Below, one piece after another: positions 1-64,000 of a DNA stretch of 64,000 nt. The stretch spans positions 5,032,501 to 5,096,500 of the forward strand of contig NZ_CP023690.1 of NCBI RefSeq assembly GCF_008704795.1, read 5' to 3'. The translations under genes and the position numbers were made by a program. The DNA is from Streptomyces spectabilis. GTDB lineage: Bacteria > Actinomycetota > Actinomycetes > Streptomycetales > Streptomycetaceae. The notes under the pieces were generated by a model. The model ran no database searches and was not told the origin of the DNA. It saw only the letters and a list, made by a program, of their open reading frames with translations. Position 1 is the stretch's first letter. Each line of letters opens with the position of its first letter.

Positions 1-249
1 AGCGACGAGCTGGACGAGGCGATGGCCGACTTCGCGACCGCCTACGCCGACCGCACGGAGGCGGACCACGCGCTGCTCGCCGCCGCCGTGCGGGAGGGCG
101 GGTGCCCGCCGAGACGGGGGTCTGAGCGGGACCGCGGCGGATGTGGGTTCTGGGCGCGGGGCCGCCCGGCCCGTGGCCTACGCTGGCCTGGTGACGACCC
201 CGGAAGCCGAGCAAGCACAGGACGAGTCGCCCGAGGGAGCGCCCCCTGA
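1..249 (+). CDS. C-terminal end of a DUF2252-like protein (partial)
   Basis: The window opens inside a gene read in frame 1. The visible residues include the segment ATAYADRTEADHALLAAAV, which resembles the end of DUF2252-family proteins (large, function unknown, kinase-like fold in some predictions), where a Tyr-Ala-Asp-x-Thr motif precedes the last helix. After about residue 40 the sequence turns Arg/Gly-rich and runs on to a stop at 247-249, overlapping the next gene by about 59 bases. That tail has no family character, so the gene may really end earlier with a frameshift here, or carry a strain-specific tail. The family call rests on about 40 residues only. Confidence 0.4.
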   Translation, partial: SDELDEAMADFATAYADRTEADHALLAAAVREGGCPPRRGSERDRGGCGFWARGRPARGLRWPGDDPGSRASTGRVARGSAP

Positions 250-1033
250 GGGTGGTGCGCGGCCTGAGGAGCGGCTCGAGAGGGCTGTGCTGGCGGCCGA
301 GCAGGCGTTGATCGAGTACGAGATCGCGGTGGAGACGTTCCGGGTCGAGGTGGAGAACTTCTCCCGGCTGCACCACCAGAAGCTCGGCCCCGTGTACGCG
401 CGCCTCGACGAGCTGGACGCGCAGATCGCCGAGGCGGTGGCGGAGCGGTCCGGTGATCCGGAGGACCGGCGCAAGGCCGACGAGGCGCGGGCGCGGGTGC
501 TGCCGATGCCGGGGGTCGACGAGCTGTTCCACGGCTGGATGGACGGCGACGGGCTGCCGCCCGAGGCCGCCGCGATGCTGACCGAGCAGTCGGTGCGGCC
601 GCCGCAGCGGGTGCGGCCGAGCGACGAGGCCCGCAAGCTCTACCGGGAACTGGTGCGCAAGGCACACCCCGATCTCGCGCAGGACGAGGACGAGCGGCAG
701 CGGCGTGACGAGTTCATCGCCCGGGTGAACGCGGCGTACGGCCGCGGTGACGAGGCGTCGCTGCGGGAGCTCCTCGCGGAGTGGGACGCCGGGCCGGTGC
801 CCGAGGAGCGGCGGCCCAGCCCCAGCGAGGAGCTGTACGTCCGGCTCGAGTGGCTCGCGCAGCGCAAGGAACTGCTTGCCGTGGTCGCGCGCGAGCTGGA
901 GGAGAGCGCGATCGGCTCCATGCTGAAGCTGGCGCCGGACGACCCCGACCGGCTGCTGGAGGAGATCGCCGAGCAGCTGCTCGCGCAGGTCGCGGAGCGC
1001 GAGGCGGAGCTGGAGCGGCTGACCGCGACGTGA
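191..1033 (+). CDS. J-domain (DnaJ-like) protein
   Basis: A 280-residue cytoplasmic protein. Residues 30-80 are charged and probably coiled coil. A J-domain-like segment at about 143-180 carries the diagnostic HPD tripeptide at 159-161, followed by a helix with FIARVNAAYGRGD. HPD is the element by which J-proteins stimulate the ATPase of DnaK/Hsp70. A second helical, Glu-rich segment ends the protein. There is no G/F region or zinc finger, so this is a class III J-protein, probably a specialised co-chaperone of unknown client. GTG 191 was chosen because upstream codons in the same frame overlap the preceding gene and are low quality. An in-frame start at 143 also exists. The gene appears monocistronic. 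Confidence 0.75.
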   Translation: MTTPEAEQAQDESPEGAPPEGGARPEERLERAVLAAEQALIEYEIAVETFRVEVENFSRLHHQKLGPVYARLDELDAQIAEAVAERSGDPEDRRKADEARARVLPMPGVDELFHGWMDGDGLPPEAAAMLTEQSVRPPQRVRPSDEARKLYRELVRKAHPDLAQDEDERQRRDEFIARVNAAYGRGDEASLRELLAEWDAGPVPEERRPSPSEELYVRLEWLAQRKELLAVVARELEESAIGSMLKLAPDDPDRLLEEIAEQLLAQVAEREAELERLTAT

Positions 1034-1062
1034 GCGGCGGTGGCCGGGCGCTCCGCGGCGGT

Positions 1063-1083
1063 CCGTCCGCTGTGGGCGGACGG
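1063..1083 (+). terminator. stem-loop after the J-domain gene
   Basis: CCGTCCGC and GCGGACGG form an 8-bp GC-rich stem with a 5-base loop, 30 bases after the J-domain stop and 39 bases before the rhodanese start. There is no T-run, as is usual in Streptomyces. Confidence 0.45.
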
Positions 1084-1121
1084 GCGGAGTCGTGGCGCGG
1101 GGGTCGGGTAGCGTCGGACGC

Positions 1122-1469
1122 ATGGAATTCGGTTCTGGTGTGCCCACGGTCACGGTCGCTGATCTCTCGGACGGCGACTTTCTGCTCGACGTCCGCGAGG
1201 ACGATGAGTGGCAGGCCGGTCACGCGGCCGACGCGCTGCACATTCCGATGAGTGATTTCGTGGCCCGCTTCGGGGAGTTGACCGAGGCGGCGCCGCAGGA
1301 CGGCAAGGTGCATGTGATCTGCCGGTCCGGGGGCCGTTCGGCGCAGGTGACGATGTACCTCGCCCAGCAGGGCATCGACGCGGTCAACGTGGACGGTGGC
1401 ATGCAGGTCTGGGAGGCCTCCGGCAAGCCGGTCGTCGATGACAAGGGCCAGCCGGGCACGGTGATCTAG
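1122..1469 (+). CDS. Rhodanese-like single-domain protein
   Basis: A 115-residue single rhodanese domain. It shows the early LLDVRE motif and the active-site loop CRSGGRS with Cys68 as the persulfide-forming residue, then the C-terminal DGGMQVWE element typical of the fold. Such proteins carry sulfane sulfur in thiosulfate or persulfide metabolism. Single-domain forms of this length are common in Streptomyces and often have no defined partner. The ATG at 1122 starts the domain directly; an upstream GTG at 1092 would add ten low-complexity residues. The neighbours are unrelated, so no pathway can be assigned. Confidence 0.85.
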   Translation: MEFGSGVPTVTVADLSDGDFLLDVREDDEWQAGHAADALHIPMSDFVARFGELTEAAPQDGKVHVICRSGGRSAQVTMYLAQQGIDAVNVDGGMQVWEASGKPVVDDKGQPGTVI

Positions 1470-1585
1470 GGCCGTCGCCTCCACGGCGACCGCGCCGCGC
1501 ACTGTCACGTGGTGGCGCCCCGGTGGCGTCCCGTGTGGAGCCGTGCCCTGGTCGGCGGGCTCCGGGCGCTGTTTCGCGTGCCGTC

Positions 1586-2734
1586 TCAGCCCAGTGCGTG
1601 CGCGGCGAGTACGTCGCCCAGTGCTTCCTCGTGGGCTGCCGCCGGGCCGAGGGAGAGCTCCAGGTGCTTGGCCCAGGCGTGGTAGCGGTGCAGGGGGTAG
1701 TCGGTGTCGGCGCCGAAGCCGCCGTGCAGGTGTTGTGCCGTCTGTACGACGCGGCGTACGCCGTCCGCGGCCCAGGTCTTGGCCACGGCTATGTCGGCGG
1801 CGACCGGCAGCAGCCCGTCGCCCGGTGCCGTGCGGTCCGGTGTGCTCAGGCGCCAGGCGGCCTGCCAGAGGGTCGCTTCCATCGCGCGCAGATCGATGTA
1901 GCGGTCGGCGGCCTGGACCGCGACGGCCTGGAAGGTGGCGATGGGGTGGCCGAACTGCTCGCGCTTGCCGGTGTATTCGCTGGTCATGCGAAGCACCCTG
2001 GTGCCGAGGCCAAGGGCGAGCGCACAGGTGCCGGTGGTGAGCAGGTCGCGCAGGAACTCCCAGGCGCCTTCGGTGGTGATGAGGTCTGCGTGGGGGACGC
2101 GCACGGAGTCAAGGCGTAGTTCGCCGAGGCGTTCGCCGGTGGTGGAGGTCTGCTCGGCGAGGCTGAGGCCCTGGGCGGCGCGGGGGACGAGGGCGAGGAC
2201 GGTACGGCCTTCGGGGGCGGTGGCCGGTACGAGGATGAAGTCGGCGTTGTACGCCCAGGCCACGGCGGTCTGGGCGCCGTCGAGCAGCCAGTCGGTGCCG
2301 TCGGGCCGTGCGGAGACGGCGAGTTCGGCGCCGTCGTGACCGGTGCGGCCGTGCGCGGCGACGGTCAGGACGACCTCGCCGCGGGCGGCCCGCGTGAGGA
2401 TCCGCTGTTTCAACTCGTCGCCGCCGTGGGTCTGCACGGTGTACGCGGCCGCGCTGGACTCCAGGAGCGGGACGCGGGCGAGCACCTTCGCCGCTTCGCG
2501 CAGGACCAGGCAGAGCGCGATGGCGTCGAGGCCCGAGCCGCCGTGCTCGGGGGCGAGGAGCAGGCTGAGCAGGTCGGCCTCGGCGAGCCTGGCCCACAGG
2601 GCGCGGTCGAAGTCATCGGCGACGGCACCGGGGGTGAGCGAAGGGCTGGGCACGCCGTCCGGTACGACATCGGCGAAGAGCGCTTGGGCCGCTTCGAGCG
2701 CCGCCTGCTGTTCCTCGGTGAAGGTGAAGTCCAC
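1586..2734 (-). CDS. Acyl-CoA dehydrogenase family protein
   Basis: A 382-residue flavoprotein of the acyl-CoA dehydrogenase fold: N-terminal helical domain beginning FTFTEEQQAALEAAQALF, a middle beta domain, and a C-terminal four-helix domain with SEYTGKREQFGHPI, the FAD-contacting motif of the family. It should oxidise an acyl-CoA to the 2-enoyl-CoA; the substrate cannot be read from the sequence. Length and divergence resemble the short FadE subunits of actinobacteria that often work as heterodimers, but no partner lies next to it. GTG 2734 is preferred because GGGAGGA sits just upstream. It lies 138 bases downstream of paaE on the same strand, separated by a palindromic operator. Confidence 0.85.
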   Translation of the reverse strand: MDFTFTEEQQAALEAAQALFADVVPDGVPSPSLTPGAVADDFDRALWARLAEADLLSLLLAPEHGGSGLDAIALCLVLREAAKVLARVPLLESSAAAYTVQTHGGDELKQRILTRAARGEVVLTVAAHGRTGHDGAELAVSARPDGTDWLLDGAQTAVAWAYNADFILVPATAPEGRTVLALVPRAAQGLSLAEQTSTTGERLGELRLDSVRVPHADLITTEGAWEFLRDLLTTGTCALALGLGTRVLRMTSEYTGKREQFGHPIATFQAVAVQAADRYIDLRAMEATLWQAAWRLSTPDRTAPGDGLLPVAADIAVAKTWAADGVRRVVQTAQHLHGGFGADTDYPLHRYHAWAKHLELSLGPAAAHEEALGDVLAAHALG

Positions 2735-2808
2735 TGTTCGTCCTCCCACGCGCGCCGGCCCGGTCGTGTCCGTTCGCCCCGTCCGTCAGTTCTGACGGGT
2801 CGTCAAGA

Positions 2809-2822
2809 TAGAACAGGTTCTA
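2809..2822. promoter_or_regulatory. KstR-like palindromic operator
   Basis: TAGAACAGGTTCTA is a 14-bp inverted repeat (TAGAAC-AG-GTTCTA) 74 bases upstream of the acyl-CoA dehydrogenase start. It fits the pattern TnnAACnnGTTnnA that I recall for KstR, the TetR-family repressor of steroid catabolism in mycobacteria and rhodococci. Regulator identity is an inference; no kstR gene is in the window. Confidence 0.55.
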
Positions 2823-2872
2823 GCGGATGGGAACAGCTGCCGCTTTGGCGGTGGGCGCCGACGCGGCCGGGC

Positions 2873-3940
2873 TCAGCGGTCGAAGTCCAGCTCCACCTTG
2901 TCCGTGGTCGGGTGGGACTGGCAGGCCAGGACGTATCCGGCTTCGGTCTCCTCCGGCTCCAGCGCGAAGTTCCGGTCCATCCGGACGTCGCCGGAGACCT
3001 TGAAGGCCCGGCAGGTGCCGCAGACGCCGCCCTTGCAGGCGAACGGCGCGTCCGCGCGGTTGCGCAGCACCGTGTCGAGGAGCGTCTCGCCCGACTGCAC
3101 CGGCCAGGTGCCGGAGCGGCCGTCGAGAGTCACGGTGACCGTGCTGTGCTCAGGCACTGGGACGGTCGCGGTCGCCTGGGGGGCGTCGTCGACGTGGAAT
3201 ATCTCCTCGTGGATGCGGCGCCGGTCCACGCCGAGGGACCGCAGGGTCCGCTCCGCGCTCTGCACCAGGCCGTACGGGCCGCACAGGAACCAGCCGTCGA
3301 CCTCGGGCACCGTGAGAAGGGCGGGCAGCAGGGCCGCGAGCCGCTCCCCGTCAAGCCGCCCGGAGGTGAGCCCGGCCTGCTGCTCCTCGCGGGAGAGCAC
3401 CGTCACCAGCTGGAACCGGTCCGGCCAGCGGTCCTTGAGGTCGGCGACCTCCTCCAGGAACATCGTGGACGCCGTGGTGCGGTCGCTGCGGATCAGGCAG
3501 AACCGGGCGCGCGGTTCCCGCTCCAGGAGCGTGGTGACGATGGAGAGCACCGGGGTGATGCCGCTGCCGCCGACCACCGCCGCATACCGGCCGGGGGCGG
3601 GGTCCAGGGTGAAGCGGCCCGCCGGGGTCATCACCTCCAGCTCGTCGCCCACGGCTATTTCCTTGTGCGCGTACGTCGAGAAGGCGCCGCCGTCCACCAC
3701 GCGCACGCCGACCCGCAACGTGCTCGGTTCCCCGGCGGCTTGGGGGGCCGGGGCCGAGGAACAGATCGAGTAGGTGCGCCGGATCTCGACGCCGTCGACG
3801 ACGCGGCGCAGGGCCAGGTGCTGGCCCGGGGTGTAGCGGTAGTCCTCGCGCAGAGCCGGGGGGACGTCGAAGGTCAGGGCCACGGAGTCGTCGGTGAGCT
3901 GCTCGACGGCCGCTACGCGCAGCTGGTGGAAGCGCGCCAT
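2873..3940 (-). CDS. paaE: Phenylacetyl-CoA 1,2-epoxidase reductase subunit PaaE
   Basis: A 355-residue reductase that passes electrons from NADPH through FAD and a [2Fe-2S] cluster to the PaaABC(D) oxygenase. The N-terminal half is a ferredoxin-NADP reductase module with the FAD motif RRTYSICSS and the nucleotide motif GGSGITPVLSI. The last 90 residues are a plant-type ferredoxin with CKGGVCGTC and the distal Cys in LACQSHP. Stop and start of paaD/paaE overlap as TGATG, with AAGGAG five bases before ATG 3940. It is the last gene of paaABCDE. Confidence 0.95.
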   Translation of the reverse strand: MARFHQLRVAAVEQLTDDSVALTFDVPPALREDYRYTPGQHLALRRVVDGVEIRRTYSICSSAPAPQAAGEPSTLRVGVRVVDGGAFSTYAHKEIAVGDELEVMTPAGRFTLDPAPGRYAAVVGGSGITPVLSIVTTLLEREPRARFCLIRSDRTTASTMFLEEVADLKDRWPDRFQLVTVLSREEQQAGLTSGRLDGERLAALLPALLTVPEVDGWFLCGPYGLVQSAERTLRSLGVDRRRIHEEIFHVDDAPQATATVPVPEHSTVTVTLDGRSGTWPVQSGETLLDTVLRNRADAPFACKGGVCGTCRAFKVSGDVRMDRNFALEPEETEAGYVLACQSHPTTDKVELDFDR

Positions 3941-4440
3941 CACAGCTCCTTGAAGTGGTCGAAGGGTTCGCGGCAGGCGACGCAGCGGCGCAGGGCCTTG
4001 CAGGCCGTGGACGAGAAGCGGCTGAGCAGCTCGGTGTCGGTGGAGCCGCAGTGGGGGCAGCGGACGGCGAGGGTGAGCGGTACGGGCCCGTCGGCGGCGT
4101 GCGGGCGGGGCGGGGCGATGCCGAACTCGGCGAGCTTGCGGCGGCCTTCGGCGCTGATGTCGTCCGTGGACCAGGCCGGGGAGAGCACCGTGCGGACCTT
4201 GACGTCGGCCACGCCGTGGTCGTGGAGGACCTGCTCTATGTCGGCGGACATGGCCTCGATCGCGGGGCAGCCGGTGTACGTCGGCGTCAGTTCGACCTCG
4301 ACCCGGCCGGGGGCGCTGACGTGGACGGCGCGGACCACGCCCAGCTCGGCGAGGGTCAGAACGGGCAGCTCGGGGTCGGGCACCGAGCCCGCCAGGGCGA
4401 GCAGCCGCTCTTCGAGCGCGGTGGGGGCGGTGGTCACCAT
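3940..4440 (-). CDS. paaD: Phenylacetyl-CoA epoxidase assembly/iron-sulfur subunit PaaD
   Basis: A 166-residue protein with an N-terminal MIP18/DUF59-type domain (PDPELPVLTLAELGVVR, then TPTYTGCPAIEAM with its conserved Cys) and a C-terminal zinc-ribbon-like segment with CPHCGS and CVACREPF. PaaD is required for phenylacetyl-CoA epoxidation in vivo, probably in maturation of the iron centres. The start ATG 4440 overlaps the end of paaC by seven bases (ATGGTGA), which marks tight translational coupling. A longer open frame extends upstream to 5076 but only in the shadow of paaC. Confidence 0.93.
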   Translation of the reverse strand: MVTTAPTALEERLLALAGSVPDPELPVLTLAELGVVRAVHVSAPGRVEVELTPTYTGCPAIEAMSADIEQVLHDHGVADVKVRTVLSPAWSTDDISAEGRRKLAEFGIAPPRPHAADGPVPLTLAVRCPHCGSTDTELLSRFSSTACKALRRCVACREPFDHFKEL

Positions 4441-5159
4441 GATGCCCCCGGGTGGCTGCGGTGCAGGTGCTGCATTTCGGCGAGCATCCGGCCGAACGAC
4501 TCCGTGTGCAGGCCCTCGCGTCCGGCGCCCGCCGTCCAGGCGCCGCTCTGCGGGCCTTCCGGGACGGTGAGCGTGGCCTTCTCGATGACTGTGGTGACAG
4601 TGGTGGTCCACTGCTCGCGCAGCGTCTGCCAGTCGATGTCCAGGCCGGGCACCGGCTGGAACAGCTCTCCTGTGTACCGCCACAGGGCGTCCAGGCCGTG
4701 CCGCATCCGCTCGTGGCTCTCCGCCGTGCCGTCGCCGAGGCGGAGCGTCCACTGCTCGGCGTGGTCCTGGTGGTAGGCGACTTCCTTGGCGGCCTTCGCT
4801 GCCAAGGGGGCCAACTCGCTGTCCGTGGTGGCCAGTCGGGCGTAGAGCAGGTGCTGATAGGTGGAGAAGTAGAGCTGGCGGGCGATGGTGTGGGCGAAGT
4901 CGCCGTTCGGCTGCTCGACCAGCTGGACGTTGCGGAAGGCGCGCTCCTCGCGCAGGAACGCCAGCTCGTCCTCGTCGCCGGCGAGGGACAGCAGGACGCG
5001 GGCCTGGCCGAGGAGGTCCAGGGCGATGTTCGCCAGGGCGACTTCTTCTTCGAGGACGGGGGCGTGGCCCGCCCACTCTCCCAGGCGGTGCGAGAGCACC
5101 AGCGCGTCGTCGCCGAGGGCCAGGGCCGCGATGTCGGCGGTGCGGGGTGTGGTGGTCAC
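4434..5159 (-). CDS. paaC: Phenylacetyl-CoA epoxidase structural subunit PaaC
   Basis: A 241-residue helical ferritin-like subunit that pairs with catalytic PaaA to form the heterodimeric core of the ring 1,2-phenylacetyl-CoA epoxidase. The sequence has the family signature LGDDALVLSHRLGEWAGHAP near the start and KEVAYHQDHAEQW in the centre. PaaC keeps the di-iron fold but is not the catalytic subunit. The start is GTG 5159, overlapping the paaB stop as GTGA. This start gives the length expected for the family; the frame remains open far upstream only in the shadow of paaB and paaA. Confidence 0.93.
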   Translation of the reverse strand: MTTTPRTADIAALALGDDALVLSHRLGEWAGHAPVLEEEVALANIALDLLGQARVLLSLAGDEDELAFLREERAFRNVQLVEQPNGDFAHTIARQLYFSTYQHLLYARLATTDSELAPLAAKAAKEVAYHQDHAEQWTLRLGDGTAESHERMRHGLDALWRYTGELFQPVPGLDIDWQTLREQWTTTVTTVIEKATLTVPEGPQSGAWTAGAGREGLHTESFGRMLAEMQHLHRSHPGASW

Positions 5160-5446
5160 AGGTGCTTCACTCCTTCCGGGATGTCGTAGAACGTCGGGTG
5201 GCGGTACGGCTTGTCCGCGGCCGGTTCGAAGAAGGAGTCCTTCTCGTCCGGGGACGAGGCCGTGATCTCGGCCGACGGCACGACCCAGATGGAGACGCCT
5301 TCGCTTCTGCGGGTGTACAGATCGCGGGCGTTGCGCAGGGCCATTTCGGCGTCCGGGGCGTGCAGGCTGCCCGCGTGGGTGTGGGAGAGGCCGCGGCGCG
5401 AGCGCACGAACACTTCCCACAGGGGCCATTCGGTCGAGTTGCTCAT
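5156..5446 (-). CDS. paaB: Phenylacetyl-CoA epoxidase small subunit PaaB
   Basis: A 96-residue small subunit, normal length for the family, beginning [20 protein letters not shown] and containing the usual [19 protein letters not shown] stretch. PaaB bridges PaaAC heterodimers in the epoxidase complex. It is coupled on both sides: its ATG overlaps the paaA stop (ATGA) and its stop overlaps the paaC GTG (GTGA), so the subunits are made in fixed proportion from one transcript that starts before paaA. Confidence 0.95.
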
Positions 5447-6486
5447 GCGGTCGCCTCCGCCGGGGTGCCGGGCGCCGCGGGGCGGCGGTCCTTGTCGTGG
5501 TCGCTGTGCTTGGCGGCGTACGCGGCCGCCGCGTCGCGCACCCAGGCGCCTTCGTCGTGGGCCTGCTTGCGCTGGGTGAGGCGCTGCTCATTGCACGGGC
5601 CGTTGCCCTTGAGGACCGACCAGAACTCGCTCCAGTCGATGGGGCCGAAGTCGTGCTCTCCCCGCTCCTCGTTCCACCGCAGGTCGGGGTCGGGCAGGGT
5701 GAGGCCGAGGGACTCGGCCTGGGGGACGCAGATGTCCACGAAGCGCTGGCGCAGCTCGTCGTTCGAGTGGCGCTTGATCTTCCAGGTCATGGACTGCTCG
5801 GAGTGCGACGACTCGGCGTCCGGGGGGCCGAACATCATCAGGGAGGGCCACCACCAGCGGTCCACGGCGTCCTGGGCCATGGCGTGCTGCTCGGGGGTGC
5901 CGCGGCTCAGGGCGAGCAGCAGCTCATACCCCTGGCGCTGGTGGAAGGACTCCTCCTTGCAGACGCGGACCATCGCGCGTGCGTACGGGCCGTACGAGCA
6001 GCGGCACAGGGGGACTTGGTTGGTGATCGCTGCGCCGTCGACGAGCCAGCCGATGGCGCCCACGTCCGCCCACGTCAACGTCGGGTAGTTGAAGATCGAT
6101 GAGTACTTCTGGCGGCCCGAGTGCAGCTTGTCGAGCAGCTCGTCGCGGCTGACACCGAGCGTCTCCGCCGCGCTGTACAGATACAGGCCGTGGCCCGCCT
6201 CGTCCTGGACCTTGGCCATCAGGATCGCCTTGCGGCGCAGCGACGGGGCGCGCGTGATCCAGTTCGCCTCCGGCTGCATGCCGATGATCTCGGAGTGGGC
6301 GTGCTGCGCGATCTGGCGCACGAGCGTCGCGCGATAGGCGTCGGGCATCCAGTCGCGGGGCTCGATGCGCTCGTCGGCCGCCACGGCCGCGTCGAAGACG
6401 GCCTCGAGCTCGGTGATGTCCGTGACCACGGCGGCGGCCGCAGCCCCGTCCCTCGCCACGTCGGGCGCCTTGTGCGCTGTCGCCAT
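5443..6486 (-). CDS. paaA: Phenylacetyl-CoA epoxidase catalytic subunit PaaA
   Basis: A 347-residue di-iron monooxygenase subunit that inserts one oxygen atom into the ring of phenylacetyl-CoA to give the 1,2-epoxide, the committing step of aerobic phenylacetate degradation. Carboxylate-bridged di-iron ligand motifs are visible as [10 protein letters not shown] and [14 protein letters not shown] (ExxH type). The N-terminal 40 residues, rich in Ala and Asp, are variable in Streptomyces. It is first in the paaABCDE operon; the promoter region (6487-6560) contains a PaaR-type operator. Later ring-opening and beta-oxidation steps are partly supplied by paaN and the 3-hydroxyacyl-CoA dehydrogenase 5 kb away. 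Confidence 0.96.
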
Positions 6487-6536
6487 CTCGGTCCCCCTCG
6501 ACCTCGGGCAGTCTCTGCGTCCTTCGACGGCCTCCC

Positions 6537-6552
6537 GACCGATCGTTCGGTC
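6537..6552. promoter_or_regulatory. PaaR-type operator at paaA
   Basis: GACCGATCGTTCGGTC, 51 bases upstream of the paaA ATG, has perfect 6-bp arms (GACCGA/TCGGTC) and fits ACCGNNCGNNCGGT, the core I recall for PaaR of Corynebacterium glutamicum. Related copies lie at 11559-11574 and 14433-14448. Confidence 0.7.
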
Positions 6553-6597
6553 CGCCGCAATTCAATGGTGCGGCGCCTCGCCATAAGGTGTCAACCC

Positions 6598-6606
6598 TGT
6601 GGATAA
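6598..6606. promoter_or_regulatory. Consensus DnaA box
   Basis: TGTGGATAA is the exact complement of TTATCCACA. It lies 46 bases from the paaA operator and 84 bases before the DUF5819 gene. An isolated box may be chance, but similar boxes accompany the two other PaaR-type sites. Confidence 0.35.
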
Positions 6607-6689
6607 CCTCCGCGGCGCTGTGCCTGGCGGGCAGGCCTGAGTACGGTTCCGGCGGCAGGGTTCGGTGCGGGAACGGGAAACGGGACGGA

Positions 6690-7643
6690 ATGGACGCCTA
6701 CGACGAGGGCCCGCGGGACGGGCCTGTCGGGCCTGACGGGTCCTCTGCGCCGGACGGGGCCGACAGGCCATCTGCGTCGGACGGAGCCGTGGTGCCTTCA
6801 GCGTCGTGTGGGGCTGAGGAGGCCCCTGCGAAAGGTAAGGCCCTTGTGAAGGGTGAGGCACCTGAGGGACATGAGGCCCCTGAGGGACATGAGGCGCACG
6901 TGCCCGGCGGTGGTGGCTCCTCGACCGACGACGGCCCCCCGCTCGGCCCGCCCACCGGCATCGCCGGTCTCCCCCGCGGCTACCAGCTCGCCGCCGCCCT
7001 CGCGCTCGCGCTGGTCGCCGTCACCGTCTGCGTACACCTCGGGATGATGTTCCTGCACGTCGCCCCGGCGAACACCCTGAGCAAGGAGCACGGCAAGAAG
7101 ATCTACGACTGGGTGTACCCGGAGTTCGAGCAGAACTGGAAGCTGTTCGCGCCCAATCCGCTTCAGCAGAACGTCGCGGTGCAGGCCCGTGCGCAGCTGC
7201 GCACCGCGGACGGCGGCCATCGGATCACGGACTGGTACGACCTGTCGGCGCAGGACGGCGCGGCCATCGACCACAACCTCCTGCCGAGCCACACCCAGCA
7301 GAACGAACTGCGCCGGGCCTGGGACTTCTTCGTCTCGACGCACGACGCGCAGAATCGTGCCACCGGTCTGCGCGGTGAGATCTCCGAGCGCTACGTCCGC
7401 CGTATCGTGCTGCTGCGCATCGACCGGCAGGAGCCGCTCGCGCGCGGTGAGTCGATCGACCAGGTGCAGGTCCGGTCGCGGACGACGGGTGTGCGGCCGC
7501 CGAAGTGGAGTGATGAGAAGGCCAATGTGAAACCGGTCCTCCGGTTGCTGCCGTGGTGGTCGGTGACCCCGGACGACCTGCCGCTCGCCGACGACACGCG
7601 GGCGCGGCGGGACGTCGCCGCCGAGGGGAGCGGTGCCCGGTGA
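6690..7643 (+). CDS. DUF5819 family membrane protein
   Basis: A 317-residue protein. The first 85 residues are low complexity (Gly, Pro, Asp, Glu, with a repeated PEGHEA unit) and probably cytoplasmic. One membrane segment follows at about 98-120 (LAAALALALVAVTVCVHLGM), then an extracytoplasmic domain with FEQNWKLFAPNPLQQNVAVQ, the hallmark of DUF5819. The function is unknown. The family regularly precedes an HTTM-domain gene, as it does here with a GTGA overlap, so the two proteins probably act together in the membrane. The repeated GAGGGACATGAGGC units at 6867-6895 encode the duplicated PEGHEA. Confidence 0.8.
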   Translation: MDAYDEGPRDGPVGPDGSSAPDGADRPSASDGAVVPSASCGAEEAPAKGKALVKGEAPEGHEAPEGHEAHVPGGGGSSTDDGPPLGPPTGIAGLPRGYQLAAALALALVAVTVCVHLGMMFLHVAPANTLSKEHGKKIYDWVYPEFEQNWKLFAPNPLQQNVAVQARAQLRTADGGHRITDWYDLSAQDGAAIDHNLLPSHTQQNELRRAWDFFVSTHDAQNRATGLRGEISERYVRRIVLLRIDRQEPLARGESIDQVQVRSRTTGVRPPKWSDEKANVKPVLRLLPWWSVTPDDLPLADDTRARRDVAAEGSGAR

Positions 7644-8929
7644 GCAGTCCGAAGGAGCGCACAGTGCCGCGTCTCGACCCCCTCGGGCGGGGGCTCCAGC
7701 GCGTCACCGCGCAGGCCCTCGGTCCGTACCAGTCCGCGGTGGTCCGCATCGGCTTCGCGGCGACGTGGCTGCTGTTCCTGCTGCGCGAACTGCCGCACCG
7801 CGACGAGCTGTACGGGCCCGACAGCCCGTGGGGCTGGGACATGGCACGGCAGCTGATCTCCGAGAACGACGCGTTCACGGTGCTCATGTGGTCCGACGCG
7901 CAGCTCTGGTTCGAGTTCGTCTACGGCTTCGCCGTGCTCACCAGCGCGCTGCTCCTCGTGGGGTGGCGTACGCGGACCATGTCCGTGCTGTTCATGATCG
8001 GCGTCCTCTCGCTGCAGAACCGCAGCATCTTCATGGGCGACGGCGGTGACAACGTCATCCATCTGATGGCGATCTACCTGGTGTTCACGCGCTGCGGCCA
8101 GGTGTGGTCCCTGGACGCGCGACGGCGGGCACGCGCGCGTGCGGACGGCACCGAGCAGGCGGACGGGGCGTGGCGCGTGGACCGGGTGGGCCCCGTGCTG
8201 TGGGCGGTGCTCGGGACCGCGCTGGCCCTCGTGACGGGCATGGATGAGCTCGGCTGGTTCTGGCTGGTGCTCTTCTGGGGTCTGTGGGCCTCCCAGGGGC
8301 TGTGGTGGGCCGCCGGACGGTACGCGCCGCGCGGAGCGCAGCGGCTGCTGCTCGACGTCGTCGCCAACCTCGCGCACAACGCGGCCCTGCTCGTGATCAT
8401 GGTCGAGGCGTGTCTGATCTACGCGACGGCGGGCTGGTACAAGATCCAGGGGAGCCGCTGGCAGGACGGGACGGCGGTCTACTACCCGCTGAACCTGGAC
8501 TACTTCTCGCCCTGGCCCACACTGTCCGAGCTGCTGTCCTCGCACGGCGTGATGATCCTGATCATCACCTACGGGACGGTGATCGTGCAGGTCGCCTTCC
8601 CGTTCACCCTGCTCAACCGGCGCGTGAAGAACGTGCTGTTGACGCTGATGATCTGTGAGCACGCCGTCATCGCGGTGGTCCTCGGCCTCCCGTTCTTCTC
8701 GCTCGCGATGATCGCGGCCGACGCGGTGTTCCTGCCGACGTCGTTCCTGCGGCGGGTCGGGTCGTGGGTGGCACGCGCGCGTGGGGCGCTGTCCGCCCGT
8801 CTGCCGCTGTCGCGCCTCTCCCGGGGCTCCCGCCTCTCCCGGGGTCCTGCGGCGCCGGAGACGGCCCCGCAGGGCGGTCAGAGCGCCCAGGAGAGCGCCG
8901 AGCACGCGCGCGTAGGCTTCGGTGCATGA
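7640..8929 (+). CDS. HTTM-domain multi-pass membrane protein (vitamin K-dependent gamma-carboxylase-like)
   Basis: An integral membrane protein of about 429 residues with seven or more hydrophobic helices. It shows the horizontally transferred transmembrane (HTTM) domain features: an early VRIGFAATWLLFLLRELPHR, then RSIFMGDGGDNVIHLMAIYL and a later YATAGWYKIQGSRWQDG. This domain is shared with the vitamin K-dependent gamma-glutamyl carboxylase, but most bacterial members have no proven activity. GTG 7640 overlaps the DUF5819 stop; GTG 7664 is an alternative with a better ribosome site (GAAGGAG six bases before it). The last 45 residues are low-complexity and cytoplasmic. It is coupled by ATGA to the downstream methyltransferase. 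Confidence 0.85.
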   Translation: MSSPKERTVPRLDPLGRGLQRVTAQALGPYQSAVVRIGFAATWLLFLLRELPHRDELYGPDSPWGWDMARQLISENDAFTVLMWSDAQLWFEFVYGFAVLTSALLLVGWRTRTMSVLFMIGVLSLQNRSIFMGDGGDNVIHLMAIYLVFTRCGQVWSLDARRRARARADGTEQADGAWRVDRVGPVLWAVLGTALALVTGMDELGWFWLVLFWGLWASQGLWWAAGRYAPRGAQRLLLDVVANLAHNAALLVIMVEACLIYATAGWYKIQGSRWQDGTAVYYPLNLDYFSPWPTLSELLSSHGVMILIITYGTVIVQVAFPFTLLNRRVKNVLLTLMICEHAVIAVVLGLPFFSLAMIAADAVFLPTSFLRRVGSWVARARGALSARLPLSRLSRGSRLSRGPAAPETAPQGGQSAQESAEHARVGFGA

Positions 8930-9729
8930 GCGGTACGGATGAGGGCGGCGGGCCGGGCACGGCGGACGCGGTGCGCGGGTGGCGGGAGCTCGCCGGGACG
9001 TCGGTGCTGCTGGACGGCTTTCACGCGCTGAAGCACGCGCTGCGCTTCGGCGCGCGCGTCCCGGTGGCGCTGACGAGCGACAAGGCGGCCGCGCTCGCCC
9101 TCGCGGCGGACCTCGCGCCGGATGTCGCGGACGCGCTCGACGCGCTGCTCGCCGAGACCGACGACGCGACGCTGCGCGCCCTGGTGCCCCGGCTGCACCC
9201 CACAGCGGTGGCCGCCCTGGCGGTCCGCCCGTCCCGTGCGGCCAACCTGGAGGTGCTGGCGAGCAGGCCGCGGACCGCGCCCGTGATCGTCCTCGACGAT
9301 CCGCGCAACCTCGGCAACGCCGGGGCGGTGATCCGGCTCGCCGCCGGCTTCGGCGCGACGGGCGTGGTGACGACCGGCACGCTCGACCCCTGGCATCCCA
9401 CGGTGGTCCGCGGCGGTGCGGGGCTGCACTTCGCCACGGCCGTGGAGCGCCTGGACATCGCTGAGCTGCCCCCGGGCCCGGCGTTCGCGCTCGACGCCGA
9501 GGGCGAGGACATCCGGGGTCTTAAGCTCCCCGACGACGCCGTCCTCGCCTTCGGGTCCGAGCGCAGCGGCCTGTCCCCGGAGCTGCGTGCGCGCGCCGAG
9601 CACCTGGTGTCCCTGCCGATGCGGCCGCAGGTGTCCAGCTACAACCTGGCGACGAGCGTCGGCATGGCGCTGTTCCACTGGTCGTCGCTCCACGGCCCGG
9701 CGGGCGGGCTGCCGGGGGCGCAGGACTGA
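8926..9729 (+). CDS. TrmH/SpoU-family RNA 2'-O-ribose methyltransferase
   Basis: A 267-residue SPOUT-class methyltransferase. The three family motifs are visible: DDPRNLGNAGAVIRLAAGFG (motif 1), VLAFGSERSGLS (motif 2) and SYNLATSVGMALFHW (motif 3), which form the knotted AdoMet site. An N-terminal RNA-binding extension precedes them. The substrate, tRNA or rRNA, cannot be decided. The ATG overlaps the HTTM stop as ATGA, so a soluble RNA enzyme is translated from the same message as two membrane proteins of unknown function. It is followed by an inverted repeat and the convergent paaN gene. Confidence 0.88.
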   Translation: MSGTDEGGGPGTADAVRGWRELAGTSVLLDGFHALKHALRFGARVPVALTSDKAAALALAADLAPDVADALDALLAETDDATLRALVPRLHPTAVAALAVRPSRAANLEVLASRPRTAPVIVLDDPRNLGNAGAVIRLAAGFGATGVVTTGTLDPWHPTVVRGGAGLHFATAVERLDIAELPPGPAFALDAEGEDIRGLKLPDDAVLAFGSERSGLSPELRARAEHLVSLPMRPQVSSYNLATSVGMALFHWSSLHGPAGGLPGAQD

Positions 9730-9735
9730 GCCTCC

Positions 9736-9769
9736 GCCCCGGGGGCCGGGCCGCTTCCGGGCCCGGGGC
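9736..9769. terminator. GC-rich inverted repeat between trmH-like gene and paaN
   Basis: GCCCCGGG (9736-9743) pairs with CCCGGGGC (9762-9769), with further partial pairing inside, between two convergent genes. It may serve both. Confidence 0.45.
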
Positions 9770-9776
9770 CGCTCGC

Positions 9777-11468
9777 TCACGCCTCCTTGCGGATCTCCAC
9801 CACCCGGAAGCGGTTGGCCACGAAGGCGCTGTCGCACAGCGCGGCGTTCGCCGCCGGGTTGCCGCCGGAGCCGTGGAAGTCCGAGAACGCCGCGGTCTGG
9901 TTCACATAGACCCCGCCGGTCAGGTTCAGTGACAGCTGGGCGCTCTCGTCCAGGCAGGCCTCCTCGACGGCGGAGGAGACGTCGTCGGACGTGGTGTACG
10001 CGCCGACCGTCATGGCGCCCTTGTCGCGCACCGTGCGCCGCAGCAGGTCCACCGCGTCCGCCGCGGAGTCCACGGCGACGGCGAACGACACCGGGCCGAA
10101 GCACTCGCTCAGATACGCGGCCTCGGCGTCCGGCTTCGCACCGTCCAGCTTCACGATCACCGGGGTGCGCACCACGGCGTCCGGGAACTCCGGGTTGGCG
10201 ATCTCCCGTGAGGGCAGGGCGACTTCGCCGATGCCGGGCGCGGCCTCCAGGCGGGCCTTCACGTCCGGGTTGACCAGGGCGCCCAGGATGCCGTTGGCCC
10301 GGGCGTCGTCGCCCAGGAGGCCGCTCACCGCGCCGGCGAGGTCCGTGACCACCTCGTCGTACGACTTGGCGCCCGCGTCCGTCGCGATGCCCTCGCGCGG
10401 GATGAGGAGGTTCTGCGGGGTCGTGCACATCTGACCGCTGTACAGCGACAGGGAGAAGGCGAGGTTCGCCAGCATGCCCTTGTAGTTGTCGGTCGACTCG
10501 ATGACGACCGTGTTCACACCGGCTTTCTCCGTGTAGACCTGGGCCTGGCGGGCGTGGGTCTCCAGCCAGTCGCCGAAGGACGTGGAGCCCGTGTAGTCGA
10601 TGATCTTGATTTCGGGGCGGACGGCGAGGGTCTTGGCGATGCCTTCGCCGGGGCGCTCGGCGGCGATCGCGACCAGGTTCGGATCGAAGCCCGCCTCGGT
10701 GAGCACCTCGCGGGCGACCCGCACGGTCAGGGCGAGCGGGAGCACCGCGCGCGGGTGGGGCTTCACCAGGACCGCGTTGCCCGTGGCGAGGGAGGCGAAG
10801 AGTCCGGGGTAGCCGTTCCACGTCGGGAAGGTGTTGCAGCCGATCAGCAGGGCGATGCCGCGGCCGACCGGGGTGAAGCGCTTGGTGAGGACCAGGGGGT
10901 CGCGCTTGCCCTGGGGCTTGTTCCACTCGGCGGTGCCCGGGGTGCGGGACTGCTCGGCATAGGCATACGCCACCGCCTCCAGGCCCCGGTCCTGGGCGTG
11001 CGGGCCGCCCGCCTGGAACGCCATCATGAAGGCCTGGCCGCTGGTGTGCATGACCGCGTGCGCGAACTCGTGCGTGCGGGCGCTGATGCGGGAGAGGATC
11101 TCCAGACAGACCGCCGCGCGCGCCTCGGCGCCCGCGTCGCGCCAGGCGCGCAGGCCCGCGCGCATTGCGGGGAGCAGGGTGTCCACGTCCGGGTGCGGAT
11201 ACGTGATGCCCAACTCGGGGCCGAAGGGGGAGACTTCCGCGCCCGTCCAGTCGTCGGTGCCGGGCTGGTCGAGGTCGAATCGGCCGTTCAGGAGGGACTC
11301 GAAGGCGGTCTTGCCTTCCGGCAGGCTCAAGCTGCCGTTCTCCCCATAGGCCTTGGGGTGCTCGGGGTGCGGCGACCAGTACGCGCGCGTGCTGATGGCC
11401 TCAAGGGCCTGGTCGAGCGTGGGCCGGTGCTTGGCGATCAGCTGGTGCGCGGTGAGTTCGGCGGCCAT
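9777..11468 (-). CDS. paaN: PaaN, phenylacetate-pathway aldehyde dehydrogenase
   Basis: A 563-residue enzyme of the actinobacterial PaaN type: an NAD(P)-dependent aldehyde dehydrogenase fold without the MaoC hydratase domain of the fused E. coli PaaZ. It should oxidise the semialdehyde formed on ring opening of oxepin-CoA. Visible features are the N-terminal HQLIAKHRPTLDQALEAI typical of the family, the cofactor region FDPNLVAIAAERPGEGIAKT and the catalytic Cys region SLYSGQMCTTPQNLLIP. ATG 11468 gives the family's usual length. It is divergent from the 3-hydroxyacyl-CoA dehydrogenase, with a shared PaaR-type operator between them. Confidence 0.9.
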   Translation of the reverse strand: MAAELTAHQLIAKHRPTLDQALEAISTRAYWSPHPEHPKAYGENGSLSLPEGKTAFESLLNGRFDLDQPGTDDWTGAEVSPFGPELGITYPHPDVDTLLPAMRAGLRAWRDAGAEARAAVCLEILSRISARTHEFAHAVMHTSGQAFMMAFQAGGPHAQDRGLEAVAYAYAEQSRTPGTAEWNKPQGKRDPLVLTKRFTPVGRGIALLIGCNTFPTWNGYPGLFASLATGNAVLVKPHPRAVLPLALTVRVAREVLTEAGFDPNLVAIAAERPGEGIAKTLAVRPEIKIIDYTGSTSFGDWLETHARQAQVYTEKAGVNTVVIESTDNYKGMLANLAFSLSLYSGQMCTTPQNLLIPREGIATDAGAKSYDEVVTDLAGAVSGLLGDDARANGILGALVNPDVKARLEAAPGIGEVALPSREIANPEFPDAVVRTPVIVKLDGAKPDAEAAYLSECFGPVSFAVAVDSAADAVDLLRRTVRDKGAMTVGAYTTSDDVSSAVEEACLDESAQLSLNLTGGVYVNQTAAFSDFHGSGGNPAANAALCDSAFVANRFRVVEIRKEA

Positions 11469-11558
11469 GAGGGACCAACTCCTCGTCGAGTCAGCTCTCC
11501 TTCGAGCTGGCGAGCTGGGCAGGGGCAGTGGGCAGGAACAGCTGGACAGAGCTAGAGT

Positions 11559-11574
11559 AACCGAACGATCGGTC
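11559..11574. promoter_or_regulatory. PaaR-type operator between paaN and the 3-hydroxyacyl-CoA dehydrogenase
   Basis: AACCGAACGATCGGTC matches ACCGNNCGNNCGGT exactly and differs from the complement of the paaA site at one position. It lies in the 195-base divergent promoter region. A DnaA-box-like TGTGGAAAA follows at 11598-11606. Confidence 0.7.
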
Positions 11575-11663
11575 GGGACAAGAGGGTCTGCCAAAGCTGT
11601 GGAAAACCGCCCCCTCCCACCCCGAACCCCTGGCCAAGACCCTTGTGCGGGAGGATCGCGAGC

Positions 11664-13178
11664 ATGACAGCACTCGATCTCAGCAGCCCGGTCGCCGTGG
11701 TCGGCACCGGCACCATGGGCCAGGGCATAGCCCAGGTCGCGCTGGTGGCGGGACACCCGGTGCGGCTGTACGACGCCGTGCCCGGCTTCGCGAAGACGGC
11801 GGCCGAGGCGATCACCGCCCGCCTGGACCGGCTCGTGGCCAAGGGCCGCCTCGACGCGGACGCCCGTGCCGCCGCTGCCGGGCGCCTCCAGGCCGTCGAC
11901 GGCCTGGCCGAGCTGGCCGGATGCGGACTCGTGGTCGAGGCGGTCCTGGAGCGACTGGACGTCAAACAGAAGCTGTTCCAGGACCTGGAGAGCGTCGTCT
12001 CCGAGGACTGTCTGCTCGCGACGAACACCTCCTCCCTGTCCGTGACCGCCATCGCGGGCGCGCTGACCAGGCCCGGCCGCTTCGTGGGACTGCACTTCTT
12101 CAACCCGGCGCCGCTACTGCCCCTCGTCGAGGTCGTCAGCGGCTCCGCGACCGACGAGACGGCCGCCACGCGCGCGTACGACACGGCGAGGGCCTGGGGC
12201 AAGACGCCGGTGCGCTGCGCCGACACCCCCGGGTTCATCGTCAACCGCGTCGCGCGCCCCTACTACGCCGAGGCGCTGCGCGCGCATGAGGAGCGGGCCG
12301 CGGACCCGGCGACGATCGACGCCGTGCTGCGCGAGTGCGGCGGCTTCAAGATGGGCCCCTTCGAGCTCACGGACCTCATCGGCCAGGACGTGAACGAGGC
12401 CGTCACGCGCTCGGTGTGGGAGTCCTTCTTCCAGGACCCCAAGTTCACGCCGTCCCTCGCCCAGCGCCGTCTCGTCGAGTCGCGCCGCCTGGGGCGCAAG
12501 TCGGGGCAGGGCTGGTACGCGTACGGCGACGACGCGCCGCGCGCCGAGCCGCACACCGCCGAGCCCGCCGACGCGCCGGCGTCCGTCACCCTGCGCGGCG
12601 AGCTGTTCCAGGCCGCGGCGCTGGTCGGGCTCATCGAGGCCGCGGGCATCCGCGTGGACCGCGAGGAGTCCGCGCGGGCGCCGTACCCGGGCTGGATCGA
12701 GCTGCCCGGCGGGGCGCGTCTCGCCCTCGTCTCCGGCTCGTCCGTGCACGCCATGGCGGAGCCCACGATCGAGTTCGACCTGGCCCTCGACTACGCGAGC
12801 GCCACCAGGGTCGCGCTCGCCCGTGACGTGCGCGTGAGCGACCAGGACCTCAGCGAGGCCGTGGGACTCTTCCAGGCGCTCGGCAAGAAGGTCAGCGTCA
12901 TCCGCGCGACCCCGGGCATGATCGTGGCCCGTACCGTCGCGATGCTCGTCGACTTCGCGCACGACGCCGTCGCGCGCGAGGTGGCCGACGCGGACGACGT
13001 CGACACCGCCATGCGCCTGGGCGTCAACTACCCGCGCGGACCGCTCTCCTGGGGAGCCTCACTCGGCCTCTACTGGGTGGCCCAGTTCCTCGACGACGTG
13101 CACAGCGAGTACCCCTCGGGGCGCTACGCCCCCTCTCCGGGGCTGCGCCTCGCGGCCGCTCAGGAGGAGAACGGATGA
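11664..13178 (+). CDS. paaH: 3-hydroxyacyl-CoA dehydrogenase (PaaH type)
   Basis: A 504-residue NAD-dependent enzyme with the Rossmann fingerprint VGTGTMGQGIAQ near residue 15, the 3HCDH_N domain to about 185 (LHFFNPAPLLPLVEVV) and two copies of the C-terminal helical domain, the second from about 400. The two-repeat layout is that of PaaH/PaaC, which oxidises 3-hydroxyadipyl-CoA in the lower phenylacetate pathway. Fatty-acid or butanoate-type roles are also possible. ATG 11664 begins MTALDLSSPVAVVG; a few upstream codons are open but lack family character. It is translationally coupled to the TetR gene (ATGA). Confidence 0.88.
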   Translation: MTALDLSSPVAVVGTGTMGQGIAQVALVAGHPVRLYDAVPGFAKTAAEAITARLDRLVAKGRLDADARAAAAGRLQAVDGLAELAGCGLVVEAVLERLDVKQKLFQDLESVVSEDCLLATNTSSLSVTAIAGALTRPGRFVGLHFFNPAPLLPLVEVVSGSATDETAATRAYDTARAWGKTPVRCADTPGFIVNRVARPYYAEALRAHEERAADPATIDAVLRECGGFKMGPFELTDLIGQDVNEAVTRSVWESFFQDPKFTPSLAQRRLVESRRLGRKSGQGWYAYGDDAPRAEPHTAEPADAPASVTLRGELFQAAALVGLIEAAGIRVDREESARAPYPGWIELPGGARLALVSGSSVHAMAEPTIEFDLALDYASATRVALARDVRVSDQDLSEAVGLFQALGKKVSVIRATPGMIVARTVAMLVDFAHDAVAREVADADDVDTAMRLGVNYPRGPLSWGASLGLYWVAQFLDDVHSEYPSGRYAPSPGLRLAAAQEENG

Positions 13179-13768
13179 CCACGGCGAGACGTGACACCTA
13201 CACCCCGCAGACCCTGCTCGAAGTCGCCGTGCGGGTCTTCAACGAGCGCGGCTACGACGGCACGTCCATGGAGCACCTCTCCAAGGCTGCCGGCATCTCC
13301 AAGTCGTCGATCTACCACCACGTCGCGGGCAAGGAGGAGCTGCTGCGGCGCGCGGTGAACCGGGCGCTCGACGGCCTCTTCGCGGTCCTCTCCGAAGAGC
13401 ACGCGCGCGTGGGCAGGGCGGTGGACCGCCTGGAGTACGTCACGCGTCGCACCGTCGAGGTGCTGGTGGACGAGCTGCCCTATGTGACGCTGCTGCTGCG
13501 CGTACGGGGCAACACCGACACCGAGCGTTGGGCGATGGAGCGGCGCAGGGACTTCGACCACCAGGTCGCGGCCCTCCTCAAGGAGGCCGCGGCGGACGGC
13601 GACCTGCGCTCGGACGTCGAGCTGCGCCTCGCCACCAGGCTGCTCTTCGGAATGATCAATTCCGTCGTGGAGTGGTACCGGCCGGACAGCCGTGGTGCCG
13701 CCGACGGGGCGGAAATCGCCGACGCGGTCGTGCGGTTGGCGTTCGCGGGGCTGCGTACGGACGGCTGA
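13175..13768 (+). CDS. paaR: TetR-family regulator, probable PaaR
   Basis: A 197-residue TetR repressor. The N-terminal helix-turn-helix spans about 12-58, with the recognition segment AAGISKSSIYHHVAGKEELL; the rest is an all-helical ligand domain. Its ATG overlaps the stop of the 3-hydroxyacyl-CoA dehydrogenase, and the promoter of that operon contains the ACCGNNCGNNCGGT palindrome. Autoregulation and control of paaABCDE, paaN and perhaps bkdABC is therefore the simplest reading. In known systems PaaR responds to phenylacetyl-CoA. The name is inferred from context; the HTH alone does not prove orthology. Confidence 0.75.
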   Translation: MTTARRDTYTPQTLLEVAVRVFNERGYDGTSMEHLSKAAGISKSSIYHHVAGKEELLRRAVNRALDGLFAVLSEEHARVGRAVDRLEYVTRRTVEVLVDELPYVTLLLRVRGNTDTERWAMERRRDFDHQVAALLKEAAADGDLRSDVELRLATRLLFGMINSVVEWYRPDSRGAADGAEIADAVVRLAFAGLRTDG

Positions 13769-13774
13769 GGACGG

Positions 13775-13810
13775 CCGGTACGCCGACGGCTGAAACCGTC
13801 GGCGTACCGG
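13775..13810. terminator. Bidirectional terminator between paaR and bkdR
   Basis: CCGGTACGCCGACGG and its perfect complement form a 15-bp stem with a 6-base loop (CTGAAA) between convergent genes. Confidence 0.85.
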
Positions 13811-13831
13811 TCGGCGCGCACCGTCCGCGCC

Positions 13832-14332
13832 TCAGCCCTCCGTCTCCAGGTCGTCCTCCTCGAAGACCAGCAGCGTGCGCGTGCTCAGGACTTCGGGGAT
13901 GGACTGGAGGCGGGTAAGGACCAGCTCGCGCAGTGCGCGCGTGTCGGGCGTGTGCACCAGGAGCAGTACGTCGAAGTCGCCGCTGACCAGGGCGATGTGG
14001 GACGCCCCCGGCAGGGTGCGCAGCTGGTCGCGGACCGTGCGCCAGGTGTTCTGGACGATCTTCAGGGTGATATATGCGGAAGCGCCCTGGCCTGCCCTTT
14101 CGTGGTTGATCCGGGCGCCGAAGCCGCGGATGACACCGTCCTCGATGAGCCGGTTGATGCGCGCGTAGGCGTTCGCCCGCGACACATGGACGCGCTCCGC
14201 CACGGAACGTATCGAGGCGCGACCGTCCGTGTGCAGGATCTGCAGGATGTCGCGGTCGATGGCGTCCAGCGGACGGGGCGGTGGTTCCGGTCGGCCCCCG
14301 TCCTGCCTGTCGGCCATTCGTTCAGCTGCCAT
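13832..14332 (-). CDS. bkdR: Lrp/AsnC-family regulator BkdR
   Basis: A 166-residue Lrp-type regulator. A variable 20-residue N-terminus is followed by the HTH (LDAIDRDILQILHTDGRASI, then VSRANAYARINRLIEDGVI) and the RAM/effector-binding domain with LVSGDFDVLLLV. It is divergent from the first branched-chain 2-oxoacid dehydrogenase operon, the usual place of bkdR in Streptomyces, and should control that operon in response to branched-chain amino acids or oxoacids. ATG 14332 is preferred; ATG 14317 is an alternative. A 19-bp inverted repeat starts 20 bases upstream of the start and is the likely autoregulatory site. Confidence 0.9.
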   Translation of the reverse strand: MAAERMADRQDGGRPEPPPRPLDAIDRDILQILHTDGRASIRSVAERVHVSRANAYARINRLIEDGVIRGFGARINHERAGQGASAYITLKIVQNTWRTVRDQLRTLPGASHIALVSGDFDVLLLVHTPDTRALRELVLTRLQSIPEVLSTRTLLVFEEDDLETEG

Positions 14333-14351
14333 GTCCCCCCGCCTCCTTACC

Positions 14352-14370
14352 ATGGACGTAATGCGTCCAT
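14352..14370. promoter_or_regulatory. Inverted repeat upstream of bkdR (probable Lrp/BkdR operator)
   Basis: ATGGACG-taatg-CGTCCAT has perfect 7-bp arms and a 5-base spacer. Its size and symmetry suit an Lrp-family dimer. Confidence 0.6.
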
Positions 14371-14371
14371 C

Positions 14372-14405
14372 CCAGGCTGTGCAGAACCGTTTGTCCACAG
14401 CCTGG
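14372..14405. promoter_or_regulatory. Inverted repeat containing a DnaA box, bkdR-bkdA intergenic region
   Basis: CCAGGCTGTG (14372-14381) pairs with CACAGCCTGG (14396-14405). TTGTCCACA (14391-14399), the preferred Streptomyces DnaA box, overlaps the right arm. It could be a second regulator site, a DnaA site or a transcript hairpin. Confidence 0.45.
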
Positions 14406-14432
14406 AGGTGCCTGTAGCCAAAATGTGCCAAC

Positions 14433-14448
14433 GACCGAACAATCGGTA
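14433..14448. promoter_or_regulatory. PaaR-type operator upstream of bkdABC
   Basis: GACCGAACAATCGGTA matches ACCGNNCGNNCGGT except for one base (CG to CA in the centre) and lies 86 bases before the bkdA start. Confidence 0.6.
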
Positions 14449-14533
14449 GGTGAGGCGCATCACATCGCCGCGCCTCTTTTGCAGCTCCCACGAGGAGACC
14501 GCTTCCCTCAGCATCCCCCCAGGAGGTGCCGTC

Positions 14534-15676
14534 ATGACGGTCATGGAGCAGCGGGGCGCCTATCGACCCGCCCCGCCCCCCGCATGGCAGCTCAGGACCG
14601 ACCCTGAGCCGCTGCTGCCCGACGCGGCGCCGTTCCGGGTGCTCGGCACCGAGGCCGCGGCCGAGGCGGACGCGCAGCTGCTGCTGCGCCTCCACGCCGA
14701 ACTGGTCCGCGGGCGTCGGTACAACACGCAGGCGACGGCCCTGACCAAGCAGGGCAGGCTCGCGGTGTACCCGTCCAGCACCGGCCAGGAGGCGTGCGAG
14801 ATCGCCGCCGCGCTCGCCCTGGAGGAGCGCGACTGGCTCTTCCCCAGCTATCGGGACACCCTCGCGGCCGTCGCGCGCGGCCTCGACCCGGTGCGCGCCC
14901 TGACGCTCCTGCGCGGCGACTGGCACACCGGGTACGACCCGCGTGAGCACCGGATAGCGCCCCTGTGCACGCCGCTCGCGACCCAGCTTCCGCACGCGGT
15001 GGGCCTCGCGCACGCCGCGCGCCTGAAGGGCGACGACGTGGTCGCGCTCGCCATGGTCGGCGACGGCGGCACCAGCGAGGGCGACTTCCACGAGGCGCTG
15101 AACTTCGCGGCCGTGTGGCGGGCGCCGGTGGTCTTCCTCGTGCAGAACAACGGCTTCGCGATCTCCGTGCCGCTGGACAAGCAGACGGCCGCCCCCTCCC
15201 TGGCGCACAAGGCCGTGGGCTACGGCATGCCGGGCCGCCTGGTGGACGGCAACGACGCGGTCGCGGTGCACCAGGTGCTCAGCGAGGCCGTGCGGCACGC
15301 GCGCGAAGGCGGCGGCCCCACGCTCGTGGAAGCGGTGACGTACCGCATGGAGGCGCACACCAACGCGGACGACGCCACGCGCTACCGCGAGGACGACGAG
15401 GTCGCGGCCTGGCGCGACCACGACCCGGTCCTGCTCGTGGAGCGGGAGCTGACCGCGCGCGGGCTGCTCGACGAGGACCGCGCCGCCACGGTGCGCGAGA
15501 ACGCCGAGGCGATGGCGGCGGACCTGAGGGAACGGATGAACCAGGACCCCGAGCTCGACCCGATGGACCTGTTCACCCACGTGTACGCCGAGCAGACCTC
15601 CCAACTGCGCGAGCAGGCAGCGCAGCTGCGGGCCGAGCTGGAGGCCGAGAACGAGTCGGACGGAGCAGCCCGATGA
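14534..15676 (+). CDS. bkdA: Branched-chain 2-oxoacid dehydrogenase E1 alpha subunit (operon 1)
   Basis: A 380-residue thiamine-diphosphate-dependent E1 alpha subunit. The ThDP/Mg motif is visible as GDGGTSEGDFHEALNFAAVW followed by QNNGFAISVP, and the phosphorylation-loop region TYRMEAHTNADDATRY is typical. With E1 beta it decarboxylates 2-oxoisovalerate, 3-methyl-2-oxovalerate and 2-oxoisocaproate, supplying branched acyl-CoA starters for membrane lipids and polyketides. ATG 14534 is preceded by AGGAGGTG, a strong ribosome site. It is first of three coupled genes; BkdR and a PaaR-like site are upstream. Confidence 0.92.
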   Translation: MTVMEQRGAYRPAPPPAWQLRTDPEPLLPDAAPFRVLGTEAAAEADAQLLLRLHAELVRGRRYNTQATALTKQGRLAVYPSSTGQEACEIAAALALEERDWLFPSYRDTLAAVARGLDPVRALTLLRGDWHTGYDPREHRIAPLCTPLATQLPHAVGLAHAARLKGDDVVALAMVGDGGTSEGDFHEALNFAAVWRAPVVFLVQNNGFAISVPLDKQTAAPSLAHKAVGYGMPGRLVDGNDAVAVHQVLSEAVRHAREGGGPTLVEAVTYRMEAHTNADDATRYREDDEVAAWRDHDPVLLVERELTARGLLDEDRAATVRENAEAMAADLRERMNQDPELDPMDLFTHVYAEQTSQLREQAAQLRAELEAENESDGAAR

Positions 15677-16677
15677 CCACTGTCGCCGTGAAACCGGCCA
15701 CCATGGGGCAGGCGCTCGGCCGGGCCCTGCGCGACGCGCTGGCCGACGACCCGACCGTGCACGTCATGGGCGAGGACGTCGGCACGCTCGGCGGGGTCTT
15801 CCGCGTCACCGACGGGCTCGCCGAGGAGTTCGGCGACGACCGCTGCACGGACACGCCGCTGGCCGAGGCGGGCATCCTGGGGACAGCGGTCGGCATGGCG
15901 ATGTACGGCCTGCGGCCCGTCGTGGAGATGCAGTTCGACGCGTTCGCGTACCCCGCGTTCGAGCAGCTGATCTCGCACGTGGCGCGGATGCGTAACCGCA
16001 CCCGGGGCGCGATGCCGATGCCGATCACCATCCGGGTGCCGTACGGCGGCGGGATCGGCGGCGTCGAGCACCACAGCGACTCCTCCGAGGCGTACTACAT
16101 GGCGACGCCGGGGCTCCATGTCGTCACGCCCGCCACGGTCGCCGACGCCTACGGCCTGCTGCGTGCCTCCATCGCGTCCGACGACCCCGTGGTCTTCCTG
16201 GAGCCCAAGCGCCTGTACTGGTCGAAGGCCGAGTGGAATCCGGACACTCCGGAGACCGTGGAGCCGCTCGGCAAGGCCGTGGTGCGGCGCACCGGGCGCA
16301 GCGCCTCGCTGATCACGTACGGCCCCTCCGTGCCGGTCTGTCTGGAGGCCGCGGAGGCGGCGCGCGCGGAGGGCTGGGACCTCGAAGTGGTCGACCTGCG
16401 CTCCCTGGTGCCGTTCGACGACGAGACGGTGGCCGCGTCCGTGCGGCGCACCGGGCGCGCGGTCGTGGTGCACGAGGCGACCGGCTTCGGCGGGCCCGGC
16501 GCGGAGATCGCCGCACGGATCACCGAGCGCTGCTTCCACCACCTGGAGGCGCCGGTGCTGCGGGTCGCCGGGTTCGACATCCCCTACCCGCCGCCGATGC
16601 TGGAGCGGCACCACCTGCCGGGCGTCGACCGCATCCTGGACGCCGTGGCCCGCTTGCAGTGGGAGGCGGAGAACTGA
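15673..16677 (+). CDS. bkdB: Branched-chain 2-oxoacid dehydrogenase E1 beta subunit (operon 1)
   Basis: A 334-residue transketolase-like E1 beta subunit. Family marks include VHVMGEDVGTLGGVFRVTDG near the start, the segment VPYGGGIGGVEHHSDSSEAY and the C-terminal ALGxxD-type region ending in IPYPPPMLERHHLPGVDRIL. Together with BkdA it forms the alpha2beta2 decarboxylase. The ATG overlaps the bkdA stop (ATGA) and the stop overlaps the bkdC ATG (TGATG), so E1 and E2 are translated together. Confidence 0.92.
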   Translation: MTTVAVKPATMGQALGRALRDALADDPTVHVMGEDVGTLGGVFRVTDGLAEEFGDDRCTDTPLAEAGILGTAVGMAMYGLRPVVEMQFDAFAYPAFEQLISHVARMRNRTRGAMPMPITIRVPYGGGIGGVEHHSDSSEAYYMATPGLHVVTPATVADAYGLLRASIASDDPVVFLEPKRLYWSKAEWNPDTPETVEPLGKAVVRRTGRSASLITYGPSVPVCLEAAEAARAEGWDLEVVDLRSLVPFDDETVAASVRRTGRAVVVHEATGFGGPGAEIAARITERCFHHLEAPVLRVAGFDIPYPPPMLERHHLPGVDRILDAVARLQWEAEN

Positions 16678-18200
16678 TGGCCCAGGTCCTGGAGTTCAAA
16701 CTGCCCGACCTCGGTGAGGGGCTCACGGAGGCGGAGATCACCCGCTGGCTGGTGCAGGTCGGCGACGTGGTGGAAGTGGACCAGCCGGTCGTGGAGGTCG
16801 AGACGGCCAAGGCGATGGTCGAGGTCCCGTGCCCGTACGCGGGCGTGATCACCGCCCGTTTCGGCGAGGAGGGCACCGAACTGCCGGTGGGGGCACCCCT
16901 GCTGACGGTCGCGGTGGGCACTCCGGCGGTGGGCGCCCCGGCGAGCGGCGGGGCGGCGGACGACGCCCTCTCCGAAGCCGCCGACGCCCCGGCCGCGGCG
17001 GACGAGTCGTCCGGGAACGTACTCGTCGGCTACGGCACGGGAGCGGCGCCCGCCAGGAGGCGGCGGATACGCCCCGCGCGGGACGTGGCGGCGGGCTCCC
17101 CGGCCGCCCGTAGGGAGGCGCCTGTGGCCCGCGCGGAGGCCCGCGCGGAGGCGCCCGCGAGCGGCCCCGGCCGGAGCCTCGACGCCGGGCACGGCACCGG
17201 GTCCGTCGGGCACAGCACCGAGTCCGCCGGGCACGGCACCGAGTTCGAGGAAGGCCCCGTGCCGGTGATCTCGCCGCTCGTCCGCAAGCTGGCGCGGGAG
17301 AACGGCGTGGACCTGCGGGACCTTGCGGGCTCGGGCCCGGACGGGCTCATCCTGCGGGCCGACGTGGAGGACGTCATGAGGGCGGCCGCCGCCGCGCCGC
17401 TCGCGGCCCCCGCCCCGGCGACCGCCACCGCGCGCACCACGGCGACGGGCCTCGGCGCCACCTTCGGCAGCACCCGGGAGGGCGCGCCCGCAGCGCGCCG
17501 TGCCGCGGGCTCCGGGACGCGCGTTCCGCTGCGCGGTGTGCGCGGTGCCGTGGCCGACAAGCTGTCCCGCAGCCGCCGGGAGATACCGGACGCCACCACC
17601 TGGGTCGACGCGGACGCGACGGAGCTGATGCACGCGCGCGTGGCGATGAACGCGGCGGGCGGACCGAAGGTGTCCCTGCTCGCGCTGTTCGCCCGGATCT
17701 GCACGGCGGCCCTCGCCCGGCACCCGGAGCTCAACTCCAGGGTCGACATGGAGGCGCGCGAGATCGTCCAGCTCGACGAGGTCCACCTCGGGTTCGCCGC
17801 GCAGACCGAGCGCGGGCTCGTCGTGCCCGTCGTACGGGACGCGCACGCGCGCGACACGGAGTCCCTGAGTGCCGAGTTCGCACGGCTCTCGGAGTCGGCC
17901 AGGGCCGGGACGCTCACGCCCGGGGAACTGACGGGGTCCACGTTCACGTTGAACAACTACGGCGTGTTCGGCGTCGACGGATCCACGCCGATCATCAACC
18001 ACCCCGAGGCGGCGATGCTCGGCGTCGGCCGGATCGTGCCCAAGCCATGGGTCCACCAGGGGGAGTTGGCGGTCCGGCAGGTCGTCCAGCTGTCGCTCAC
18101 CTTCGACCACCGGGTGTGCGACGGCGGCACGGCGGGCGGCTTCCTGCGGTTCGTGGCGGACTGCGTCGAACAGCCGGCGGTGCTGCTGCGCAAGGTGTGA
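16677..18200 (+). CDS. bkdC: Dihydrolipoamide acyltransferase E2 (operon 1)
   Basis: A 507-residue E2 core protein. The lipoyl domain (1-80) has Lys45 in VETAKAMVEV; an Ala/Gly/Pro-rich linker of over 100 residues includes a short repeat of GHGT/GHST units. A peripheral subunit-binding domain (VISPLVRKLARENGVDLRDL) follows, and then the CoA acyltransferase domain, ending in FDHRVCDGGTAGGFL with the catalytic His and Asp. It transfers the acyl group from lipoyl to CoA. No E3 (lipoamide dehydrogenase) gene is nearby, so E3 must come from elsewhere. A hairpin follows the stop. Confidence 0.92.
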   Translation: MAQVLEFKLPDLGEGLTEAEITRWLVQVGDVVEVDQPVVEVETAKAMVEVPCPYAGVITARFGEEGTELPVGAPLLTVAVGTPAVGAPASGGAADDALSEAADAPAAADESSGNVLVGYGTGAAPARRRRIRPARDVAAGSPAARREAPVARAEARAEAPASGPGRSLDAGHGTGSVGHSTESAGHGTEFEEGPVPVISPLVRKLARENGVDLRDLAGSGPDGLILRADVEDVMRAAAAAPLAAPAPATATARTTATGLGATFGSTREGAPAARRAAGSGTRVPLRGVRGAVADKLSRSRREIPDATTWVDADATELMHARVAMNAAGGPKVSLLALFARICTAALARHPELNSRVDMEAREIVQLDEVHLGFAAQTERGLVVPVVRDAHARDTESLSAEFARLSESARAGTLTPGELTGSTFTLNNYGVFGVDGSTPIINHPEAAMLGVGRIVPKPWVHQGELAVRQVVQLSLTFDHRVCDGGTAGGFLRFVADCVEQPAVLLRKV

Positions 18201-18215
18201 CCGGGCCCCGGCCGC

Positions 18216-18252
18216 GCCTCCCGGACAAGGGCCGAGGCCCCTGCCGGGAGGC
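18216..18252 (+). terminator. Stem-loop after bkdC
   Basis: GCCTCCCGG (18216-18224) and CCGGGAGGC (18244-18252) pair over a 19-base loop that itself contains GGGCC/GGCCC pairing. It lies 15 bases after the bkdC stop. Confidence 0.6.
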
Positions 18253-18350
18253 GTCCTCACGCGTCGGGCCCCCACACCTGTGAGGAACACGAGACCTGAG
18301 GGGCACCCATAAGGGGTGGCGTTGACATCTCGTGCGCCCATACTCGGAAG

Positions 18351-19361
18351 ATGACCTCGAACACGGGCCCGGCGGTGGCGTTCGACGCCGTCGTGCTCGC
18401 GGGAGGCCGCGCGGCGCGGCTCGGCGGCGCGGACAAGCCCGGTGTACGCGTGGGCGGCAGGGCGCTGCTCGACCGCGTCCTGGCCGCCTGCTCCGGCGCG
18501 GCGACGACCGTCGTCGTCGCGGCGCCCCGGCCCACCGCGCGCCCCGTGGTGTGGGCCCGCGAGGAGCCCGCGGGCGGCGGGCCCCTGGCCGCGCTCGACG
18601 CGGGCCTGCGCCGCACCGCCGCGGACCTGGTCGTGGTGTTCTCCGCCGACCTGCCGTTCCTGCGCGAGCGGACGGTACGCGCCCTCGTCGCCGCGGTGGG
18701 TTCGGGGGACGGCGCGCTGCTCACCGACCCCGACGGCCGCGACCAGCCGCTCGTCGCCGCCTACCGGAGCGCCGCGCTGCGGCGGGAACTGGCCCGGATC
18801 GCTGCCGGGGACCCCGCCCGCGCGGGCTCCGGGCTCGCCGGGCTGCCGCTGCGGCTGCTCACCGAACGCCTCGACCTGGCCCGGATCGCCGAGCCGCTGG
18901 CCGCGTTCGACTGCGACACCTGGGACGACATCGCCGCCGCCCGCGCGCGGATCAGGGAGCATGGGCACGTGGTTTTGGATGAATGGATTTCCGCAGTCAA
19001 GGACGAACTGGGCATCGACCTCGACGTCGACACCGGCACCCTCCTCGACCTCGCCCGCGACGCCGCGCACGGAGTGGCCCGGCCCGCCGCGCCGCTGACC
19101 ACCTTCCTGGTCGGGTACGCGGCGGGGCTCGCCGGGGCGAGCGGCGGGCCGCAGGCCGTCGCGGAGGCGGCGCGCAAGGCGGCCGCGCTCGCCGCCCGCT
19201 GGGCGGAGGAAGGGGACACGGGCGGGGCGCCGGCGTCCGGCGCCCCCACTGGTGCGGCGTCCACCGGCGCGGCGTCCGGCGCCCCCGCCGGTGCGGCGCC
19301 GGACGACGCTTCCGGCAGCCCGCACGCCGCCCCGGCCGACGAGAATCCGGGCGCCCGATGA
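18351..19361 (+). CDS. mobA: MobA-like molybdenum cofactor guanylyltransferase fused to a DUF6457 domain
   Basis: A 336-residue fusion. Residues 1-205 are a nucleotidyltransferase of the MobA type with the signature AVVLAGGRAARLGGADK-like loop and the metal-binding VVFSADLPFLRE; this would attach GMP to molybdopterin. From about 208 (DEWISAVKDELGIDLDVD) a helical DUF6457 domain follows, and the last 50 residues are Ala/Gly/Pro low complexity. The order matches the usual actinobacterial arrangement in which DUF6457 occurs alone or fused to MobA next to moeA. The start is ATG 18351 without a clear ribosome site. It is coupled by ATGA to moeA. Confidence 0.85.
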   Translation: MTSNTGPAVAFDAVVLAGGRAARLGGADKPGVRVGGRALLDRVLAACSGAATTVVVAAPRPTARPVVWAREEPAGGGPLAALDAGLRRTAADLVVVFSADLPFLRERTVRALVAAVGSGDGALLTDPDGRDQPLVAAYRSAALRRELARIAAGDPARAGSGLAGLPLRLLTERLDLARIAEPLAAFDCDTWDDIAAARARIREHGHVVLDEWISAVKDELGIDLDVDTGTLLDLARDAAHGVARPAAPLTTFLVGYAAGLAGASGGPQAVAEAARKAAALAARWAEEGDTGGAPASGAPTGAASTGAASGAPAGAAPDDASGSPHAAPADENPGAR

Positions 19362-21049
19362 GCGGGGGCCATTCGGCCGACGCCGAGCTGGACGAGGCAC
19401 TGGCCCTGGTGAACGAGGACCGCGCCGCCACCCGAGCCGCGAGCGCGCCTCCCGCGCCCGGCTCAGAGTCCGCGACCGCGACCGGCTCAGGGTTCGCGAC
19501 CGCGACCGCGACCGCGGCTGGGCCCGGGGCCGGGTCCGCGTCCGCATCCGGCTCCGCCTCCGGAGCGGGCACCGCGCCCGCACCCGGGCCCGCGAGCGTG
19601 CCCCACGCCTCCGCACCCCCCGCCGACCCCAGCCGCGAACCCCGCCCGCAGCCCCAGCCCCAGCCCGGCCCCGCCCCCGCGCCGCCCACCGACGCGAGCG
19701 CCCCGCCCCCCGACGGCACACAGCCCCGACCCCGAGCCACCGCCTGGCCCGAGGCCCGCGCCGTGTCCCGCGGGGCCGGCGCCCCGCCGGCAGCGGCGGC
19801 TCCCGTGCCGACCCCGTTGCCCGAAACCCTGGGCCGCGTCCTCACCTCACCGCTGACCGCCCTCACCGACCTGCCCTCCTTCGACACCTCGGCGATGGAC
19901 GGCTGGGCCGTGGCCGGCCCCGGCCCCTGGACGGTCCTCGCGGACGGCATCCTGGCCGGACAGGAGCGGCCCGAGCCGCTCGGCGACGGCGAGGCGGTGC
20001 GGATCGCGACCGGTGCCCGCATCCCGCAGGACACCACCGCCGTCATCCGCAGCGAGCACGCGCGCGTGGACGACAAGAACAAGCTGCACGCCCAGCGCGA
20101 GGTCGTCCCCGGCCAGGACATCCGCCCGCGCGCCCAGGAGTGCCGCTCGGGCGACCAACTCCTGCCGCCCGGCGCCCTGGTGACGCCCGCAGTGCTCGGC
20201 CTGGCCGCCGCGGCCGGGTACGACGCGCTGCCCGTGGCGCGGCGGCCCCGCGCGGAAGTCCTGGTCCTCGGCGACGAGTTGCTCACCGAGGGGCTGCCCC
20301 AGGAAGGCCGCATCCGGGACGCGCTCGGCCCGATGCTGCCGCCCTGGCTCCGCGCGCTCGGCGTGGAGGTGACCGCCGTACGCCGCCTCGGCGACGACGC
20401 GGAAGCCCTCCACGAGGCCCTGGCCCGGTCCACGGCCGACGTGGTCGTGACGACCGGCGGCACCGCGTCCGGACCCGTCGACCACGTCCACCCCGCGCTG
20501 CGCCGCCTCGGTGCCGAACTGCTCGTCGACGGGGTCGCGGTGCGCCCCGGCCACCCGATGCTGCTCGCACGCCTCCCCGATGCGCCCTCCGCGGCCCCCA
20601 GCGGGGCCGAAGGCGCGCCGGATTCGCCGGACCGGACCGACGCGAAGGGCCGTCCACGCCACCTCGTGGGCCTCCCCGGAAACCCCCTGGCCGCCGTCTC
20701 CGGCCTGCTCACCCTGGCCGATCCGCTGCTGCGCGGCCTCGCTGGCCGTCCCGCCGCCGAGCCGTACACCGCGCCCCTGCGGGACGACGTACACGGGCAT
20801 CCGCACGACACCCGTCTCGTGCCGGTCGTCCTGCGCGCCGAGTACGCGGTGCCGCTGCACTACAACGGACCCGCGATGCTGCGGGGCATCGCCGTGGCCG
20901 ACGGGCTCGCGGTGGTGCCTCCGGGCGGTGCGCGCCGTCGCCAGGAAGTGGAGATCCTCGATCTGCCCTGGACCGAACCAGGCGGATCGCACGGTGAGTT
21001 GGGGCCCAACGGCTCGGCGGACCCCTTCAGCGAGGTGTGTTTCACGTGA
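19358..21049 (+). CDS. moeA: Molybdopterin molybdotransferase MoeA, with a long low-complexity N-terminal insert
   Basis: A 563-residue protein, longer than the usual 400-440. After a 25-residue start (AELDEALALVNEDRAAT), which is the true MoeA N-terminus, there is an insert of about 120 residues made almost only of Ala, Pro, Ser, Gly and Thr. The catalytic body then follows: PSFDTSAMDGWAV, the ATGARIPQDTTAVIRSEHA region, VVTTGGTASGPVDHVH in the MPT-binding domain, and GLPGNPLAAVSGL. MoeA inserts molybdate into adenylylated molybdopterin. The stop lies inside the parS palindrome that also contains the next start. Confidence 0.9.
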   Translation: MSGGHSADAELDEALALVNEDRAATRAASAPPAPGSESATATGSGFATATATAAGPGAGSASASGSASGAGTAPAPGPASVPHASAPPADPSREPRPQPQPQPGPAPAPPTDASAPPPDGTQPRPRATAWPEARAVSRGAGAPPAAAAPVPTPLPETLGRVLTSPLTALTDLPSFDTSAMDGWAVAGPGPWTVLADGILAGQERPEPLGDGEAVRIATGARIPQDTTAVIRSEHARVDDKNKLHAQREVVPGQDIRPRAQECRSGDQLLPPGALVTPAVLGLAAAAGYDALPVARRPRAEVLVLGDELLTEGLPQEGRIRDALGPMLPPWLRALGVEVTAVRRLGDDAEALHEALARSTADVVVTTGGTASGPVDHVHPALRRLGAELLVDGVAVRPGHPMLLARLPDAPSAAPSGAEGAPDSPDRTDAKGRPRHLVGLPGNPLAAVSGLLTLADPLLRGLAGRPAAEPYTAPLRDDVHGHPHDTRLVPVVLRAEYAVPLHYNGPAMLRGIAVADGLAVVPPGGARRRQEVEILDLPWTEPGGSHGELGPNGSADPFSEVCFT

Positions 21050-21053
21050 AACT
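21038..21053. other. parS centromere site (ParB binding)
   Basis: TGTTTCACGTGAAACT contains the perfect 14-bp palindrome GTTTCACGTGAAAC (21039-21052), the ParB-binding core conserved in bacteria, including the parS cluster around oriC in Streptomyces. It covers the moeA stop and the GTG start of the channel gene, so both coding ends obey the palindrome. Confidence 0.88.
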
Positions 21054-22152
21054 GCCCGGCCATGACGCGATCGCGCGCCAAGCCGACGAACACCTCGTCA
21101 CGCACCGCGTCAAACTCCCCAGGCGCGTCGTCGAACGCCCGCTGCGCCAGGTCGGCAAACGCCTGCTCATGGCGATGTTCGTGCTGGGGCTCACCATCCT
21201 CATCGTGTACGTGGACCGCGACGGCTACCACGACAACGCGAACGGGACGATCGACTTCCTCGACGCCTCGTACTACGCCACCGTGACGCTCTCCACCACC
21301 GGGTACGGCGACATCGTCCCGCACAGCGACAGCGCGCGGATGGCCAACATCTTCCTGATCACGCCCCTGCGCGTGCTCTTCCTGATCATCCTCGTCGGCA
21401 CCACGCTCGAAGTGCTGACGGAACGCACCCGTGAGGAATGGCGGCTTTCCCGCTGGAGGTCCAACTTGCGTGACCACACCGTCGTCGTCGGCTTCGGCAC
21501 CAAGGGCCGTTCCGCGATCCAGACCGTGCAGGCGACGGGACTCAAGCCCGAGCAGGTCGTGATCGTCGACCCCAGCTCGAAGGTCGTCGACGCGGCCACG
21601 GCGGAGGGCTACGCGGGAGTCGTCGGCGACGCGACGCGCAGTGACGTACTGCTGCGGGCCGAGGTGCAGAAGGCCCGCCGGATCATCGTGGCGACCCAGC
21701 GCGACGACACGGCGGTCCTGGTCACGCTCACGGCGCGGCAGCTCAACCGGCAGGCGAAGATCGTGGCCGCGGTCCGCGAGGAGGAGAACGCGCCGCTGCT
21801 GCGGCAGTCCGGCGCCGACGCCGTCATCACCAGCGCCAGCGCGGCGGGACGGCTCCTTGGCCTGTCGGTGCTCAGCCCGAGCGCGGGCGTGGTCATGGAG
21901 GACCTCATCCAGCAGGGCAGCGGTCTCGACCTGGTCGAGAGGCCGGTCATAAAGGCCGAGGTCGGGCGCGGAGTGCGCGAGATGAAGGACCTGGTCGTCA
22001 GCGTCGTACGGGGGCACCGGCTGCTCGCGTACGACGATCCCGCCATCGGCGAGCTCCAGTTGACGGACCGGCTGATCACGATCGTCCGGGCCTCCCCGGC
22101 GCCGGAGCCGCCCGCGGCGGACGTGCGGCGGGCGGCGCGACCGCTGGACTGA
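21046..22152 (+). CDS. Two-helix potassium channel with RCK (TrkA-N) domain
   Basis: A 368-residue membrane protein. The first transmembrane helix is at about 40-56 (LLMAMFVLGLTILIVYV), then a pore loop with the potassium selectivity filter TTGYGD at about 84-89 and a second helix at about 100-120. A cytosolic TrkA-N/RCK domain begins with HTVVVGFGTKGRSAIQTV, a nucleotide-binding Rossmann motif, followed by a short C-terminal domain. It probably mediates nucleotide- or ion-gated potassium flux. GTG 21046 overlaps the moeA stop as GTGA; GTG 21037 is a possible earlier start. Both lie within or next to the parS palindrome. Confidence 0.88.
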   Translation: MKLPGHDAIARQADEHLVTHRVKLPRRVVERPLRQVGKRLLMAMFVLGLTILIVYVDRDGYHDNANGTIDFLDASYYATVTLSTTGYGDIVPHSDSARMANIFLITPLRVLFLIILVGTTLEVLTERTREEWRLSRWRSNLRDHTVVVGFGTKGRSAIQTVQATGLKPEQVVIVDPSSKVVDAATAEGYAGVVGDATRSDVLLRAEVQKARRIIVATQRDDTAVLVTLTARQLNRQAKIVAAVREEENAPLLRQSGADAVITSASAAGRLLGLSVLSPSAGVVMEDLIQQGSGLDLVERPVIKAEVGRGVREMKDLVVSVVRGHRLLAYDDPAIGELQLTDRLITIVRASPAPEPPAADVRRAARPLD

Positions 22153-22275
22153 GACGCGCTGCCTCGGGAGAGCCCTGCCCCGGGAGCGCTCTGCCGCCAC
22201 GGCTCCGCGCCCCGAGAGGGGTCTCCCGCCGCCACAGCCCTTCCGGCCAAAGGGTGCGGGAGTAGCCTCGCCCGC

Positions 22276-23253
22276 ATGCATGCGATCACGATCCCCGAAT
22301 CCGGTGGGCCCGAGGTGCTCCAGTGGGCCGAGGTCCCCGATCCCGTACCCGCTGAGGGCGAGGTCCTCATCGAGGTGGCCGCCAGCGCCGTGAACCGTGC
22401 CGACCTGCTCCAGCGGCAGGGCTTCTACGACCCGCCGCCCGGCGCGTCCCCGTACCCGGGTCTGGAGTGCTCCGGGCGGATCGCCGCGCTCGGCCCCGGC
22501 GTCGCGGGCTGGGCGGTCGGCGACGAGGTGTGCGCGCTGCTCGCGGGCGGCGGCTACGCGGAGAAGGTCGCCGTCCCGGCGGGGCAGGTCCTGCCGGTGC
22601 CCGACGGCGTCGACCTCGTCACGGCGGCCGCGCTGCCGGAGGTCACGGCCACGGTCTGGTCGAACGTCTTCATGGTGGCCCATCTGCGCCCCGGCGAGAC
22701 GCTCCTCGTGCACGGCGGTGCCAGCGGCATCGGCACGATGGCGATCCAGCTCGCGAAGGCCGTCGGCGCGCGCGTCGCGGTGACGGCGGGCAGCAAGGAG
22801 AAGCTGGCGTTCTGCGGCGACCTCGGCGCGGACGTCCTCATCGACTACCGCGAGCAGGACTTCGCCGAGGAGATCCAGCGGGCCACGGACGGGGCGGGCG
22901 CGGACGTGATCCTGGACATCATGGGCGCCAAGTACCTGGAGCGGAACGTGAACTCCCTCGCGGTCAGCGGCCGCCTCGCGATCATCGGCATGCAGGGGGG
23001 AGTCAAGGGCGAGCTGAACATCGCCACGCTGCTGCGCAAGCGCGCCGCCGTCACCGCGACCTCGCTGCGGGCCCGGCCGGTCACGGAGAAGACCTCGATC
23101 GTCGCGGCGGTGCGGGAGCACGTGTGGCCGCTGATCGGGGCGGGGCAGGTGCGGCCGGTGGTGGACCGGACGCTGCCGATGCGGGACGCGGGGGCCGCGC
23201 ACCAGGTCCTTGAGTCGAGTGGGCACATCGGGAAGGTGCTGCTGGTGCGGTAG
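22276..23253 (+). CDS. NAD(P)H quinone oxidoreductase, PIG3 family (zinc-free MDR)
   Basis: A 325-residue medium-chain reductase without zinc ligands. It has the N-terminal GroES-like domain (AASAVNRADLLQRQGFYDPP, a PIG3/QOR signature) and a Rossmann domain with VHGGASGIGTMAIQLAKAVG. It should reduce quinones or other enones using NADPH. ATG 22276 is the only sensible start at the N-terminus of the domain. It is a stand-alone gene closed by a strong hairpin. Confidence 0.9.
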   Translation: MHAITIPESGGPEVLQWAEVPDPVPAEGEVLIEVAASAVNRADLLQRQGFYDPPPGASPYPGLECSGRIAALGPGVAGWAVGDEVCALLAGGGYAEKVAVPAGQVLPVPDGVDLVTAAALPEVTATVWSNVFMVAHLRPGETLLVHGGASGIGTMAIQLAKAVGARVAVTAGSKEKLAFCGDLGADVLIDYREQDFAEEIQRATDGAGADVILDIMGAKYLERNVNSLAVSGRLAIIGMQGGVKGELNIATLLRKRAAVTATSLRARPVTEKTSIVAAVREHVWPLIGAGQVRPVVDRTLPMRDAGAAHQVLESSGHIGKVLLVR

Positions 23254-23258
23254 CCCTC

Positions 23259-23300
23259 GCGGGGCGCCCCGCAGGGCCCCGGAAGGGCCGGGCGCCCCGC
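23259..23300 (+). terminator. Strong stem-loop after the quinone oxidoreductase
   Basis: GCGGGGCGCCC (23259-23269) is perfectly complementary to GGGCGCCCCGC (23290-23300), with an inner GGCCC/GGGCC stem. It begins 5 bases past the stop. Confidence 0.75.
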
Positions 23301-23388
23301 CGCTCCGAGATGCCGGACGGGGCGTGCCGTGTGACGCTTGCTGCACGCCCGCGATCTTGGCGACCCGGCAGCGGGAGGGAGCCGTGCG

Positions 23389-23805
23389 GTGACTTCATGG
23401 CGGTGCCGCGCCCCGCGCGCGGCCGTACCGGTGGCCCTCGCGGCCGTGCTGCTCGCCCCGGGCCCCGGGTACGCCGCCGACCCGTCCCCCGCCCCTTCGG
23501 CCGCGTACTACGACGAGGTGGAGCTCGCCGGGAGCCGTGCGGGCGAGGGCAGGACCCGGCCGGGCCGGGCGGAGCCGCTCGTGGTGCCCGATCCGCGGGC
23601 CTGGCGTCCGCTGCCGCCCCCGGCGGCCCGGGAGCGGCGCGCCGAGCCGAAGCCGCCGCCCGCCGCGGACGCCGCCGAGCCGTTCGCCCGGCGTACGGCG
23701 ACGGGGCCGCCCATCCCCGGCCTGCGCGTCCTGCCGCTCGGCGCGGGCCTGGTCCTGATCGGCCTCGGCCTCGGCTTCCTGGGGCTGCGCCTGCGCCGAC
23801 CGTGA
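23389..23805 (+). CDS. Small secreted or membrane-anchored protein, function unknown
   Basis: A 138-residue protein I do not recognise as a family. Residues 1-28 look like a signal peptide with arginines, a hydrophobic AAVPVALAAVLLAPG core and an AxA-like cleavage site before DPSPAPS. The middle is Pro/Arg/Ala-rich. The last 28 residues form a hydrophobic helix (LPLGAGLVLIGLGLGFLGL) ending in RLRRP, a typical positive-inside anchor. The predicted topology is an extracytoplasmic Pro-rich stalk held by its C-terminus. GTG 23389 is chosen because GGGAGGGA lies 8-10 bases upstream. A terminator hairpin follows. Confidence 0.6.
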   Translation: MTSWRCRAPRAAVPVALAAVLLAPGPGYAADPSPAPSAAYYDEVELAGSRAGEGRTRPGRAEPLVVPDPRAWRPLPPPAARERRAEPKPPPAADAAEPFARRTATGPPIPGLRVLPLGAGLVLIGLGLGFLGLRLRRP

Positions 23806-23834
23806 GCTTGAAACTACATTCTGTGACAGCAACC

Positions 23835-23863
23835 TGACAGCCCCCGTGGGGTGGGGGCTGTCA
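23835..23863 (+). terminator. Stem-loop after the small membrane protein
   Basis: TGACAGCCCCC and GGGGGCTGTCA give a perfect 11-bp stem with a 7-base loop, 30 bases after the stop and before the convergent secreted-protein gene. Confidence 0.75.
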
Positions 23864-23920
23864 AGAAGCGGGTCGAGTCTCTTCAATGCCGAGGCGGCAC
23901 GGGTAAGGAGTGCCTAGTGA

Positions 23921-24307
23921 CTACTCGTGGAGCTCGGCTCGCTCGCAGTCAATCGGCGTCGTGTCGCCAGCACCGTCAAAAGTGCAGACCTTCATGAAGT
24001 AGGTCTTGCCCGCCTTGACGTCATACGTGAACTGCTTGATGTCGCCTGAGCCACCGCCGACGTACTGGGTCGCGAGTACACGCTGGTTGACGTCGAGCAG
24101 GCTCCCACGGACACCATGGCCATCGGTGTGAATGTCGAACACCTGGAAGACGTCACCACCGTCGTTGTGCCGCATGAAGCCCACGGCAGTGCCGCCATGC
24201 TTCACCGTCACACTCTTGTCGGCCGCGTTAGCCGTGCCAGCAGCGATGACGACCATCGCGCTCGCTACGCAAGCAATCCCGGCAGCGGCCTGTGAGCGCT
24301 TGAACAC
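23921..24307 (-). CDS. Small secreted protein of unusual composition, function unknown
   Basis: A 128-residue protein with a Sec signal peptide: VFKRSQ, a hydrophobic stretch with SAMVVIAAGTANA, and likely cleavage after ANA-A. The mature part of about 95 residues has two cysteines (VCTF and IDCE) that could form a disulfide, and beta-rich segments such as VKAGKTYFMKVC. I do not recognise the family. Its codons use clearly more A and T at third positions than the neighbours, suggesting recent acquisition or a different expression regime. GTG 24307 has GGGGGA upstream, and a near-consensus promoter lies 34 bases before it. Confidence 0.65.
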   Translation of the reverse strand: MFKRSQAAAGIACVASAMVVIAAGTANAADKSVTVKHGGTAVGFMRHNDGGDVFQVFDIHTDGHGVRGSLLDVNQRVLATQYVGGGSGDIKQFTYDVKAGKTYFMKVCTFDGAGDTTPIDCERAELHE

Positions 24308-24340
24308 TGATCCCCCTGTTTCTGATGTATGAGACACGGG

Positions 24341-24369
24341 AGTATCGAACGCCTGTACCCAGCTGTCAA
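24341..24369 (-). promoter_or_regulatory. Housekeeping-type promoter of the small secreted protein
   Basis: On the minus strand TTGACA (24369-24364) and GATACT (24346-24341) are separated by 17 bases, an almost ideal primary sigma factor (HrdB) promoter. It predicts a short leader of about 27 bases. Confidence 0.7.
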
Positions 24370-24482
24370 CAGTGGGAAGACCACGGCGTTTCGGCCATGA
24401 ACTTCCCATGTCGTCCTGGGTGGATCATCGGCGAATGGGGGCACCACGGATGTGTGAGCAACGGGTGCGAGAGAATGGCGGC

Positions 24483-25025
24483 ATGGAGATGCCGAGGAAC
24501 GAAAGGTCGCCGGAGAACCCCCAGGTCCTGGTTGTCGGCCAGGACGGCATGGCGCTCGGCGGCGGTGGCGACGACGACGTCCGCGAGGTCCCGGTGACGG
24601 ACATGGTCGAACAGCCGGCGAAGGTCATGCGGATCGGCAGCATGATCAAGCAGCTTTTGGAAGAAGTGCGCGCGGCACCTCTGGACGAGGCGAGCCGGGT
24701 GCGCCTCAAGGAGATCCATGCCAGCTCCGTGAAGGAGTTGGAGGACGGCCTCGCGCCCGAGCTCGTGGAGGAACTGGAGCGCCTGTCGCTGCCGTTCACC
24801 GACGAGACGACGCCGAGCGACGCGGAGCTGCGCATCGCGCAGGCCCAGCTGGTGGGCTGGCTCGAAGGCCTCTTCCACGGGATCCAGACGACCCTGTTCG
24901 CGCAGCAGATGGCCGCGCGGGCCCAGCTGGAGCAGATGCGCCGCGCGCTGCCGCCCGGTGTGGGCGGTCACGAGGACGACGAGGAGGGCGGTGTGGCGGG
25001 CCGCAGCGGAGGCCCCTACCTCTAG
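24483..25025 (+). CDS. bpa: Bacterial proteasome activator Bpa (DUF2587)
   Basis: A 180-residue protein of the Bpa/PafE family: a four-helix core (MIKQLLEEVRAAPLDEASR through AQQMAARAQLEQMRRAL) flanked by flexible ends. The last four residues GPYL correspond to the GQYL-type tail by which Bpa docks into the alpha ring of the 20S proteasome and opens its gate without ATP. Bpa assembles as a dodecameric ring and feeds unfolded proteins such as HspR to the proteasome in mycobacteria. ATG 24483 was chosen; in-frame starts at 24372 and 24453 would add unconserved residues. A strong bidirectional terminator follows 18 bases after the stop. Confidence 0.93.
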   Translation: MEMPRNERSPENPQVLVVGQDGMALGGGGDDDVREVPVTDMVEQPAKVMRIGSMIKQLLEEVRAAPLDEASRVRLKEIHASSVKELEDGLAPELVEELERLSLPFTDETTPSDAELRIAQAQLVGWLEGLFHGIQTTLFAQQMAARAQLEQMRRALPPGVGGHEDDEEGGVAGRSGGPYL

Positions 25026-25043
25026 ACCTCCAGCCCGTACGTG

Positions 25044-25078
25044 AAGGGGCCGGGTACGCACCGCGTACCCGGCCCCTT
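25044..25078. terminator. Bidirectional terminator between bpa and the AhpD-like gene
   Basis: A perfect 16-bp stem (AAGGGGCCGGGTACGC and its complement) with a 3-base loop. The A and T tracts at the ends make it work in both directions. Confidence 0.9.
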
Positions 25079-25101
25079 CGTCCGTGTCCGTGCCCGTGGG
25101 C

Positions 25102-25563
25102 TCAGCCCCACGTCTGGCCCGCGGGCTCCTGAATCGTGGTGTTGATCCGGTTGAACATGTTCGTCACGCCGATGACCAGGATCAGGGCGGACAGCTCCCG
25201 CTCGTCGAAGTGGTCGGCGACCTCGTCCCACAGCTCGTCGGAGACGGCCTGGGCGGAGCGGTCGGCGAGCCGCGTGGAGACCTCCGCGAGGGCCAGGGCG
25301 GCGCGCTCCGCGTCCGTGAAGAACGGCGCCTCGCGCCAGGCCACCACCGTGGCGATCCGCTCGGCGCTCGTCCCGGCCTTGACCAGGTTCGCCGTGTGAC
25401 TGTGGATGCAGGCGCTGCACCCGTTGATCTGGCTGACCCGCAGCCCGACGATCTCCTGGAGCTCCTGCGGGAGGCCGCTCTCGGAGATGGCCTTCATGAT
25501 GCTGCCGATGCCCTTGAGCCCGTCGGAAAGGACGAAGGCCGGGTTCTTCATACGAGCCTGCAT
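25102..25563 (-). CDS. Carboxymuconolactone decarboxylase/AhpD-like protein
   Basis: A 153-residue all-helical protein of the CMD family. The motif NGCSACIHSH carries the CxxC pair and the following His of the AhpD/alkylhydroperoxidase active site, so a thiol-based peroxidase or reductase role is likelier than decarboxylation. The start is ATG 25563, with GGAGA upstream; ATG 25551 is an alternative. It stands alone between a terminator and the kinase gene, and no sigma factor or dihydrolipoyl partner is adjacent. Confidence 0.85.
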   Translation of the reverse strand: MQARMKNPAFVLSDGLKGIGSIMKAISESGLPQELQEIVGLRVSQINGCSACIHSHTANLVKAGTSAERIATVVAWREAPFFTDAERAALALAEVSTRLADRSAQAVSDELWDEVADHFDERELSALILVIGVTNMFNRINTTIQEPAGQTWG

Positions 25564-25640
25564 GGCTGGTCTCCTCTGTGCCGCTCTCGCGCCGCTAGGT
25601 CTGTTACTTCACTGACGAAGCGGGGGAGAAGAATGTGACC

Positions 25641-25680
25641 GGTGGCGCCGCGAAGTCTTCTGTGGCTTCGCGGCGCCACC
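25641..25680 (-). terminator. Terminator of the PASTA kinase gene
   Basis: GGTGGCGCCGCGAAG (25641-25655) and its perfect complement (25666-25680) form a 15-bp stem with a 10-base loop, 14 bases after the kinase stop on the minus strand. Confidence 0.8.
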
Positions 25681-25693
25681 AGGTCCAGAGGCC

Positions 25694-27322
25694 TCAGGCT
25701 GGGTTGCCGGTCGAGATGTCGAACTGGATCTCGACGTCCTTCGGATCGATGTCGTCACCGGCCTTGGGGATGGTCCGCATGACGGTGTCCTCGCCGAAGG
25801 TGTTCTCGTCGACGTAGTTCTTCTCGTACTGCCACCCTGCCGCCTGCAGGCAGGAAAGAACCGACCTCCAGTCCTTGAAGCCGAAGTTCGGCATCTTCAC
25901 CTTGTCCGGGTCGTTGTACGCCGTGTCCGGCTCGGTGCACTCCGTCTTCTCGACCGTCTTCGAGCGGTCCGGGCCGAGGTGCCCGGCGACCGGCTTCTTC
26001 GACTCCTTGGAGCCGCCGCCGTCGTCGCCGTCGCCGTTCAGGGAGATCGCGGTGATCACGCCGCCGATGGCGAGCAGGGCGACGACGATCGAGCCGATGA
26101 CGACCGGCATGGTCCGCTTGCCGCCGCCGGAGCCGCCGCTCGGCGACGCCGCCGTGGCCGCCTGGGGGGACAGGGTGTACGGGGGCGGGGTCTGGGCCGC
26201 CTGCGGGGCCGGGGCGTAGGCGTTGGTGGGCGCGGGGGTCGGGTACCCCTGCTGCGGGTAGCCGTACCCCGGCTGCGGGGTGGGCGCCGGGGTCGCGGTG
26301 CCGTAGGGGCCCGGGTGGTACGGCGTCTGGACGCTGCCGTGGGCCTGCGGGTTCGTCGAGTCGACCGGCGGGAAGACGGCGGAGCCGACGCCCGCGCCGC
26401 TGGCGGTCCGGGCGCCCGGGACGATGCTGGGGGCCGCCGTCTGGAAGGACTGCGCGACGCGCAGGCACTCGTCGCGCATCGCCTCGGCGGTCGGGAAGCG
26501 CTCGTTCGGGTTCTTCTTGAGCGCGCGGGCGACGAGGGCGTCGACGGCCGGGGGCAGCGAGCGGTTGACGGAGGACGGGGCGACCGGCTCCTCCTGGACG
26601 TGCGCGTACGCGATGGCGAGCGGCGAGTCCGCCTCGAAGGGCAGCCGGCCCGTCACGAGCTGGAACAGCATGATGCCGACCGAGTACAGGTCGGAGCGGG
26701 CGTCGACGCCGCGGCCGAGTGCCTGCTCGGGCGACAGGTACTGCGGGGTGCCGACGACCATGCCGGTCTGCGTCATCGACGTGACGCCGGACTGCATGGC
26801 GCGGGCGATGCCGAAGTCCATGACCTTGACGACGTTCCGCTTCGTCATCATCACGTTGCCGGGCTTGATGTCGCGGTGGACCAGGCCCATCTCGTGGCTG
26901 ATCTCCAGGGCCGCGAGCACATCGGCGGTGATCTTCAGGGCCTGGTCGGTGGGCATCGCGCCCTGCTGGCGGACCGCCGCGTCCAGGACGGAGCCGAGGG
27001 GCTTGCCCTCCACGTACTCCATGACGATGTACGGCATGGTCGACCCGCCGAGGTCGTCCTCGCCGGTGTCGAAGACCGACACGATGTTCGTGTGCGTGAG
27101 CTTGGCCACGGACTGGGCCTCGCGCCGGAAGCGCTCGCGGAAGGACTGCTCGCGGCCGAGCTCGGTGTGAAGTGTCTTGATCGCGACCTGTCGGTCGAGC
27201 ACCGTGTCGTACGCGAGGTGCACCGAGGCCATGCCGCCCTCGCCGAGCAGATCGCGCAGCTGATAGCGGCCGCCGGCCAGTGAACTGCCCGCGTACCGGC
27301 CCTGAGCGCCGTCCTGGCTCAT
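25694..27322 (-). CDS. Membrane Ser/Thr protein kinase with one PASTA-like domain
   Basis: A 542-residue Hanks-type kinase. The catalytic domain is about 20-285, with the glycine loop LGEGGMASV, catalytic Lys49 (VAIK), HRDIKPGN with Asp151, and DFG at 169-171. The activation segment SMTQTGMVVGTPQYLSPEQA has likely autophosphorylation Thr residues. A Pro/Tyr/Gln-rich linker leads to one transmembrane helix (MPVVIGSIVVALLAIGGVI). The extracellular end has one PASTA-like repeat (KMPNFGFKDWRSVLSCLQAA onward) instead of the 3-4 of PknB, so cell-wall sensing may differ. ATG 27322 has GGGGGA upstream. It is divergent from a second kinase. Confidence 0.93.
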   Translation of the reverse strand: MSQDGAQGRYAGSSLAGGRYQLRDLLGEGGMASVHLAYDTVLDRQVAIKTLHTELGREQSFRERFRREAQSVAKLTHTNIVSVFDTGEDDLGGSTMPYIVMEYVEGKPLGSVLDAAVRQQGAMPTDQALKITADVLAALEISHEMGLVHRDIKPGNVMMTKRNVVKVMDFGIARAMQSGVTSMTQTGMVVGTPQYLSPEQALGRGVDARSDLYSVGIMLFQLVTGRLPFEADSPLAIAYAHVQEEPVAPSSVNRSLPPAVDALVARALKKNPNERFPTAEAMRDECLRVAQSFQTAAPSIVPGARTASGAGVGSAVFPPVDSTNPQAHGSVQTPYHPGPYGTATPAPTPQPGYGYPQQGYPTPAPTNAYAPAPQAAQTPPPYTLSPQAATAASPSGGSGGGKRTMPVVIGSIVVALLAIGGVITAISLNGDGDDGGGSKESKKPVAGHLGPDRSKTVEKTECTEPDTAYNDPDKVKMPNFGFKDWRSVLSCLQAAGWQYEKNYVDENTFGEDTVMRTIPKAGDDIDPKDVEIQFDISTGNPA

Positions 27323-27685
27323 GTCGTGCGTCCCCCATCGGCGCGGACGCGAGACGGCGCCGCGGCTGTGACTGTGGCTGTGGGTTGCGACCGAAGACGT
27401 CCCGGAGACGGTGATCGATCCACTATTCCTGGCCAAGTCTGCCCGAGGGCGATGCCACGTCAAGCTCGGTGCCCGTTCCGTGACCGTACGCGCAAGAAGA
27501 GTCTCGTAAGCGTTACAAGTTTGCCCCGAGGGGCCCCCGGCGGGTTTGATGGCCGGTCCGCCTCGGACCGGCATGTCGCGTGAAGGCTGTAGCGTGGCAC
27601 GGCGGAGTACCCCGTACCGCTCCCATCACGTATCCGGTACACGCCCTCCACGGGCGGACCACGATCAGAACGACGGCGAGGACTG
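27323..27685. promoter_or_regulatory. 363-base divergent promoter region between two kinase genes
   Basis: No gene is evident. It contains the palindrome GTAAGCGTTAC (27506-27516) in an A/T-richer patch near the middle, a possible regulator site or -10 region, and short GGCTGTG repeats at 27361-27385. No convincing sigma-70 pair is seen. Confidence 0.4.
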
Positions 27686-29287
27686 ATGGCACAGACGCAG
27701 CGCGCTCAGGGCCCGTCCGACCCCGAGGCGACTGGCGGCGGTATGTCAGACGTGCCCGAGATGTGGGGGAACGGTGGCCTTGTCGGAGACGGTAGGTACC
27801 GCCTGACCCACCGGCTCGGCCGGGGCGGCATGGCCGAGGTGTTCGCCGCCGAGGACGTCCGGCTCGGGCGCACGGTCGCGGTCAAGCTGCTGCGCGCCGA
27901 CCTCGCAGAGGACCCGGTGTCCAAGGCCCGCTTCACGCGCGAGGCGCAGTCGGTCGCCGGTCTGAACCACCACGCGGTCGTCGGGGTCTACGACTCCGGC
28001 GAGGACTTCGTCGGCGGTGCCTCCGTCCCCTACATCGTGATGGAGCTGGTCGAGGGCCGCACCATCCGCGATCTGCTGATCAACGCGGAGGCCCCCGGGC
28101 CCGAGCAGGCGCTGATCATCGTGTCGGGCGTCCTGGAGGCGCTCGCCTACTCGCACCAGCACGGCATCGTGCACCGCGACATCAAGCCCGCGAACGTCTC
28201 CATCACCAACACCGGCGCGGTGAAGGTGATGGACTTCGGCATCGCGCGCGCCCTGCACGGCGCGTCCACGACGATGACGCAGACCGGCATGGTCATGGGC
28301 ACGCCCCAGTACCTGTCGCCCGAGCAGGCGCTCGGCAAGGCCGTCGACCACCGGTCCGACCTGTACGCGACGGGCTGTCTGCTGTACGAACTGCTCGCGC
28401 TGCGGCCGCCGTTCACCGGTGAGACGCCGCTGTCCGTGGTCTACCAGCACGTCCAGGACACGCCCGTGCCGCCGTCCGAGGTGTCCGACGCGGCGCCGCC
28501 GGAGCTCGACGGGCTCGTCATGCGCTCGCTCGCCAAGGACCCCGACGACCGCTTCCAGACCGCGGAAGAGATGCGCGGCCTGATCCAGTACGGGCTCCAG
28601 ATGCTCGCCGAGCAGGGCAGCCACACGGGGACCTGGAACACCGGGCCCGTGGAGGCCGTCCACGGGCACGAGGGCGCGCACACTCCGGCCATGGGCATGG
28701 CGGGCACCACCGCGATGCCGCACCCCGGCGACAGCGGCACCCAGCAGATCCCGAGCCCGATGCTGCGGCCGCCGGGCGGCGACGACGGCGGCTTTGACGG
28801 CGGCCACCGGGACGGCGGCGGCCGTGGCCGTGCGGGCAAGGTGTGGATCCTGGCCGTGCTCGCGGTGATCGCGATCGCGGTGGGCGTCGCGTTCGCGCTG
28901 TCCGGTGGCGACGGCGACGGCAAGAAGGACGGCGGTCCCTCCAAGACGCCCTCGACGAAGCAGTCGCAGGAGAAGAAGCCGAGCAAGAGCGCGGACGACG
29001 ACGAGACGCCGGACAGCGCTACGCAGCCCGGTGGCGACGGCACCGGCGGGCAGAGCGGCTATCCGCAGCAGCCGACCCGGCCCACGCAGCAGCCGACCCA
29101 GCAGCCGACGAAGCCGACGGAGCCGACGAATCCGCCGACCGAGCCGACGGATCCGCCCACGGACCCCACGGACCCGCCGACCGATCCCTCGGATCCGCCG
29201 ACCGAGCCGTCCGACCCGGTCTCGCCGCCGGACGACGGCGGGAACGGCGGCGACACGGAGGGTGGCGAGGGCTCCGACTCGGAGTGA
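27686..29287 (+). CDS. Membrane Ser/Thr protein kinase with Pro/Thr-rich extracellular tail
   Basis: A 533-residue Hanks-type kinase. The kinase domain is about 38-305, with LGRGGMAEV, VAVK (Lys67), HRDIKPANV, DFGIARAL and the activation loop TTMTQTGMVMGTPQYLSPEQ. A transmembrane helix (VWILAVLAVIAIAVGVAFAL) lies at about 387-408. The extracellular part has no PASTA repeat; it is a Lys/Ser/Asp segment, then many PT-type repeats (PTQQPT, PTDPTDPP) ending in an acidic Gly/Glu/Asp/Ser tail. Such Thr/Pro stalks are often O-mannosylated in actinobacteria. ATG 27686 follows GGCGAGGA; ATG 27743 is an alternative. It is probably a paralogue of the divergent kinase. Confidence 0.93.
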   Translation: MAQTQRAQGPSDPEATGGGMSDVPEMWGNGGLVGDGRYRLTHRLGRGGMAEVFAAEDVRLGRTVAVKLLRADLAEDPVSKARFTREAQSVAGLNHHAVVGVYDSGEDFVGGASVPYIVMELVEGRTIRDLLINAEAPGPEQALIIVSGVLEALAYSHQHGIVHRDIKPANVSITNTGAVKVMDFGIARALHGASTTMTQTGMVMGTPQYLSPEQALGKAVDHRSDLYATGCLLYELLALRPPFTGETPLSVVYQHVQDTPVPPSEVSDAAPPELDGLVMRSLAKDPDDRFQTAEEMRGLIQYGLQMLAEQGSHTGTWNTGPVEAVHGHEGAHTPAMGMAGTTAMPHPGDSGTQQIPSPMLRPPGGDDGGFDGGHRDGGGRGRAGKVWILAVLAVIAIAVGVAFALSGGDGDGKKDGGPSKTPSTKQSQEKKPSKSADDDETPDSATQPGGDGTGGQSGYPQQPTRPTQQPTQQPTKPTEPTNPPTEPTDPPTDPTDPPTDPSDPPTEPSDPVSPPDDGGNGGDTEGGEGSDSE

Positions 29288-29294
29288 CCTCGGC

Positions 29295-29735
29295 TCAGCC
29301 CACCGCGGGGAAGGCGCCGGCGACGGCGCTGTCCACCGCGGGGCTGAGCGTGTGGACCACGGCCTTCTGGGGCTCGATGCGGAGGTACACCGCGTCGTAC
29401 GGCTCGCCGTCCACATAGCCGGGGGGCGGCCCGAAGCGGGCCAGTTCCGCGGTGCTGGGGCGCACGGCCTCGCAGAGGCCGACGAGCTGGACCGTCCACT
29501 GGCCCTCGGCGGTGCCCGCCGTGCCCAGGTTGTCCGCTCCGTACGCGACGACGCTCCCGACGCACGCGTCGTGGTACCCGAAGCCCCGGTGCATGCGCAG
29601 CAGGACGTGCCCGTCGCTCACGATGTGGCGGGCCGCCGCGAGGAAGGGCAGGGCACGCATGCTGGTCGCGACCCGGCCGTACGCGGTGCGCCGGAGCAGG
29701 GCGAAGGCGAGCTGCTGGTCGGAGTCGGAGGGCAT
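29295..29735 (-). CDS. Pyridoxamine 5'-phosphate oxidase-like flavin-binding protein
   Basis: A 146-residue split-barrel protein of the PNPOx-like group. The N-terminal LLRRTAYGRVATSMRALPFL and the following ARHIVSDGHVLLRMHRG strand pattern are typical of F420- or FMN-binding small members, and GQWTVQLVGLCEAVRP matches the second barrel strand region. The substrate is unknown. ATG 29735 is preceded by GTAGGGA and is preferred over GTG 29753. It converges with the kinase gene, with only 7 bases between stops. Confidence 0.75.
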   Translation of the reverse strand: MPSDSDQQLAFALLRRTAYGRVATSMRALPFLAAARHIVSDGHVLLRMHRGFGYHDACVGSVVAYGADNLGTAGTAEGQWTVQLVGLCEAVRPSTAELARFGPPPGYVDGEPYDAVYLRIEPQKAVVHTLSPAVDSAVAGAFPAVG

Positions 29736-29877
29736 GTCCCTACGGTGCGGCACGCGCGCGGGGCGGGAGAAGAGCCGCCCGCCCCGTAAACAAGGGACGT
29801 AAGTCCCGGGGGCCCGGGGTACGGGAGCACCCGAAGGGGCGCGGGGCGGTATCGACAGGGGCCAGGCTGCCGAGCGC

Positions 29878-30558
29878 TCAGCGAAGGCGCTCCGCCTGCA
29901 TCCGCGCCACGTACGCCGCCGCCTGCGAGCGGCGCTCCATGCCGAGCTTGGACAGCAGGCTGGAGACGTAGTTCTTGATCGTCTTCTCGGCGAGGTGAAG
30001 GCGCTCGCCGATGGCGCGGTTGGTGAGGCCCTCGCCGATCAGGTCGAGGATCTTGCGCTCCTGCTCGGTGAGGTTGGCCAGGCGGTCGTCGCCCTTGGCG
30101 CCGTTGCCGTCGCGCAGGCGCTCCAGGACGCGGGCCGTGGCGACCGGGTCGAGCAGGGACTTTCCCGCGGCCACGTCCCGCACGGCGGTCAGGAGTTCAT
30201 TTCCGCGAATGGCCTTCAGGACATAGCCGGAGGCACCGGCCATGATGGCGTCGAAGAGGGCTTCGTCGTCCGCGAACGAGGTGAGCATCAGGCATTTGAT
30301 GGAGTCGTCCTGCGAGCGGATCTCACGGCAGACCTCGACGCCGCTGCCGTCGGGAAGGCGGACGTCGAGCACCGCGACATCCGGGCGCGTGGCGGGAATG
30401 CGCACCAAGGCGTCGGCGGCCGTGCCCGCCTCTCCGACCACCTCGATGTCGGACTCCACCGAGAGCAGCTCATGGACTCCGCGTCGCACGACCTCGTGAT
30501 CATCGAGCAGGAATACCGTGATTTTTCCTTGTTCGCGCACGGTGTCAGTGTCACACAT
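29878..30558 (-). CDS. LuxR/NarL-type response regulator, orphan
   Basis: A 226-residue response regulator. The receiver domain (about 13-130) begins KITVFLLDDHEVVRRGVHEL, with the acidic pair DD and the phosphoacceptor Asp in DVAVLDVRLPDG. The C-terminal LuxR HTH is LTEQERKILDLIGEGLTNRA and KTIKNYVSSLLSKLGMERRS. No histidine kinase gene is adjacent, so it is an orphan or partnered elsewhere. It is divergent from the second 2-oxoacid dehydrogenase operon, which it may control. ATG 30558 is followed by a GTG at 30540 with an AAGGA-like site, which could be the true start. Confidence 0.88.
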   Translation of the reverse strand: MCDTDTVREQGKITVFLLDDHEVVRRGVHELLSVESDIEVVGEAGTAADALVRIPATRPDVAVLDVRLPDGSGVEVCREIRSQDDSIKCLMLTSFADDEALFDAIMAGASGYVLKAIRGNELLTAVRDVAAGKSLLDPVATARVLERLRDGNGAKGDDRLANLTEQERKILDLIGEGLTNRAIGERLHLAEKTIKNYVSSLLSKLGMERRSQAAAYVARMQAERLR

Positions 30559-30668
30559 CAAGTCTTCCCGTGCCCGGGGTGGCCGAGATAACGTGCCGGT
30601 GTTCCGGCCCCCTGCCAGGCTGTGATCAGTGGCGTGACCAGCGTGTGTTTCCCGGCTTCTCGATTTAG

Positions 30669-30704
30669 TTGGATTTCCTAGTGGGCCTTTACTTGGAAAT
30701 CCAA
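30669..30704. promoter_or_regulatory. Inverted repeat in the 341-base region before operon 2
   Basis: TTGGATTTCC (30669-30678) and GGAAATCCAA (30695-30704) are perfect 10-bp arms over a 16-base spacer, in an A/T-rich patch unusual for this genome. The surrounding non-coding stretch 30559-30899 holds no other gene; an A/T-rich segment at 30725-30760 may be the operon promoter. Confidence 0.5.
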
Positions 30705-30899
30705 GCAAAATTGCAGGTCAGACGGGGTTTCACAGTTTTGGTACGTACTGGGTAACGTGCTTGGAGAAGGGCGCTCGCCGGGACGACTGTCACGCCTAAT
30801 CCCGCTGAGCCGCACCCACCCCGTGCGACGGGCTGGAATCGGGCGAGCCGTACTGGCCTGCCGGTGGACCCCGGGGGCCGGACCGACGGAGGAGCACAC

Positions 30900-32150
30900 G
30901 TGACCGTGGAAAGCACCGCCGCGCGTACGCCGCGCCGCGCGAGCAGCGGCGGCAAGCGCACCAGTGCGAGCGCGAAGAGCGCCGGCGCCAGTGCGAAGAA
31001 GAGCGCGAGCGCGAAGAAGCCCGCGAAGGACGCGGGCGCCGGCGCTCAGCCCGAGCTCGTACAACTGCTGACGCCCGAGGGCGAGCGGGTCGAGAGTCCC
31101 GAGTACGACAAGTACGTCGCGGACGTGACCCCCGAGGACCTGCGCGTTCTGTACCGGGACATGGTGATGACCCGCCGCTTCGACGCCGAGGCCGTGACCC
31201 TGCAGCGCCAGGGCGAGCTGGGCCTGTGGCCCTCGCTGCTCGGCCAGGAGGCGGCGCAGGTCGGCTCGGGCCGCGCGACCCGCGAGGACGACTACGTCTT
31301 CCCCACCTACCGCGAGCACGGCGTCGCCTGGTGCCGGGGCGTCGACCCGACGCTGCTGCTCGGCATGTTCCGCGGCGTGAACAACGGCGGCTGGGACCCC
31401 AACAGCAACAACTTCCACCTGTACACGATCGTGATCGGTTCCCAGACGCTGCACGCGACGGGCTATGCGATGGGCATCGCCAAGGACGGCGCGGACAGCG
31501 CGGTCGTCGCGTACCTCGGCGACGGCGCCACCAGCCAGGGCGACGTGGCGGAGGCCTTCACGTTCGCGGCGGTCTACAACTCCCCCGTGGTGTTCTTCTG
31601 CCAGAACAACCAGTGGGCGATCTCCGAGCCGACCGAGAAGCAGAGCCGCGTACCGCTGTACCAGCGCGCGCAGGGCTACGGCTTCCCAGGCGTGCGCGTC
31701 GACGGCAACGACGTGCTCGCGTGCCTCGCGGTCTCCAAGTGGGCCCTGGAGCGGGCCCGCACGGGCGAGGGCCCCTCCCTCGTCGAGGCGTTCACGTACC
31801 GCATGGGCGCCCACACCACCTCCGACGACCCGTCGCGCTACCGCCGCGACGAGGAGCGCGAGGCGTGGGAGGCCAAGGACCCGATCAAGCGCCTGCGCGC
31901 GTATCTGGAGGCCGAGGGCCACGCCGACGAGGCGTTCTTCGCGGAACTCGACGCGGAGAGCGAGACGTTGGGCAAGCGGGTGCGGGAAGTGGTGCGGTCG
32001 ATGCCCGACCCGGAGCCGATGTCCATCTTCGAGAACATCTATGCGGACGGGCACGCCCTCGTGGACGAGGAGCGGGCCGAGTTCGCCGCCTACCAAGCGT
32101 CGTTCGCGGACGCTCCTGCGGACGCCGCCACCGGCGGGGAGGTCAAGTAG
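30900..32150 (+). CDS. 2-oxoacid dehydrogenase E1 alpha subunit (operon 2)
   Basis: A 416-residue ThDP-dependent E1 alpha, probably branched-chain (second bkd) or pyruvate-type. After a basic 50-residue N-terminus made of Ala/Ser/Lys repeats (SAGASAKKSASAKKPAK), absent from the operon 1 enzyme, comes the E1 body with GDGATSQGDVAEAFTFAAVY and QNNQWAISEP (ThDP/Mg site) and TYRMGAHTTSDDPSRYR. GTG 30900 follows GGAGGAG. The Lys/Ala tail resembles histone H1-like tails and may bind nucleic acid or polyphosphate, which is speculative. The substrate is not decidable from sequence; the usual annotation is bkd or pdhA. Confidence 0.9.
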   Translation: MTVESTAARTPRRASSGGKRTSASAKSAGASAKKSASAKKPAKDAGAGAQPELVQLLTPEGERVESPEYDKYVADVTPEDLRVLYRDMVMTRRFDAEAVTLQRQGELGLWPSLLGQEAAQVGSGRATREDDYVFPTYREHGVAWCRGVDPTLLLGMFRGVNNGGWDPNSNNFHLYTIVIGSQTLHATGYAMGIAKDGADSAVVAYLGDGATSQGDVAEAFTFAAVYNSPVVFFCQNNQWAISEPTEKQSRVPLYQRAQGYGFPGVRVDGNDVLACLAVSKWALERARTGEGPSLVEAFTYRMGAHTTSDDPSRYRRDEEREAWEAKDPIKRLRAYLEAEGHADEAFFAELDAESETLGKRVREVVRSMPDPEPMSIFENIYADGHALVDEERAEFAAYQASFADAPADAATGGEVK

Positions 32151-32152
32151 TT

Positions 32153-33133
32153 ATGGCCGTGAAGAAGTTGCCGGTCGCCAAGGCGATCAACGAATCCCTG
32201 CGCACGGCCCTCGAGGCCGACCCCAAGGTCGTCGTGATGGGCGAGGACGTCGGCAAGCTCGGCGGTGTCTTCCGGGTCACCGACGGACTCCAGAAGGACT
32301 TCGGCGACGACCGCGTCATCGACACGCCGCTCGCCGAGTCCGGCATCATCGGCACGGCCATCGGCCTGGCCCTGCGCGGCTACCGCCCGGTGGCGGAGAT
32401 CCAGTTCGACGGCTTCGTCTTCCCCGCGTACGACCAGATCGTCACGCAGCTCGCGAAGATGTACGCGCGCTCGCTCGGCAAGATCAAGGTGCCGGTCGTC
32501 ATCCGCATTCCGTACGGCGGCGGCATCGGCGCCGTCGAGCACCACAGCGAGTCCCCGGAGGCGCTGTTCGCGCACGTCGCGGGCCTGAAGGTGGTCTCGC
32601 CCTCGAATTCGTCGGACGCGTACTGGATGCTCCAGCAGGCCATCCAGAGCGACGACCCCGTCATCTTCTTCGAGCCCAAGCGGCGCTACTGGGAGAAGGG
32701 CGAGGTCAACACCGACGCCATCCCGGACCCGCTGCACAAGGCGAGCGTGGCCCGCGAGGGCACGGACGCGACGCTCGTGGCGTACGGCCCGATGGTGCGC
32801 ACCTGTCTGGAGGCCGCCGCGGCCGCCGCGGAGGAGGGCAAGTCCCTGGAGGTCGTCGACCTGCGCTCCATCTCGCCGATCGACTTCGACACGGTGCAGG
32901 CCTCGGCCGAGAAGACCGGCCGGCTGATCGTCGTGCACGAGGCGCCGGTGTTCTTCGGCGCGGGCGCGGAGATCGCCGCGCGCATCACCGAGCGCAGCTT
33001 CTACCACCTGGAGGCGCCCGTCCTGCGGGTCGGCGGTTTCCACTCCCCGTATCCGCCCGCGCGGGTGGAAGAGGACTATCTGCCGGGCCTCGACCGGGTG
33101 CTCGACGCCGTCGACCGCTCGCTTGCGTACTGA
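32153..33133 (+). CDS. 2-oxoacid dehydrogenase E1 beta subunit (operon 2)
   Basis: A 326-residue E1 beta subunit closely related to the operon 1 protein: VVVMGEDVGKLGGVFRVTDG, IPYGGGIGAVEHHSESPEAL and the C-terminal GGFHSPYPPARVEEDYLPGL. It completes the alpha2beta2 E1. It starts 2 bases after the alpha stop, with GGGGAGG overlapping the end of the alpha gene as ribosome site. The operon order E1alpha-E1beta-E2 is the same as in operon 1, so the two operons probably arose by duplication. Confidence 0.9.
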   Translation: MAVKKLPVAKAINESLRTALEADPKVVVMGEDVGKLGGVFRVTDGLQKDFGDDRVIDTPLAESGIIGTAIGLALRGYRPVAEIQFDGFVFPAYDQIVTQLAKMYARSLGKIKVPVVIRIPYGGGIGAVEHHSESPEALFAHVAGLKVVSPSNSSDAYWMLQQAIQSDDPVIFFEPKRRYWEKGEVNTDAIPDPLHKASVAREGTDATLVAYGPMVRTCLEAAAAAAEEGKSLEVVDLRSISPIDFDTVQASAEKTGRLIVVHEAPVFFGAGAEIAARITERSFYHLEAPVLRVGGFHSPYPPARVEEDYLPGLDRVLDAVDRSLAY

Positions 33134-33144
33134 GGGAAGAGGTC

Positions 33145-34584
33145 GTGACGACAATGACTGACACCACGGCGGCCGTCCGCGAGTTCAAGATGCCCGACGT
33201 GGGCGAGGGACTCACCGAGGCGGAGATCCTCAAGTGGTACGTGGCCGCGGGCGACACCGTCACCGACGGCCAGGTCGTGTGCGAGGTGGAGACGGCCAAG
33301 GCGGCCGTCGAGCTGCCGATCCCCTTCGACGGCACGGTCCGTGAGCTCCGGTTCGCGGAGGGCACGACCGTGGACGTCGGCCAGGTGATCATCACCGTGG
33401 ACGTGTCCGGGGGCGCGGCGCCCGCGCCCGAGGCGGCGCCGCCCGCGCCCGCCGCCGCGCCGGAGCCCGAGCCGTCGGCGGAGCCCGCGGCCCCGTCCGG
33501 ACGCCAGCCGGTCCTCGTCGGGTACGGCGTGGCGGAGTCCTCCACCAAGCGGCGCGCGCGCAAGCCCGTCCCGGGCCAGGCCGAGGCGTCGCTCGCCGCG
33601 GCCGCGGTGCAGGCCGAGCTGAACGGCCACAGCGCGCCGCCGGTCCCGGAGGCCCCCCCGGCCCCCCCGGCCCCCGCGACCACCGGCGCCCGGCCGCTGG
33701 CCAAGCCGCCGGTGCGCAAGCTCGCCAAGGACCTGGGCGTGGACCTGGCCGCGGTCACGCCGACGGGCCCGGACGGCATCATCACCCGTGAGGACGTGCA
33801 CGCGGCGGTGGCTCCCGCCCCCGCGCCCGCGGCCCCGGCGCCGGCGCCGGTCCAGGAGCCGGTGGCGGCCGTGGCCGGTGACGCGCGCGAGACCCGCGTT
33901 CCGGTCAAGGGGGTCCGCAAGGCGACCGCGCAGGCGATGGTCGCCTCGGCGTTCACGGCGCCGCACGTCACGGAGTTCGTGACGGTGGACGTGACGCGCA
34001 CGATGAAGCTCGTCGAGGAGCTGAAGCAGGACCGGGCCTTCGAGGGCCTGCGGGTGAATCCGCTCCTGCTGATCTCCAAGGCGCTCCTGGTGGCCATCCG
34101 CCGCAACCCGGGCGTGAACGCCGCCTGGGACGAGGCGAACCAGGAGATCGTGCAGAAGCACTATGTGAACCTGGGCATCGCCGCGGCGACCCCGCGCGGT
34201 CTGATCGTGCCGAACATCAAGGACGCGCACGCCAAGACCCTGCCCGAGCTCGCCGGTGCGCTCGGCGACCTGGTGTCCACGGCGCGCGAGGGCAGGACGT
34301 CGCCCGGCGCCATGCAGGGCGGCACGGTGACGATCACGAACATCGGCGTCTTCGGCATCGACACGGGCACGCCCATCCTGAACCCCGGAGAGTCCGCGAT
34401 CCTCGCGGTCGGCGCGATCAAGCTCCAGCCGTGGGTCCACAAGGGCAAGGTCAAGCCGCGCCAGGTGACCACCCTCGGCCTCTCCTTCGACCACCGCCTG
34501 GTGGACGGGGAGCTGGGCTCGAAGGTGCTCGGTGACGTGGCGGCGATCCTGGAGCAGCCGAAGCGCCTTATGACCTGGGCGTAG
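33145..34584 (+). CDS. 2-oxoacid dehydrogenase E2 acyltransferase (operon 2)
   Basis: A 479-residue E2. Lipoyl domain with Lys52 in VETAKAAVEL; an Ala/Pro-rich hinge of about 110 residues; a subunit-binding domain (KPPVRKLAKDLGVDLAAV); and the catalytic domain ending in LSFDHRLVDGELGSKVL, with the catalytic His/Asp pair. The actinobacterial motif VLVGYGVAESSTKRRAR lies in the hinge, as in the operon 1 enzyme. GTG 33145 was chosen for GGGAAG spacing; ATG 33154 is an alternative that changes three residues. No E3 gene follows; a strong terminator closes the operon. Confidence 0.9.
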   Translation: MTTMTDTTAAVREFKMPDVGEGLTEAEILKWYVAAGDTVTDGQVVCEVETAKAAVELPIPFDGTVRELRFAEGTTVDVGQVIITVDVSGGAAPAPEAAPPAPAAAPEPEPSAEPAAPSGRQPVLVGYGVAESSTKRRARKPVPGQAEASLAAAAVQAELNGHSAPPVPEAPPAPPAPATTGARPLAKPPVRKLAKDLGVDLAAVTPTGPDGIITREDVHAAVAPAPAPAAPAPAPVQEPVAAVAGDARETRVPVKGVRKATAQAMVASAFTAPHVTEFVTVDVTRTMKLVEELKQDRAFEGLRVNPLLLISKALLVAIRRNPGVNAAWDEANQEIVQKHYVNLGIAAATPRGLIVPNIKDAHAKTLPELAGALGDLVSTAREGRTSPGAMQGGTVTITNIGVFGIDTGTPILNPGESAILAVGAIKLQPWVHKGKVKPRQVTTLGLSFDHRLVDGELGSKVLGDVAAILEQPKRLMTWA

Positions 34585-34598
34585 TCGCACGCGTACGC

Positions 34599-34636
34599 GA
34601 GAAGGGGCCCGCCGCGGGTGCGGCGGGCCCCTTCTC
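34599..34636. terminator. Terminator after operon 2 and the D,D-carboxypeptidase
   Basis: GAGAAGGGGCCCGCCGC and its perfect complement form a 17-bp stem with a 4-base loop between convergent genes. Confidence 0.9.
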
Positions 34637-34653
34637 CGTAGACCTCAAGGGAG

Positions 34654-35559
34654 TTACGCGACGCGGAAGCCGTAGTCCATGATCTTCTTGGCGTCCTTGT
34701 AGCGCGCTTCCTTCGTCGGCGCGGTCAGGACGGTGCCGACGACCGTCTTGCCGTTGCGGGTCGCGGCGAAGACCAGGTTGAACTTGGCCTGGGCGCCGGA
34801 GCCCGTCTTCACGCCGATGGCGCCGCGGTAGGTGCCGAGCAGCTGGTTGGTGTTGCCCCAGACCGGCATCCCGCGGGTGCCGCCGTTGGGCATCTTGGGC
34901 TTGGCCTTGTAGCCCTTGGTCTTCACGACGGTGCGGAAGAGCGAGTTCTTCATCGCCTTGACCGTCAGCTTGGTGAGGTCGCGCGGCGAGGAGTAGTTCG
35001 CACCATTGCTTATGCCGTCGAACGAGTCGAAGTGCGTGTTGCGCAGGCCGAGGTCGCGCGCGGTCTTGTTCATCTTGCCGATGAAGGACTTCACGCGGGC
35101 TCCGCGCGAGGAGCCCTTGCCGTAGGTGTCGGCGAGGGCGTAGGCGGCGTCGCAGCCGGACGGCAGCATCAGGCCGTACAGCAGCTCGCGGACCGTGGCC
35201 GTGTCGCCGACGATGAGGCCCTTGGCCGAGGAGGCGCCGTTGCGGACGATGTAGTCGCTGTACGCCTTCTGGTACTTGACCTTGCGGTTCAGGTTCAGGT
35301 TCGGCTGGTTGAGGACCGTGAGGGCGGTCGCGATCTTGGTGGTGGACCCCGTCTTGAGGCGGGAGTCGGCGCCCTTCGTGAACAGCGTCTTGCCCGTCGC
35401 GCTGTTCATGAGGAAGCCGCCCTTGGCCGAGATCGACGGCTTGGGCGGCGCGGCGGCCTGCGCGGCGGGGGCCGTGATGACCGTCGTCGTCAGGACGGCT
35501 CCGGCCGTGACGACGGCGGCGGCCGATGCCCGGCGCATGCCTGTTGTCCGGATTCTCAA
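34654..35559 (-). CDS. D-alanyl-D-alanine carboxypeptidase (PBP5-like, secreted)
   Basis: An about 301-residue serine peptidase that trims peptidoglycan stem peptides. A signal peptide (RRASAAAVVTAGAVLTTTVI, cleavage near AQA-A) is followed by the penicillin-binding motifs: SxxK as STTK in RLKTGSTTKIATAL, the second motif as SGC in LMLPSGCDAAYAL, and KTG in IGVKTGSGAQ. It lacks a C-terminal membrane anchor, so it is probably secreted or wall-associated. TTG 35559 has GGAG 12 bases upstream and gives a conventional n-region; ATG 35538 is the alternative start without a ribosome site. Confidence 0.9.
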   Translation of the reverse strand: MRIRTTGMRRASAAAVVTAGAVLTTTVITAPAAQAAAPPKPSISAKGGFLMNSATGKTLFTKGADSRLKTGSTTKIATALTVLNQPNLNLNRKVKYQKAYSDYIVRNGASSAKGLIVGDTATVRELLYGLMLPSGCDAAYALADTYGKGSSRGARVKSFIGKMNKTARDLGLRNTHFDSFDGISNGANYSSPRDLTKLTVKAMKNSLFRTVVKTKGYKAKPKMPNGGTRGMPVWGNTNQLLGTYRGAIGVKTGSGAQAKFNLVFAATRNGKTVVGTVLTAPTKEARYKDAKKIMDYGFRVA

Positions 35560-35783
35560 GGTAAACGCTCCATTGTCCCTGATATGTGTGTTGGGCGGCC
35601 CGCGCCTCAAATCCCCCCGAATTACAGACGACATGGGGGAGCCGCCACGGACAAGACTCGCGAGGGGGCACGAAGGATGCACGGACGACGGAAAAAGTGA
35701 CCCGAAAGTTGTCGCATGGTCACGTACGTGCGAGAGCGCCGTCCGGATCGTGGACGCAAGATCCCTCGCATACGTGTTGTATC

Positions 35784-35796
35784 TATGCTGTGCGCA
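35784..35796 (+). promoter_or_regulatory. Possible -10 element with leaderless start of the GntR gene
   Basis: TATGCT (35784-35789) ends six bases before the ATG at 35796 and no ribosome site precedes that ATG, which is consistent with a leaderless transcript. No clear -35 is visible. Confidence 0.35.
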
Positions 35797-36503
35797 TGCC
35801 GACCGCGCCCGCCGCTCCCCCCGCCCTCGCGACGTCCGACCCCGCCACGACCACCACTTCCTCGGGGAAACAGCCCCCCGCCGCCGAGCGCGTCTACGCG
35901 CATGTGAAGCGGGCCGTCCTGGAGCGGCGCTACGAGGGCGGCACGCTCCTGACCGAGGGCGAACTGGCCGAGGCCGTGGGGGTGTCCCGCACCCCGGTGC
36001 GCGAGGCGCTCCTGAAGCTGGAGGTGGAGGGGTTGCTCCGGCTCTACCCGAAGAAGGGCGCGCTCGTCCTGCCCGTCTCCGCGCAGGAGATCGCGGACGT
36101 CGTCGAGACCCGGCTCCTGGTGGAGACCCACTCGGTGCGCAAGGCGGTGCCCGCGCCGCCGGGCCTGCTCGACCGGCTCGCCGAGCTCCTGGAGAAGCAG
36201 CGGGCGCAGGCCGCCGCGGGCGACCTCGCGGGGGCGGCCACCACGGACCGCTGCTTCCACGCCACGATCGTCCGCAGCGGGGGCAACGAGATCCTGGCGC
36301 GCCTGTACGACCAGCTGCGCGACCGCCAGCTGCGGATGGGCGTCGCGGTGATGCACTCCCACCCCGACCGCATCGCGAAGACCCTGGCCGAGCACGAGGA
36401 GATCCTGGCCGCCCTGACGGCGAACGACGCGGAGGCCGCGGTGGCGGTCGTCACCCGGCACGTCGGCTGGTTCCAGAACCTGGCCAGGGGGGCCACGCGA
36501 TGA
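35796..36503 (+). CDS. GntR-family regulator, FadR/FCD type
   Basis: A 235-residue regulator with an Ala/Pro/Thr-rich 30-residue lead, a winged helix (RVYAHVKRAVLERRYEGGTL and VGVSRTPVREALLKLEVEGL, the GntR signature) and an FCD-type helical C-domain. The metal-ligand pattern DRCFHATIVRSGGNEIL and the His near AKTLAEHEEIL suggest a metal-dependent organic-acid effector site. The ATG overlap with the following MFS gene (ATGA) indicates that it regulates this transporter and itself. Confidence 0.9.
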   Translation: MPTAPAAPPALATSDPATTTTSSGKQPPAAERVYAHVKRAVLERRYEGGTLLTEGELAEAVGVSRTPVREALLKLEVEGLLRLYPKKGALVLPVSAQEIADVVETRLLVETHSVRKAVPAPPGLLDRLAELLEKQRAQAAAGDLAGAATTDRCFHATIVRSGGNEILARLYDQLRDRQLRMGVAVMHSHPDRIAKTLAEHEEILAALTANDAEAAVAVVTRHVGWFQNLARGATR

Positions 36504-37822
36504 GCGCCACCGGGGCCGGGGCCGGGCGGCTGCCCGGGGACCCGCCGGGCGGGCGGCGGGCCGTGTTCGTGTGGTCCGTCGGTGTCGCCGTCTACTTCGT
36601 CGCCGTCACCTTCCGCACGTCGCTGGGCGTCGCGGGCCTGGACGCCGCCGACCGCTTCCACGTCAACGCGTCGGCCCTGTCGACGTTCTCGATCCTCCAG
36701 CTCCTCGTGTACGCGGGCATGCAGATACCCGTCGGCCTGATGGTCGACCGGCTCGGCACGAAGAAGGTCCTCACGCTCGGCGCGGTCCTGTTCACCGCGG
36801 GCCAGCTCGGCTTCGCGCTCGCGCCCTCGTACGGGACGGCGCTCGCGGCCCGCGCGCTGCTCGGCTGCGGCGACGCGATGACGTTCATCAGCGTGCTGCG
36901 GCTCGGCACCCGCTGGTTCCCGGCCCGGCGCGGGCCCCTGGTGGCGCAGCTCGCGGGCCTGGTGGGCATGGCGGGCAACCTGGTCTCGACGCTCGTCCTG
37001 GCCCGGCTCCTGCACGACGTCGGCTGGACCACGGCGTTCGCGGGCAGCGCGCTCGCCGGAGTCGTCGTCCTCGTCCTCATGACGCTGTTCCTGAAGGACC
37101 ACCCGGAGGGCCACGAGCCGCCCGCGCCGCCCGCCCGGGACACGGCGGGCCCCGGCTTCGTGCGCGAGCAGATCGCGCGCTCCTGGCGGGAACCCGGCAC
37201 CCGGCTCGGCCTGTGGGTGCACTTCACCACGCAGTTCCCGGCGATGGTGTTCCTGCTCCTGTGGGGCCTGCCGTTCCTGGTCGAGGCCCAGGGCCTGAGC
37301 CGGGCCGCGGCGGGCGACCTGCTGACCCTCGTCGTCCTGTCGAACATGGTGGTCGGCCTGGTCTACGGCCAGGTCGTGGCCCGGCACCACGCGGCGCGGC
37401 TCCCGCTGGCGCTCGGCACGGTGGCCGCGACCGCGCTCGTCTGGGCGGGCGTCCTCGCGTACCCCGGCGAGCACGCGCCGATGTGGCTGCTCGTGGTGTT
37501 GTGCGCGGTGCTCGGGGCGTGCGGCCCCGCGTCGATGATCGGCTTCGACTTCGCGCGCCCCGCGAACCCGCCGGAGCGGCAGGGCACGGCGTCGGGCATC
37601 ACCAACATGGGCGGCTTCGTCGCCTCCATGACCACGCTGCTCGCGGTCGGCGTCCTGCTCGACGCCACGGGCGACGACTACCGGATCGCGTTCGCCTCCG
37701 TCTTCGTCCTCCAGGCGCTCGGCGTGAGCCAGATCCTGCGGCTGCGGGGGCGCGCGGCGCGGCGGGAGCGGGAGCGGCTCGTCGCCAGCCGGGTGGAGAC
37801 GGTGCACGTGCCCGCCGCGTGA
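36500..37822 (+). CDS. MFS transporter
   Basis: A 440-residue major facilitator with about 12 hydrophobic helices. The loop between helices 2 and 3 has the MFS motif GLMVDRLGTKKVL, and a hydrophilic central loop (FLKDHPEGHEPPAPPARD) divides the halves. The first helix is FVWSVGVAVYFVAVTFRT. The layout resembles sugar-acid or nitrate-type MFS members, but no substrate can be stated. It is coupled to the GntR gene and closed by a hairpin seven bases past the stop. The ligand of the regulator is likely the transported compound or a metabolite of it. Confidence 0.87.
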   Translation: MSATGAGAGRLPGDPPGGRRAVFVWSVGVAVYFVAVTFRTSLGVAGLDAADRFHVNASALSTFSILQLLVYAGMQIPVGLMVDRLGTKKVLTLGAVLFTAGQLGFALAPSYGTALAARALLGCGDAMTFISVLRLGTRWFPARRGPLVAQLAGLVGMAGNLVSTLVLARLLHDVGWTTAFAGSALAGVVVLVLMTLFLKDHPEGHEPPAPPARDTAGPGFVREQIARSWREPGTRLGLWVHFTTQFPAMVFLLLWGLPFLVEAQGLSRAAAGDLLTLVVLSNMVVGLVYGQVVARHHAARLPLALGTVAATALVWAGVLAYPGEHAPMWLLVVLCAVLGACGPASMIGFDFARPANPPERQGTASGITNMGGFVASMTTLLAVGVLLDATGDDYRIAFASVFVLQALGVSQILRLRGRAARRERERLVASRVETVHVPAA

Positions 37823-37828
37823 AGCGGT

Positions 37829-37850
37829 GGGAGGGGGCTCGCCCCCTCCC
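37829..37850. terminator. Terminator after the MFS gene
   Basis: GGGAGGGGG-CTCG-CCCCCTCCC, a 9-bp stem with a 4-base loop between convergent genes. Confidence 0.8.
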
Positions 37851-37871
37851 GCGCCGCGTCGGGACCGTGGG

Positions 37872-38696
37872 TCAGGGGGTGACGGCGAACTCCGCCAGTA
37901 TCGCTTCGCCGAGGTCGTGGTCGCCCTCGACCTTCACCCGGTCGCCGACCGCCGTGTACGGCACGCGCCCGCAGGCGAGGCGGGAGTACGTCTCCCAGTC
38001 CGTGGCGATGGTGACGAGCGGGCCGAGCGAGGGCGTGTTGTCGACGGTGCCCCTGCCCTCCGCGTCCACGCGGACCGTACGCAGGAACTCCACCGGGCCG
38101 CTCACGTCGAAGACGACGGCGGAGTTCGCGGGGGCGCCCGCCTTCTTGGCGACGACCTTCGGAAGGCCGTACAGCATCAGGTCGCGGGCGACGTACGCGC
38201 CCGGCGAGTCGAGGTTCCCCGGCCGGCCCAGGGTCACCCGCAGGTCCTGCTCGTGCACCCATACGTCGAAGGCCCGCAGCCGCATGGCGAGTTCGAGGGT
38301 CTGCTCGGTGCTGAGGGGGCCGCGCACCAGGGTCTCCGGGGACCGCGACTCGTTCCGGATCTGGCGGTTGCGGCGGATGATCGTGTACTCCAGCTCGGAG
38401 GTCATCTCCGGTGCCGTGTGGTGGCGGCGGACGTCCACCTGCATCTCCATGTACCGCTGGCCCTCGGTCTTCACGTGGTACAGGTCCCGCGGCAGCGTGT
38501 GGATCGGGCGCGGGTCGCCCAGCATCTCGCAGTCCAGGCCGATGACGTGCGAGACGATGTCCCGGACGGACCAGCCCGGGCACGGGGTTGGCTGGTTCCA
38601 CTCGCCCTCGGCGAGCGGGGTCACCAGCTCGGATATCGCTTCCACGGCGTGCGCCCAGGCATCGGCGTAGGTTTGCAGGCTGGGATGGAGACTCAC
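37872..38696 (-). CDS. Maleylpyruvate isomerase family mycothiol-dependent enzyme
   Basis: A 274-residue DinB-like protein. The N-terminal four-helix domain has NQPTPCPGWSVRDIVSHVIG, the metal-binding and fold signature of mycothiol-dependent maleylpyruvate isomerase and related transferases. A later His in AFDVWVHEQDLRVTLGRPG completes the usual metal site. A C-terminal SCP2-like segment follows. Many paralogues occur in Streptomyces and most have unknown substrates, from detoxification to mycothiol S-transfer. It is divergent from the nitrilase-like gene. Confidence 0.85.
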   Translation of the reverse strand: MSLHPSLQTYADAWAHAVEAISELVTPLAEGEWNQPTPCPGWSVRDIVSHVIGLDCEMLGDPRPIHTLPRDLYHVKTEGQRYMEMQVDVRRHHTAPEMTSELEYTIIRRNRQIRNESRSPETLVRGPLSTEQTLELAMRLRAFDVWVHEQDLRVTLGRPGNLDSPGAYVARDLMLYGLPKVVAKKAGAPANSAVVFDVSGPVEFLRTVRVDAEGRGTVDNTPSLGPLVTIATDWETYSRLACGRVPYTAVGDRVKVEGDHDLGEAILAEFAVTP

Positions 38697-38831
38697 GGGA
38701 CCCCTCGGCGGTCGTACGCGGGCGGTGGGTGTCTTGGGCTTTAAGTTACGCTGCCCGTGGGCACCCCGGCAGTGCTTTCGTGTGACGATCGTAGGCCTAC
38801 TTGACGGTTCGAATGCCAGGACGGTGGTACT

Positions 38832-39638
38832 GTGCGCGCCTCTCTCCTCCAGATCGCCGTAGAGGATGACGAATCAGTCAAGTCCCGGCGGCAGCGGGTC
38901 TCTTCGCTGGTGCGCGAGGTCGCCGAGCGGGAGGGTTCCGGCCTGATCGTGCTGCCGGAGCTGTGGACGACCGGGGCCTTCGGGTACGAGGCGTTCGCCG
39001 CGGAGGCGGAGCCGCTGGAGGGACCGACGTACGAGGCGATGGCCGCGGCCGCGCGGGACGCGGGCGTGTGGCTGCACGCGGGCTCCATCCCCGAGCGTGA
39101 CCCAGATGGCCCCCTCTACAACACCTCCCTCGTCTTCTCGCCTGCCGGTGAGCTGGCCGGCGCCTATCGGAAGATCCACCGCTTCGGCTTCGACAAGGGC
39201 GAGGCCGTCCTGATGGGCGCGGGCGACGAGCTGGTCACCGTCCGGACGCCCGAGGCCGTGCTCGGCCTCGCCACCTGCTACGACCTGCGCTTCCCCGAGC
39301 TCTTCCGGGGGCTCGTGGACGCGGGCGCCGAGGTCTTCGTGGTGCCCGCGGGGTGGCCCGCGCGGCGGCGCGCGCACTGGTCGTTGTTCGCGCGGGCGCG
39401 GGCCGTGGAGGACCAGGTGTTCGTGCTCGCGTGCGGGACCGCGGGGGCGCACGCGGGGGTGGAGCAGGCGGGGGCCAGTGTCGTGGTCGACCCCTGGGGC
39501 GAGGTGCTCGCCGAGGCGGGGCCCTCTTCGGCCGAGGTGCTCACCGTGGATCTCGACCTGGCGAAGGTCGCCGAGACCCGGGAGCAGTTCCCCGCACTGA
39601 AGGACCGACGGATGGGCGTGGCCGCGCCCCGCCTTTGA
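38832..39638 (+). CDS. Carbon-nitrogen hydrolase (nitrilase superfamily)
   Basis: A 268-residue amidase-type enzyme. The catalytic Glu-Lys-Cys triad is visible as LPELW, YRKIHRFGFDKGE and ATCYDLRFPELF, and the C-terminal RARAVEDQVFVLAC element is typical. The members of this length hydrolyse omega-amides of 2-oxoacids, deaminated glutathione or carbamoyl compounds; the exact substrate is open. GTG 38832 gives the conserved N-terminus RASLLQIAVEDDE. The upstream intergenic region contains the perfect 10-bp palindrome GTAGGCCTAC (38791-38800). Confidence 0.9.
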   Translation: MRASLLQIAVEDDESVKSRRQRVSSLVREVAEREGSGLIVLPELWTTGAFGYEAFAAEAEPLEGPTYEAMAAAARDAGVWLHAGSIPERDPDGPLYNTSLVFSPAGELAGAYRKIHRFGFDKGEAVLMGAGDELVTVRTPEAVLGLATCYDLRFPELFRGLVDAGAEVFVVPAGWPARRRAHWSLFARARAVEDQVFVLACGTAGAHAGVEQAGASVVVDPWGEVLAEAGPSSAEVLTVDLDLAKVAETREQFPALKDRRMGVAAPRL

Positions 39639-39649
39639 CGGCTGGGCGG

Positions 39650-39678
39650 CGCCCCGAAGGGGCGCGGGGAACTGCGCG
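39650..39678. repeat. Interspersed repeat with terminator-like hairpin
   Basis: GCGCCCC-GAA-GGGGCGC forms a 7-bp stem between convergent genes. The continuing 21-base stretch 39658-39678 recurs exactly, in reverse orientation, at 51606-51626. From memory this is one of the common intergenic repeats of Streptomyces. Confidence 0.65.
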
Positions 39679-39709
39679 ACCAGCCACGGACGACCCGCAG
39701 GCGAAGCGC

Positions 39710-40207
39710 TCAGTCCGCGCCACGCTCCTTTTCTGCCAAGCGGATCACGCAGACCGCGATCGCGACCAACAGGGCCGGGTCCGCGTCGTCGCGGGCGATG
39801 TGGAGGCCGTAGGTGTCCCGGACGCTGAACCAGCGGCGGGAGATGTCCGCGAGCAGCTCCCCCTCGTACTCGATCGCGAACTCGCGGTCGAGGATCTTGC
39901 CGCTGACGTCGAGCGTGGTGCTGCCGTCGGCCAGCTCCACGCGGTAGTGGTTGCGCAGCAGCGAGAGCCGTTTGCGCTTCACCCTGGCCAGTGGCTCGCC
40001 CTCGCGCTCGATCACCATCGTGTCGCGCAGGGCGAGCATCTTGGCGTGGATGTCGATGAGCACCCGCCCCTGCGGGTCCTTCAGCTCGAAGGTGTCCCGC
40101 AGCCGCATGGCCTTGCCGTCGACGAGGAAGACCTTGCCTCCCCGGTCGTCCTCGATCCAGTAGTCGTCGCCGATGCCGAACAGACGGTCGCGCACGAGAA
40201 GCCTCAT
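39710..40207 (-). CDS. LURP-one-related (LOR/DUF567) family protein
   Basis: A 165-residue beta-barrel-like protein with the tubby/LURP-one pattern of alternating strands: MRLLVRDRLF, DDYWIEDDRGGKVFLVDGKA, DTFELKDPQGRVLIDIHAKM and later EGELLADISRRWFSVRDTYG. The final strand pair is followed by a hydrophobic helix (ALLVAIAVCVIRLAEKE). The function is unknown; plant relatives are defence-related and tubby relatives bind lipid. ATG 40207 was chosen because the frame upstream is shadow sequence of the aminopeptidase gene. It is followed by the interspersed repeat. Confidence 0.85.
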   Translation of the reverse strand: MRLLVRDRLFGIGDDYWIEDDRGGKVFLVDGKAMRLRDTFELKDPQGRVLIDIHAKMLALRDTMVIEREGEPLARVKRKRLSLLRNHYRVELADGSTTLDVSGKILDREFAIEYEGELLADISRRWFSVRDTYGLHIARDDADPALLVAIAVCVIRLAEKERGAD

Positions 40208-40272
40208 GCGGACATGAGTACCCGCAAACGGGGCGTTTCCGCCTCTCCGTAAGGGAGTCGGCCCGAAAGGGG

Positions 40273-41571
40273 TCAGCCTTCGAGGAACGCCCGCAGCGCG
40301 TCCGCCAGCATGGGCGGGTCGTCGACGCCGCACAGTTCGCGCACGCTGTGCATGGACAGGATCGCGACGCCGATGTCGACCGTCTTGATGCCGTGCCGCG
40401 CCGCCGTGATGGGGCCGATGGTCGTGCCGCAGGGCATCGCGTTGTTGGAGACGAACGACTGGAACGGCACGCCCGCCCGCTCGCACGCGGCGGCGAACAC
40501 GGCGCGGCCGCCGCCGTCGGTGGCGTAGCGGTTGTTGACGTTCACCTTCAGGATCGGGCCCCCGTTGGCGCGCGGGTGGTGCGTCGGGTCGTGCCGCTCC
40601 GCGTAGTTGGGGTGCACGGCGTGCCCGGTGTCGGACGACAGACAGACCGTGCCCGCGAAGGCGCGGGCCTTGTCCTCGTAACGGCCGCCGCGCGCGAACA
40701 CCGAGCGCTCCAGGATGCCGCCGAGCAGCGGGCCGTCGGCGCCGGTGTCGGACTGCGAGCCGTTCTCCTCGTGGTCGAACGCGGCGAGGACCGGGATGTA
40801 CGGAAGCGCGTCGGCCCCGGCCGCGGTGGCCACGGCGGCGAGCGCGGCCGTACCGGCGTGCACGGAAAGGAGGTTGTCCATGCGCGGGCCCGCGAGCAGT
40901 TCGCGGTCGCGGCCCAGATACGCGGGCGGCTCGACGGAGTGGGTCATCAGGTCCCAGCCGGTCACCTCGCCGGGAGCGAGGTCGCACTCCTCCTCGACGA
41001 AGCGGATCAGATCGCCCTCGCGGACGTCGGTGCCCAGGCCCCAGATGGGCTGCATGTGCTTCTGCTTGTCGAGCTTGAGGCCCTCGGTGGGCACCGAACG
41101 GTCCATGTGGATGGCCAGTTGGGGCACGCGCAGGAGCGGGCGGTCCACATTGACCAGGCGGGTGGAGCCGTCCCGCAGGGTAAGGCGGCCCGCGAGGCCG
41201 AGGTCGCGGTCCAGCCAGGAGTTGAGCAGCGGCCCGCCGTAGATCTCGACGGCGACCTGGCGCCAGCCGTGGGCGCCGGCGTCCGGCAGCGGCTTCACCC
41301 GCAGGTTCGGCGAGTCGGTGTGTGCGCCGACGATGCGGAACGGGGTGTGGGCGGTGGCGCCCTCCGGCACGAACCAGGCGATGATCGCGCCGCCGCGCAG
41401 CACGTACTTGCCGCCGCTCGCGGAGTCCCAGGCGTCGGTCTCCTCGACCTGCCGGAAGCCCGCTTTCTCCAGCCGCTCCGCGGCGCTCGCCACGGCGTGG
41501 TACGGCGATGGGCTCGCCGCCAGGAAGGACATCAGGTCGTCGGTGTGACCGCGATCAAAGCGTGTGCGCAT
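40273..41571 (-). CDS. M18-family aminopeptidase (aspartyl type)
   Basis: A 432-residue cocatalytic di-zinc aminopeptidase. Metal and catalytic motifs are visible: VGAHTDSPNLR (first His/Asp), FDHEENGSQSDTGADGPLL (catalytic Glu pair and bridging region) and the C-terminal SMHSVRELCGVDDP with a His ligand. M18 enzymes remove N-terminal acidic residues and form large dodecamers in the cytoplasm. ATG 41571 begins MRTRFDRGHTDDLMSFLAAS, the normal N-terminus. It stands alone, 65 bases upstream of the LOR gene on the same strand. Confidence 0.92.
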   Translation of the reverse strand: MRTRFDRGHTDDLMSFLAASPSPYHAVASAAERLEKAGFRQVEETDAWDSASGGKYVLRGGAIIAWFVPEGATAHTPFRIVGAHTDSPNLRVKPLPDAGAHGWRQVAVEIYGGPLLNSWLDRDLGLAGRLTLRDGSTRLVNVDRPLLRVPQLAIHMDRSVPTEGLKLDKQKHMQPIWGLGTDVREGDLIRFVEEECDLAPGEVTGWDLMTHSVEPPAYLGRDRELLAGPRMDNLLSVHAGTAALAAVATAAGADALPYIPVLAAFDHEENGSQSDTGADGPLLGGILERSVFARGGRYEDKARAFAGTVCLSSDTGHAVHPNYAERHDPTHHPRANGGPILKVNVNNRYATDGGGRAVFAAACERAGVPFQSFVSNNAMPCGTTIGPITAARHGIKTVDIGVAILSMHSVRELCGVDDPPMLADALRAFLEG

Positions 41572-41729
41572 GCCGCTCAGCCTAACCACGCCCCCGGGCC
41601 TTGTGCGGGGCCCGCAGCCGCCGTTGTGCTCTTGGTCCTTCCCGACCGCGCCCCGCTGTCGGCGGGTCCTTGCCCGACGCCGGTGGCCCGCCCCCGGAAG
41701 GGAGCGGGCCACCGGAGCCTCGGCGGGTC

Positions 41730-43556
41730 CTAGAACGCCGCCTCGTCCAGCTCCATCAGGTCGAGGTCCACGCCCTCGGAGAGGGCGCGCTGGGCGGCGA
41801 CGCCCGGCAGGACGTTCGCCGCGAAGAACCGGGCCGCGGCGATCTTGCCCTGGTAGAAGGGCACGTCCTTCGCGGTGGCGGTCTCCAGCTTCTCGGCGGC
41901 CACGGCGGCACCGCGCAGGAGCAGATAGCCCACGACCACGTCACCGGAGGCGAGCAGCAGGCGGGTGGTGTTGAGCCCGACCTTGTAGATGGACTTGACG
42001 TCCTGCTCGGTGGCGGCGAGGTCGGTCAGCATGACGCCGACCATGGCCTCCAGCTCGACGGCGGCCTTGGCCAGCTCCTCGCGGGCCCCGGCGAGCGCCT
42101 CGCCCCCGGTGCCGACGGCGAGGAACTTCTTGATGTCCTCGGCGAGGCTGTTCAGCGCGGCGCCCTGGTTGCGGACGATCTTCCGGAAGAAGAAGTCCTG
42201 GCCCTGGATCGCGGTCGTGCCCTCGTAGAGGGTGTCGATCTTGGCGTCGCGGATGTACTGCTCGATCGGGTACTCCTGCAGATAACCCGAGCCGCCGAAG
42301 GTCTGGAGCGACTGGGCCAGCTGCTCGTAGGCCTTCTCGGAGCCGTAGCCCTTGACGATGGGGAGCAGCAGGTCGTTGAGCGCGTGCAGGGCGGTGGCGT
42401 CCTCGTCCGCCGCCTCCTTGACCGCGATCTCGTCCTGGACGGCGGCGGTGTGGAGGACCAGGGCGCGCATGCCCTCCGCGTACGCCTTCTGCGTCATGAG
42501 CGAGCGGCGCACGTCCGGGTGGTGGGTGATCGTCACCTTGGGCGCGGCCTTGTCCATGAACTGGGCGAGGTCGGGGCCCTGGACGCGCTCCTTGGCGTAC
42601 TCCAGGGCGTTCAGATAGCCGGTGGAGAGGGTGGAGATCGCCTTCGTGCCGACCATCATGCGGGCGAACTCGATGATGCGGAACATCTGGCGGATGCCGT
42701 CGTGCTTGTCGCCGATCAGCCAGCCCTTGGCGGGGTGCTGGTCGCCGAACGTCATCTCGCAGGTGTTGGAGGCCTTGAGGCCCATCTTGTGCTCGACGTT
42801 CGTCGCGTACACGCCGTTGCGGGCGCCCAGCTCGCCGGTCTCGAAGTCGAACTCGTACTTCGGGACGAGGAAGAGGGACAGGCCCTTGGTGCCGGGTCCC
42901 GCGCCCTCGGGGCGGGCGAGGACGTAGTGGAGGATGTTCTCCGACATGTCGTGCTCGCCGGACGTGATGAAGCGCTTCACGCCCTCGATGTGCCAGGAGC
43001 CGTCCTCCTGCCGCACGGCCTTGGTGCGGCCCGCGCCCACGTCCGAACCGGCGTCCGGCTCGGTGAGGACCATCGTCGAGCCCCACTGCTTCTCGACGGC
43101 GACCTGGGCGATCTTCTTCTGGACGTCATTGCCCTCCTCGAAGAGGATCCCGGCGAACGCCGGGCCCGAGGAGTACATCCAGATCGCCGGGTTCGAGCCG
43201 AGCAGCAGCTCCGCGTACGCCCAGATCAGGGAGCGGGGCGAGGTGGTGCCGCCGATCTCCTCGGGCAGGCCGAGCCGCCAGTACTCGGAGTCCATGAAGG
43301 CCTGGTAGCTCTTCTTGAAGGACGCCGGGACGGGGGCGGTGTTGGTCTCCGGGTCGAAGACCGGAGGGTTGCGGTCGGCGTCCTCGAAGGAAGCGGCCAG
43401 CTCGTTCTCCGCGAGGCGGGCGAGCTCGCTGAGGATGCTCTTGGCGGTCTCGACGTCCATCTCCGCGAACGGGCCGGTGCCGTACAGCTTGTCGCGGCCG
43501 AGGACCTCGAAGAGGTTGAACTCGATGTCGCGGAGATTCGACTTGTAGTGCCCCAT
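41730..43556 (-). CDS. Long-form acyl-CoA dehydrogenase (FadE type, about 600 residues)
   Basis: A 608-residue flavoenzyme. The N-terminal extension [20 protein letters not shown] marks the long actinobacterial/proteobacterial type. The middle domain has [19 protein letters not shown] and [16 protein letters not shown], the FAD and acyl-CoA strands, and [20 protein letters not shown] together with [18 protein letters not shown] lies near the catalytic base region. An additional helical domain of about 150 residues ends the protein. It should start beta-oxidation of medium or long acyl-CoAs. Two similar 12-bp sites precede the start and may bind a fatty-acid regulator. Confidence 0.93.
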
Positions 43557-43601
43557 GGCGACGGCTCCGTAGTGGCTTGGGAGGCGGGGACCTCGTAGGC
43601 G

Positions 43602-43646
43602 TACCAGTAAGTAGCTTGTGGGTTTAAATGATGCTACCCGTCGGTA
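43602..43646. promoter_or_regulatory. Tandem TACCnGTnnGTA sites upstream of the long acyl-CoA dehydrogenase
   Basis: TACCAGTAAGTA (43602-43613) and TACCCGTCGGTA (43635-43646) share TACCnGTnnGTA; the second has perfect TACC/GGTA half-sites. Their centres are 33 bases apart, in the only A/T-rich patch of the region. Confidence 0.45.
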
Positions 43647-43685
43647 ATAAGAGGCAACCCCTGAGCGCCCAAGTGTGAGCTGGGT

Positions 43686-44543
43686 CTACTTTCCCGCGCC
43701 CTGGGGAGCGGGGAGGGTGCCGAGGAAGGCTGATATCAGCCGCCGCCACTCCGCGGGGTCCTCGGCGAAGGGCAGGTGGCCCGTCGCGAGGTCCGCCGTG
43801 CGGGCGCCCGCTATGCCCGCCGCCACCTCGCGCTGGAGCGCGGGCGGGATCAGCTGGTCCTCGGTCGTGGTGATCACGAGGGTCGGCACCGCGATCCGCG
43901 CCAGGTCGGCCCGCACGTCGACCCTGGCCACCAGGTCCACATGGTCCGCCGAGCCCTCCGGGACCGTCTCCGCCGTCCCCCGCACGGTCGCCTCCAGGTC
44001 CTCGGCGGACAGGGACGCCAGGGCGGCCGGGCTCAGTGCGAGCGGCACCAGGAAGCGGGCGAGCGTGTCCCGGTCACCGGACGCGGCGAGGCCGCGCCAG
44101 ACCTCGGCCGCGAGCCGCGTCCGGGTGTCCGGGTGGGCGAAGGGGGCCGTCAGGACCAGGGCCGTCACCCGCTGGGGGTGCCGCGTCGCCGCGCGGAGCG
44201 CCACGGCCGTGCCCAGCGAATAGCCCGACACCGCGAAGGTCTCCAGGCCCTCGGCGTCGGCCGCCGCGACCAGCTCGTCCGCGAGGGCGTCGAGCGTCAG
44301 GGGGGTCCGGGTCCGGGGGGTCGCGCCCGTGCCCGGGTAGTCGACGCCCACGACGCGGTGCGTCGGCGTCAACTCATCCATCACGGGGGCGTAGTTGGCC
44401 GCTGTCGAGCCGCCCGCCCCGTGGGCGAGCAGGACGCCGGGGCCGCTGCCCGCGGCCGTGCGGGCGAACGTCGCCTCCGGCGCGGGGCGCGTGGACGCGG
44501 GTGAACCTGCCGCTGAGGTCGGCGTCTGCGGGTGTGCGGGCAT
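43686..44543 (-). CDS. Alpha/beta hydrolase
   Basis: A 285-residue hydrolase. A flexible 35-residue lead is followed by the oxyanion-hole segment GVLLAHGAGGSTAANYAPV, the nucleophile elbow SGYSLGTAV, an acidic residue in LVITTTEDQLIPPALQ and the catalytic His in LATGHLPFAEDP. This is the ordinary esterase/lipase-like layout, with no substrate clue. ATG 44543 has GGAGGGGG upstream. An inverted repeat centred about 45 bases before the start may bind an unlinked regulator. Confidence 0.87.
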   Translation of the reverse strand: MPAHPQTPTSAAGSPASTRPAPEATFARTAAGSGPGVLLAHGAGGSTAANYAPVMDELTPTHRVVGVDYPGTGATPRTRTPLTLDALADELVAAADAEGLETFAVSGYSLGTAVALRAATRHPQRVTALVLTAPFAHPDTRTRLAAEVWRGLAASGDRDTLARFLVPLALSPAALASLSAEDLEATVRGTAETVPEGSADHVDLVARVDVRADLARIAVPTLVITTTEDQLIPPALQREVAAGIAGARTADLATGHLPFAEDPAEWRRLISAFLGTLPAPQGAGK

Positions 44544-44578
44544 GGGGGTCCCCCTCCGGTTCCGGCGGCCACGACTAT

Positions 44579-44596
44579 CTGTAGCTGCCACTACAG
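44579..44596. promoter_or_regulatory. CTGTAG-CTGCCA-CTACAG inverted repeat upstream of the hydrolase
   Basis: Perfect 6-bp arms with a 6-base spacer, 36 bases before the hydrolase start. It is a candidate repressor operator. Confidence 0.45.
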
Positions 44597-44686
44597 AAAC
44601 CGTAGCCGAGCCGCCGCGCCATTGTCTAGCGGTCGTTAGAGAAAGTTTCCGGCGGGCCGCGACGCCGCTCTCGGTAGGCTGGGGGC

Positions 44687-45166
44687 ATGTACGGCTACGA
44701 CCAACACGCCGGTGTCGGCCAGGGGTACGCCCCGCCGCAGCAGCCGCAGCAGCACGCGCAGACGCCCGGTGGTTACGGCCAGCAGCCCCCGCTGTATCCC
44801 GAGCCGTCGCCGCCGTCCCTCGCCGACGCGGTGCGCGCGTTCACCACGGGCTCGATGTCCGCCGAGGACTTCCAGCAGGTCTTCGCGACCTCGAAGGTCT
44901 ACTGCCCGCGCGGCGACAACCCGGGCTTCCTCGCGCTGCACAACACCCAGCAGCCGGTCATCCCGATGTTCACCTCGCTCAAGGAGCTGCGCCGCTACGC
45001 GGGCAAGGACTCCAAGTACTTCGTCATCACCGGCGCCGAGGTGATCGACCTCCTCCCGACCGGCTACGGCTTCGTCCTGGACATGGAGGGCGAGCACCGC
45101 ATGGTCTTCGACGCGAAGGCAGTCGAGCAGATGGTGGACTTCGCGATGCGCCGCATGTACGGCTGA
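44687..45166 (+). CDS. SseB-family protein (N-terminal SseB domain)
   Basis: A 159-residue protein. The first 45 residues are a Gln/Pro/Tyr/Gly-rich linker. The remainder is a small alpha/beta SseB-like domain with VYCPRGDNPGFLALHNTQQP, MFTSLKELRRYAGKD and VFDAKAVEQMVDFAMRRMYG. SseB-like domains in actinobacteria often occur near ESX or secretion genes, but nothing of that kind is near here. It ends 65 bases from the convergent P450 gene and marks the left border of the RiPP locus. Confidence 0.8.
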   Translation: MYGYDQHAGVGQGYAPPQQPQQHAQTPGGYGQQPPLYPEPSPPSLADAVRAFTTGSMSAEDFQQVFATSKVYCPRGDNPGFLALHNTQQPVIPMFTSLKELRRYAGKDSKYFVITGAEVIDLLPTGYGFVLDMEGEHRMVFDAKAVEQMVDFAMRRMYG

Positions 45167-45231
45167 CCGGCCCGCGCCCGCGCGTACGTGTACGCGTACG
45201 GGTGATCAGGACCCGTCCTGCCGCGGCGGGT

Positions 45232-46428
45232 TCAGAGGTGGCGGACCTTCGTGCGGTGGCCCACGTGGACGGTCCGCACGCCCAGGAGGCCGAGGAGGGG
45301 GACCTCCGCGGTGCGCTGGCCGGGGGCGACGATCAGGCCGGTCCTGCGGATGTGGCCGAGGAGCAGTTCGGCGAGCGGCATGACCAGGTGGCGGCCCCAG
45401 CAGCGCTCGCTGACGTGGCCGAACGGCAGATAGCCGGGGGTGTCGTCGGGGTCGAGGGTGTCCCAGCGCTCGGGCCGGAACTCGTCCGGGGCGTCCCAGA
45501 GGGCGGGGTCGCGGTGGGTGAGCAGCGGCAGCATCAGGATGTCGTCGCCCGGGCCTATGCGGTCGTCGACGGCCGGGTACTCCGGCGACCGGTTGCGCAG
45601 CAGGTTCCACGACGGGGGCAGCAGGCGCATCGCCTCGTACAGCGCGGCGCGGTCCGAGACGGAGTCGTCGAACGGGGAGCCCAGCCACAGGGCGTTGGCG
45701 ACGAGGGTGGAGACGGTGAAGCAGACCGGGGCGGCGGCGCGGCGGTACATGCCCATGGCGTAGCGCCGGTCCTGGTAGGTCTCCGCTTCGGCGACGAGGT
45801 TCGCCAGATGGGTCAGGTGCGGGCCGGGGCGCGGGCGCCGGGGCAGGGCCGCGCCGGTCACGATCGTGGTCCAGGTGACCTTGGTGTCGATCTCCAGGAG
45901 CCGGGACATCAGGACGCGCAGGCGCCACGGATCGTCGCGCAGGACCAGATCGCGCAGGAACCGGTGCCCGGTGATCGGCCACGGCCCGGACAGATCGGTG
46001 TCCGCGGGGAGCGGGTCGGGCCCGTCCAGGGCGGCGCGGACGTCCCGGCCGACGGTCCGCATCACCGACGCGGCCTCGTTCTTGGAGATCGAGCGGCCGT
46101 GCAGCGGCTTGAAGGTGGGGCGCTCGGTCTCGGTCGCCCGGCGCGCGGCCAGGATGCGGTCGGAGAGCTCCGCGCCCGGGATGCCGATCGTGTCGGGTTC
46201 CAGCCGTACGAGGTCCTTGCCGGTGTGCTCGTCGAGGAGGGCCTGGAGCCGTGGCGCGAAAACGGTGGTGCGGCGATTTCGCGGCCGCGGCCCGGCCGGG
46301 CCCGATGCATTTCCGGGACCTTCGGTTCCGTGCACCGCTCCGCTTTCTGAATTCTTTACGGAAGCGTGGGGAGCGGCATTCCCTGCCTTTTGGCTCTGCC
46401 GATTCTGGGCGTGCTCTGTGGCTGACAT
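45232..46428 (-). CDS. Cytochrome P450, predicted atropopeptide (tryptorubin-type) crosslinking enzyme
   Basis: A 398-residue soluble P450. Key marks are ExxR at 265-268 (EAMRLLPP), FRPERW near 312-317 and the heme-binding loop FGHVSERCWG with the thiolate Cys343. The first 50 residues are an unusual Ser/Ala/Gly/Asn-rich extension. The gene lies 93 bases downstream of a 28-codon gene whose product ends AWYIWY. In known atropopeptide clusters a single P450 forms several C-C and C-N bonds between Trp and Tyr side chains, so that role is inferred from context plus fold. GGAG lies eight bases before ATG 46428, inside a small CGGAG-AC-CTCCG hairpin. Only the precursor gene shares its promoter. Confidence 0.85.
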   Translation of the reverse strand: MSATEHAQNRQSQKAGNAAPHASVKNSESGAVHGTEGPGNASGPAGPRPRNRRTTVFAPRLQALLDEHTGKDLVRLEPDTIGIPGAELSDRILAARRATETERPTFKPLHGRSISKNEAASVMRTVGRDVRAALDGPDPLPADTDLSGPWPITGHRFLRDLVLRDDPWRLRVLMSRLLEIDTKVTWTTIVTGAALPRRPRPGPHLTHLANLVAEAETYQDRRYAMGMYRRAAAPVCFTVSTLVANALWLGSPFDDSVSDRAALYEAMRLLPPSWNLLRNRSPEYPAVDDRIGPGDDILMLPLLTHRDPALWDAPDEFRPERWDTLDPDDTPGYLPFGHVSERCWGRHLVMPLAELLLGHIRRTGLIVAPGQRTAEVPLLGLLGVRTVHVGHRTKVRHL

Positions 46429-46455
46429 ACGGAGGTCTCCGGAAGGAAGGGCCGA

Positions 46456-46510
46456 GGGCCCGCGCGCGGCGGAACGGAAAGCAGCCGACTCCTGTGCCGT
46501 GCGCGGGCCC
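46456..46510 (-). promoter_or_regulatory. Hairpin between the precursor and P450 genes
   Basis: GGGCCCGCGC (46456-46465) pairs with GCGCGGGCCC (46501-46510) over a 35-base loop. It starts 11 bases after the precursor stop. It could act as an attenuator or RNA stabiliser that gives more precursor than enzyme. Confidence 0.55.
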
Positions 46511-46521
46511 GCGCAGGACGC

Positions 46522-46608
46522 TCAGTACCAGATGTACCAGGCGGACTGCTTCAGGCTGGGCTCGCTCTTCTTCGTGGCGGACTTGAGGGCCCGGATGATC
46601 TTAGCCAT
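46522..46608 (-). CDS. Atropopeptide (tryptorubin-type) RiPP precursor peptide
   Basis: A 28-codon gene read on the minus strand from ATG 46608 to TGA 46522. The leader of 22 residues starts MAKIIRALKSA, is Lys/Ser/Ala-rich and amphipathic, and continues through KKSEPSLKQS to the core AWYIWY at the very C-terminus. The core has the sequence I recall for tryptorubin A, a Streptomyces hexapeptide with aryl crosslinks. GGAGGGAGAGG five bases upstream is a strong ribosome site. The P450 gene directly downstream is the expected sole modifying enzyme. A leader-removing protease is not in the locus and is presumably a general cellular peptidase. Confidence 0.9.
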   Translation of the reverse strand: MAKIIRALKSATKKSEPSLKQSAWYIWY

Positions 46609-46643
46609 GTAAAACCTCTCCCTCCATGTGTCGTCTGCACGCG

Positions 46644-46663
46644 GCAAACGGTTGCAAACGGTT
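46644..46663. repeat. Tandem 10-bp direct repeat in the precursor leader region
   Basis: GCAAACGGTT occurs twice without a gap (46644-46653 and 46654-46663), 36 bases before the precursor ATG. Ten-base spacing puts both on the same DNA face, so it is a candidate activator or LacI-like site. Confidence 0.55.
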
Positions 46664-46728
46664 TAGGAGCGGAAATTGCCGGGCGCCCCGAAGGGTGCCG
46701 GAAAATGCGCTCCAGTAGTTGCGTGGTG

Positions 46729-46758
46729 AGTGAATCTGTCTCTGGCTCGCGTTGTCAA
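46729..46758 (-). promoter_or_regulatory. Candidate promoter of the RiPP operon
   Basis: On the minus strand TTGACA (46758-46753) is followed after 18 bases by TTCACT (46734-46729), a weak -10. It would give a leader of about 115 bases containing the tandem repeat. Confidence 0.45.
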
Positions 46759-46763
46759 TGGGT

Positions 46764-47013
46764 TGTTCTTCTTTTGCTGTTTCCTGTGAAGTCGTTGTCT
46801 CTATATACGGGATATGTGGTGACTCTGCGGCGGGTGTGGAGGGGGGTGCGCGGGCGGTACGGGTGTCCGGCGCGGGCGGGTGGGGGTGTGGCGGGGGCGT
46901 GGAGGGGCGCGGCGGGGTGCCGGGGCTGGTGGGGGCGCGTTTCGGCCAGGGGGCGTTCGGTGGCGCGGCCGGGGGGAATGCCGTCGGGTCGCGCCGCGTT
47001 CCAAGTGGCAGAA
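46764..47013. other. Non-coding stretch, right border of the RiPP locus
   Basis: The plus strand is strongly G/T-rich (46830-46980), with an A/T-rich patch TCTATATACGGGATATG near 46798-46815. Open frames here lack ribosome sites and codon bias, and no gene can be supported. Together with 46609-46763 it makes a gap of about 450 bases. Confidence 0.5.
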
Positions 47014-47029
47014 AGTTCTACGTTCAACT
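47014..47029. promoter_or_regulatory. Imperfect palindrome upstream of the pirin gene
   Basis: AGTTCTACGTTCAACT has AGTT/AACT outer arms and lies 29 bases before the pirin start, a possible regulator site. Confidence 0.3.
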
Positions 47030-47057
47030 AACCTCAGCGTAAGAGGAGGTCCGAACC

Positions 47058-48014
47058 ATGCCCGCAGTGACCGTTGAGAACCCGCTGACCCTGCCCCGCG
47101 TGACCGTGCCCGCAGACACCGTCGCGCGGCCCGTGCTCGCCGTGACGACCGCGCCGAGCGGCTTCGAGGGCGAAGGGTTCCCGGTGCGCCGGGCCTTCGC
47201 CGGCATCAACTACAAGTACCTCGACCCGTTCATCATGATGGACCAGATGGGCGAGGTGGAGTACGCGGCCGGAGAGCCCAAGGGCACGCCCTGGCACCCC
47301 CACCGCGGCTTCGAGACCGTGACGTACCTGATCGACGGCACGTTCGTGCACCAGGACTCCAACGGTGGTGGCGGCACCATCAAGAACGGCGACACCCAGT
47401 GGATGACGGCCGGGTCCGGCCTGCTCCACATCGAGGCGCCGCCGGAGTCGCTCGTCATGTCCGGCGGGCTCTTCCACGGGCTCCAGCTGTGGGTGAACCT
47501 GCCCGCGAAGGACAAGATGATGGACCCCCGCTACCAGGACATCCGCGGCGGCCAGGTGCGGCTGCTCACCTCGCCGGACGGGGGCGCGCTGCTCCGCGTC
47601 ATCGCCGGTGAGCTCGACGGGCACGAGGGGCCCGGCATCACGCACACCCCGATCACCATGGTCCACGCGACCGTGCGCCCCGGCGCCGAGGTCACGCTGC
47701 CCTGGCGGGAGGACTTCAACGGCCTCGCGTACGTCCTCGCCGGGCGCGGGACCGTCGGGGACGAGCGGCGGCCCGTCGAGCGCGGGCAGACCGCGGTGTT
47801 CGGGTCCGGCGGGTCGCTCACCGTCCGGGCGGACGAGAAGCAGGACTCCCACACGCCGGATCTGGAGGTCGTCCTCCTCGGCGGACAGCCGATCCGGGAG
47901 CCGATGGCGCACTACGGGCCGTTCGTGATGAACACCCGCGAGGAGCTGCAGCAGGCGTTCGAGGACTTCCAGAAGGGGCGCCTGGGGTCCGTGCCTGCGG
48001 TGCACGGCATGTGA
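47058..48014 (+). CDS. Pirin family protein (bicupin)
   Basis: A 318-residue pirin. The N-terminal cupin has FIMMDQMGEVEYAAGEPKGT and the metal-binding HPHRGFETVTYLIDG, with a later SGLLHIEAP-type His/Glu region. The C-terminal cupin begins near VHATVRPGAEVTLPW. Bacterial pirins bind Fe and some act as quercetinases or bind pyruvate dehydrogenase E1; the role here is unknown. AGGAGG lies eight bases before the ATG. It is monocistronic and followed by a hairpin. Confidence 0.9.
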   Translation: MPAVTVENPLTLPRVTVPADTVARPVLAVTTAPSGFEGEGFPVRRAFAGINYKYLDPFIMMDQMGEVEYAAGEPKGTPWHPHRGFETVTYLIDGTFVHQDSNGGGGTIKNGDTQWMTAGSGLLHIEAPPESLVMSGGLFHGLQLWVNLPAKDKMMDPRYQDIRGGQVRLLTSPDGGALLRVIAGELDGHEGPGITHTPITMVHATVRPGAEVTLPWREDFNGLAYVLAGRGTVGDERRPVERGQTAVFGSGGSLTVRADEKQDSHTPDLEVVLLGGQPIREPMAHYGPFVMNTREELQQAFEDFQKGRLGSVPAVHGM

Positions 48015-48074
48015 GCCGCGCGGGGTGCCTGCCCCTTGCCTGGGGCAGGTGCCCTGCTGAGACAGTTGCTCGGC

Positions 48075-48095
48075 GCTGTGGGCACAGCCCACAGC
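48075..48095 (+). terminator. Stem-loop/repeat after the pirin gene
   Basis: GCTGTGGGC-ACA-GCCCACAGC is a perfect 9-bp stem with a 3-base loop. The preceding GTTGCTCGGCGC is shared with the repeat at 62704-62770, so this is part of an interspersed repeat family. Confidence 0.7.
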
Positions 48096-48167
48096 GGAGG
48101 GCTACGGCGCCCACCCGGCCGCCTTACCCCGCGTGCGGCCCTCCGTACGGCGTGTTCGGGTGGGTGG

Positions 48168-49247
48168 GTGTCTTCCCTCCTGCCTGAAGCGGTGCGGCGG
48201 ATCGCCGCCTGGTGCGTGGTGGCGCTGCTCGTCACGGGTGTCGCCGCCGTCGGGGTCTGGCTGTGCGTCGTCTTCAAGACCGCCGTCACCCCCGTGCTGC
48301 TCGCGCTGCTCGGGACCGCCCTGCTCGGGCCGCTGTACCGGCGCCTGCTGCGGATGCGGGTGCAGCGGTCCCTCGCGGCGGGCCTGACCTGCGCGGCCGT
48401 GCTCGCGGTCGTCGGCGGGGCGACGTACATCGTCGTGAAGGCCCTGATCGACACCGGGGGCCAGATCGTGGACTCGCTGAAGAACGCCGCGCACGACCTC
48501 TCCAAGCACTTCGGCGCGGCCGGTACGTCCCTGGACGACCTGGCGTCCAACTCCAAGGACCTGCTCGGCAAGTTCGGCGGCACGGCGGCCTCGGGGGTGG
48601 TCAGCGGGCTCAGCGTGGTGGGCGAGATGATCGCGACCGCCGTGCTCGCGCTGCTGCTCGTGTTCTTCTTCCTGCGGGACTCCCACAAGGCGGCGGGCAC
48701 GCTGCGCTCGCTCGTGCCCGCGCACTCCGGGGACACCGTGGAGGCGATGGCGCGGCGGGCCTTCACGGCCGTCGAGGGGTTCATGCGCGGGACGACGTTC
48801 ATCGCGCTCATCGACGCGGTGTGCATCACCGTCGGACTGCTGATCCTGCGCGTGCCGGGGGCGTGGGGGCTCGGGGCCCTGGTGTTCGTCGGGGCCTACA
48901 TCCCGTACCTGGGGGCCTTTCTGTCCGGCGCCATCGCCATCCTCGTGGCGCTCGCCGACCGCGGCCTGGTCATCGCCCTGTGGGCGCTCGGCGTGGTGCT
49001 CGCGGTGCAGGTCCTCGAAGGGCACGTCCTCCAGCCGATGATCCAGAGCAGGACCGTGCAGATGCATCCCGCGGTGGTGATGCTCGCGATCACCGCGGGC
49101 GCCTCCGTCGCCGGGATCATCGGCATGCTGCTCGCCGTGCCGCTGACGGCCGCGGCCTTCGGCGTGGTCAGCGAGTTGCGGGCCCGCTACGCGGAGAAGG
49201 CGGCCGCGGCCCCGGGGCCCTCGTCGGCCGAGGCCGAGCCTTCGTAG
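48168..49247 (+). CDS. AI-2E family transporter (TqsA/PerM-like permease)
   Basis: A 359-residue integral membrane protein with about 7-8 helices in the order typical of the family: two N-terminal hairpins (AWCVVALLVTGVAAVGVWLC and TPVLLALLGTALLGPLY), a central amphipathic cytosolic region (DSLKNAAHDLSKHFG), and C-terminal helices with GAYIPYLGAFLSGAIAIL and LEGHVLQPMIQSR, the last a strong signature. Some members export autoinducer-2, others are Na+/H+ exchangers; the substrate is unknown. GTG 48168 was chosen; an ORF from 48036 would add 44 unlikely residues translated from the repeat. Its 3' end overlaps the convergent phosphatase gene by 61 bases. Confidence 0.88.
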   Translation: MSSLLPEAVRRIAAWCVVALLVTGVAAVGVWLCVVFKTAVTPVLLALLGTALLGPLYRRLLRMRVQRSLAAGLTCAAVLAVVGGATYIVVKALIDTGGQIVDSLKNAAHDLSKHFGAAGTSLDDLASNSKDLLGKFGGTAASGVVSGLSVVGEMIATAVLALLLVFFFLRDSHKAAGTLRSLVPAHSGDTVEAMARRAFTAVEGFMRGTTFIALIDAVCITVGLLILRVPGAWGLGALVFVGAYIPYLGAFLSGAIAILVALADRGLVIALWALGVVLAVQVLEGHVLQPMIQSRTVQMHPAVVMLAITAGASVAGIIGMLLAVPLTAAAFGVVSELRARYAEKAAAAPGPSSAEAEPS

Positions 49248-51478
49248 AGCTCGAACCAGATGCTCTTGCCCTCCCCGCGCGGGTCAACGCCCCACCGGTG
49301 GGCGAGCAGGTCCATGAGGACCAGGCCGCGCCCGGAGGAGGCGAGTTCGCCGGGGTGCCGCTTGTGCGGCAGGTCGTCGCTGCTGTCGGCGACCTCCGCG
49401 CGCAGCCGGCGCGTGCCGCTCTCGCCGGTGACCTCGGCGACGAGGAGGGCGTCGCCGTCGGTGTGCACCAGGACGTTGGTGATCATCTCGGAGATCAGCA
49501 GGACGGCGGAGTCGACCTGGTCGTCGTCCGCCCAGTCGTGCAGCAGGTCCCGCAGATGGCCCCGGGCGCCCGCGACGCGCTCCGGCTCGGCCTGCGCGAT
49601 GGTCAGCATGGTGCGGCGGATGCGGGCGCGCTCCTGGGGGTCCCCGGTGCGGCGCAGCAGCAGGACGGCGATGTCGTCCTCTCGGCGGTCGGCGAGCGGC
49701 CCCGTGGTGTGGTGCGAGGAGGGGCCGTGCACCGCCTGGACGAGGGTGTCGGCGAGGGTCTCCAGGTCGTCGTCGGCCCCGGAAGGGCCGGACCGGGCCT
49801 CGTACTCCGGGCCCGCGGGCTCCGCGTACTCGGAGAACCCGTCGTAGTTCTCCAGGATGCGCCGGATCCTCGTCCAGCCGGTCTCCAGGTCGTGGCCGCC
49901 GGTCTCTATCAGGCCGTCGGTGCAGATCAGCATCGTCTCGCCGGCGTCGAGGACGAGCCGGGTCGTGGGGTAGTCCGCGTCCGGGTCGATGCCGAGGGGC
50001 AGGCCGCCCGCGATGGGCCGCTGCAGGACCGTTCCGTCGGACATGCGGACGACGGGCTCGGGGTGGCCCGCGCGGGCGATCTCCAGGAGGCCGGTCGCCG
50101 GATCGGCCTCCACGTAGAGACACGTCGCGAAGCGCGGGTCCGTGGCCGCGTGGTCGGGGTCGTCCCGGGTGTCCGTGGACCCGTAGGTGATGCCGTCCGT
50201 GATGCCGGACAGGAAGCGGGTGGCGCGGGAGAGCACCGCGTCCGGGCGGTGTCCCTCGGAGGCGTACGCGCGCAGGGCGATGCGCAGCTGCCCCATCAGG
50301 CCCGCCGCCCGCACGTCGTGGCCCTGTACGTCGCCGATGACGAAGGCGATGCGGCCGCTGGGCAGCGGGATCATGTCGTACCAGTCGCCGCCGACCTGGA
50401 GGCCGCCGCCGGTCGGCACGTAGCGCGCGGCGACGCTCATGCCGGGGATCTCGGGGCCGAGCGTCGGCATCATGGACCGCTGGAGGCCCTCGGTCAGCTC
50501 CCGCTCGGACTCGGCGACCCCGGCCCGCGACAGGGCCTGCGCCAGCATCCGGGCGACGGTCGTCAGGACCGAGCGCTCGTCGGGCGTGAACGAGACCGGG
50601 TAGGTGAACGCGGCCATCCAGGCGCCCATCGTGCGGCCCGCCACGGTCAGCGGCAGGAACGCCCAGGACTGCCGCTTGAAGCGGGACGCCAGGGGCCACG
50701 TCGTCGGATAGCGGCGGCGGTACTCCTGCGGCGACGAGAGGTACACGGCGCGGCCGGTGCGCAGCACCTCGGCGGCCGGGTAGTCGGTGTCCAGGGGCAT
50801 GGCGGCGAGCGGATCGTCGTCTCCGTAGCCGTGGTGTCCGTGGTGGCCGACGACGGTGAGCCGGTCGCCGGTGGAGCCGAAGACGGCCAGGCCGTCCGGG
50901 GAGAACCCGGGCATGGACAGGCCCGCGGCGACCCGCAGCACCTCCTCCGTGGACCGCGCCTCCGCGAGCGCGCGCCCCGCGTCGAGCAGGAAGGCCTCCC
51001 GCGAGCGGCGCCAGTCGCCGGTGACGGGCGCGCGGGCGGCGGCGCCGGGCCCCGGCTCGGTGACCTCCTGGAGGGTGCCGATCAGCTCGTACGCGGTCGA
51101 CGAGGAGTCGTGGACGACCGGCTTGGTGCGGCTGCGGACCGTGCGCAGGACGTGCCGGCCCTGCTCGTCCATGATCCGCAGCCGGGCCTCGGCGAGGGTG
51201 CCCTCGGCGACGGCGAGCTGCACGATGCCGTGGATCTCGTTCCAGTCGACCGGGTGGAAGCGGGAGCGCACGCCGACCTCGGTGGTGGTCTGGGCGCGCG
51301 GCGCGAGCCCGAGCAGCCGGGCGGCCTCCGCGTCGAGCGTGACGGTGCCGCTCGCGTTGTCCCAGCGCCACAGGCCGGTGGCGATCGCGGCGAGTACGTC
51401 CTCCACAGGGGGCAGGGCGCCCTGGCCGGGCGGCAGGGAGGCGTCACCCCTCTGCTCGCGGGGCTCATCGGTGCGCAT
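49187..51478 (-). CDS. PAS-GAF-SpoIIE phosphatase with C-terminal anti-sigma-type ATPase domain
   Basis: A 763-residue regulator of the partner-switching type. Domain order: PAS-like (about 27-135, LAAIATGLWRWDNASGTVTL), GAF (about 160-310), PP2C/SpoIIE phosphatase (about 335-560, with VGGDWYDMIPLPSGRIAFVI and IGDVQGHDVRAAGLMGQL carrying the metal-binding Asp residues) and an HATPase_c domain (from about 620, LLISEMITNVLVHTDGDALL, and SSGRGLVLMDLLAHRWG). It probably dephosphorylates an anti-anti-sigma factor and phosphorylates or binds one through the kinase domain. ATG 51478 starts the protein; no sigma or anti-sigma gene is adjacent. Confidence 0.92.
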   Translation of the reverse strand: MRTDEPREQRGDASLPPGQGALPPVEDVLAAIATGLWRWDNASGTVTLDAEAARLLGLAPRAQTTTEVGVRSRFHPVDWNEIHGIVQLAVAEGTLAEARLRIMDEQGRHVLRTVRSRTKPVVHDSSSTAYELIGTLQEVTEPGPGAAARAPVTGDWRRSREAFLLDAGRALAEARSTEEVLRVAAGLSMPGFSPDGLAVFGSTGDRLTVVGHHGHHGYGDDDPLAAMPLDTDYPAAEVLRTGRAVYLSSPQEYRRRYPTTWPLASRFKRQSWAFLPLTVAGRTMGAWMAAFTYPVSFTPDERSVLTTVARMLAQALSRAGVAESERELTEGLQRSMMPTLGPEIPGMSVAARYVPTGGGLQVGGDWYDMIPLPSGRIAFVIGDVQGHDVRAAGLMGQLRIALRAYASEGHRPDAVLSRATRFLSGITDGITYGSTDTRDDPDHAATDPRFATCLYVEADPATGLLEIARAGHPEPVVRMSDGTVLQRPIAGGLPLGIDPDADYPTTRLVLDAGETMLICTDGLIETGGHDLETGWTRIRRILENYDGFSEYAEPAGPEYEARSGPSGADDDLETLADTLVQAVHGPSSHHTTGPLADRREDDIAVLLLRRTGDPQERARIRRTMLTIAQAEPERVAGARGHLRDLLHDWADDDQVDSAVLLISEMITNVLVHTDGDALLVAEVTGESGTRRLRAEVADSSDDLPHKRHPGELASSGRGLVLMDLLAHRWGVDPRGEGKSIWFELYEGSASADEGPGAAAAFSA

Positions 51479-51605
51479 TGGTTCACTGTAGGAACAGGTA
51501 CGGACCACTCGCCACCGAGTGCCGGGCGTGGCATCGCGGACGGGGCTGCGCACCCGCCGTACTGCTTCGCGCAGTTTCGCGTCCGCGGGCTTGCTGTGGC
51601 TGAGC

Positions 51606-51638
51606 GCGCAGTTCCCCGCGCCCCTTAGGGGCGCTCGT
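51606..51638. repeat. Interspersed repeat copy upstream of aspS
   Basis: The 21 bases 51606-51626 are the exact complement of 39658-39678, followed by GGGGCGC, which pairs with GCGCCCC to give a hairpin. It lies in the 216-base divergent region between the phosphatase gene and aspS. Confidence 0.65.
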
Positions 51639-51694
51639 AAACGGTAGCCTTGGCAGCCAGTGTCTCCCGATCTCGAAAGACTGGATGAACGACG

Positions 51695-53476
51695 ATGCAT
51701 CGGTACAGGTCCCACACGTGCGGTGAGCTCCGCGCCTCCGACGTCGGCACGGACGTCCGGCTGAGCGGCTGGCTGCACAATCGGCGCGACCTGGGAGGCA
51801 TCCTCTTCATCGATCTCCGCGACCACTACGGCATCACGCAGCTCGTGGCCCGCCCCGGCACGGCCGCCGCCGAGGTCCTGGACAAGCTCTCCAAGGAGAC
51901 GGTCGTCCGCGTCGACGGCAAGGTCGTCTCCCGCGGCGCGGAGAACGTGAACCCGGAGCTGCCCACCGGCGAGATCGAGATCGAGGCCACCGAGGTCGAG
52001 GTGCTCGGCGCCGCGGCCCCGCTGCCCTTCACGATCAACGCGGAGGACGGGGTCAACGAGGAGCGGCGCCTGGAGTACCGCTTCCTGGACCTGCGCCGCG
52101 AGCGCATGCACCGCAACATCATGCTGCGGTCGGCCGTCATCGCCGCGATCCGCCACAAGATGGTGGCCCTCGGCTTCAACGAGATGGCGACGCCGATCCT
52201 CACCGCGACCTCCCCCGAGGGCGCGCGCGACTTCGTGGTGCCCTCGCGCCTCAACCCGGGCAAGTTCTACGCCCTGCCGCAGGCGCCGCAGCAGTTCAAG
52301 CAGCTGTTGATGATCTCCGGCTTCGACCGCTACTTCCAGATCGCGCCGTGCTTCCGCGACGAGGACGCCCGCGCGGACCGCTCGCCGGGCGAGTTCTACC
52401 AGCTCGACGTCGAGATGTCCTTCGTCGAGCAGGAGGACGTCTTCCAGCCGATCGAGAAGCTGATGACCGAGCTCTTCACGGAGTTCGGCGGCGGCCGCGA
52501 GGTGACGTCCCCCTTCCCGCGCATCCCGTTCCGCGAGTCGATGCTGAAGTACGGCAACGACAAGCCCGACCTGCGCGCCAAGCTGGAGCTCGTCGACATC
52601 ACCGACGTCTTCGAGGGCTCGGAGTTCAAGGCCTTCGCGGGCAAGCACGTGCGCGCCCTGCCGGTGCCGGACACGGCCGGTCAGTCCCGGAAGTTCTTCG
52701 ACGGCCTCGGCGAGTACGCGGTCGAGCACGGCGCCAAGGGCCTGGCCTGGATCCGCGTCGGCGAGGACGGGGCCTTCGCGGGCCCGATCGCCAAGTTCCT
52801 CACCGAGGCGAACGTCGCGGAGCTGACCAAGCGCCTCGGCCTGGAGGCCGGCCACGCCGTGTTCTTCGGCGCGGGCGAGTTCGACGAGGTCTCCAAGATC
52901 ATGGGCGCCGTCCGCGTCGAGGCCGCCAAGCGCGCGGGCCACTTCGAGGAGAACGTCTTCCGCTTCTGCTGGATCGTCGACTTCCCGATGTACGAGAAGG
53001 ACGAGGAGACCGGCAAGATCGACTTCTCCCACAACCCCTTCTCGATGCCCCAGGGCGGCATGAAGGACCTGGAGGAGAAGGACCCCCTCGACATCCTCGC
53101 CTGGCAGTACGACATCGTCTGCAACGGCATCGAGCTGTCCTCCGGCGCCATCCGGAACCACGAGCCCGAGGTCATGCTCAAGGCCTTCGAGATCGCGGGC
53201 TACGACGCGGAGACCGTCGAGCAGGAGTTCGCGGGCATGCTGCGCGCGTTCCGCCTCGGCGCCCCGCCGCACGGTGGCATCGCGCCGGGCGTCGACCGCA
53301 TCGTCATGCTCCTCGCGGACGAGCCGAACATCCGCGAGACCATCGCCTTCCCGCTCAACGGCAACGCCCAGGACCTGATGATGGGCGCGCCCACCGTCCT
53401 GGAGGAGGCGCGGCTCAAGGAGCTGAACATCTCCCTGCGCAAGGCTCCCGCCAAGGGTGAGCAGGCCGAGAAGTAG
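51695..53476 (+). CDS. aspS: Aspartyl-tRNA synthetase
   Basis: A 593-residue class II synthetase, normal bacterial length. The N-terminal OB-fold anticodon-binding domain starts [20 protein letters not shown] and includes [20 protein letters not shown]. The class II motifs follow: the motif 2 region [20 protein letters not shown], the GAD insertion domain around 300-420, and motif 3 as [19 protein letters not shown]. Actinobacteria usually lack AsnRS, so this enzyme may be the non-discriminating type that also charges tRNA-Asn for GatCAB amidation; this was not tested here. It is monocistronic with a strong terminator. Confidence 0.97.
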
Positions 53477-53493
53477 GCCTCCGGCTTTGCGGT

Positions 53494-53521
53494 GGGGCCG
53501 GGGCCTGGTGGCCCCGGCCCC
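53494..53521 (+). terminator. Terminator of aspS
   Basis: GGGGCCGGGGCC-TGGT-GGCCCCGGCCCC, a perfect 12-bp stem with a 4-base loop, 17 bases past the stop. Confidence 0.85.
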
Positions 53522-53570
53522 CTTCCGTCTGGGGCTTCGCCCCTTTCCCCCTTGTCGGCGCTTCGCGCCT

Positions 53571-53596
53571 CGTCCTCAAACGCCGGACGGGCTGGA
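53571..53596. repeat. Common Streptomyces intergenic repeat
   Basis: The stretch CTCAAACGCCGGACGGGC within these positions is, from memory, a very frequent intergenic repeat in Streptomyces chromosomes, often next to TTCGCCCC/TTCGCGCC segments as here (53533-53570). Confidence 0.5.
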
Positions 53597-53623
53597 TCTC
53601 CGCCGGAGACTCCGTGCCGCGTT

Positions 53624-53641
53624 ACAGTACATACGTACTGT
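53624..53641. promoter_or_regulatory. TetR-type operator upstream of the TetR gene at 53668
   Basis: ACAGTAC-ATAC-GTACTGT, perfect 7-bp arms with a 4-base spacer, 26 bases before the start. Its position suits autorepression. Confidence 0.65.
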
Positions 53642-53667
53642 TGCCTGCTCCGTCAGGAGGGGACCCC

Positions 53668-54255
53668 ATGGCCGCCGCCGAGCCCCGTAGGCGTGACCCC
53701 GCGCGGCGCATCGAGGAGATCGCCGCCGCCAGCGAGCGCGTCATCGCCGAGCGCGGCGTCGAAGGGCTCACGCACCGGGCCGTCGCCGCCGAGGCGGGGG
53801 TGCCGCTGGGCGCGACGACGTACCACTTCGCCACCAAGGACGACCTGATCGCGGCCGCCCTGCGCCGGTCCGTGGACCGGTTCGCCGCCTACCTCGACGC
53901 CTGGGTCGAGCGGCGGCCCGAGCTCACCCCCGAGCAGCACGCCGTGCTGCTCGCCGACGCCGTCCTGCCGCCGCTCGGCGGGCCCGAGCGGGCCCAGCAG
54001 GTGGTGGACCTGGAGCTGTATCTCGCCGCCCTGCGGCGGCCCACCCTCCGCCACATCGCCGAGGAGCACCAGGCGCACATCCTGCGGGCCCTGGCCCACT
54101 ACACGGACCCGGACACCGCCGCCGCCGCGGGCGCCGCCCTGATGGGCGTCAGCCTGCGCTCCCTGGCGTCGGAGAGCCCGCCATCCCGCGCCGAGGTCGA
54201 GACGATCCTGCGCCGCATCCTCACCCCCAACCCGGCGCTCACCGGCACATCGTGA
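53668..54255 (+). CDS. TetR-family regulator
   Basis: A 195-residue repressor. The HTH lies at about 12-58 (RIEEIAAASERVIAERGVEG, then AGVPLGATTYHFATKDDLIA), followed by a helical ligand domain with the LADAVLPPLGG and HIAEEHQAHILRALAHYT segments. No enzyme or transporter shares its operon and the gene downstream is of a different type, so its target besides itself is unknown. AGGAGG is seven bases before ATG 53668; an upstream ATG at 53614 lies within the operator and is unlikely. Confidence 0.9.
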   Translation: MAAAEPRRRDPARRIEEIAAASERVIAERGVEGLTHRAVAAEAGVPLGATTYHFATKDDLIAAALRRSVDRFAAYLDAWVERRPELTPEQHAVLLADAVLPPLGGPERAQQVVDLELYLAALRRPTLRHIAEEHQAHILRALAHYTDPDTAAAAGAALMGVSLRSLASESPPSRAEVETILRRILTPNPALTGTS

Positions 54256-54353
54256 CGCGGCGGGGTCTCCTCAACTCCCCTGCGTATCCCTTACCCTGAC
54301 GATTCGTCACGCGCTGGGGGTGCGGGGCGCAATCGTGACGCTTCGGGGGACCG

Positions 54354-56576
54354 GTGTCCGACGACCTGGGATTCGGCAAGCTGCTGGACGACGAAGGCCT
54401 GGTCGCCCGGCTGCTCGGCAAGACGGCCAAGGGCCGCAACCGCCCGCTCCTGTACGGGCCCGACCTGCCGGTGGTGTTCCTCACCGGCGGCCCCGGCATG
54501 GGCAAGGGACGGCTGCTGCGCCGCGTGCGCGACGAGTTCGGGCGCTACGTCCCGGCCGCGTACGTCGACTGCGCGGCGCCCGTGCTCCGCGACGGCGCCG
54601 ACCAACGGCTCAGCACCCGCTCGGAGGCCACGGAGGCGCTGCGGGAGCTGGCGGTCCAGTTCGGCGCGTGGGGCGGTGACGGCGGGCCGATCGGCGCCCC
54701 GCGCCTGTACGCGGGCCTGGTGGCGGTCGCCGCGGGCGACGCCCTCGCCAACCCGGCCGACGGCCTGGGAGAGGTGCGCCGCTACGACGACCTGCTGCCC
54801 AGGGGCTCGTTCTGGGGCGGCGTGCTGCACCGCGCCTTCCGCGCCTACCTGGCCGCGCTCGGCGCGCTCCTCGTCGCCCAGCCGCTGGCCACCCCGCTGA
54901 TCACCGCCATCCTCGACGAGCTCTTCGCGCGGACCTCGTCCGAGGGCAAGGCCGCCCTGGAGGCCTGCTACGGCTCCTACTCGGGCGCGGCCGGACACCC
55001 CCGGCTCGGCCTGCACGCGCTCAGCGTCGACTTCCAGCAGGGCGGCGACGCCCGCGCCAACGCGGAGAGCTTCCTGTTCCGGGCGCTGCGCGAGGACGTG
55101 GAGGCCGCCTACACCTCCGTGCGCGGCCGCGTCGCGCGCGCCGGACGGCCCGTCGTCCTGCTCGACCACGCCGACGACAGCGTCGGCCGCCGACTGCTCC
55201 GGTCCGTGCTGCTCGACCGCGAGAGCGGCCACCACGACCGCGTCGTCGTCCTCGCCACCGCACGCCGCGCGGACGGCGGCCGCTTCCTGTACCGCTCGCC
55301 GGACGCCTCCGCCGGAGCCGAGGACGCCCCGGCCGTCTGGAGCCCTTCCGACGGCGGCCTGCCCGGCTGGGCGCGAAGACAGGGCGGCGTTCCGGGCCTG
55401 GTCGCGCCCGCGCGCGGCGTGCTGCTCGTCCGGATGCCGCTCCTCACCACCGAGCAGCAGAACCACGAACTGGCCCGGCTCCAGGGGCACGGCCGCGACG
55501 CGGGCCACCAGCCGGGCGAGCACGCCGCGCGGCTGCGCGTGGAGAGCGCCGTGCACCGGCTCGGCGGCGGCCGCCCCCGGTTCGTCACGCGCCTCGGCGA
55601 GGCGGCGGCCACGCTGCGCGTCCCGGACCCGGCCGCGCTCACCGACTGGGCCCTCCTTGACGCGCCGGTGCGCTCCCGGGAGACGTCCGACGCGCCGCCG
55701 CGGCCCGTCGCCGAACTGCTCCTCGACGACCTGATCGGGCGGCAGCTCCCCGAGGAGCTGCCGCCCGAGCAGCACGGCCACTGGCTCGACCTGCTCAGCC
55801 ACCTCTCGGTCGCGCACACGGGACCGTGCGCCCAGCGCCTGATCAGGGCCCGGCAGGGCGACCGGGACGAGCGCCTGTCCGCGTACCGCGTCGCCGAACT
55901 CCTCCAGGACAGCGGCTGGCCGCACTGCCCGCGTCACTTCATCGGCGACCGCGGCCTGCGCCACCTCCTGATGCGGCGTCTGTACGGGATGACGGACGGG
56001 CCCGGGCAGCGCCGCGGCGCGGTGTGGCGCGCCGACCAGGCGCTGCTGCGGGACCACTTCGCGCCGCTCCCGGGCGCCGGTCCCGACGACGAGGACGGAG
56101 CCGACGAGCTGTTCGGCTCGGCGGCCGCGCACGCCGCGCACCACGACCTGGCCGCCCGCGGGGCCGCGCGGGCCGTCGACCACCTGACGCGGACGTTCCC
56201 CGCGCGGGACCCGCGCCGGGCCATGGCCGACTGGTGCGGGGAGCTGCTGACCATCGCGGGCGCGCCCTGCGAGGCGCCGCTCGCGGGCACGCCCGACGAG
56301 CGGCACGCCCGCGCGCTCGGGGAGAGCCCGGCGGCCGGCGACGACGTGCTGCGCCGCCGCGTGGACCGGCTGCTGCACGCGGTGTGGCTGTACGAGGACC
56401 GCACGGGCCCGGTGGACCCCGCGGTCCCCGCCACCTGGCGCCAGCTCCTCGACCGGCTCGGCGACGAGCCGGTGCCGGGCATCGAGGTGCTGTCGCGCAC
56501 GGCCGGCGAATGGGCCGGACGGGCCCGGGAGAAGCTGCCGCTGCACCCCTGCGCGTGCACGCGGCACATCGGCTGA
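54354..56576 (+). CDS. Large P-loop NTPase-like protein, function unknown
   Basis: A 740-residue protein without a recognised family. Near the start it has PVVFLTGGPGMGKGRLLRRV: a Walker A-like loop in which the usual Ser/Thr after GK is Gly. A Walker B-like RPVVLLDHADD follows at about 265 and a sensor-like VVVLATARRA some 25 residues later. A hydrophobic stretch (LAALGALLVAQPLATPLITA) could contact the membrane. The C-terminal half is helical and Arg/Ala-rich, reminiscent of STAND-type ATPases. GTG 54354 is the best start. The next gene, 15 bases downstream, encodes a membrane-anchored periplasmic-binding-like protein, so they probably act as a pair. Confidence 0.6.
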   Translation: MSDDLGFGKLLDDEGLVARLLGKTAKGRNRPLLYGPDLPVVFLTGGPGMGKGRLLRRVRDEFGRYVPAAYVDCAAPVLRDGADQRLSTRSEATEALRELAVQFGAWGGDGGPIGAPRLYAGLVAVAAGDALANPADGLGEVRRYDDLLPRGSFWGGVLHRAFRAYLAALGALLVAQPLATPLITAILDELFARTSSEGKAALEACYGSYSGAAGHPRLGLHALSVDFQQGGDARANAESFLFRALREDVEAAYTSVRGRVARAGRPVVLLDHADDSVGRRLLRSVLLDRESGHHDRVVVLATARRADGGRFLYRSPDASAGAEDAPAVWSPSDGGLPGWARRQGGVPGLVAPARGVLLVRMPLLTTEQQNHELARLQGHGRDAGHQPGEHAARLRVESAVHRLGGGRPRFVTRLGEAAATLRVPDPAALTDWALLDAPVRSRETSDAPPRPVAELLLDDLIGRQLPEELPPEQHGHWLDLLSHLSVAHTGPCAQRLIRARQGDRDERLSAYRVAELLQDSGWPHCPRHFIGDRGLRHLLMRRLYGMTDGPGQRRGAVWRADQALLRDHFAPLPGAGPDDEDGADELFGSAAAHAAHHDLAARGAARAVDHLTRTFPARDPRRAMADWCGELLTIAGAPCEAPLAGTPDERHARALGESPAAGDDVLRRRVDRLLHAVWLYEDRTGPVDPAVPATWRQLLDRLGDEPVPGIEVLSRTAGEWAGRAREKLPLHPCACTRHIG

Positions 56577-56591
56577 CGAAGGGGGCGGCGA

Positions 56592-58169
56592 GTGCTGAAC
56601 TGGCTGTACAACCACGTGTGGGCGACACGTCTGAAGAAGGCCGTCACGATCCTGGTCGTGGCGGCCGTCGGGGTCGCCGTGGGCATCCTGGTGCCGCCCG
56701 CCGTGGGCGGGCCCGACCACTGCGCCGACGGCGTGGAGAAGCACGGCGGAGAGTGCGTCGGAGTCAACGGCTCCGGCTACGACTTCGGTACGCCCGAGAT
56801 CGGCAGGGTGAGCGGTGCGATCGCCGCGGAGAACCGGCGGATCGACGGCGAGCCGCACGTCACCGTGGCGATGCTGCTGCCCCTCCAGCCGGAGTCGGAC
56901 GCCGAGCGCAAGCAGCTGCGCAGCGATGTGCAGGGCGCCTACCTGGCCCAGTACCGCGCCAACCGCACCGAGCAGAAGCCGCTGATCCGCCTGGTCCTCG
57001 CCAACCCGGGCCGGAACTACGCCCAGCAGGCCCGCGTCGTCGACGACTTGGCGGACCTCGCGGACGACGAGAAGCACAACCTCCGTGCCGTCACCGGCTT
57101 CAACCTGAGCCTGCGGCACACCGTCGACGCCGTGGACCGGCTCACGAACGAGCTGCGGATCCCGGTCCTGATCAGCCGGGCCAGCGCCGACGAACTCGCC
57201 AACGCCGAGCGGCGCGCGGGCAGGCCGCGCTTCCCCGGCCTCGCCCGGGTGATCCCCACCAACCGGCAGCAGGCGGCCGCGCTCGCCGCCTTCCACCACG
57301 GCCTGCGCGACGAGGAGACGGTCCTGGTCAAGGACACCCGCCCGGACGACATCTACGTCGAGTCGCTCGCGCGGGCGTTCAGCGGGGACGAGGAGGGCCC
57401 GGCGGGCGCGAAGGACCAGGAGTTCACCTCGCCCTCCATCAACGACCCGGGCGAGACCGGCAACGACTTCTCGCTGATCGGCCACAACATCTGCCAGTCC
57501 CGGGCGAAGGTCGTCTACTTCGCGGGCCGCCCCGTGCATCTGCGCCTGTTCGCGCTGAAGCTCGCGGAGGTCCCGTGCCGGGGCAAGCGGTACACGGTGG
57601 TGAGCGGTTCGGGCGCGGCGACCCTGGACCGGTACATGAGCGACGCGGACTGGCGGAAGCTGCGGGGTGAGCCGAGCGCGAAGGAGCCCACGGTCACCGT
57701 GCAGTACACCGCGCCCGGCCACCCCGAGGCCTGGTCGCGGGCGCTTGCGGGGGCGAAGGACCGGCCCGCGCATCTGACCGAGCCGCAGCGGGAGTTGACC
57801 GAGCTGCGCGCGCTCACCGACCGGCAGGGCGCCGGTGACATCGGGCCCGTCCGCTACGACGACTCGCGCACGATGCTCGTGCACGACGGCGTGCGCACGA
57901 TCGCACAGGCCGTCTTCCTCGCCAACGCCCGCTCGGCCGGGGCGGTGCCGCCCCGCGAACGGGTCGCCGCCCAGTGGTCCCGTCTGGAGTCCGCGCACCG
58001 GGTGGCCGGAACCAGCGGGTGGGTGTGTCTGACCAACGCGGGCAACCCCTACGACAAGCCCGTGGCGGTGGTCGAACTCGACCCCCGCACCCGCAAGCTG
58101 AGGTTCGTGGGGCTCGGGTGGCCCGAGGGGCGCGCCCAGCCGCGCGACTGCGTGGTGCCCAGCGGCTGA
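56592..58169 (+). CDS. Membrane-anchored periplasmic-binding-protein-like (type 1 fold) protein
   Basis: A 525-residue protein. A short cytoplasmic N-terminus is followed by a transmembrane anchor (AVTILVVAAVGVAVGILVPP, about 17-36). The extracytoplasmic part resembles Leu/Ile/Val-binding or receptor-ligand type 1 folds: HVTVAMLLPLQPESDAERKQ, a lobe-switch NLSLRHTVDAVDRLTNELRI and RVIPTNRQQAAALAAFHHGL. Several cysteines (HCADG, GECVG, VPCRGK, WVCLT, RDCVV) suggest disulfides. No ABC permease or ATPase gene is present, so transport is unlikely and sensing is inferred. GTG 56592 has GGGGGCGG upstream. It is co-transcribed with the NTPase. Confidence 0.7.
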   Translation: MLNWLYNHVWATRLKKAVTILVVAAVGVAVGILVPPAVGGPDHCADGVEKHGGECVGVNGSGYDFGTPEIGRVSGAIAAENRRIDGEPHVTVAMLLPLQPESDAERKQLRSDVQGAYLAQYRANRTEQKPLIRLVLANPGRNYAQQARVVDDLADLADDEKHNLRAVTGFNLSLRHTVDAVDRLTNELRIPVLISRASADELANAERRAGRPRFPGLARVIPTNRQQAAALAAFHHGLRDEETVLVKDTRPDDIYVESLARAFSGDEEGPAGAKDQEFTSPSINDPGETGNDFSLIGHNICQSRAKVVYFAGRPVHLRLFALKLAEVPCRGKRYTVVSGSGAATLDRYMSDADWRKLRGEPSAKEPTVTVQYTAPGHPEAWSRALAGAKDRPAHLTEPQRELTELRALTDRQGAGDIGPVRYDDSRTMLVHDGVRTIAQAVFLANARSAGAVPPRERVAAQWSRLESAHRVAGTSGWVCLTNAGNPYDKPVAVVELDPRTRKLRFVGLGWPEGRAQPRDCVVPSG

Positions 58170-58172
58170 CGC

Positions 58173-58370
58173 CTACGCGGCTCTCGTCGGGGAGTCCTGG
58201 TGGTCCGCGGCCTCCGCCGTCGCCCACTCCGTCACCAGGCGTTGATACTCACGTCGCTGGTCGGTGCTCAACCGCCCGCCGCAGCGCAGCCACAGCGCAC
58301 GGATCTCCTCATTCACCTCGTCCGCGGTACGCCGGGGGCGCCGCGTCTCGGAAGCGGGATTCGTGGCCAT
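58173..58370 (-). CDS. Small conserved-looking hypothetical protein
   Basis: A 65-residue charged protein with a helical centre (TADEVNEEIRALWLRCGGRL, then TDQRREYQRLVTEWATAEAA). It has no signal peptide or membrane segment. I recognise no family beyond resemblance to small actinobacterial hypothetical proteins. It converges with the binding-protein gene, with only three bases between the stops, and no good ribosome site is visible. Good codon bias is the main support. Confidence 0.6.
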   Translation of the reverse strand: MATNPASETRRPRRTADEVNEEIRALWLRCGGRLSTDQRREYQRLVTEWATAEAADHQDSPTRAA

Positions 58371-58501
58371 GCTGTGAAGCGTACGTGCGTGGGCGTGAAG
58401 AGGGAGTGAGTCCGGTCACGAAGTGATCAACAGCTCATTGACGGGGTAGAGATCAAGCCACTCGTGCGGGCCCCGGCGCGCGGCCCGCACCGACCGGGCT
58501 C

Positions 58502-59371
58502 TCAGGCGGGCTTCCTCAGGAGGTCCACCAGCTTGCTGAAGCTGTCGGCGCCGTGCCCCGCGTCCGCGCCCCTGCGGAAGGCGTCCAGGACGGCCTGCGG
58601 AAACGCCGTGTCCACGCCCGCGTCCGCGTTCGTGTGGACGACGTGCTCCATGCTCGCCATGCCCATCGAGATGCGGTCCACGTCCCCCTCGTGGTTGCCC
58701 GCGTCGATGCGGGGTGCGTAGAAGTCGATGAACTGCCGCATGCCCTCGTGGTTCCCGGCGACGTACGGAGCCAGCTCCGCGGCCGAGATGCCGTGCGCGC
58801 CCGCGAGGGCGACGGCCTGCCAGTAGGCGAGCATCGCGGGCCAGAAGACGACCATGTTGAGCTGGTACATCAGGGCCGCGGTGCCCGGGTCCTCGCCCCG
58901 GTAGTCCGTCTGCCCTGTGATGACCTCCAGGGCCTCGCGGTGCGTGTCGTAGGCCTCGCGCGGGCCGCTGTAGAAGGTCGACATGTCCGGGCTGCCGATG
59001 GTGGGCGGCGGGGACAGGACGCCGCCGGTCAGATGGGTGCCGCCCAGGTCCGTCACCCAGCGGGCCGCGGCGCGGGCCTTCTCGGGGACGTCCGAGCTGA
59101 GGTTCACCAGGACGCGGCCCGCGACCGCGGCCTCGGCGCCCTGGAGTGCGGTGTACATCGCGTCGTAGTCGATCAGGCTGAGAACCACCAGGTCATTGGC
59201 GCGCAGGGCCTCCTCGGGGGTGGCGGCGAGCCGGGCGCCCCGCTCGACGAGCGCGGCGGCGCGCGAGGGGGTGCGGTTCCACACCGTGACCTCGTAGCCC
59301 CGGTCCAGATAGGCACCCGCCATGGCCTGCCCCATGGGGCCGAGTCCGATGACCGTTACGGAATGTGACAT
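58502..59371 (-). CDS. Imine reductase-like NAD(P)-dependent oxidoreductase
   Basis: A 289-residue beta-hydroxyacid dehydrogenase-like enzyme. The Rossmann motif is VTVIGLGPMGQAMAGAYLDR, with the NADPH-preferring VWNRTPSRA loop; NLSSDVPEKARAAARW and GGVLSPPPTIGSPD follow in the order seen in imine reductases. The C-terminal helical domain has ALMYQLNMVVFWPAMLAYWQ, the long interdomain helix with a Tyr at the place where IREDs carry their catalytic Tyr or Asp. The substrate is unknown. ATG 59371 has AGGGGA upstream. It is divergent from a TetR gene, with two operator copies between. Confidence 0.83.
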   Translation of the reverse strand: MSHSVTVIGLGPMGQAMAGAYLDRGYEVTVWNRTPSRAAALVERGARLAATPEEALRANDLVVLSLIDYDAMYTALQGAEAAVAGRVLVNLSSDVPEKARAAARWVTDLGGTHLTGGVLSPPPTIGSPDMSTFYSGPREAYDTHREALEVITGQTDYRGEDPGTAALMYQLNMVVFWPAMLAYWQAVALAGAHGISAAELAPYVAGNHEGMRQFIDFYAPRIDAGNHEGDVDRISMGMASMEHVVHTNADAGVDTAFPQAVLDAFRRGADAGHGADSFSKLVDLLRKPA

Positions 59372-59400
59372 GAGTGTCCCCTGTTCCAACGAAGAGTTAC

Positions 59401-59463
59401 TAGAACGAGCGCTCTATCTAGGGCGCGGGAGTAACGTAGCACGGCACTAGAACGAACGCTCTA
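59401..59463. promoter_or_regulatory. Twin TetR operators between the reductase and TetR genes
   Basis: TAGAACGAGCGCTCTA (59401-59416) and TAGAACGAACGCTCTA (59448-59463) are near-palindromes differing by one base, 47 bases apart, in the 117-base divergent region. One lies near each start. Confidence 0.75.
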
Positions 59464-59488
59464 CTTAGAGAACGGATAAGGTGACGGG

Positions 59489-60076
59489 ATGAGCGAGTAC
59501 AGCGCGCCCCCCAGCACGCGCGAGCGGATCGTCGTGGTCGCCGCGCGGCTCATCCAGCGTCAGGGCTACGTCGGCACCGGCATCAAGCAGATCGCCAAGG
59601 AGGCCCAGGCCACACTCGGCTCCGTCTACCACTTCTTCCCGGGTGGCAAGGAAGCCGTTGCCGTGGCCGCGATCAAGCGCGGCGAGAAGGAGTTCGGCTG
59701 GCTCCTCAAGGACGTGCTCGGCCCCGAGGACGACCCGGCCGCCGCCATCGAGGCGTGCGCCGTGCAACTCGCCGTCGGGCTCCGCGAGTCGGGCTGGATC
59801 GACGGCTGCCCCATCACGGCCGCAGCCCTGGAGACCCTGGGCACGGACTCGGAGATCCAGCGGGTGTGCGGCGAGGCGCTGCGCAGCTGGGAGAACATCG
59901 TCGCCGAGAAGCTGCTGAGCTGCGGCTTCACGGAGACCGACGCGCGCGAGGTGGCCACGACGGTGATCAGCGCCCTGGAGGGCGCGGAGGTCACGGCCCA
60001 GGTGAACCGCAGCGAGGAGCCCCTACGGGCGGCGGGCCGCCAGCTGGCCCGGCTCGTCGGGACGTACCGGGACTGA
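59489..60076 (+). CDS. TetR-family regulator of the divergent reductase
   Basis: A 195-residue repressor with an N-terminal HTH (RERIVVVAARLIQRQGYVGT, AQATLGSVYHFFPGGKEAVA) and a YxxxC-type C-terminal domain, including the ESGWIDGCPITAAALE segment typical of LfrR/YxaF-like TetR proteins. It is divergently arranged with the imine-reductase-like gene and the intergenic region carries two nearly identical operators, so it almost certainly represses both. The inducer could be the imine or ketone substrate of the enzyme. A terminator follows the stop. Confidence 0.92.
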   Translation: MSEYSAPPSTRERIVVVAARLIQRQGYVGTGIKQIAKEAQATLGSVYHFFPGGKEAVAVAAIKRGEKEFGWLLKDVLGPEDDPAAAIEACAVQLAVGLRESGWIDGCPITAAALETLGTDSEIQRVCGEALRSWENIVAEKLLSCGFTETDAREVATTVISALEGAEVTAQVNRSEEPLRAAGRQLARLVGTYRD

Positions 60077-60091
60077 CCACGACAGCCACAA

Positions 60092-60130
60092 CGAGAAGGG
60101 CCCGGAACAAACCGTTCCGGGCCCTTCTCG
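60092..60130. terminator. Bidirectional terminator between the TetR gene and metG
   Basis: CGAGAAGGGCCCGGAAC and its perfect complement form a 17-bp stem with a 5-base loop between convergent genes. Confidence 0.9.
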
Positions 60131-60150
60131 TGTCTCTGCGGGGGAGGCGG

Positions 60151-61779
60151 CTAGGCCTTCTTCGGCTCCTCGAGACGCGGGAAGAGCACCGCGCCCTTCG
60201 TCACCGTCGAGCCCGCGGGCAGCAGGCCCCAGACGCCCGCGTCCTGGACCTTCTGGTCCGCGAGCGCGCCCAGGGACGCCTCGGCGCCGAGGGAGTCCCA
60301 GAGCTTCTGGGAGGTGTCCGGCATGACGGCGTTGAGCAGCACGGCGACGCCGCGCAGCGACTCGGCGGCGGTGTAGAGGATGGTGGCGAGGCGGGCCTTG
60401 CCCTCCTCGGATTCGTCCTTGGCCACCTTCCACGGCTCCTGCTCCGTGATGTAGCCGTTGACCTGCTTCACGAAGTCGAAGACGGCGAGGATGCCGCCCT
60501 GGAAGTCGAGGTCTTCGCCGATCTTCCGGTCCGCCGCGGCGACGGCCTGCGCCAGGCCCTCGTGCACCGCGGTCTCCGCCGGGCCGTCCGCCGCGGCGGC
60601 GGGCAGCGCGCCGCCGAAGTACTTGCCGACCATGGCGGCCACGCGCGAGGCGAGGTTGCCGTAGTCGTTGGCCAGCTCGCTGGTGTAGCGGGCGGTGAAG
60701 TCCTCCCAGGAGAAGGACCCGTCCTGGCCGAAGGCGATGGCGCGCAGGAAGTACCAGCGGTAGGCGTCGACGCCGAAGTGCGAGGTCAGGTCCTGCGGCT
60801 TGATGCCGGTCAGGTTCGACTTCGACATCTTCTCGCCGCCGACCATCAGCCAGCCGTTGGCGGCGACCTTGCCGGGCAGCGGGAGGCCCTGGGCCATCAG
60901 CATCGCGGGCCAGATGACCGCGTGGAAGCGGAGGATGTCCTTGCCCACGAGGTGCACGTTCGCCGGGAAGGTGTCGCCGAACTTCGCCGGGTTCTCGTTG
61001 TACCCCACGGCCGTGGCGTAGTTGAGCAGCGCGTCGACCCACACGTAGATGACGTGCTTGTCGTCCCAGGGGACCGGGACGCCCCAGTCGAAGGTGGAGC
61101 GGGAGATCGAGAGGTCCTGGAGCCCCTGCTTGACGAAGTTCACGACCTCGTTGCGCGCGGACTCGGGCTGGATGAAGCCGGGGTTCGCGGCGTAGTGCTC
61201 GAGGAGCTTGTCGCCGTACTCGCTCAGCTTGAAGAAGTAGTTCTCCTCGCTGAGCAGCTCGACCGGCTTCTTGTGGATCGGGCAGAGCTTCTGGCCGTCG
61301 TACGCGCCCTCGCCGTCGAGCAGCTCGCCCGGGAGCTTGTACTCCTCACAGCCGACGCAGTACGGGCCCTCGTAGCCGCCCTTGTAGATCTCGCCCTTGT
61401 CGTACAGGTCCTGCACGAACTCCTGGACGCGGTCCGTGTGCCGCTTCTCGGTGGTGCGGATGAAATCGTCGTTGGCGATCTCCAGGTGCTCCCAGAGGGG
61501 GCGCCAGGCCTCCTCGACGAGCTTGTCGCACCACTCCTGCGGCGTCACGCCGTTCGCCTCGGCCGTGCGCATGATCTTCTGACCGTGCTCGTCCGTGCCG
61601 GTGAGGTACCACACCTTCTCGCCGCGCTGCCGGTGCCAGCGCGTGAGCACGTCGCCTGCGACGGTCGTGTAGGCGTGGCCCAGGTGAGGAGCGTCGTTTA
61701 CGTAGTAGATGGGGGTCGAGACGTAGAACGCCTTCGCGTTCTCGTCCGCTCCCTGCTTCTCGGATCCAGTGGCCGCCAT
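60151..61779 (-). CDS. metG: Methionyl-tRNA synthetase
   Basis: A 542-residue class I synthetase. The HIGH motif appears as HLGHAY in STPIYYVNDAPHLGHAYTTV, the zinc-knuckle region has CVGCEEYK and LCPIHKK, and the KMSKS loop reads VGGEKMSKSNLTG. The anticodon-binding helical domain ends the protein, without the C-terminal dimerisation (EMAP-like) domain of the longer E. coli enzyme. ATG 61779 begins the annotated N-terminus with about 15 variable residues. It is monocistronic and essential. Confidence 0.97.
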   Translation of the reverse strand: MAATGSEKQGADENAKAFYVSTPIYYVNDAPHLGHAYTTVAGDVLTRWHRQRGEKVWYLTGTDEHGQKIMRTAEANGVTPQEWCDKLVEEAWRPLWEHLEIANDDFIRTTEKRHTDRVQEFVQDLYDKGEIYKGGYEGPYCVGCEEYKLPGELLDGEGAYDGQKLCPIHKKPVELLSEENYFFKLSEYGDKLLEHYAANPGFIQPESARNEVVNFVKQGLQDLSISRSTFDWGVPVPWDDKHVIYVWVDALLNYATAVGYNENPAKFGDTFPANVHLVGKDILRFHAVIWPAMLMAQGLPLPGKVAANGWLMVGGEKMSKSNLTGIKPQDLTSHFGVDAYRWYFLRAIAFGQDGSFSWEDFTARYTSELANDYGNLASRVAAMVGKYFGGALPAAAADGPAETAVHEGLAQAVAAADRKIGEDLDFQGGILAVFDFVKQVNGYITEQEPWKVAKDESEEGKARLATILYTAAESLRGVAVLLNAVMPDTSQKLWDSLGAEASLGALADQKVQDAGVWGLLPAGSTVTKGAVLFPRLEEPKKA

Positions 61780-61817
61780 GGTCGAAATCCTAACGGCCCC
61801 ACGAAGATCGACTCACC

Positions 61818-63125
61818 TCACGGCCGCGGGCGCCAGGTGGCCAGGAGGCCGTCGTAGAGCTGCTTGTCGGTGAGCTCCTTGGGGGCGGGGCCCGCGAGGA
61901 AGTGGGCGGCGTTGTCCGCCTTGAGGCGGCGCAGGTAGTCGAAGGCCTTGCTGTCCCGGTCGCCGAAGGCGACGAAGGAGAAGAAGAGCGGGTGCCGGGC
62001 GGCGTCCGCCAGGGCCTGGGTCGCGGGGCCCTTGGTGTCCGGGGCGCCGTCGGTCTGGAAGACCACGAGGGCGGGGCCCTCGCCGTCGGTCTTCTCGTAG
62101 TGGGCCACGACCTCCTCGACGGCGCGGTGGTAGCTGGTGCGGCCCATGCGGCCGCAGGCCGCGTGCAGCTCGTCGACGCGGTTCTCGTGGCCGGCGGGGG
62201 TGAGGGTGCCGGTGCCGTCGATGTCCGTCGAGAAGAAGACGACGTGGACGGTGGCGGTGGGGTCGAGGTGGGCGGCCAGGGCGAGGGTCTGGTCGGCGAG
62301 GGCCTGGGCGGAGCCGTCCTTGTAGTACGGGCGCATGGAGCCGGAGCGGTCCAGTACGAGGTAGACCCGGGCGCGGGTGCCCGTCAGACCCCGCTTGCGC
62401 AGGGCCGCCCCGGCCGCCTTATACGCCGGGGCGAGGCCCGGCGCCCGCGCCTTGAGCCGGGCCAGACTGAGCGCGGCCTTGGCCGGAGCCTCCCCGACCG
62501 CCTCTCCCGGGGCTTCCGCCCCGGGGGCCTCCTGGGCCGGGGCTTCCTCCACCGGGGCTTCCTGGGCCGGGGCTTCCTCCACCGGGGCTTCCTGGGCCGG
62601 GGCCTCCGCCTCGGGTTCCTGCGGAGCCGGGGCTTCTTCGGCGGGTGCCTCCGGCTGGGGCGTCTCTATGGGGGCGGGGTCCGCGGGGGTGGGCTCTGCT
62701 TCACGGTTGCTCGGCGCCGTGGGCTGTGCCCACCCGTCCCGCCCTGCGGGACGATTGCCCACAGCGGTGGGGGGTGCCTCGCCGTCTTGGTCTGCGGGGT
62801 GGTTGTCCACAGCGGGAGCGGGAGTGCTCGTCTCCGTCGGTACATCCTCCGCGGCCTGCGGCTTCTCCGTCGGGGCCGTGGTGGGGGCTTCCCCGTCATG
62901 GGCGGGTGGGTGGGCGGGAGCGGCCGACGCGGAGGGGCGGACCGTGACGTTGTCGAAGGCCGCGGCCACGAGGTCCTCCGCCGGGGAGGCCTGGGCCGGG
63001 ACGGAGAGCTGGGGCTCCGGCTCGGGCGGGGTGGGGGCCTCGGGCCGGGCGGCGGCTTCGGCAGGGGGTGGCGGAGTGGTTCGGCGGCGGCGGAAGGCGC
63101 TCCGCAGTCGATCCAGAATGCCCAT
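61818..63125 (-). CDS. von Willebrand factor A domain protein with repeat-rich N-terminal half
   Basis: A 435-residue protein. The N-terminus [15 protein letters not shown] is amphipathic. Residues 20-210 are low-complexity Pro/Glu/Ala, with tandem units of [10 protein letters not shown]. The C-terminal 200 residues are a vWA domain of the TerY type with the MIDAS motif DRSGSM in [17 protein letters not shown], then [12 protein letters not shown] and [13 protein letters not shown] with further metal ligands. TerY-like domains act in tellurium/stress chemistry complexes. An interspersed repeat (62704-62770) is inserted in frame. ATG 63125 is the natural start; upstream codons are weak. Confidence 0.85.
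62704..62770. repeat. Interspersed repeat inserted in the vWA coding sequence
   Basis: It contains the hairpins GTGGGC-TGT-GCCCAC and GTCCCGC-CCT-GCGGGAC and shares GTTGCTCGGCGC with the repeat after the pirin gene (48064-48095). A DnaA-box sequence TTGTCCACA lies nearby (62803-62811). The reading frame stays open through it. Confidence 0.6.
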
Positions 63126-63245
63126 GTGCGCACCCCTAAGTGTGAGTTCGGCGTGAGTGGGTCCCCGGCCCCGAGGGACACGTAAGGGTATCCGCCGCCC
63201 CACCGGACCCACCGGGCCCCCGGCCGAGCCCAGGGGCCAGGTGCG

Positions 63246-63267
63246 GTTCACGCTCCGTTCACCCGCA
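63246..63267 (+). promoter_or_regulatory. PHO box (PhoP binding) upstream of phoX
   Basis: Two contiguous 11-base direct repeat units, GTTCACGCTCC and GTTCACCCGCA, fit the PhoP direct-repeat pattern GTTCACCCGGC known in Streptomyces. They lie 104 bases before the phosphatase start; GTCCCCCGTCC follows as a possible weak third unit. Confidence 0.75.
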
Positions 63268-63370
63268 GTCCCCCGTCCTGCTGGCAGCCGCCCCTAGCCT
63301 CCAGCCGGACCGCGGTCAATCGAGCGAAAACAGCCACACCGCGGCCGATTCGGCCACCCTGGAGGAACCC

Positions 63371-64000
63371 GTGCGCAAGCTGCTGCCCCTGATCACCTCG
63401 CACCCGGGCGGTGCCGGCGGCCGCTCGGCCATGACGTGCCGGTTCCGCTGCGGCGACGCCTGCTTCCACCCGGTGCCGAACACCAGCGACAACGAGTACG
63501 TCGGCGACGTCATAGCCGGTGCCCTGAGCCGCCGCTCCGTGATGCGCGCCGCCGCCGTGGTGACCGTGGCCGCCACGGCCGCGGGCGGCGTCGCCCTCGG
63601 CCCCGGCGCGGGCGAGGCCGTGGCCGCCTCCCCGGCGGCGTACAAACCCAAGGGCAAGAAGGCCGCCCGCGGCCTGCGGTTCACGCCCGTCGCGCCCAAC
63701 ACGGCCGACAAGGTCACCGTCCCCGACGGCTACCGCCAGAACGTCGTGATCCGCTGGGGCGAGCCCATCCTGCGCGGCGCCCCGGCCTTCGACGCGGACA
63801 AGCAGTCCGCGAAGGCACAGGCCGGTCAGTTCGGCTACAACAACGACTTCCTCAGCCTGCTGCCGCTGCGCGGCGAGAGCGAGGAGCACGGCCGCCAGGT
63901 GCTCGTGGCCAACCACGAGTACACGGACGAGGTCCTGATGTTCAAGGGCTACGACGCGAAGAACCCGACCCGCGAGCAGGTCGAGATCGCCTGGGCGGCC
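63371..64000 (+). CDS. phoX: PhoX-family alkaline phosphatase (DUF839), N-terminal part
   Basis: The first 210 residues of a secreted, calcium/iron-dependent PhoX-type phosphatase; the gene runs off the window. The N-terminus has the conserved MTCRFRCGDACFHPVPNTSD block and then a twin-arginine signal SRRSVMRAAAVVTVAATAAG, so the enzyme is exported folded by Tat. The mature part shows VTVPDGYRQNVVIRWGEPIL and LVANHEYTDEVLMF, with the metal-binding His-Glu pair of the family. GTG 63371 is preceded by GGAGGAA. The upstream PHO box indicates induction under phosphate limitation. Confidence 0.9.
   Translation, partial: MRKLLPLITSHPGGAGGRSAMTCRFRCGDACFHPVPNTSDNEYVGDVIAGALSRRSVMRAAAVVTVAATAAGGVALGPGAGEAVAASPAAYKPKGKKAARGLRFTPVAPNTADKVTVPDGYRQNVVIRWGEPILRGAPAFDADKQSAKAQAGQFGYNNDFLSLLPLRGESEEHGRQVLVANHEYTDEVLMFKGYDAKNPTREQVEIAWAA

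Follow-up and report, generated by a model that had tools for sequence, protein, structure and literature searches.

The 64,000-nucleotide stretch of the Streptomyces spectabilis genome analyzed here (the window) holds an atropopeptide cluster that, judged from its sequence, is minimal, intact, and typical, comprising a 28-codon precursor gene and a single cytochrome P450 gene (Table 1). The P450 is predicted to crosslink the AWYIWY core of the precursor, and we consider it probable that tryptorubin A is formed. A broader proposition could, in our assessment, fall either way: that atropopeptide cassettes of Actinomycetota and Pseudomonadota carry an RNA dosage switch, namely an intercistronic hairpin conserved in structure and divergent in sequence that would hold peptide far above enzyme, and that the window represents an overlooked PSLK clade, scoring under the NCBI model, in which AWYIWY re-evolved among AWYFWY-type relatives.

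Table 1. Positions of the cluster, its sequence elements, and its neighbors in the window
Feature	Coordinates	Strand	Basis	Details
SseB-like gene	44687..45166	plus	PF07179	neighbor outside cluster
Inserted cassette	45167..46965	.	empty-site comparison	approximate ends, ~1.8 kb
Cytochrome P450 gene	45232..46428	minus	Pfam PF00067, motifs	predicted crosslinking enzyme, 398 aa
Predicted intercistronic RNA hairpin	46456..46510	minus	folding, conservation	arms GGGCCCGCGCACGGC (46496-46510) and GCCGCGCGCGGGCCC (46456-46470)
Precursor gene	46525..46608	minus	sequence	28 codons, product MAKIIRALKSATKKSEPSLKQSAWYIWY
Ribosome-binding site of precursor gene	46615..46625	minus	sequence	GGAGGGAGAGG, 6 bases before ATG
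Promoter-like TTGACA-N18-TTCACT	46729..46758	minus	sequence	first base 150 nt before precursor ATG
Pirin gene	47058..48014	plus	PF02678, PF05726	neighbor outside cluster

The precursor and P450 genes

The precursor ATG starts at 46608, the final codon lies at 46525-46527 and the TGA stop at 46522-46524, and the product divides into the leader MAKIIRALKSATKKSEPSLKQS, with PSLK at residues 17-20, and the core AWYIWY. An earlier note, made from the letters of the window, had described this 28-codon frame with its ribosome site and AWYIWY ending, and had placed it directly upstream of the P450. Both were found, the two genes sharing the minus strand with 93 bases between the precursor stop and the P450 start. 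The core is that of the tryptorubin A hexapeptide, as the note had stated: PMC11450843 gives WYIWY for tryptorubin B and the hexapeptide with an N-terminal Ala.

The P450 scored 48 bits against Pfam PF00067 (cut-off 22.8), and the ExxR and FGHVSERCWG motifs previously reported as intact were confirmed as EAMR at residues 265-268 and FGHVSERCWG at residues 336-345, with heme Cys 343. Profile, ExxR, heme Cys motif, and modeled fold all place the protein in the cytochrome P450 superfamily, and E265, R268, F336, G337, E341, R342, C343, and W344 were invariant in 52 aligned P450s (own included). Residues 1-41 were modeled at low confidence and are likely disordered. The N-terminal extension of ~45 residues (46428 to ~46291), modeled at low confidence, was among relatives more than 80% identical present only in MNP-20 and NRRL B-1347. 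The closest NCBIfam P450 model, that of aminopyruvatide ApyO, reached 52.9 bits, its cut-off being 525. In sequence searches for a solved structure of a family P450, the best 60 rows (of 151 and of 143) consisted of other P450s, and the biarylitide P450 8U2M was not in those rows.

A scan with the P450 found one member of the family in the S. spectabilis genome, and no second P450 was present among 12 neighboring ORFs checked by Pfam, which represent part of the ORFs in the window. Among 10 nearby ORFs screened for extra tailoring functions, six matched common families (acyl-CoA dehydrogenase, LURP-one-related, MFS, AI-2E transporter, class II tRNA synthetase, and alpha/beta hydrolase) and four had no Pfam match.

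Atropopeptides are defined by a KSLK-type motif at leader positions 17-20, a Trp at core position 2, and a family P450, with KSLK, RSLK, ESLK, KSRK, KPLK, and PSLK as accepted leader motifs (PMC11450843). All three features occur in this cluster: PSLK, an accepted form, at 17-20; Trp at the second core position (A-W-Y-I-W-Y); and a P450 that nests among relatives from characterized strains and shares their FGHxxERCWG region. The proposal in the earlier note of a minimal atropopeptide cluster is thus borne out. The NCBIfam tryptorubin_fam model NF038372 gave the precursor 27.8 bits (E 2.2e-6), under its curated cut-off of 33. Among 10 other peptides compared, including that of L111 (below), seven precursors from the same P450 clade scored 18.4-27.8, such that all eight clade precursors tested, that of the window included, fell under the cut-off, whereas two KSLK precursors scored 56.1 and 62.2.

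Distribution and phylogeny

Matches to the P450 at E ≤ 1e-20 were present in 33 of 295 genomes of the genus, own included. These were near full-length in 30 genomes (57-100% identity), at 39% only in one, and fragmentary in two; one of the 30 held a second match (39%), bringing the total to 34. From a scan of named genomes, the best 80 of 127 relatives were taken on. The loci examined, L001 (the window) to L110, include some strains twice. In all 110, a short frame on the same strand just upstream of the P450 has Trp as its second core residue, 108 being detected by motif search (with one spurious extra match each in L053 and L068) and two, L042 and L100, by eye. The pairing is therefore not a product of chance. 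The L100 precursor carries a KNLK variant of the leader motif. Near position 4847 of L042 is a clade precursor, MAKKIREAIFGARSFKRVAWYHWY, in which RSFK replaces SLK, placing it outside the six listed CoreFinder motifs.

In a maximum-likelihood P450 tree (quick mode, SH-aLRT, 119 rows; L083 and L096 are missing because the script kept only frames longer than 250 aa), the window P450 belonged to a 17-row clade with SH-aLRT support of 100 that also contained L002, L031-L042, L071, MNP-20, and S. silvisoli, and in which PSLK mostly replaces KSLK in the leader. This clade was placed within a group of 59 rows (support 89) that included S. laurentii P0060 and S. jumonjinensis P0102, itself within 66 rows (94) that included SPB074, while two S. 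varsoviensis P450s fell outside the 66-row group. Identity to the window P450 was 94% for NRRL B-1347 (L031), 93% for MNP-20, 69-71% for P0060, 67% for P0102, and 64% for SPB074. We take P0060 to be LauB1 and P0102 to be JumB, based on source organism and similarity rather than accessions; no characterized member was seen within the 17-row clade itself. The assignment as an atropopeptide cluster follows from this nesting with the P450s of S. laurentii, S. jumonjinensis, and SPB074. Two checks proposed in the earlier note, that the P450 should group with characterized relatives and that the short ORF should be kept beside its orthologs, both came out in favor, the former through P450s from strains with characterized clusters and the latter at 110 of 110 loci.

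Across the 15 clade loci with tallied cores (the MNP-20 and S. silvisoli precursors lie outside this tally), AWYIWY occurred in the window, L031, and L038, the rest having AWYFWY, AWYVWY, or AWYHWY. Scored as AWYIWY against all other cores, the tree required at least 15 changes (108 rows), in agreement with a remark in PMC11450843 on possible multiple origins of the tryptorubin core.

Several other variants were observed. In four clade leaders (L032, L038, L040, and L071), additional residues that include PIC (PICR in three) separate the first helix from KKSEPSLK. In L094, a Xanthomonas vasicola precursor ending SWGLYM, far from AWYxWY, lies upstream of the P450. L111 (~2062-3288) and L112 (~2061-3397) encode P450s 39% identical to that of the window, preceded by the precursors MKMVKAFVKRFKKDEDLANHAWVLHVI and MKKIKALVRKFKKDEDLANHAWVLHVI, which end in AWVLHVI and lack KSLK; they apparently form a sister P450-RiPP group, and the L111 precursor had no NCBIfam match. 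Finally, L113 and L114 hold short stretches of a family P450 (70-75 residues matched), apparently remnants.

Predicted product

We compared the locus with known systems. That of SPB074 (L095), our stand-in for the tryptorubin trp/try cluster from a strain we take to be a tryptorubin producer, has the same two genes in the same order and the core AWYIWY, and differs in its leader, MRLLFSLKNKLSQQKSLKAH, with KSLK, and in its more distant P450. The laurentirubin cluster (lau) of S. laurentii likewise has WYIWY in its product, and LauB1 alone gives tryptorubin B, as found on co-expression with LauA (PMC11450843); in contrast to the window, where none was seen among the 12 neighboring ORFs, a further P450 in lau introduces an ether bridge. 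The S. jumonjinensis cluster yields amyxirubin B. The scabrirubin cluster (sca) of Embleya scabrispora, set beside the window by description, is of the same RiPP family and also pairs a precursor with a P450, but its core is TWFIWYS and its product has one C-N bridge (PMC11450843). AWYIWY also fits the xWxxWx core of the bitryptides, an atropopeptide subfamily (PMC11450843), the leader motif of which is KSLK rather than PSLK.

The product cannot be read from the core by itself, because ScaB acting on LauA (core WYIWY) formed a single C-N bridge only (PMC12352619) and because a second P450 converts the tryptorubin B skeleton to laurentirubin B (PMC11450843). The expectation in the earlier note of tryptorubin A or a close isomer therefore needs correction where it argues from the core. 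With one P450 of this family found in the genome and none among the 12 neighboring ORFs, tryptorubin A is the best prediction and the likely product, not a certain one. With P0060 and P0102 taken as LauB1 and JumB, the window enzyme would be bracketed by formers of the three-bond tryptorubin/amyxirubin skeleton.

In the route we propose, the P450 would bind the leader helix, and PSLK would guide the core toward the heme. With a net loss of four H, two oxidative couplings would form a Trp-Trp C-C bond that closes onto a backbone amide, as well as a Trp-Tyr C-N bond. The hexapeptide would be freed by a host protease cutting after Ser22, and a peptidase may remove its Ala to give tryptorubin B; redox partners would be supplied from elsewhere in the genome. 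The predicted [M+H]+ values after loss of four H are 897.393 (hexapeptide) and 826.356 (tryptorubin B), consistent with the same arithmetic as for the laurentirubins after loss of six H, 895.376 and 824.340 (PMC11450843).

It seems unlikely to us that the cluster makes a tryptorubin isomer or a mono-bridged peptide instead, as would be the case if PSLK-clade P450s bridge differently or a distant second P450 helps. The divergence of the clade in its leader and P450 N-terminus speaks for such an outcome, as do the at least 15 changes of AWYIWY over 108 tree rows, the single bridge formed by ScaB on LauA, and SvaB, which alone gave two different bridge patterns (PMC11450843, PMC12352619). Further, a LauB2-like P450 elsewhere in the genome would have escaped our searches, LauB2 being 28% identical to TryB (PMC11450843). 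Weighing against it, the clade is bracketed by the presumed LauB1 and JumB, and the jum and amyxirubin P450s made the same structure at 59% identity (PMC11450843). A caution against our main reading is that the authors of that study found structural novelty to be poorly predicted by where a P450 is placed.

Probable insertion between core genes

In the window, 1,891 bases separate the end of the SseB-like gene from the start of the pirin gene. A pirin match was found in 60 of 61 genus genomes searched, from which 30 pirin loci were compared. In 22 of the 29 loci besides our own, the SseB and pirin alignment edges were only 109-300 nt apart; SseB was not found within the range covered in six and lay elsewhere in the last (L136). 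At the right edge, homology to empty sites resumed at 46954-46969 in 12 of 13 cases and later in L138. Among P450 loci L002-L110, only L031 had the same neighbors at high identity within the flanks (1.5 kb for L002-L030). Most likely, the whole cassette was gained in one piece at a site flanked by two core genes.

A promoter-like pair upstream of the precursor

Of the 15 clade loci, 14 have the TTGACA-N18-TTCACT pair in exact form, as does SPB074, and 18 of the 95 loci outside the clade have it with at most two mismatches. When a spacing of 17 or 18 and up to two mismatches were allowed, it occurred in 44 of 110 loci, as compared to two on the reverse strand and none in shuffled sequence. The S. 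spectabilis genome, a single contig of 9.8 Mb, has one exact site, and five sites (versus two control sites) with up to one mismatch. Transcription may begin at this element. A sigma-70 promoter scan of 46400-47100 called nothing, having missed the pair because TTCACT has no A at position 2.

The possibility that the pair is a cluster-specific regulator site was rejected: there were 60 exact sites in 55 of the 295 genus genomes (17 control sites), only four of which lie beside the P450 by coordinates (G000, G010, G075, and G276), and we therefore regard it as a shared promoter-like element, not a family signature. Separately, two direct copies of ACCGTTTGC are present at 46644-46662, upstream of the precursor, where L031 has a gap and at most a partial copy.

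A conserved predicted intercistronic hairpin

Compared with dinucleotide shuffles, the first 100 nt beyond the precursor stop folded more stably, with a mean z of -3.25, and z was below -2 in 80 of 108 loci (L042 and L100 are not in these statistics), leaving 28 that were not. In control segments, z < -2 was seen in 15 of 108 loci upstream of the precursor, in 9, 7, and 7 of 108 for three segments of the P450, and in 22 of 109 after the P450 stop (one of the 110 loci lacks 100 nt there). The signal was present in all 14 scored loci of the PSLK clade and in 10 of 13 from Pseudomonadota; z was about -2.2 to -2.4 for the window, with -2.24 for its hairpin, and -2.7 for SPB074. A stem score of at least 10 was reached in 97 of 108 loci, a count without shuffle control, with a median start ~23 nt after the stop.

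Within the clade (13 sequences), the 15-pair outer stem had 89.2% of cells paired, which 0 of 500 shuffles reached. Five of its 15 pairs were changed on both sides (reached by 6 of 500), involving nine cells (0 of 500), and the covariation score of 0.132 was reached by no shuffle, with a slide of -2 nearly as high (0.100). Further pair types were not above shuffles (317 of 500 reach). RNAalifold returned 19 pairs, eight with two-sided changes, and a small covariation term (-0.3).

No terminator-like site was called in 46400-47100, only one of 108 loci had five or more T in the 8 nt after the hairpin, and Rfam gave no match up to E 1 in 45000-47100. Because a T run is missing, we grade the hairpin as a predicted attenuator or processing site and not as a proven terminator; it is likely a partial terminator, attenuator, or processing site. 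Much transcription would stop or be processed at the hairpin, the read-through part yielding the P450, so that the precursor likely exceeds the enzyme. The conserved predicted hairpin thus likely holds the P450 at a low level compared with the peptide.

In Streptomyces, stable GC-rich hairpins can end transcription even where a T run is lacking, and one could accordingly picture the hairpin as a normal, complete terminator for the precursor gene, with the P450 read from its own promoter. We find this doubtful, since only 27 nt separate the hairpin from the P450 ATG and the sigma-70 scan of 46400-47100, limited to some types of promoter and blind to the TTGACA/TTCACT pair as well, found no such promoter. 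Attenuation or processing remains our preferred interpretation, and internal hairpins are reported to set operon stoichiometry in clostridia, for ABC transporter and cellulosome operons (PMC9045158, PMC4423207). Hairpin, terminator, stem-loop, and promoter go unmentioned in the main text of PMC11450843 and in PMC12352619. Judged by title and start of abstract, none of the papers listed in literature searches describes this hairpin; an earlier description in the 2017, 2020, or 2022 tryptorubin papers is possible.

That the cluster is silent or decayed, with nothing made in this strain, is very improbable: neither frame is broken, the ribosome site of the precursor and the motifs of the P450 are intact, as are the hairpin and the promoter-like pair, and NRRL B-1347, with its closely similar P450, retains the same elements.

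Implications

The S. spectabilis cassette joins a known family, and its kind was already known; of most use among what it adds are the hairpin conserved between the two genes, the empty site, and the gap in annotation. With respect to the latter, a likely tryptorubin producer is added from a leader clade in which all precursors tested score under the NCBI model. The occurrence of AWYIWY, AWYFWY, AWYVWY, and AWYHWY on closely related P450s makes this clade a natural panel for what fixes the bridge pattern. Finally, a ribosome site placed before svaB led to 100-fold higher yields (PMC11450843), and the hairpin provides a direct way to examine one possible cause of that gain, namely that native cassettes may hold the P450 low.
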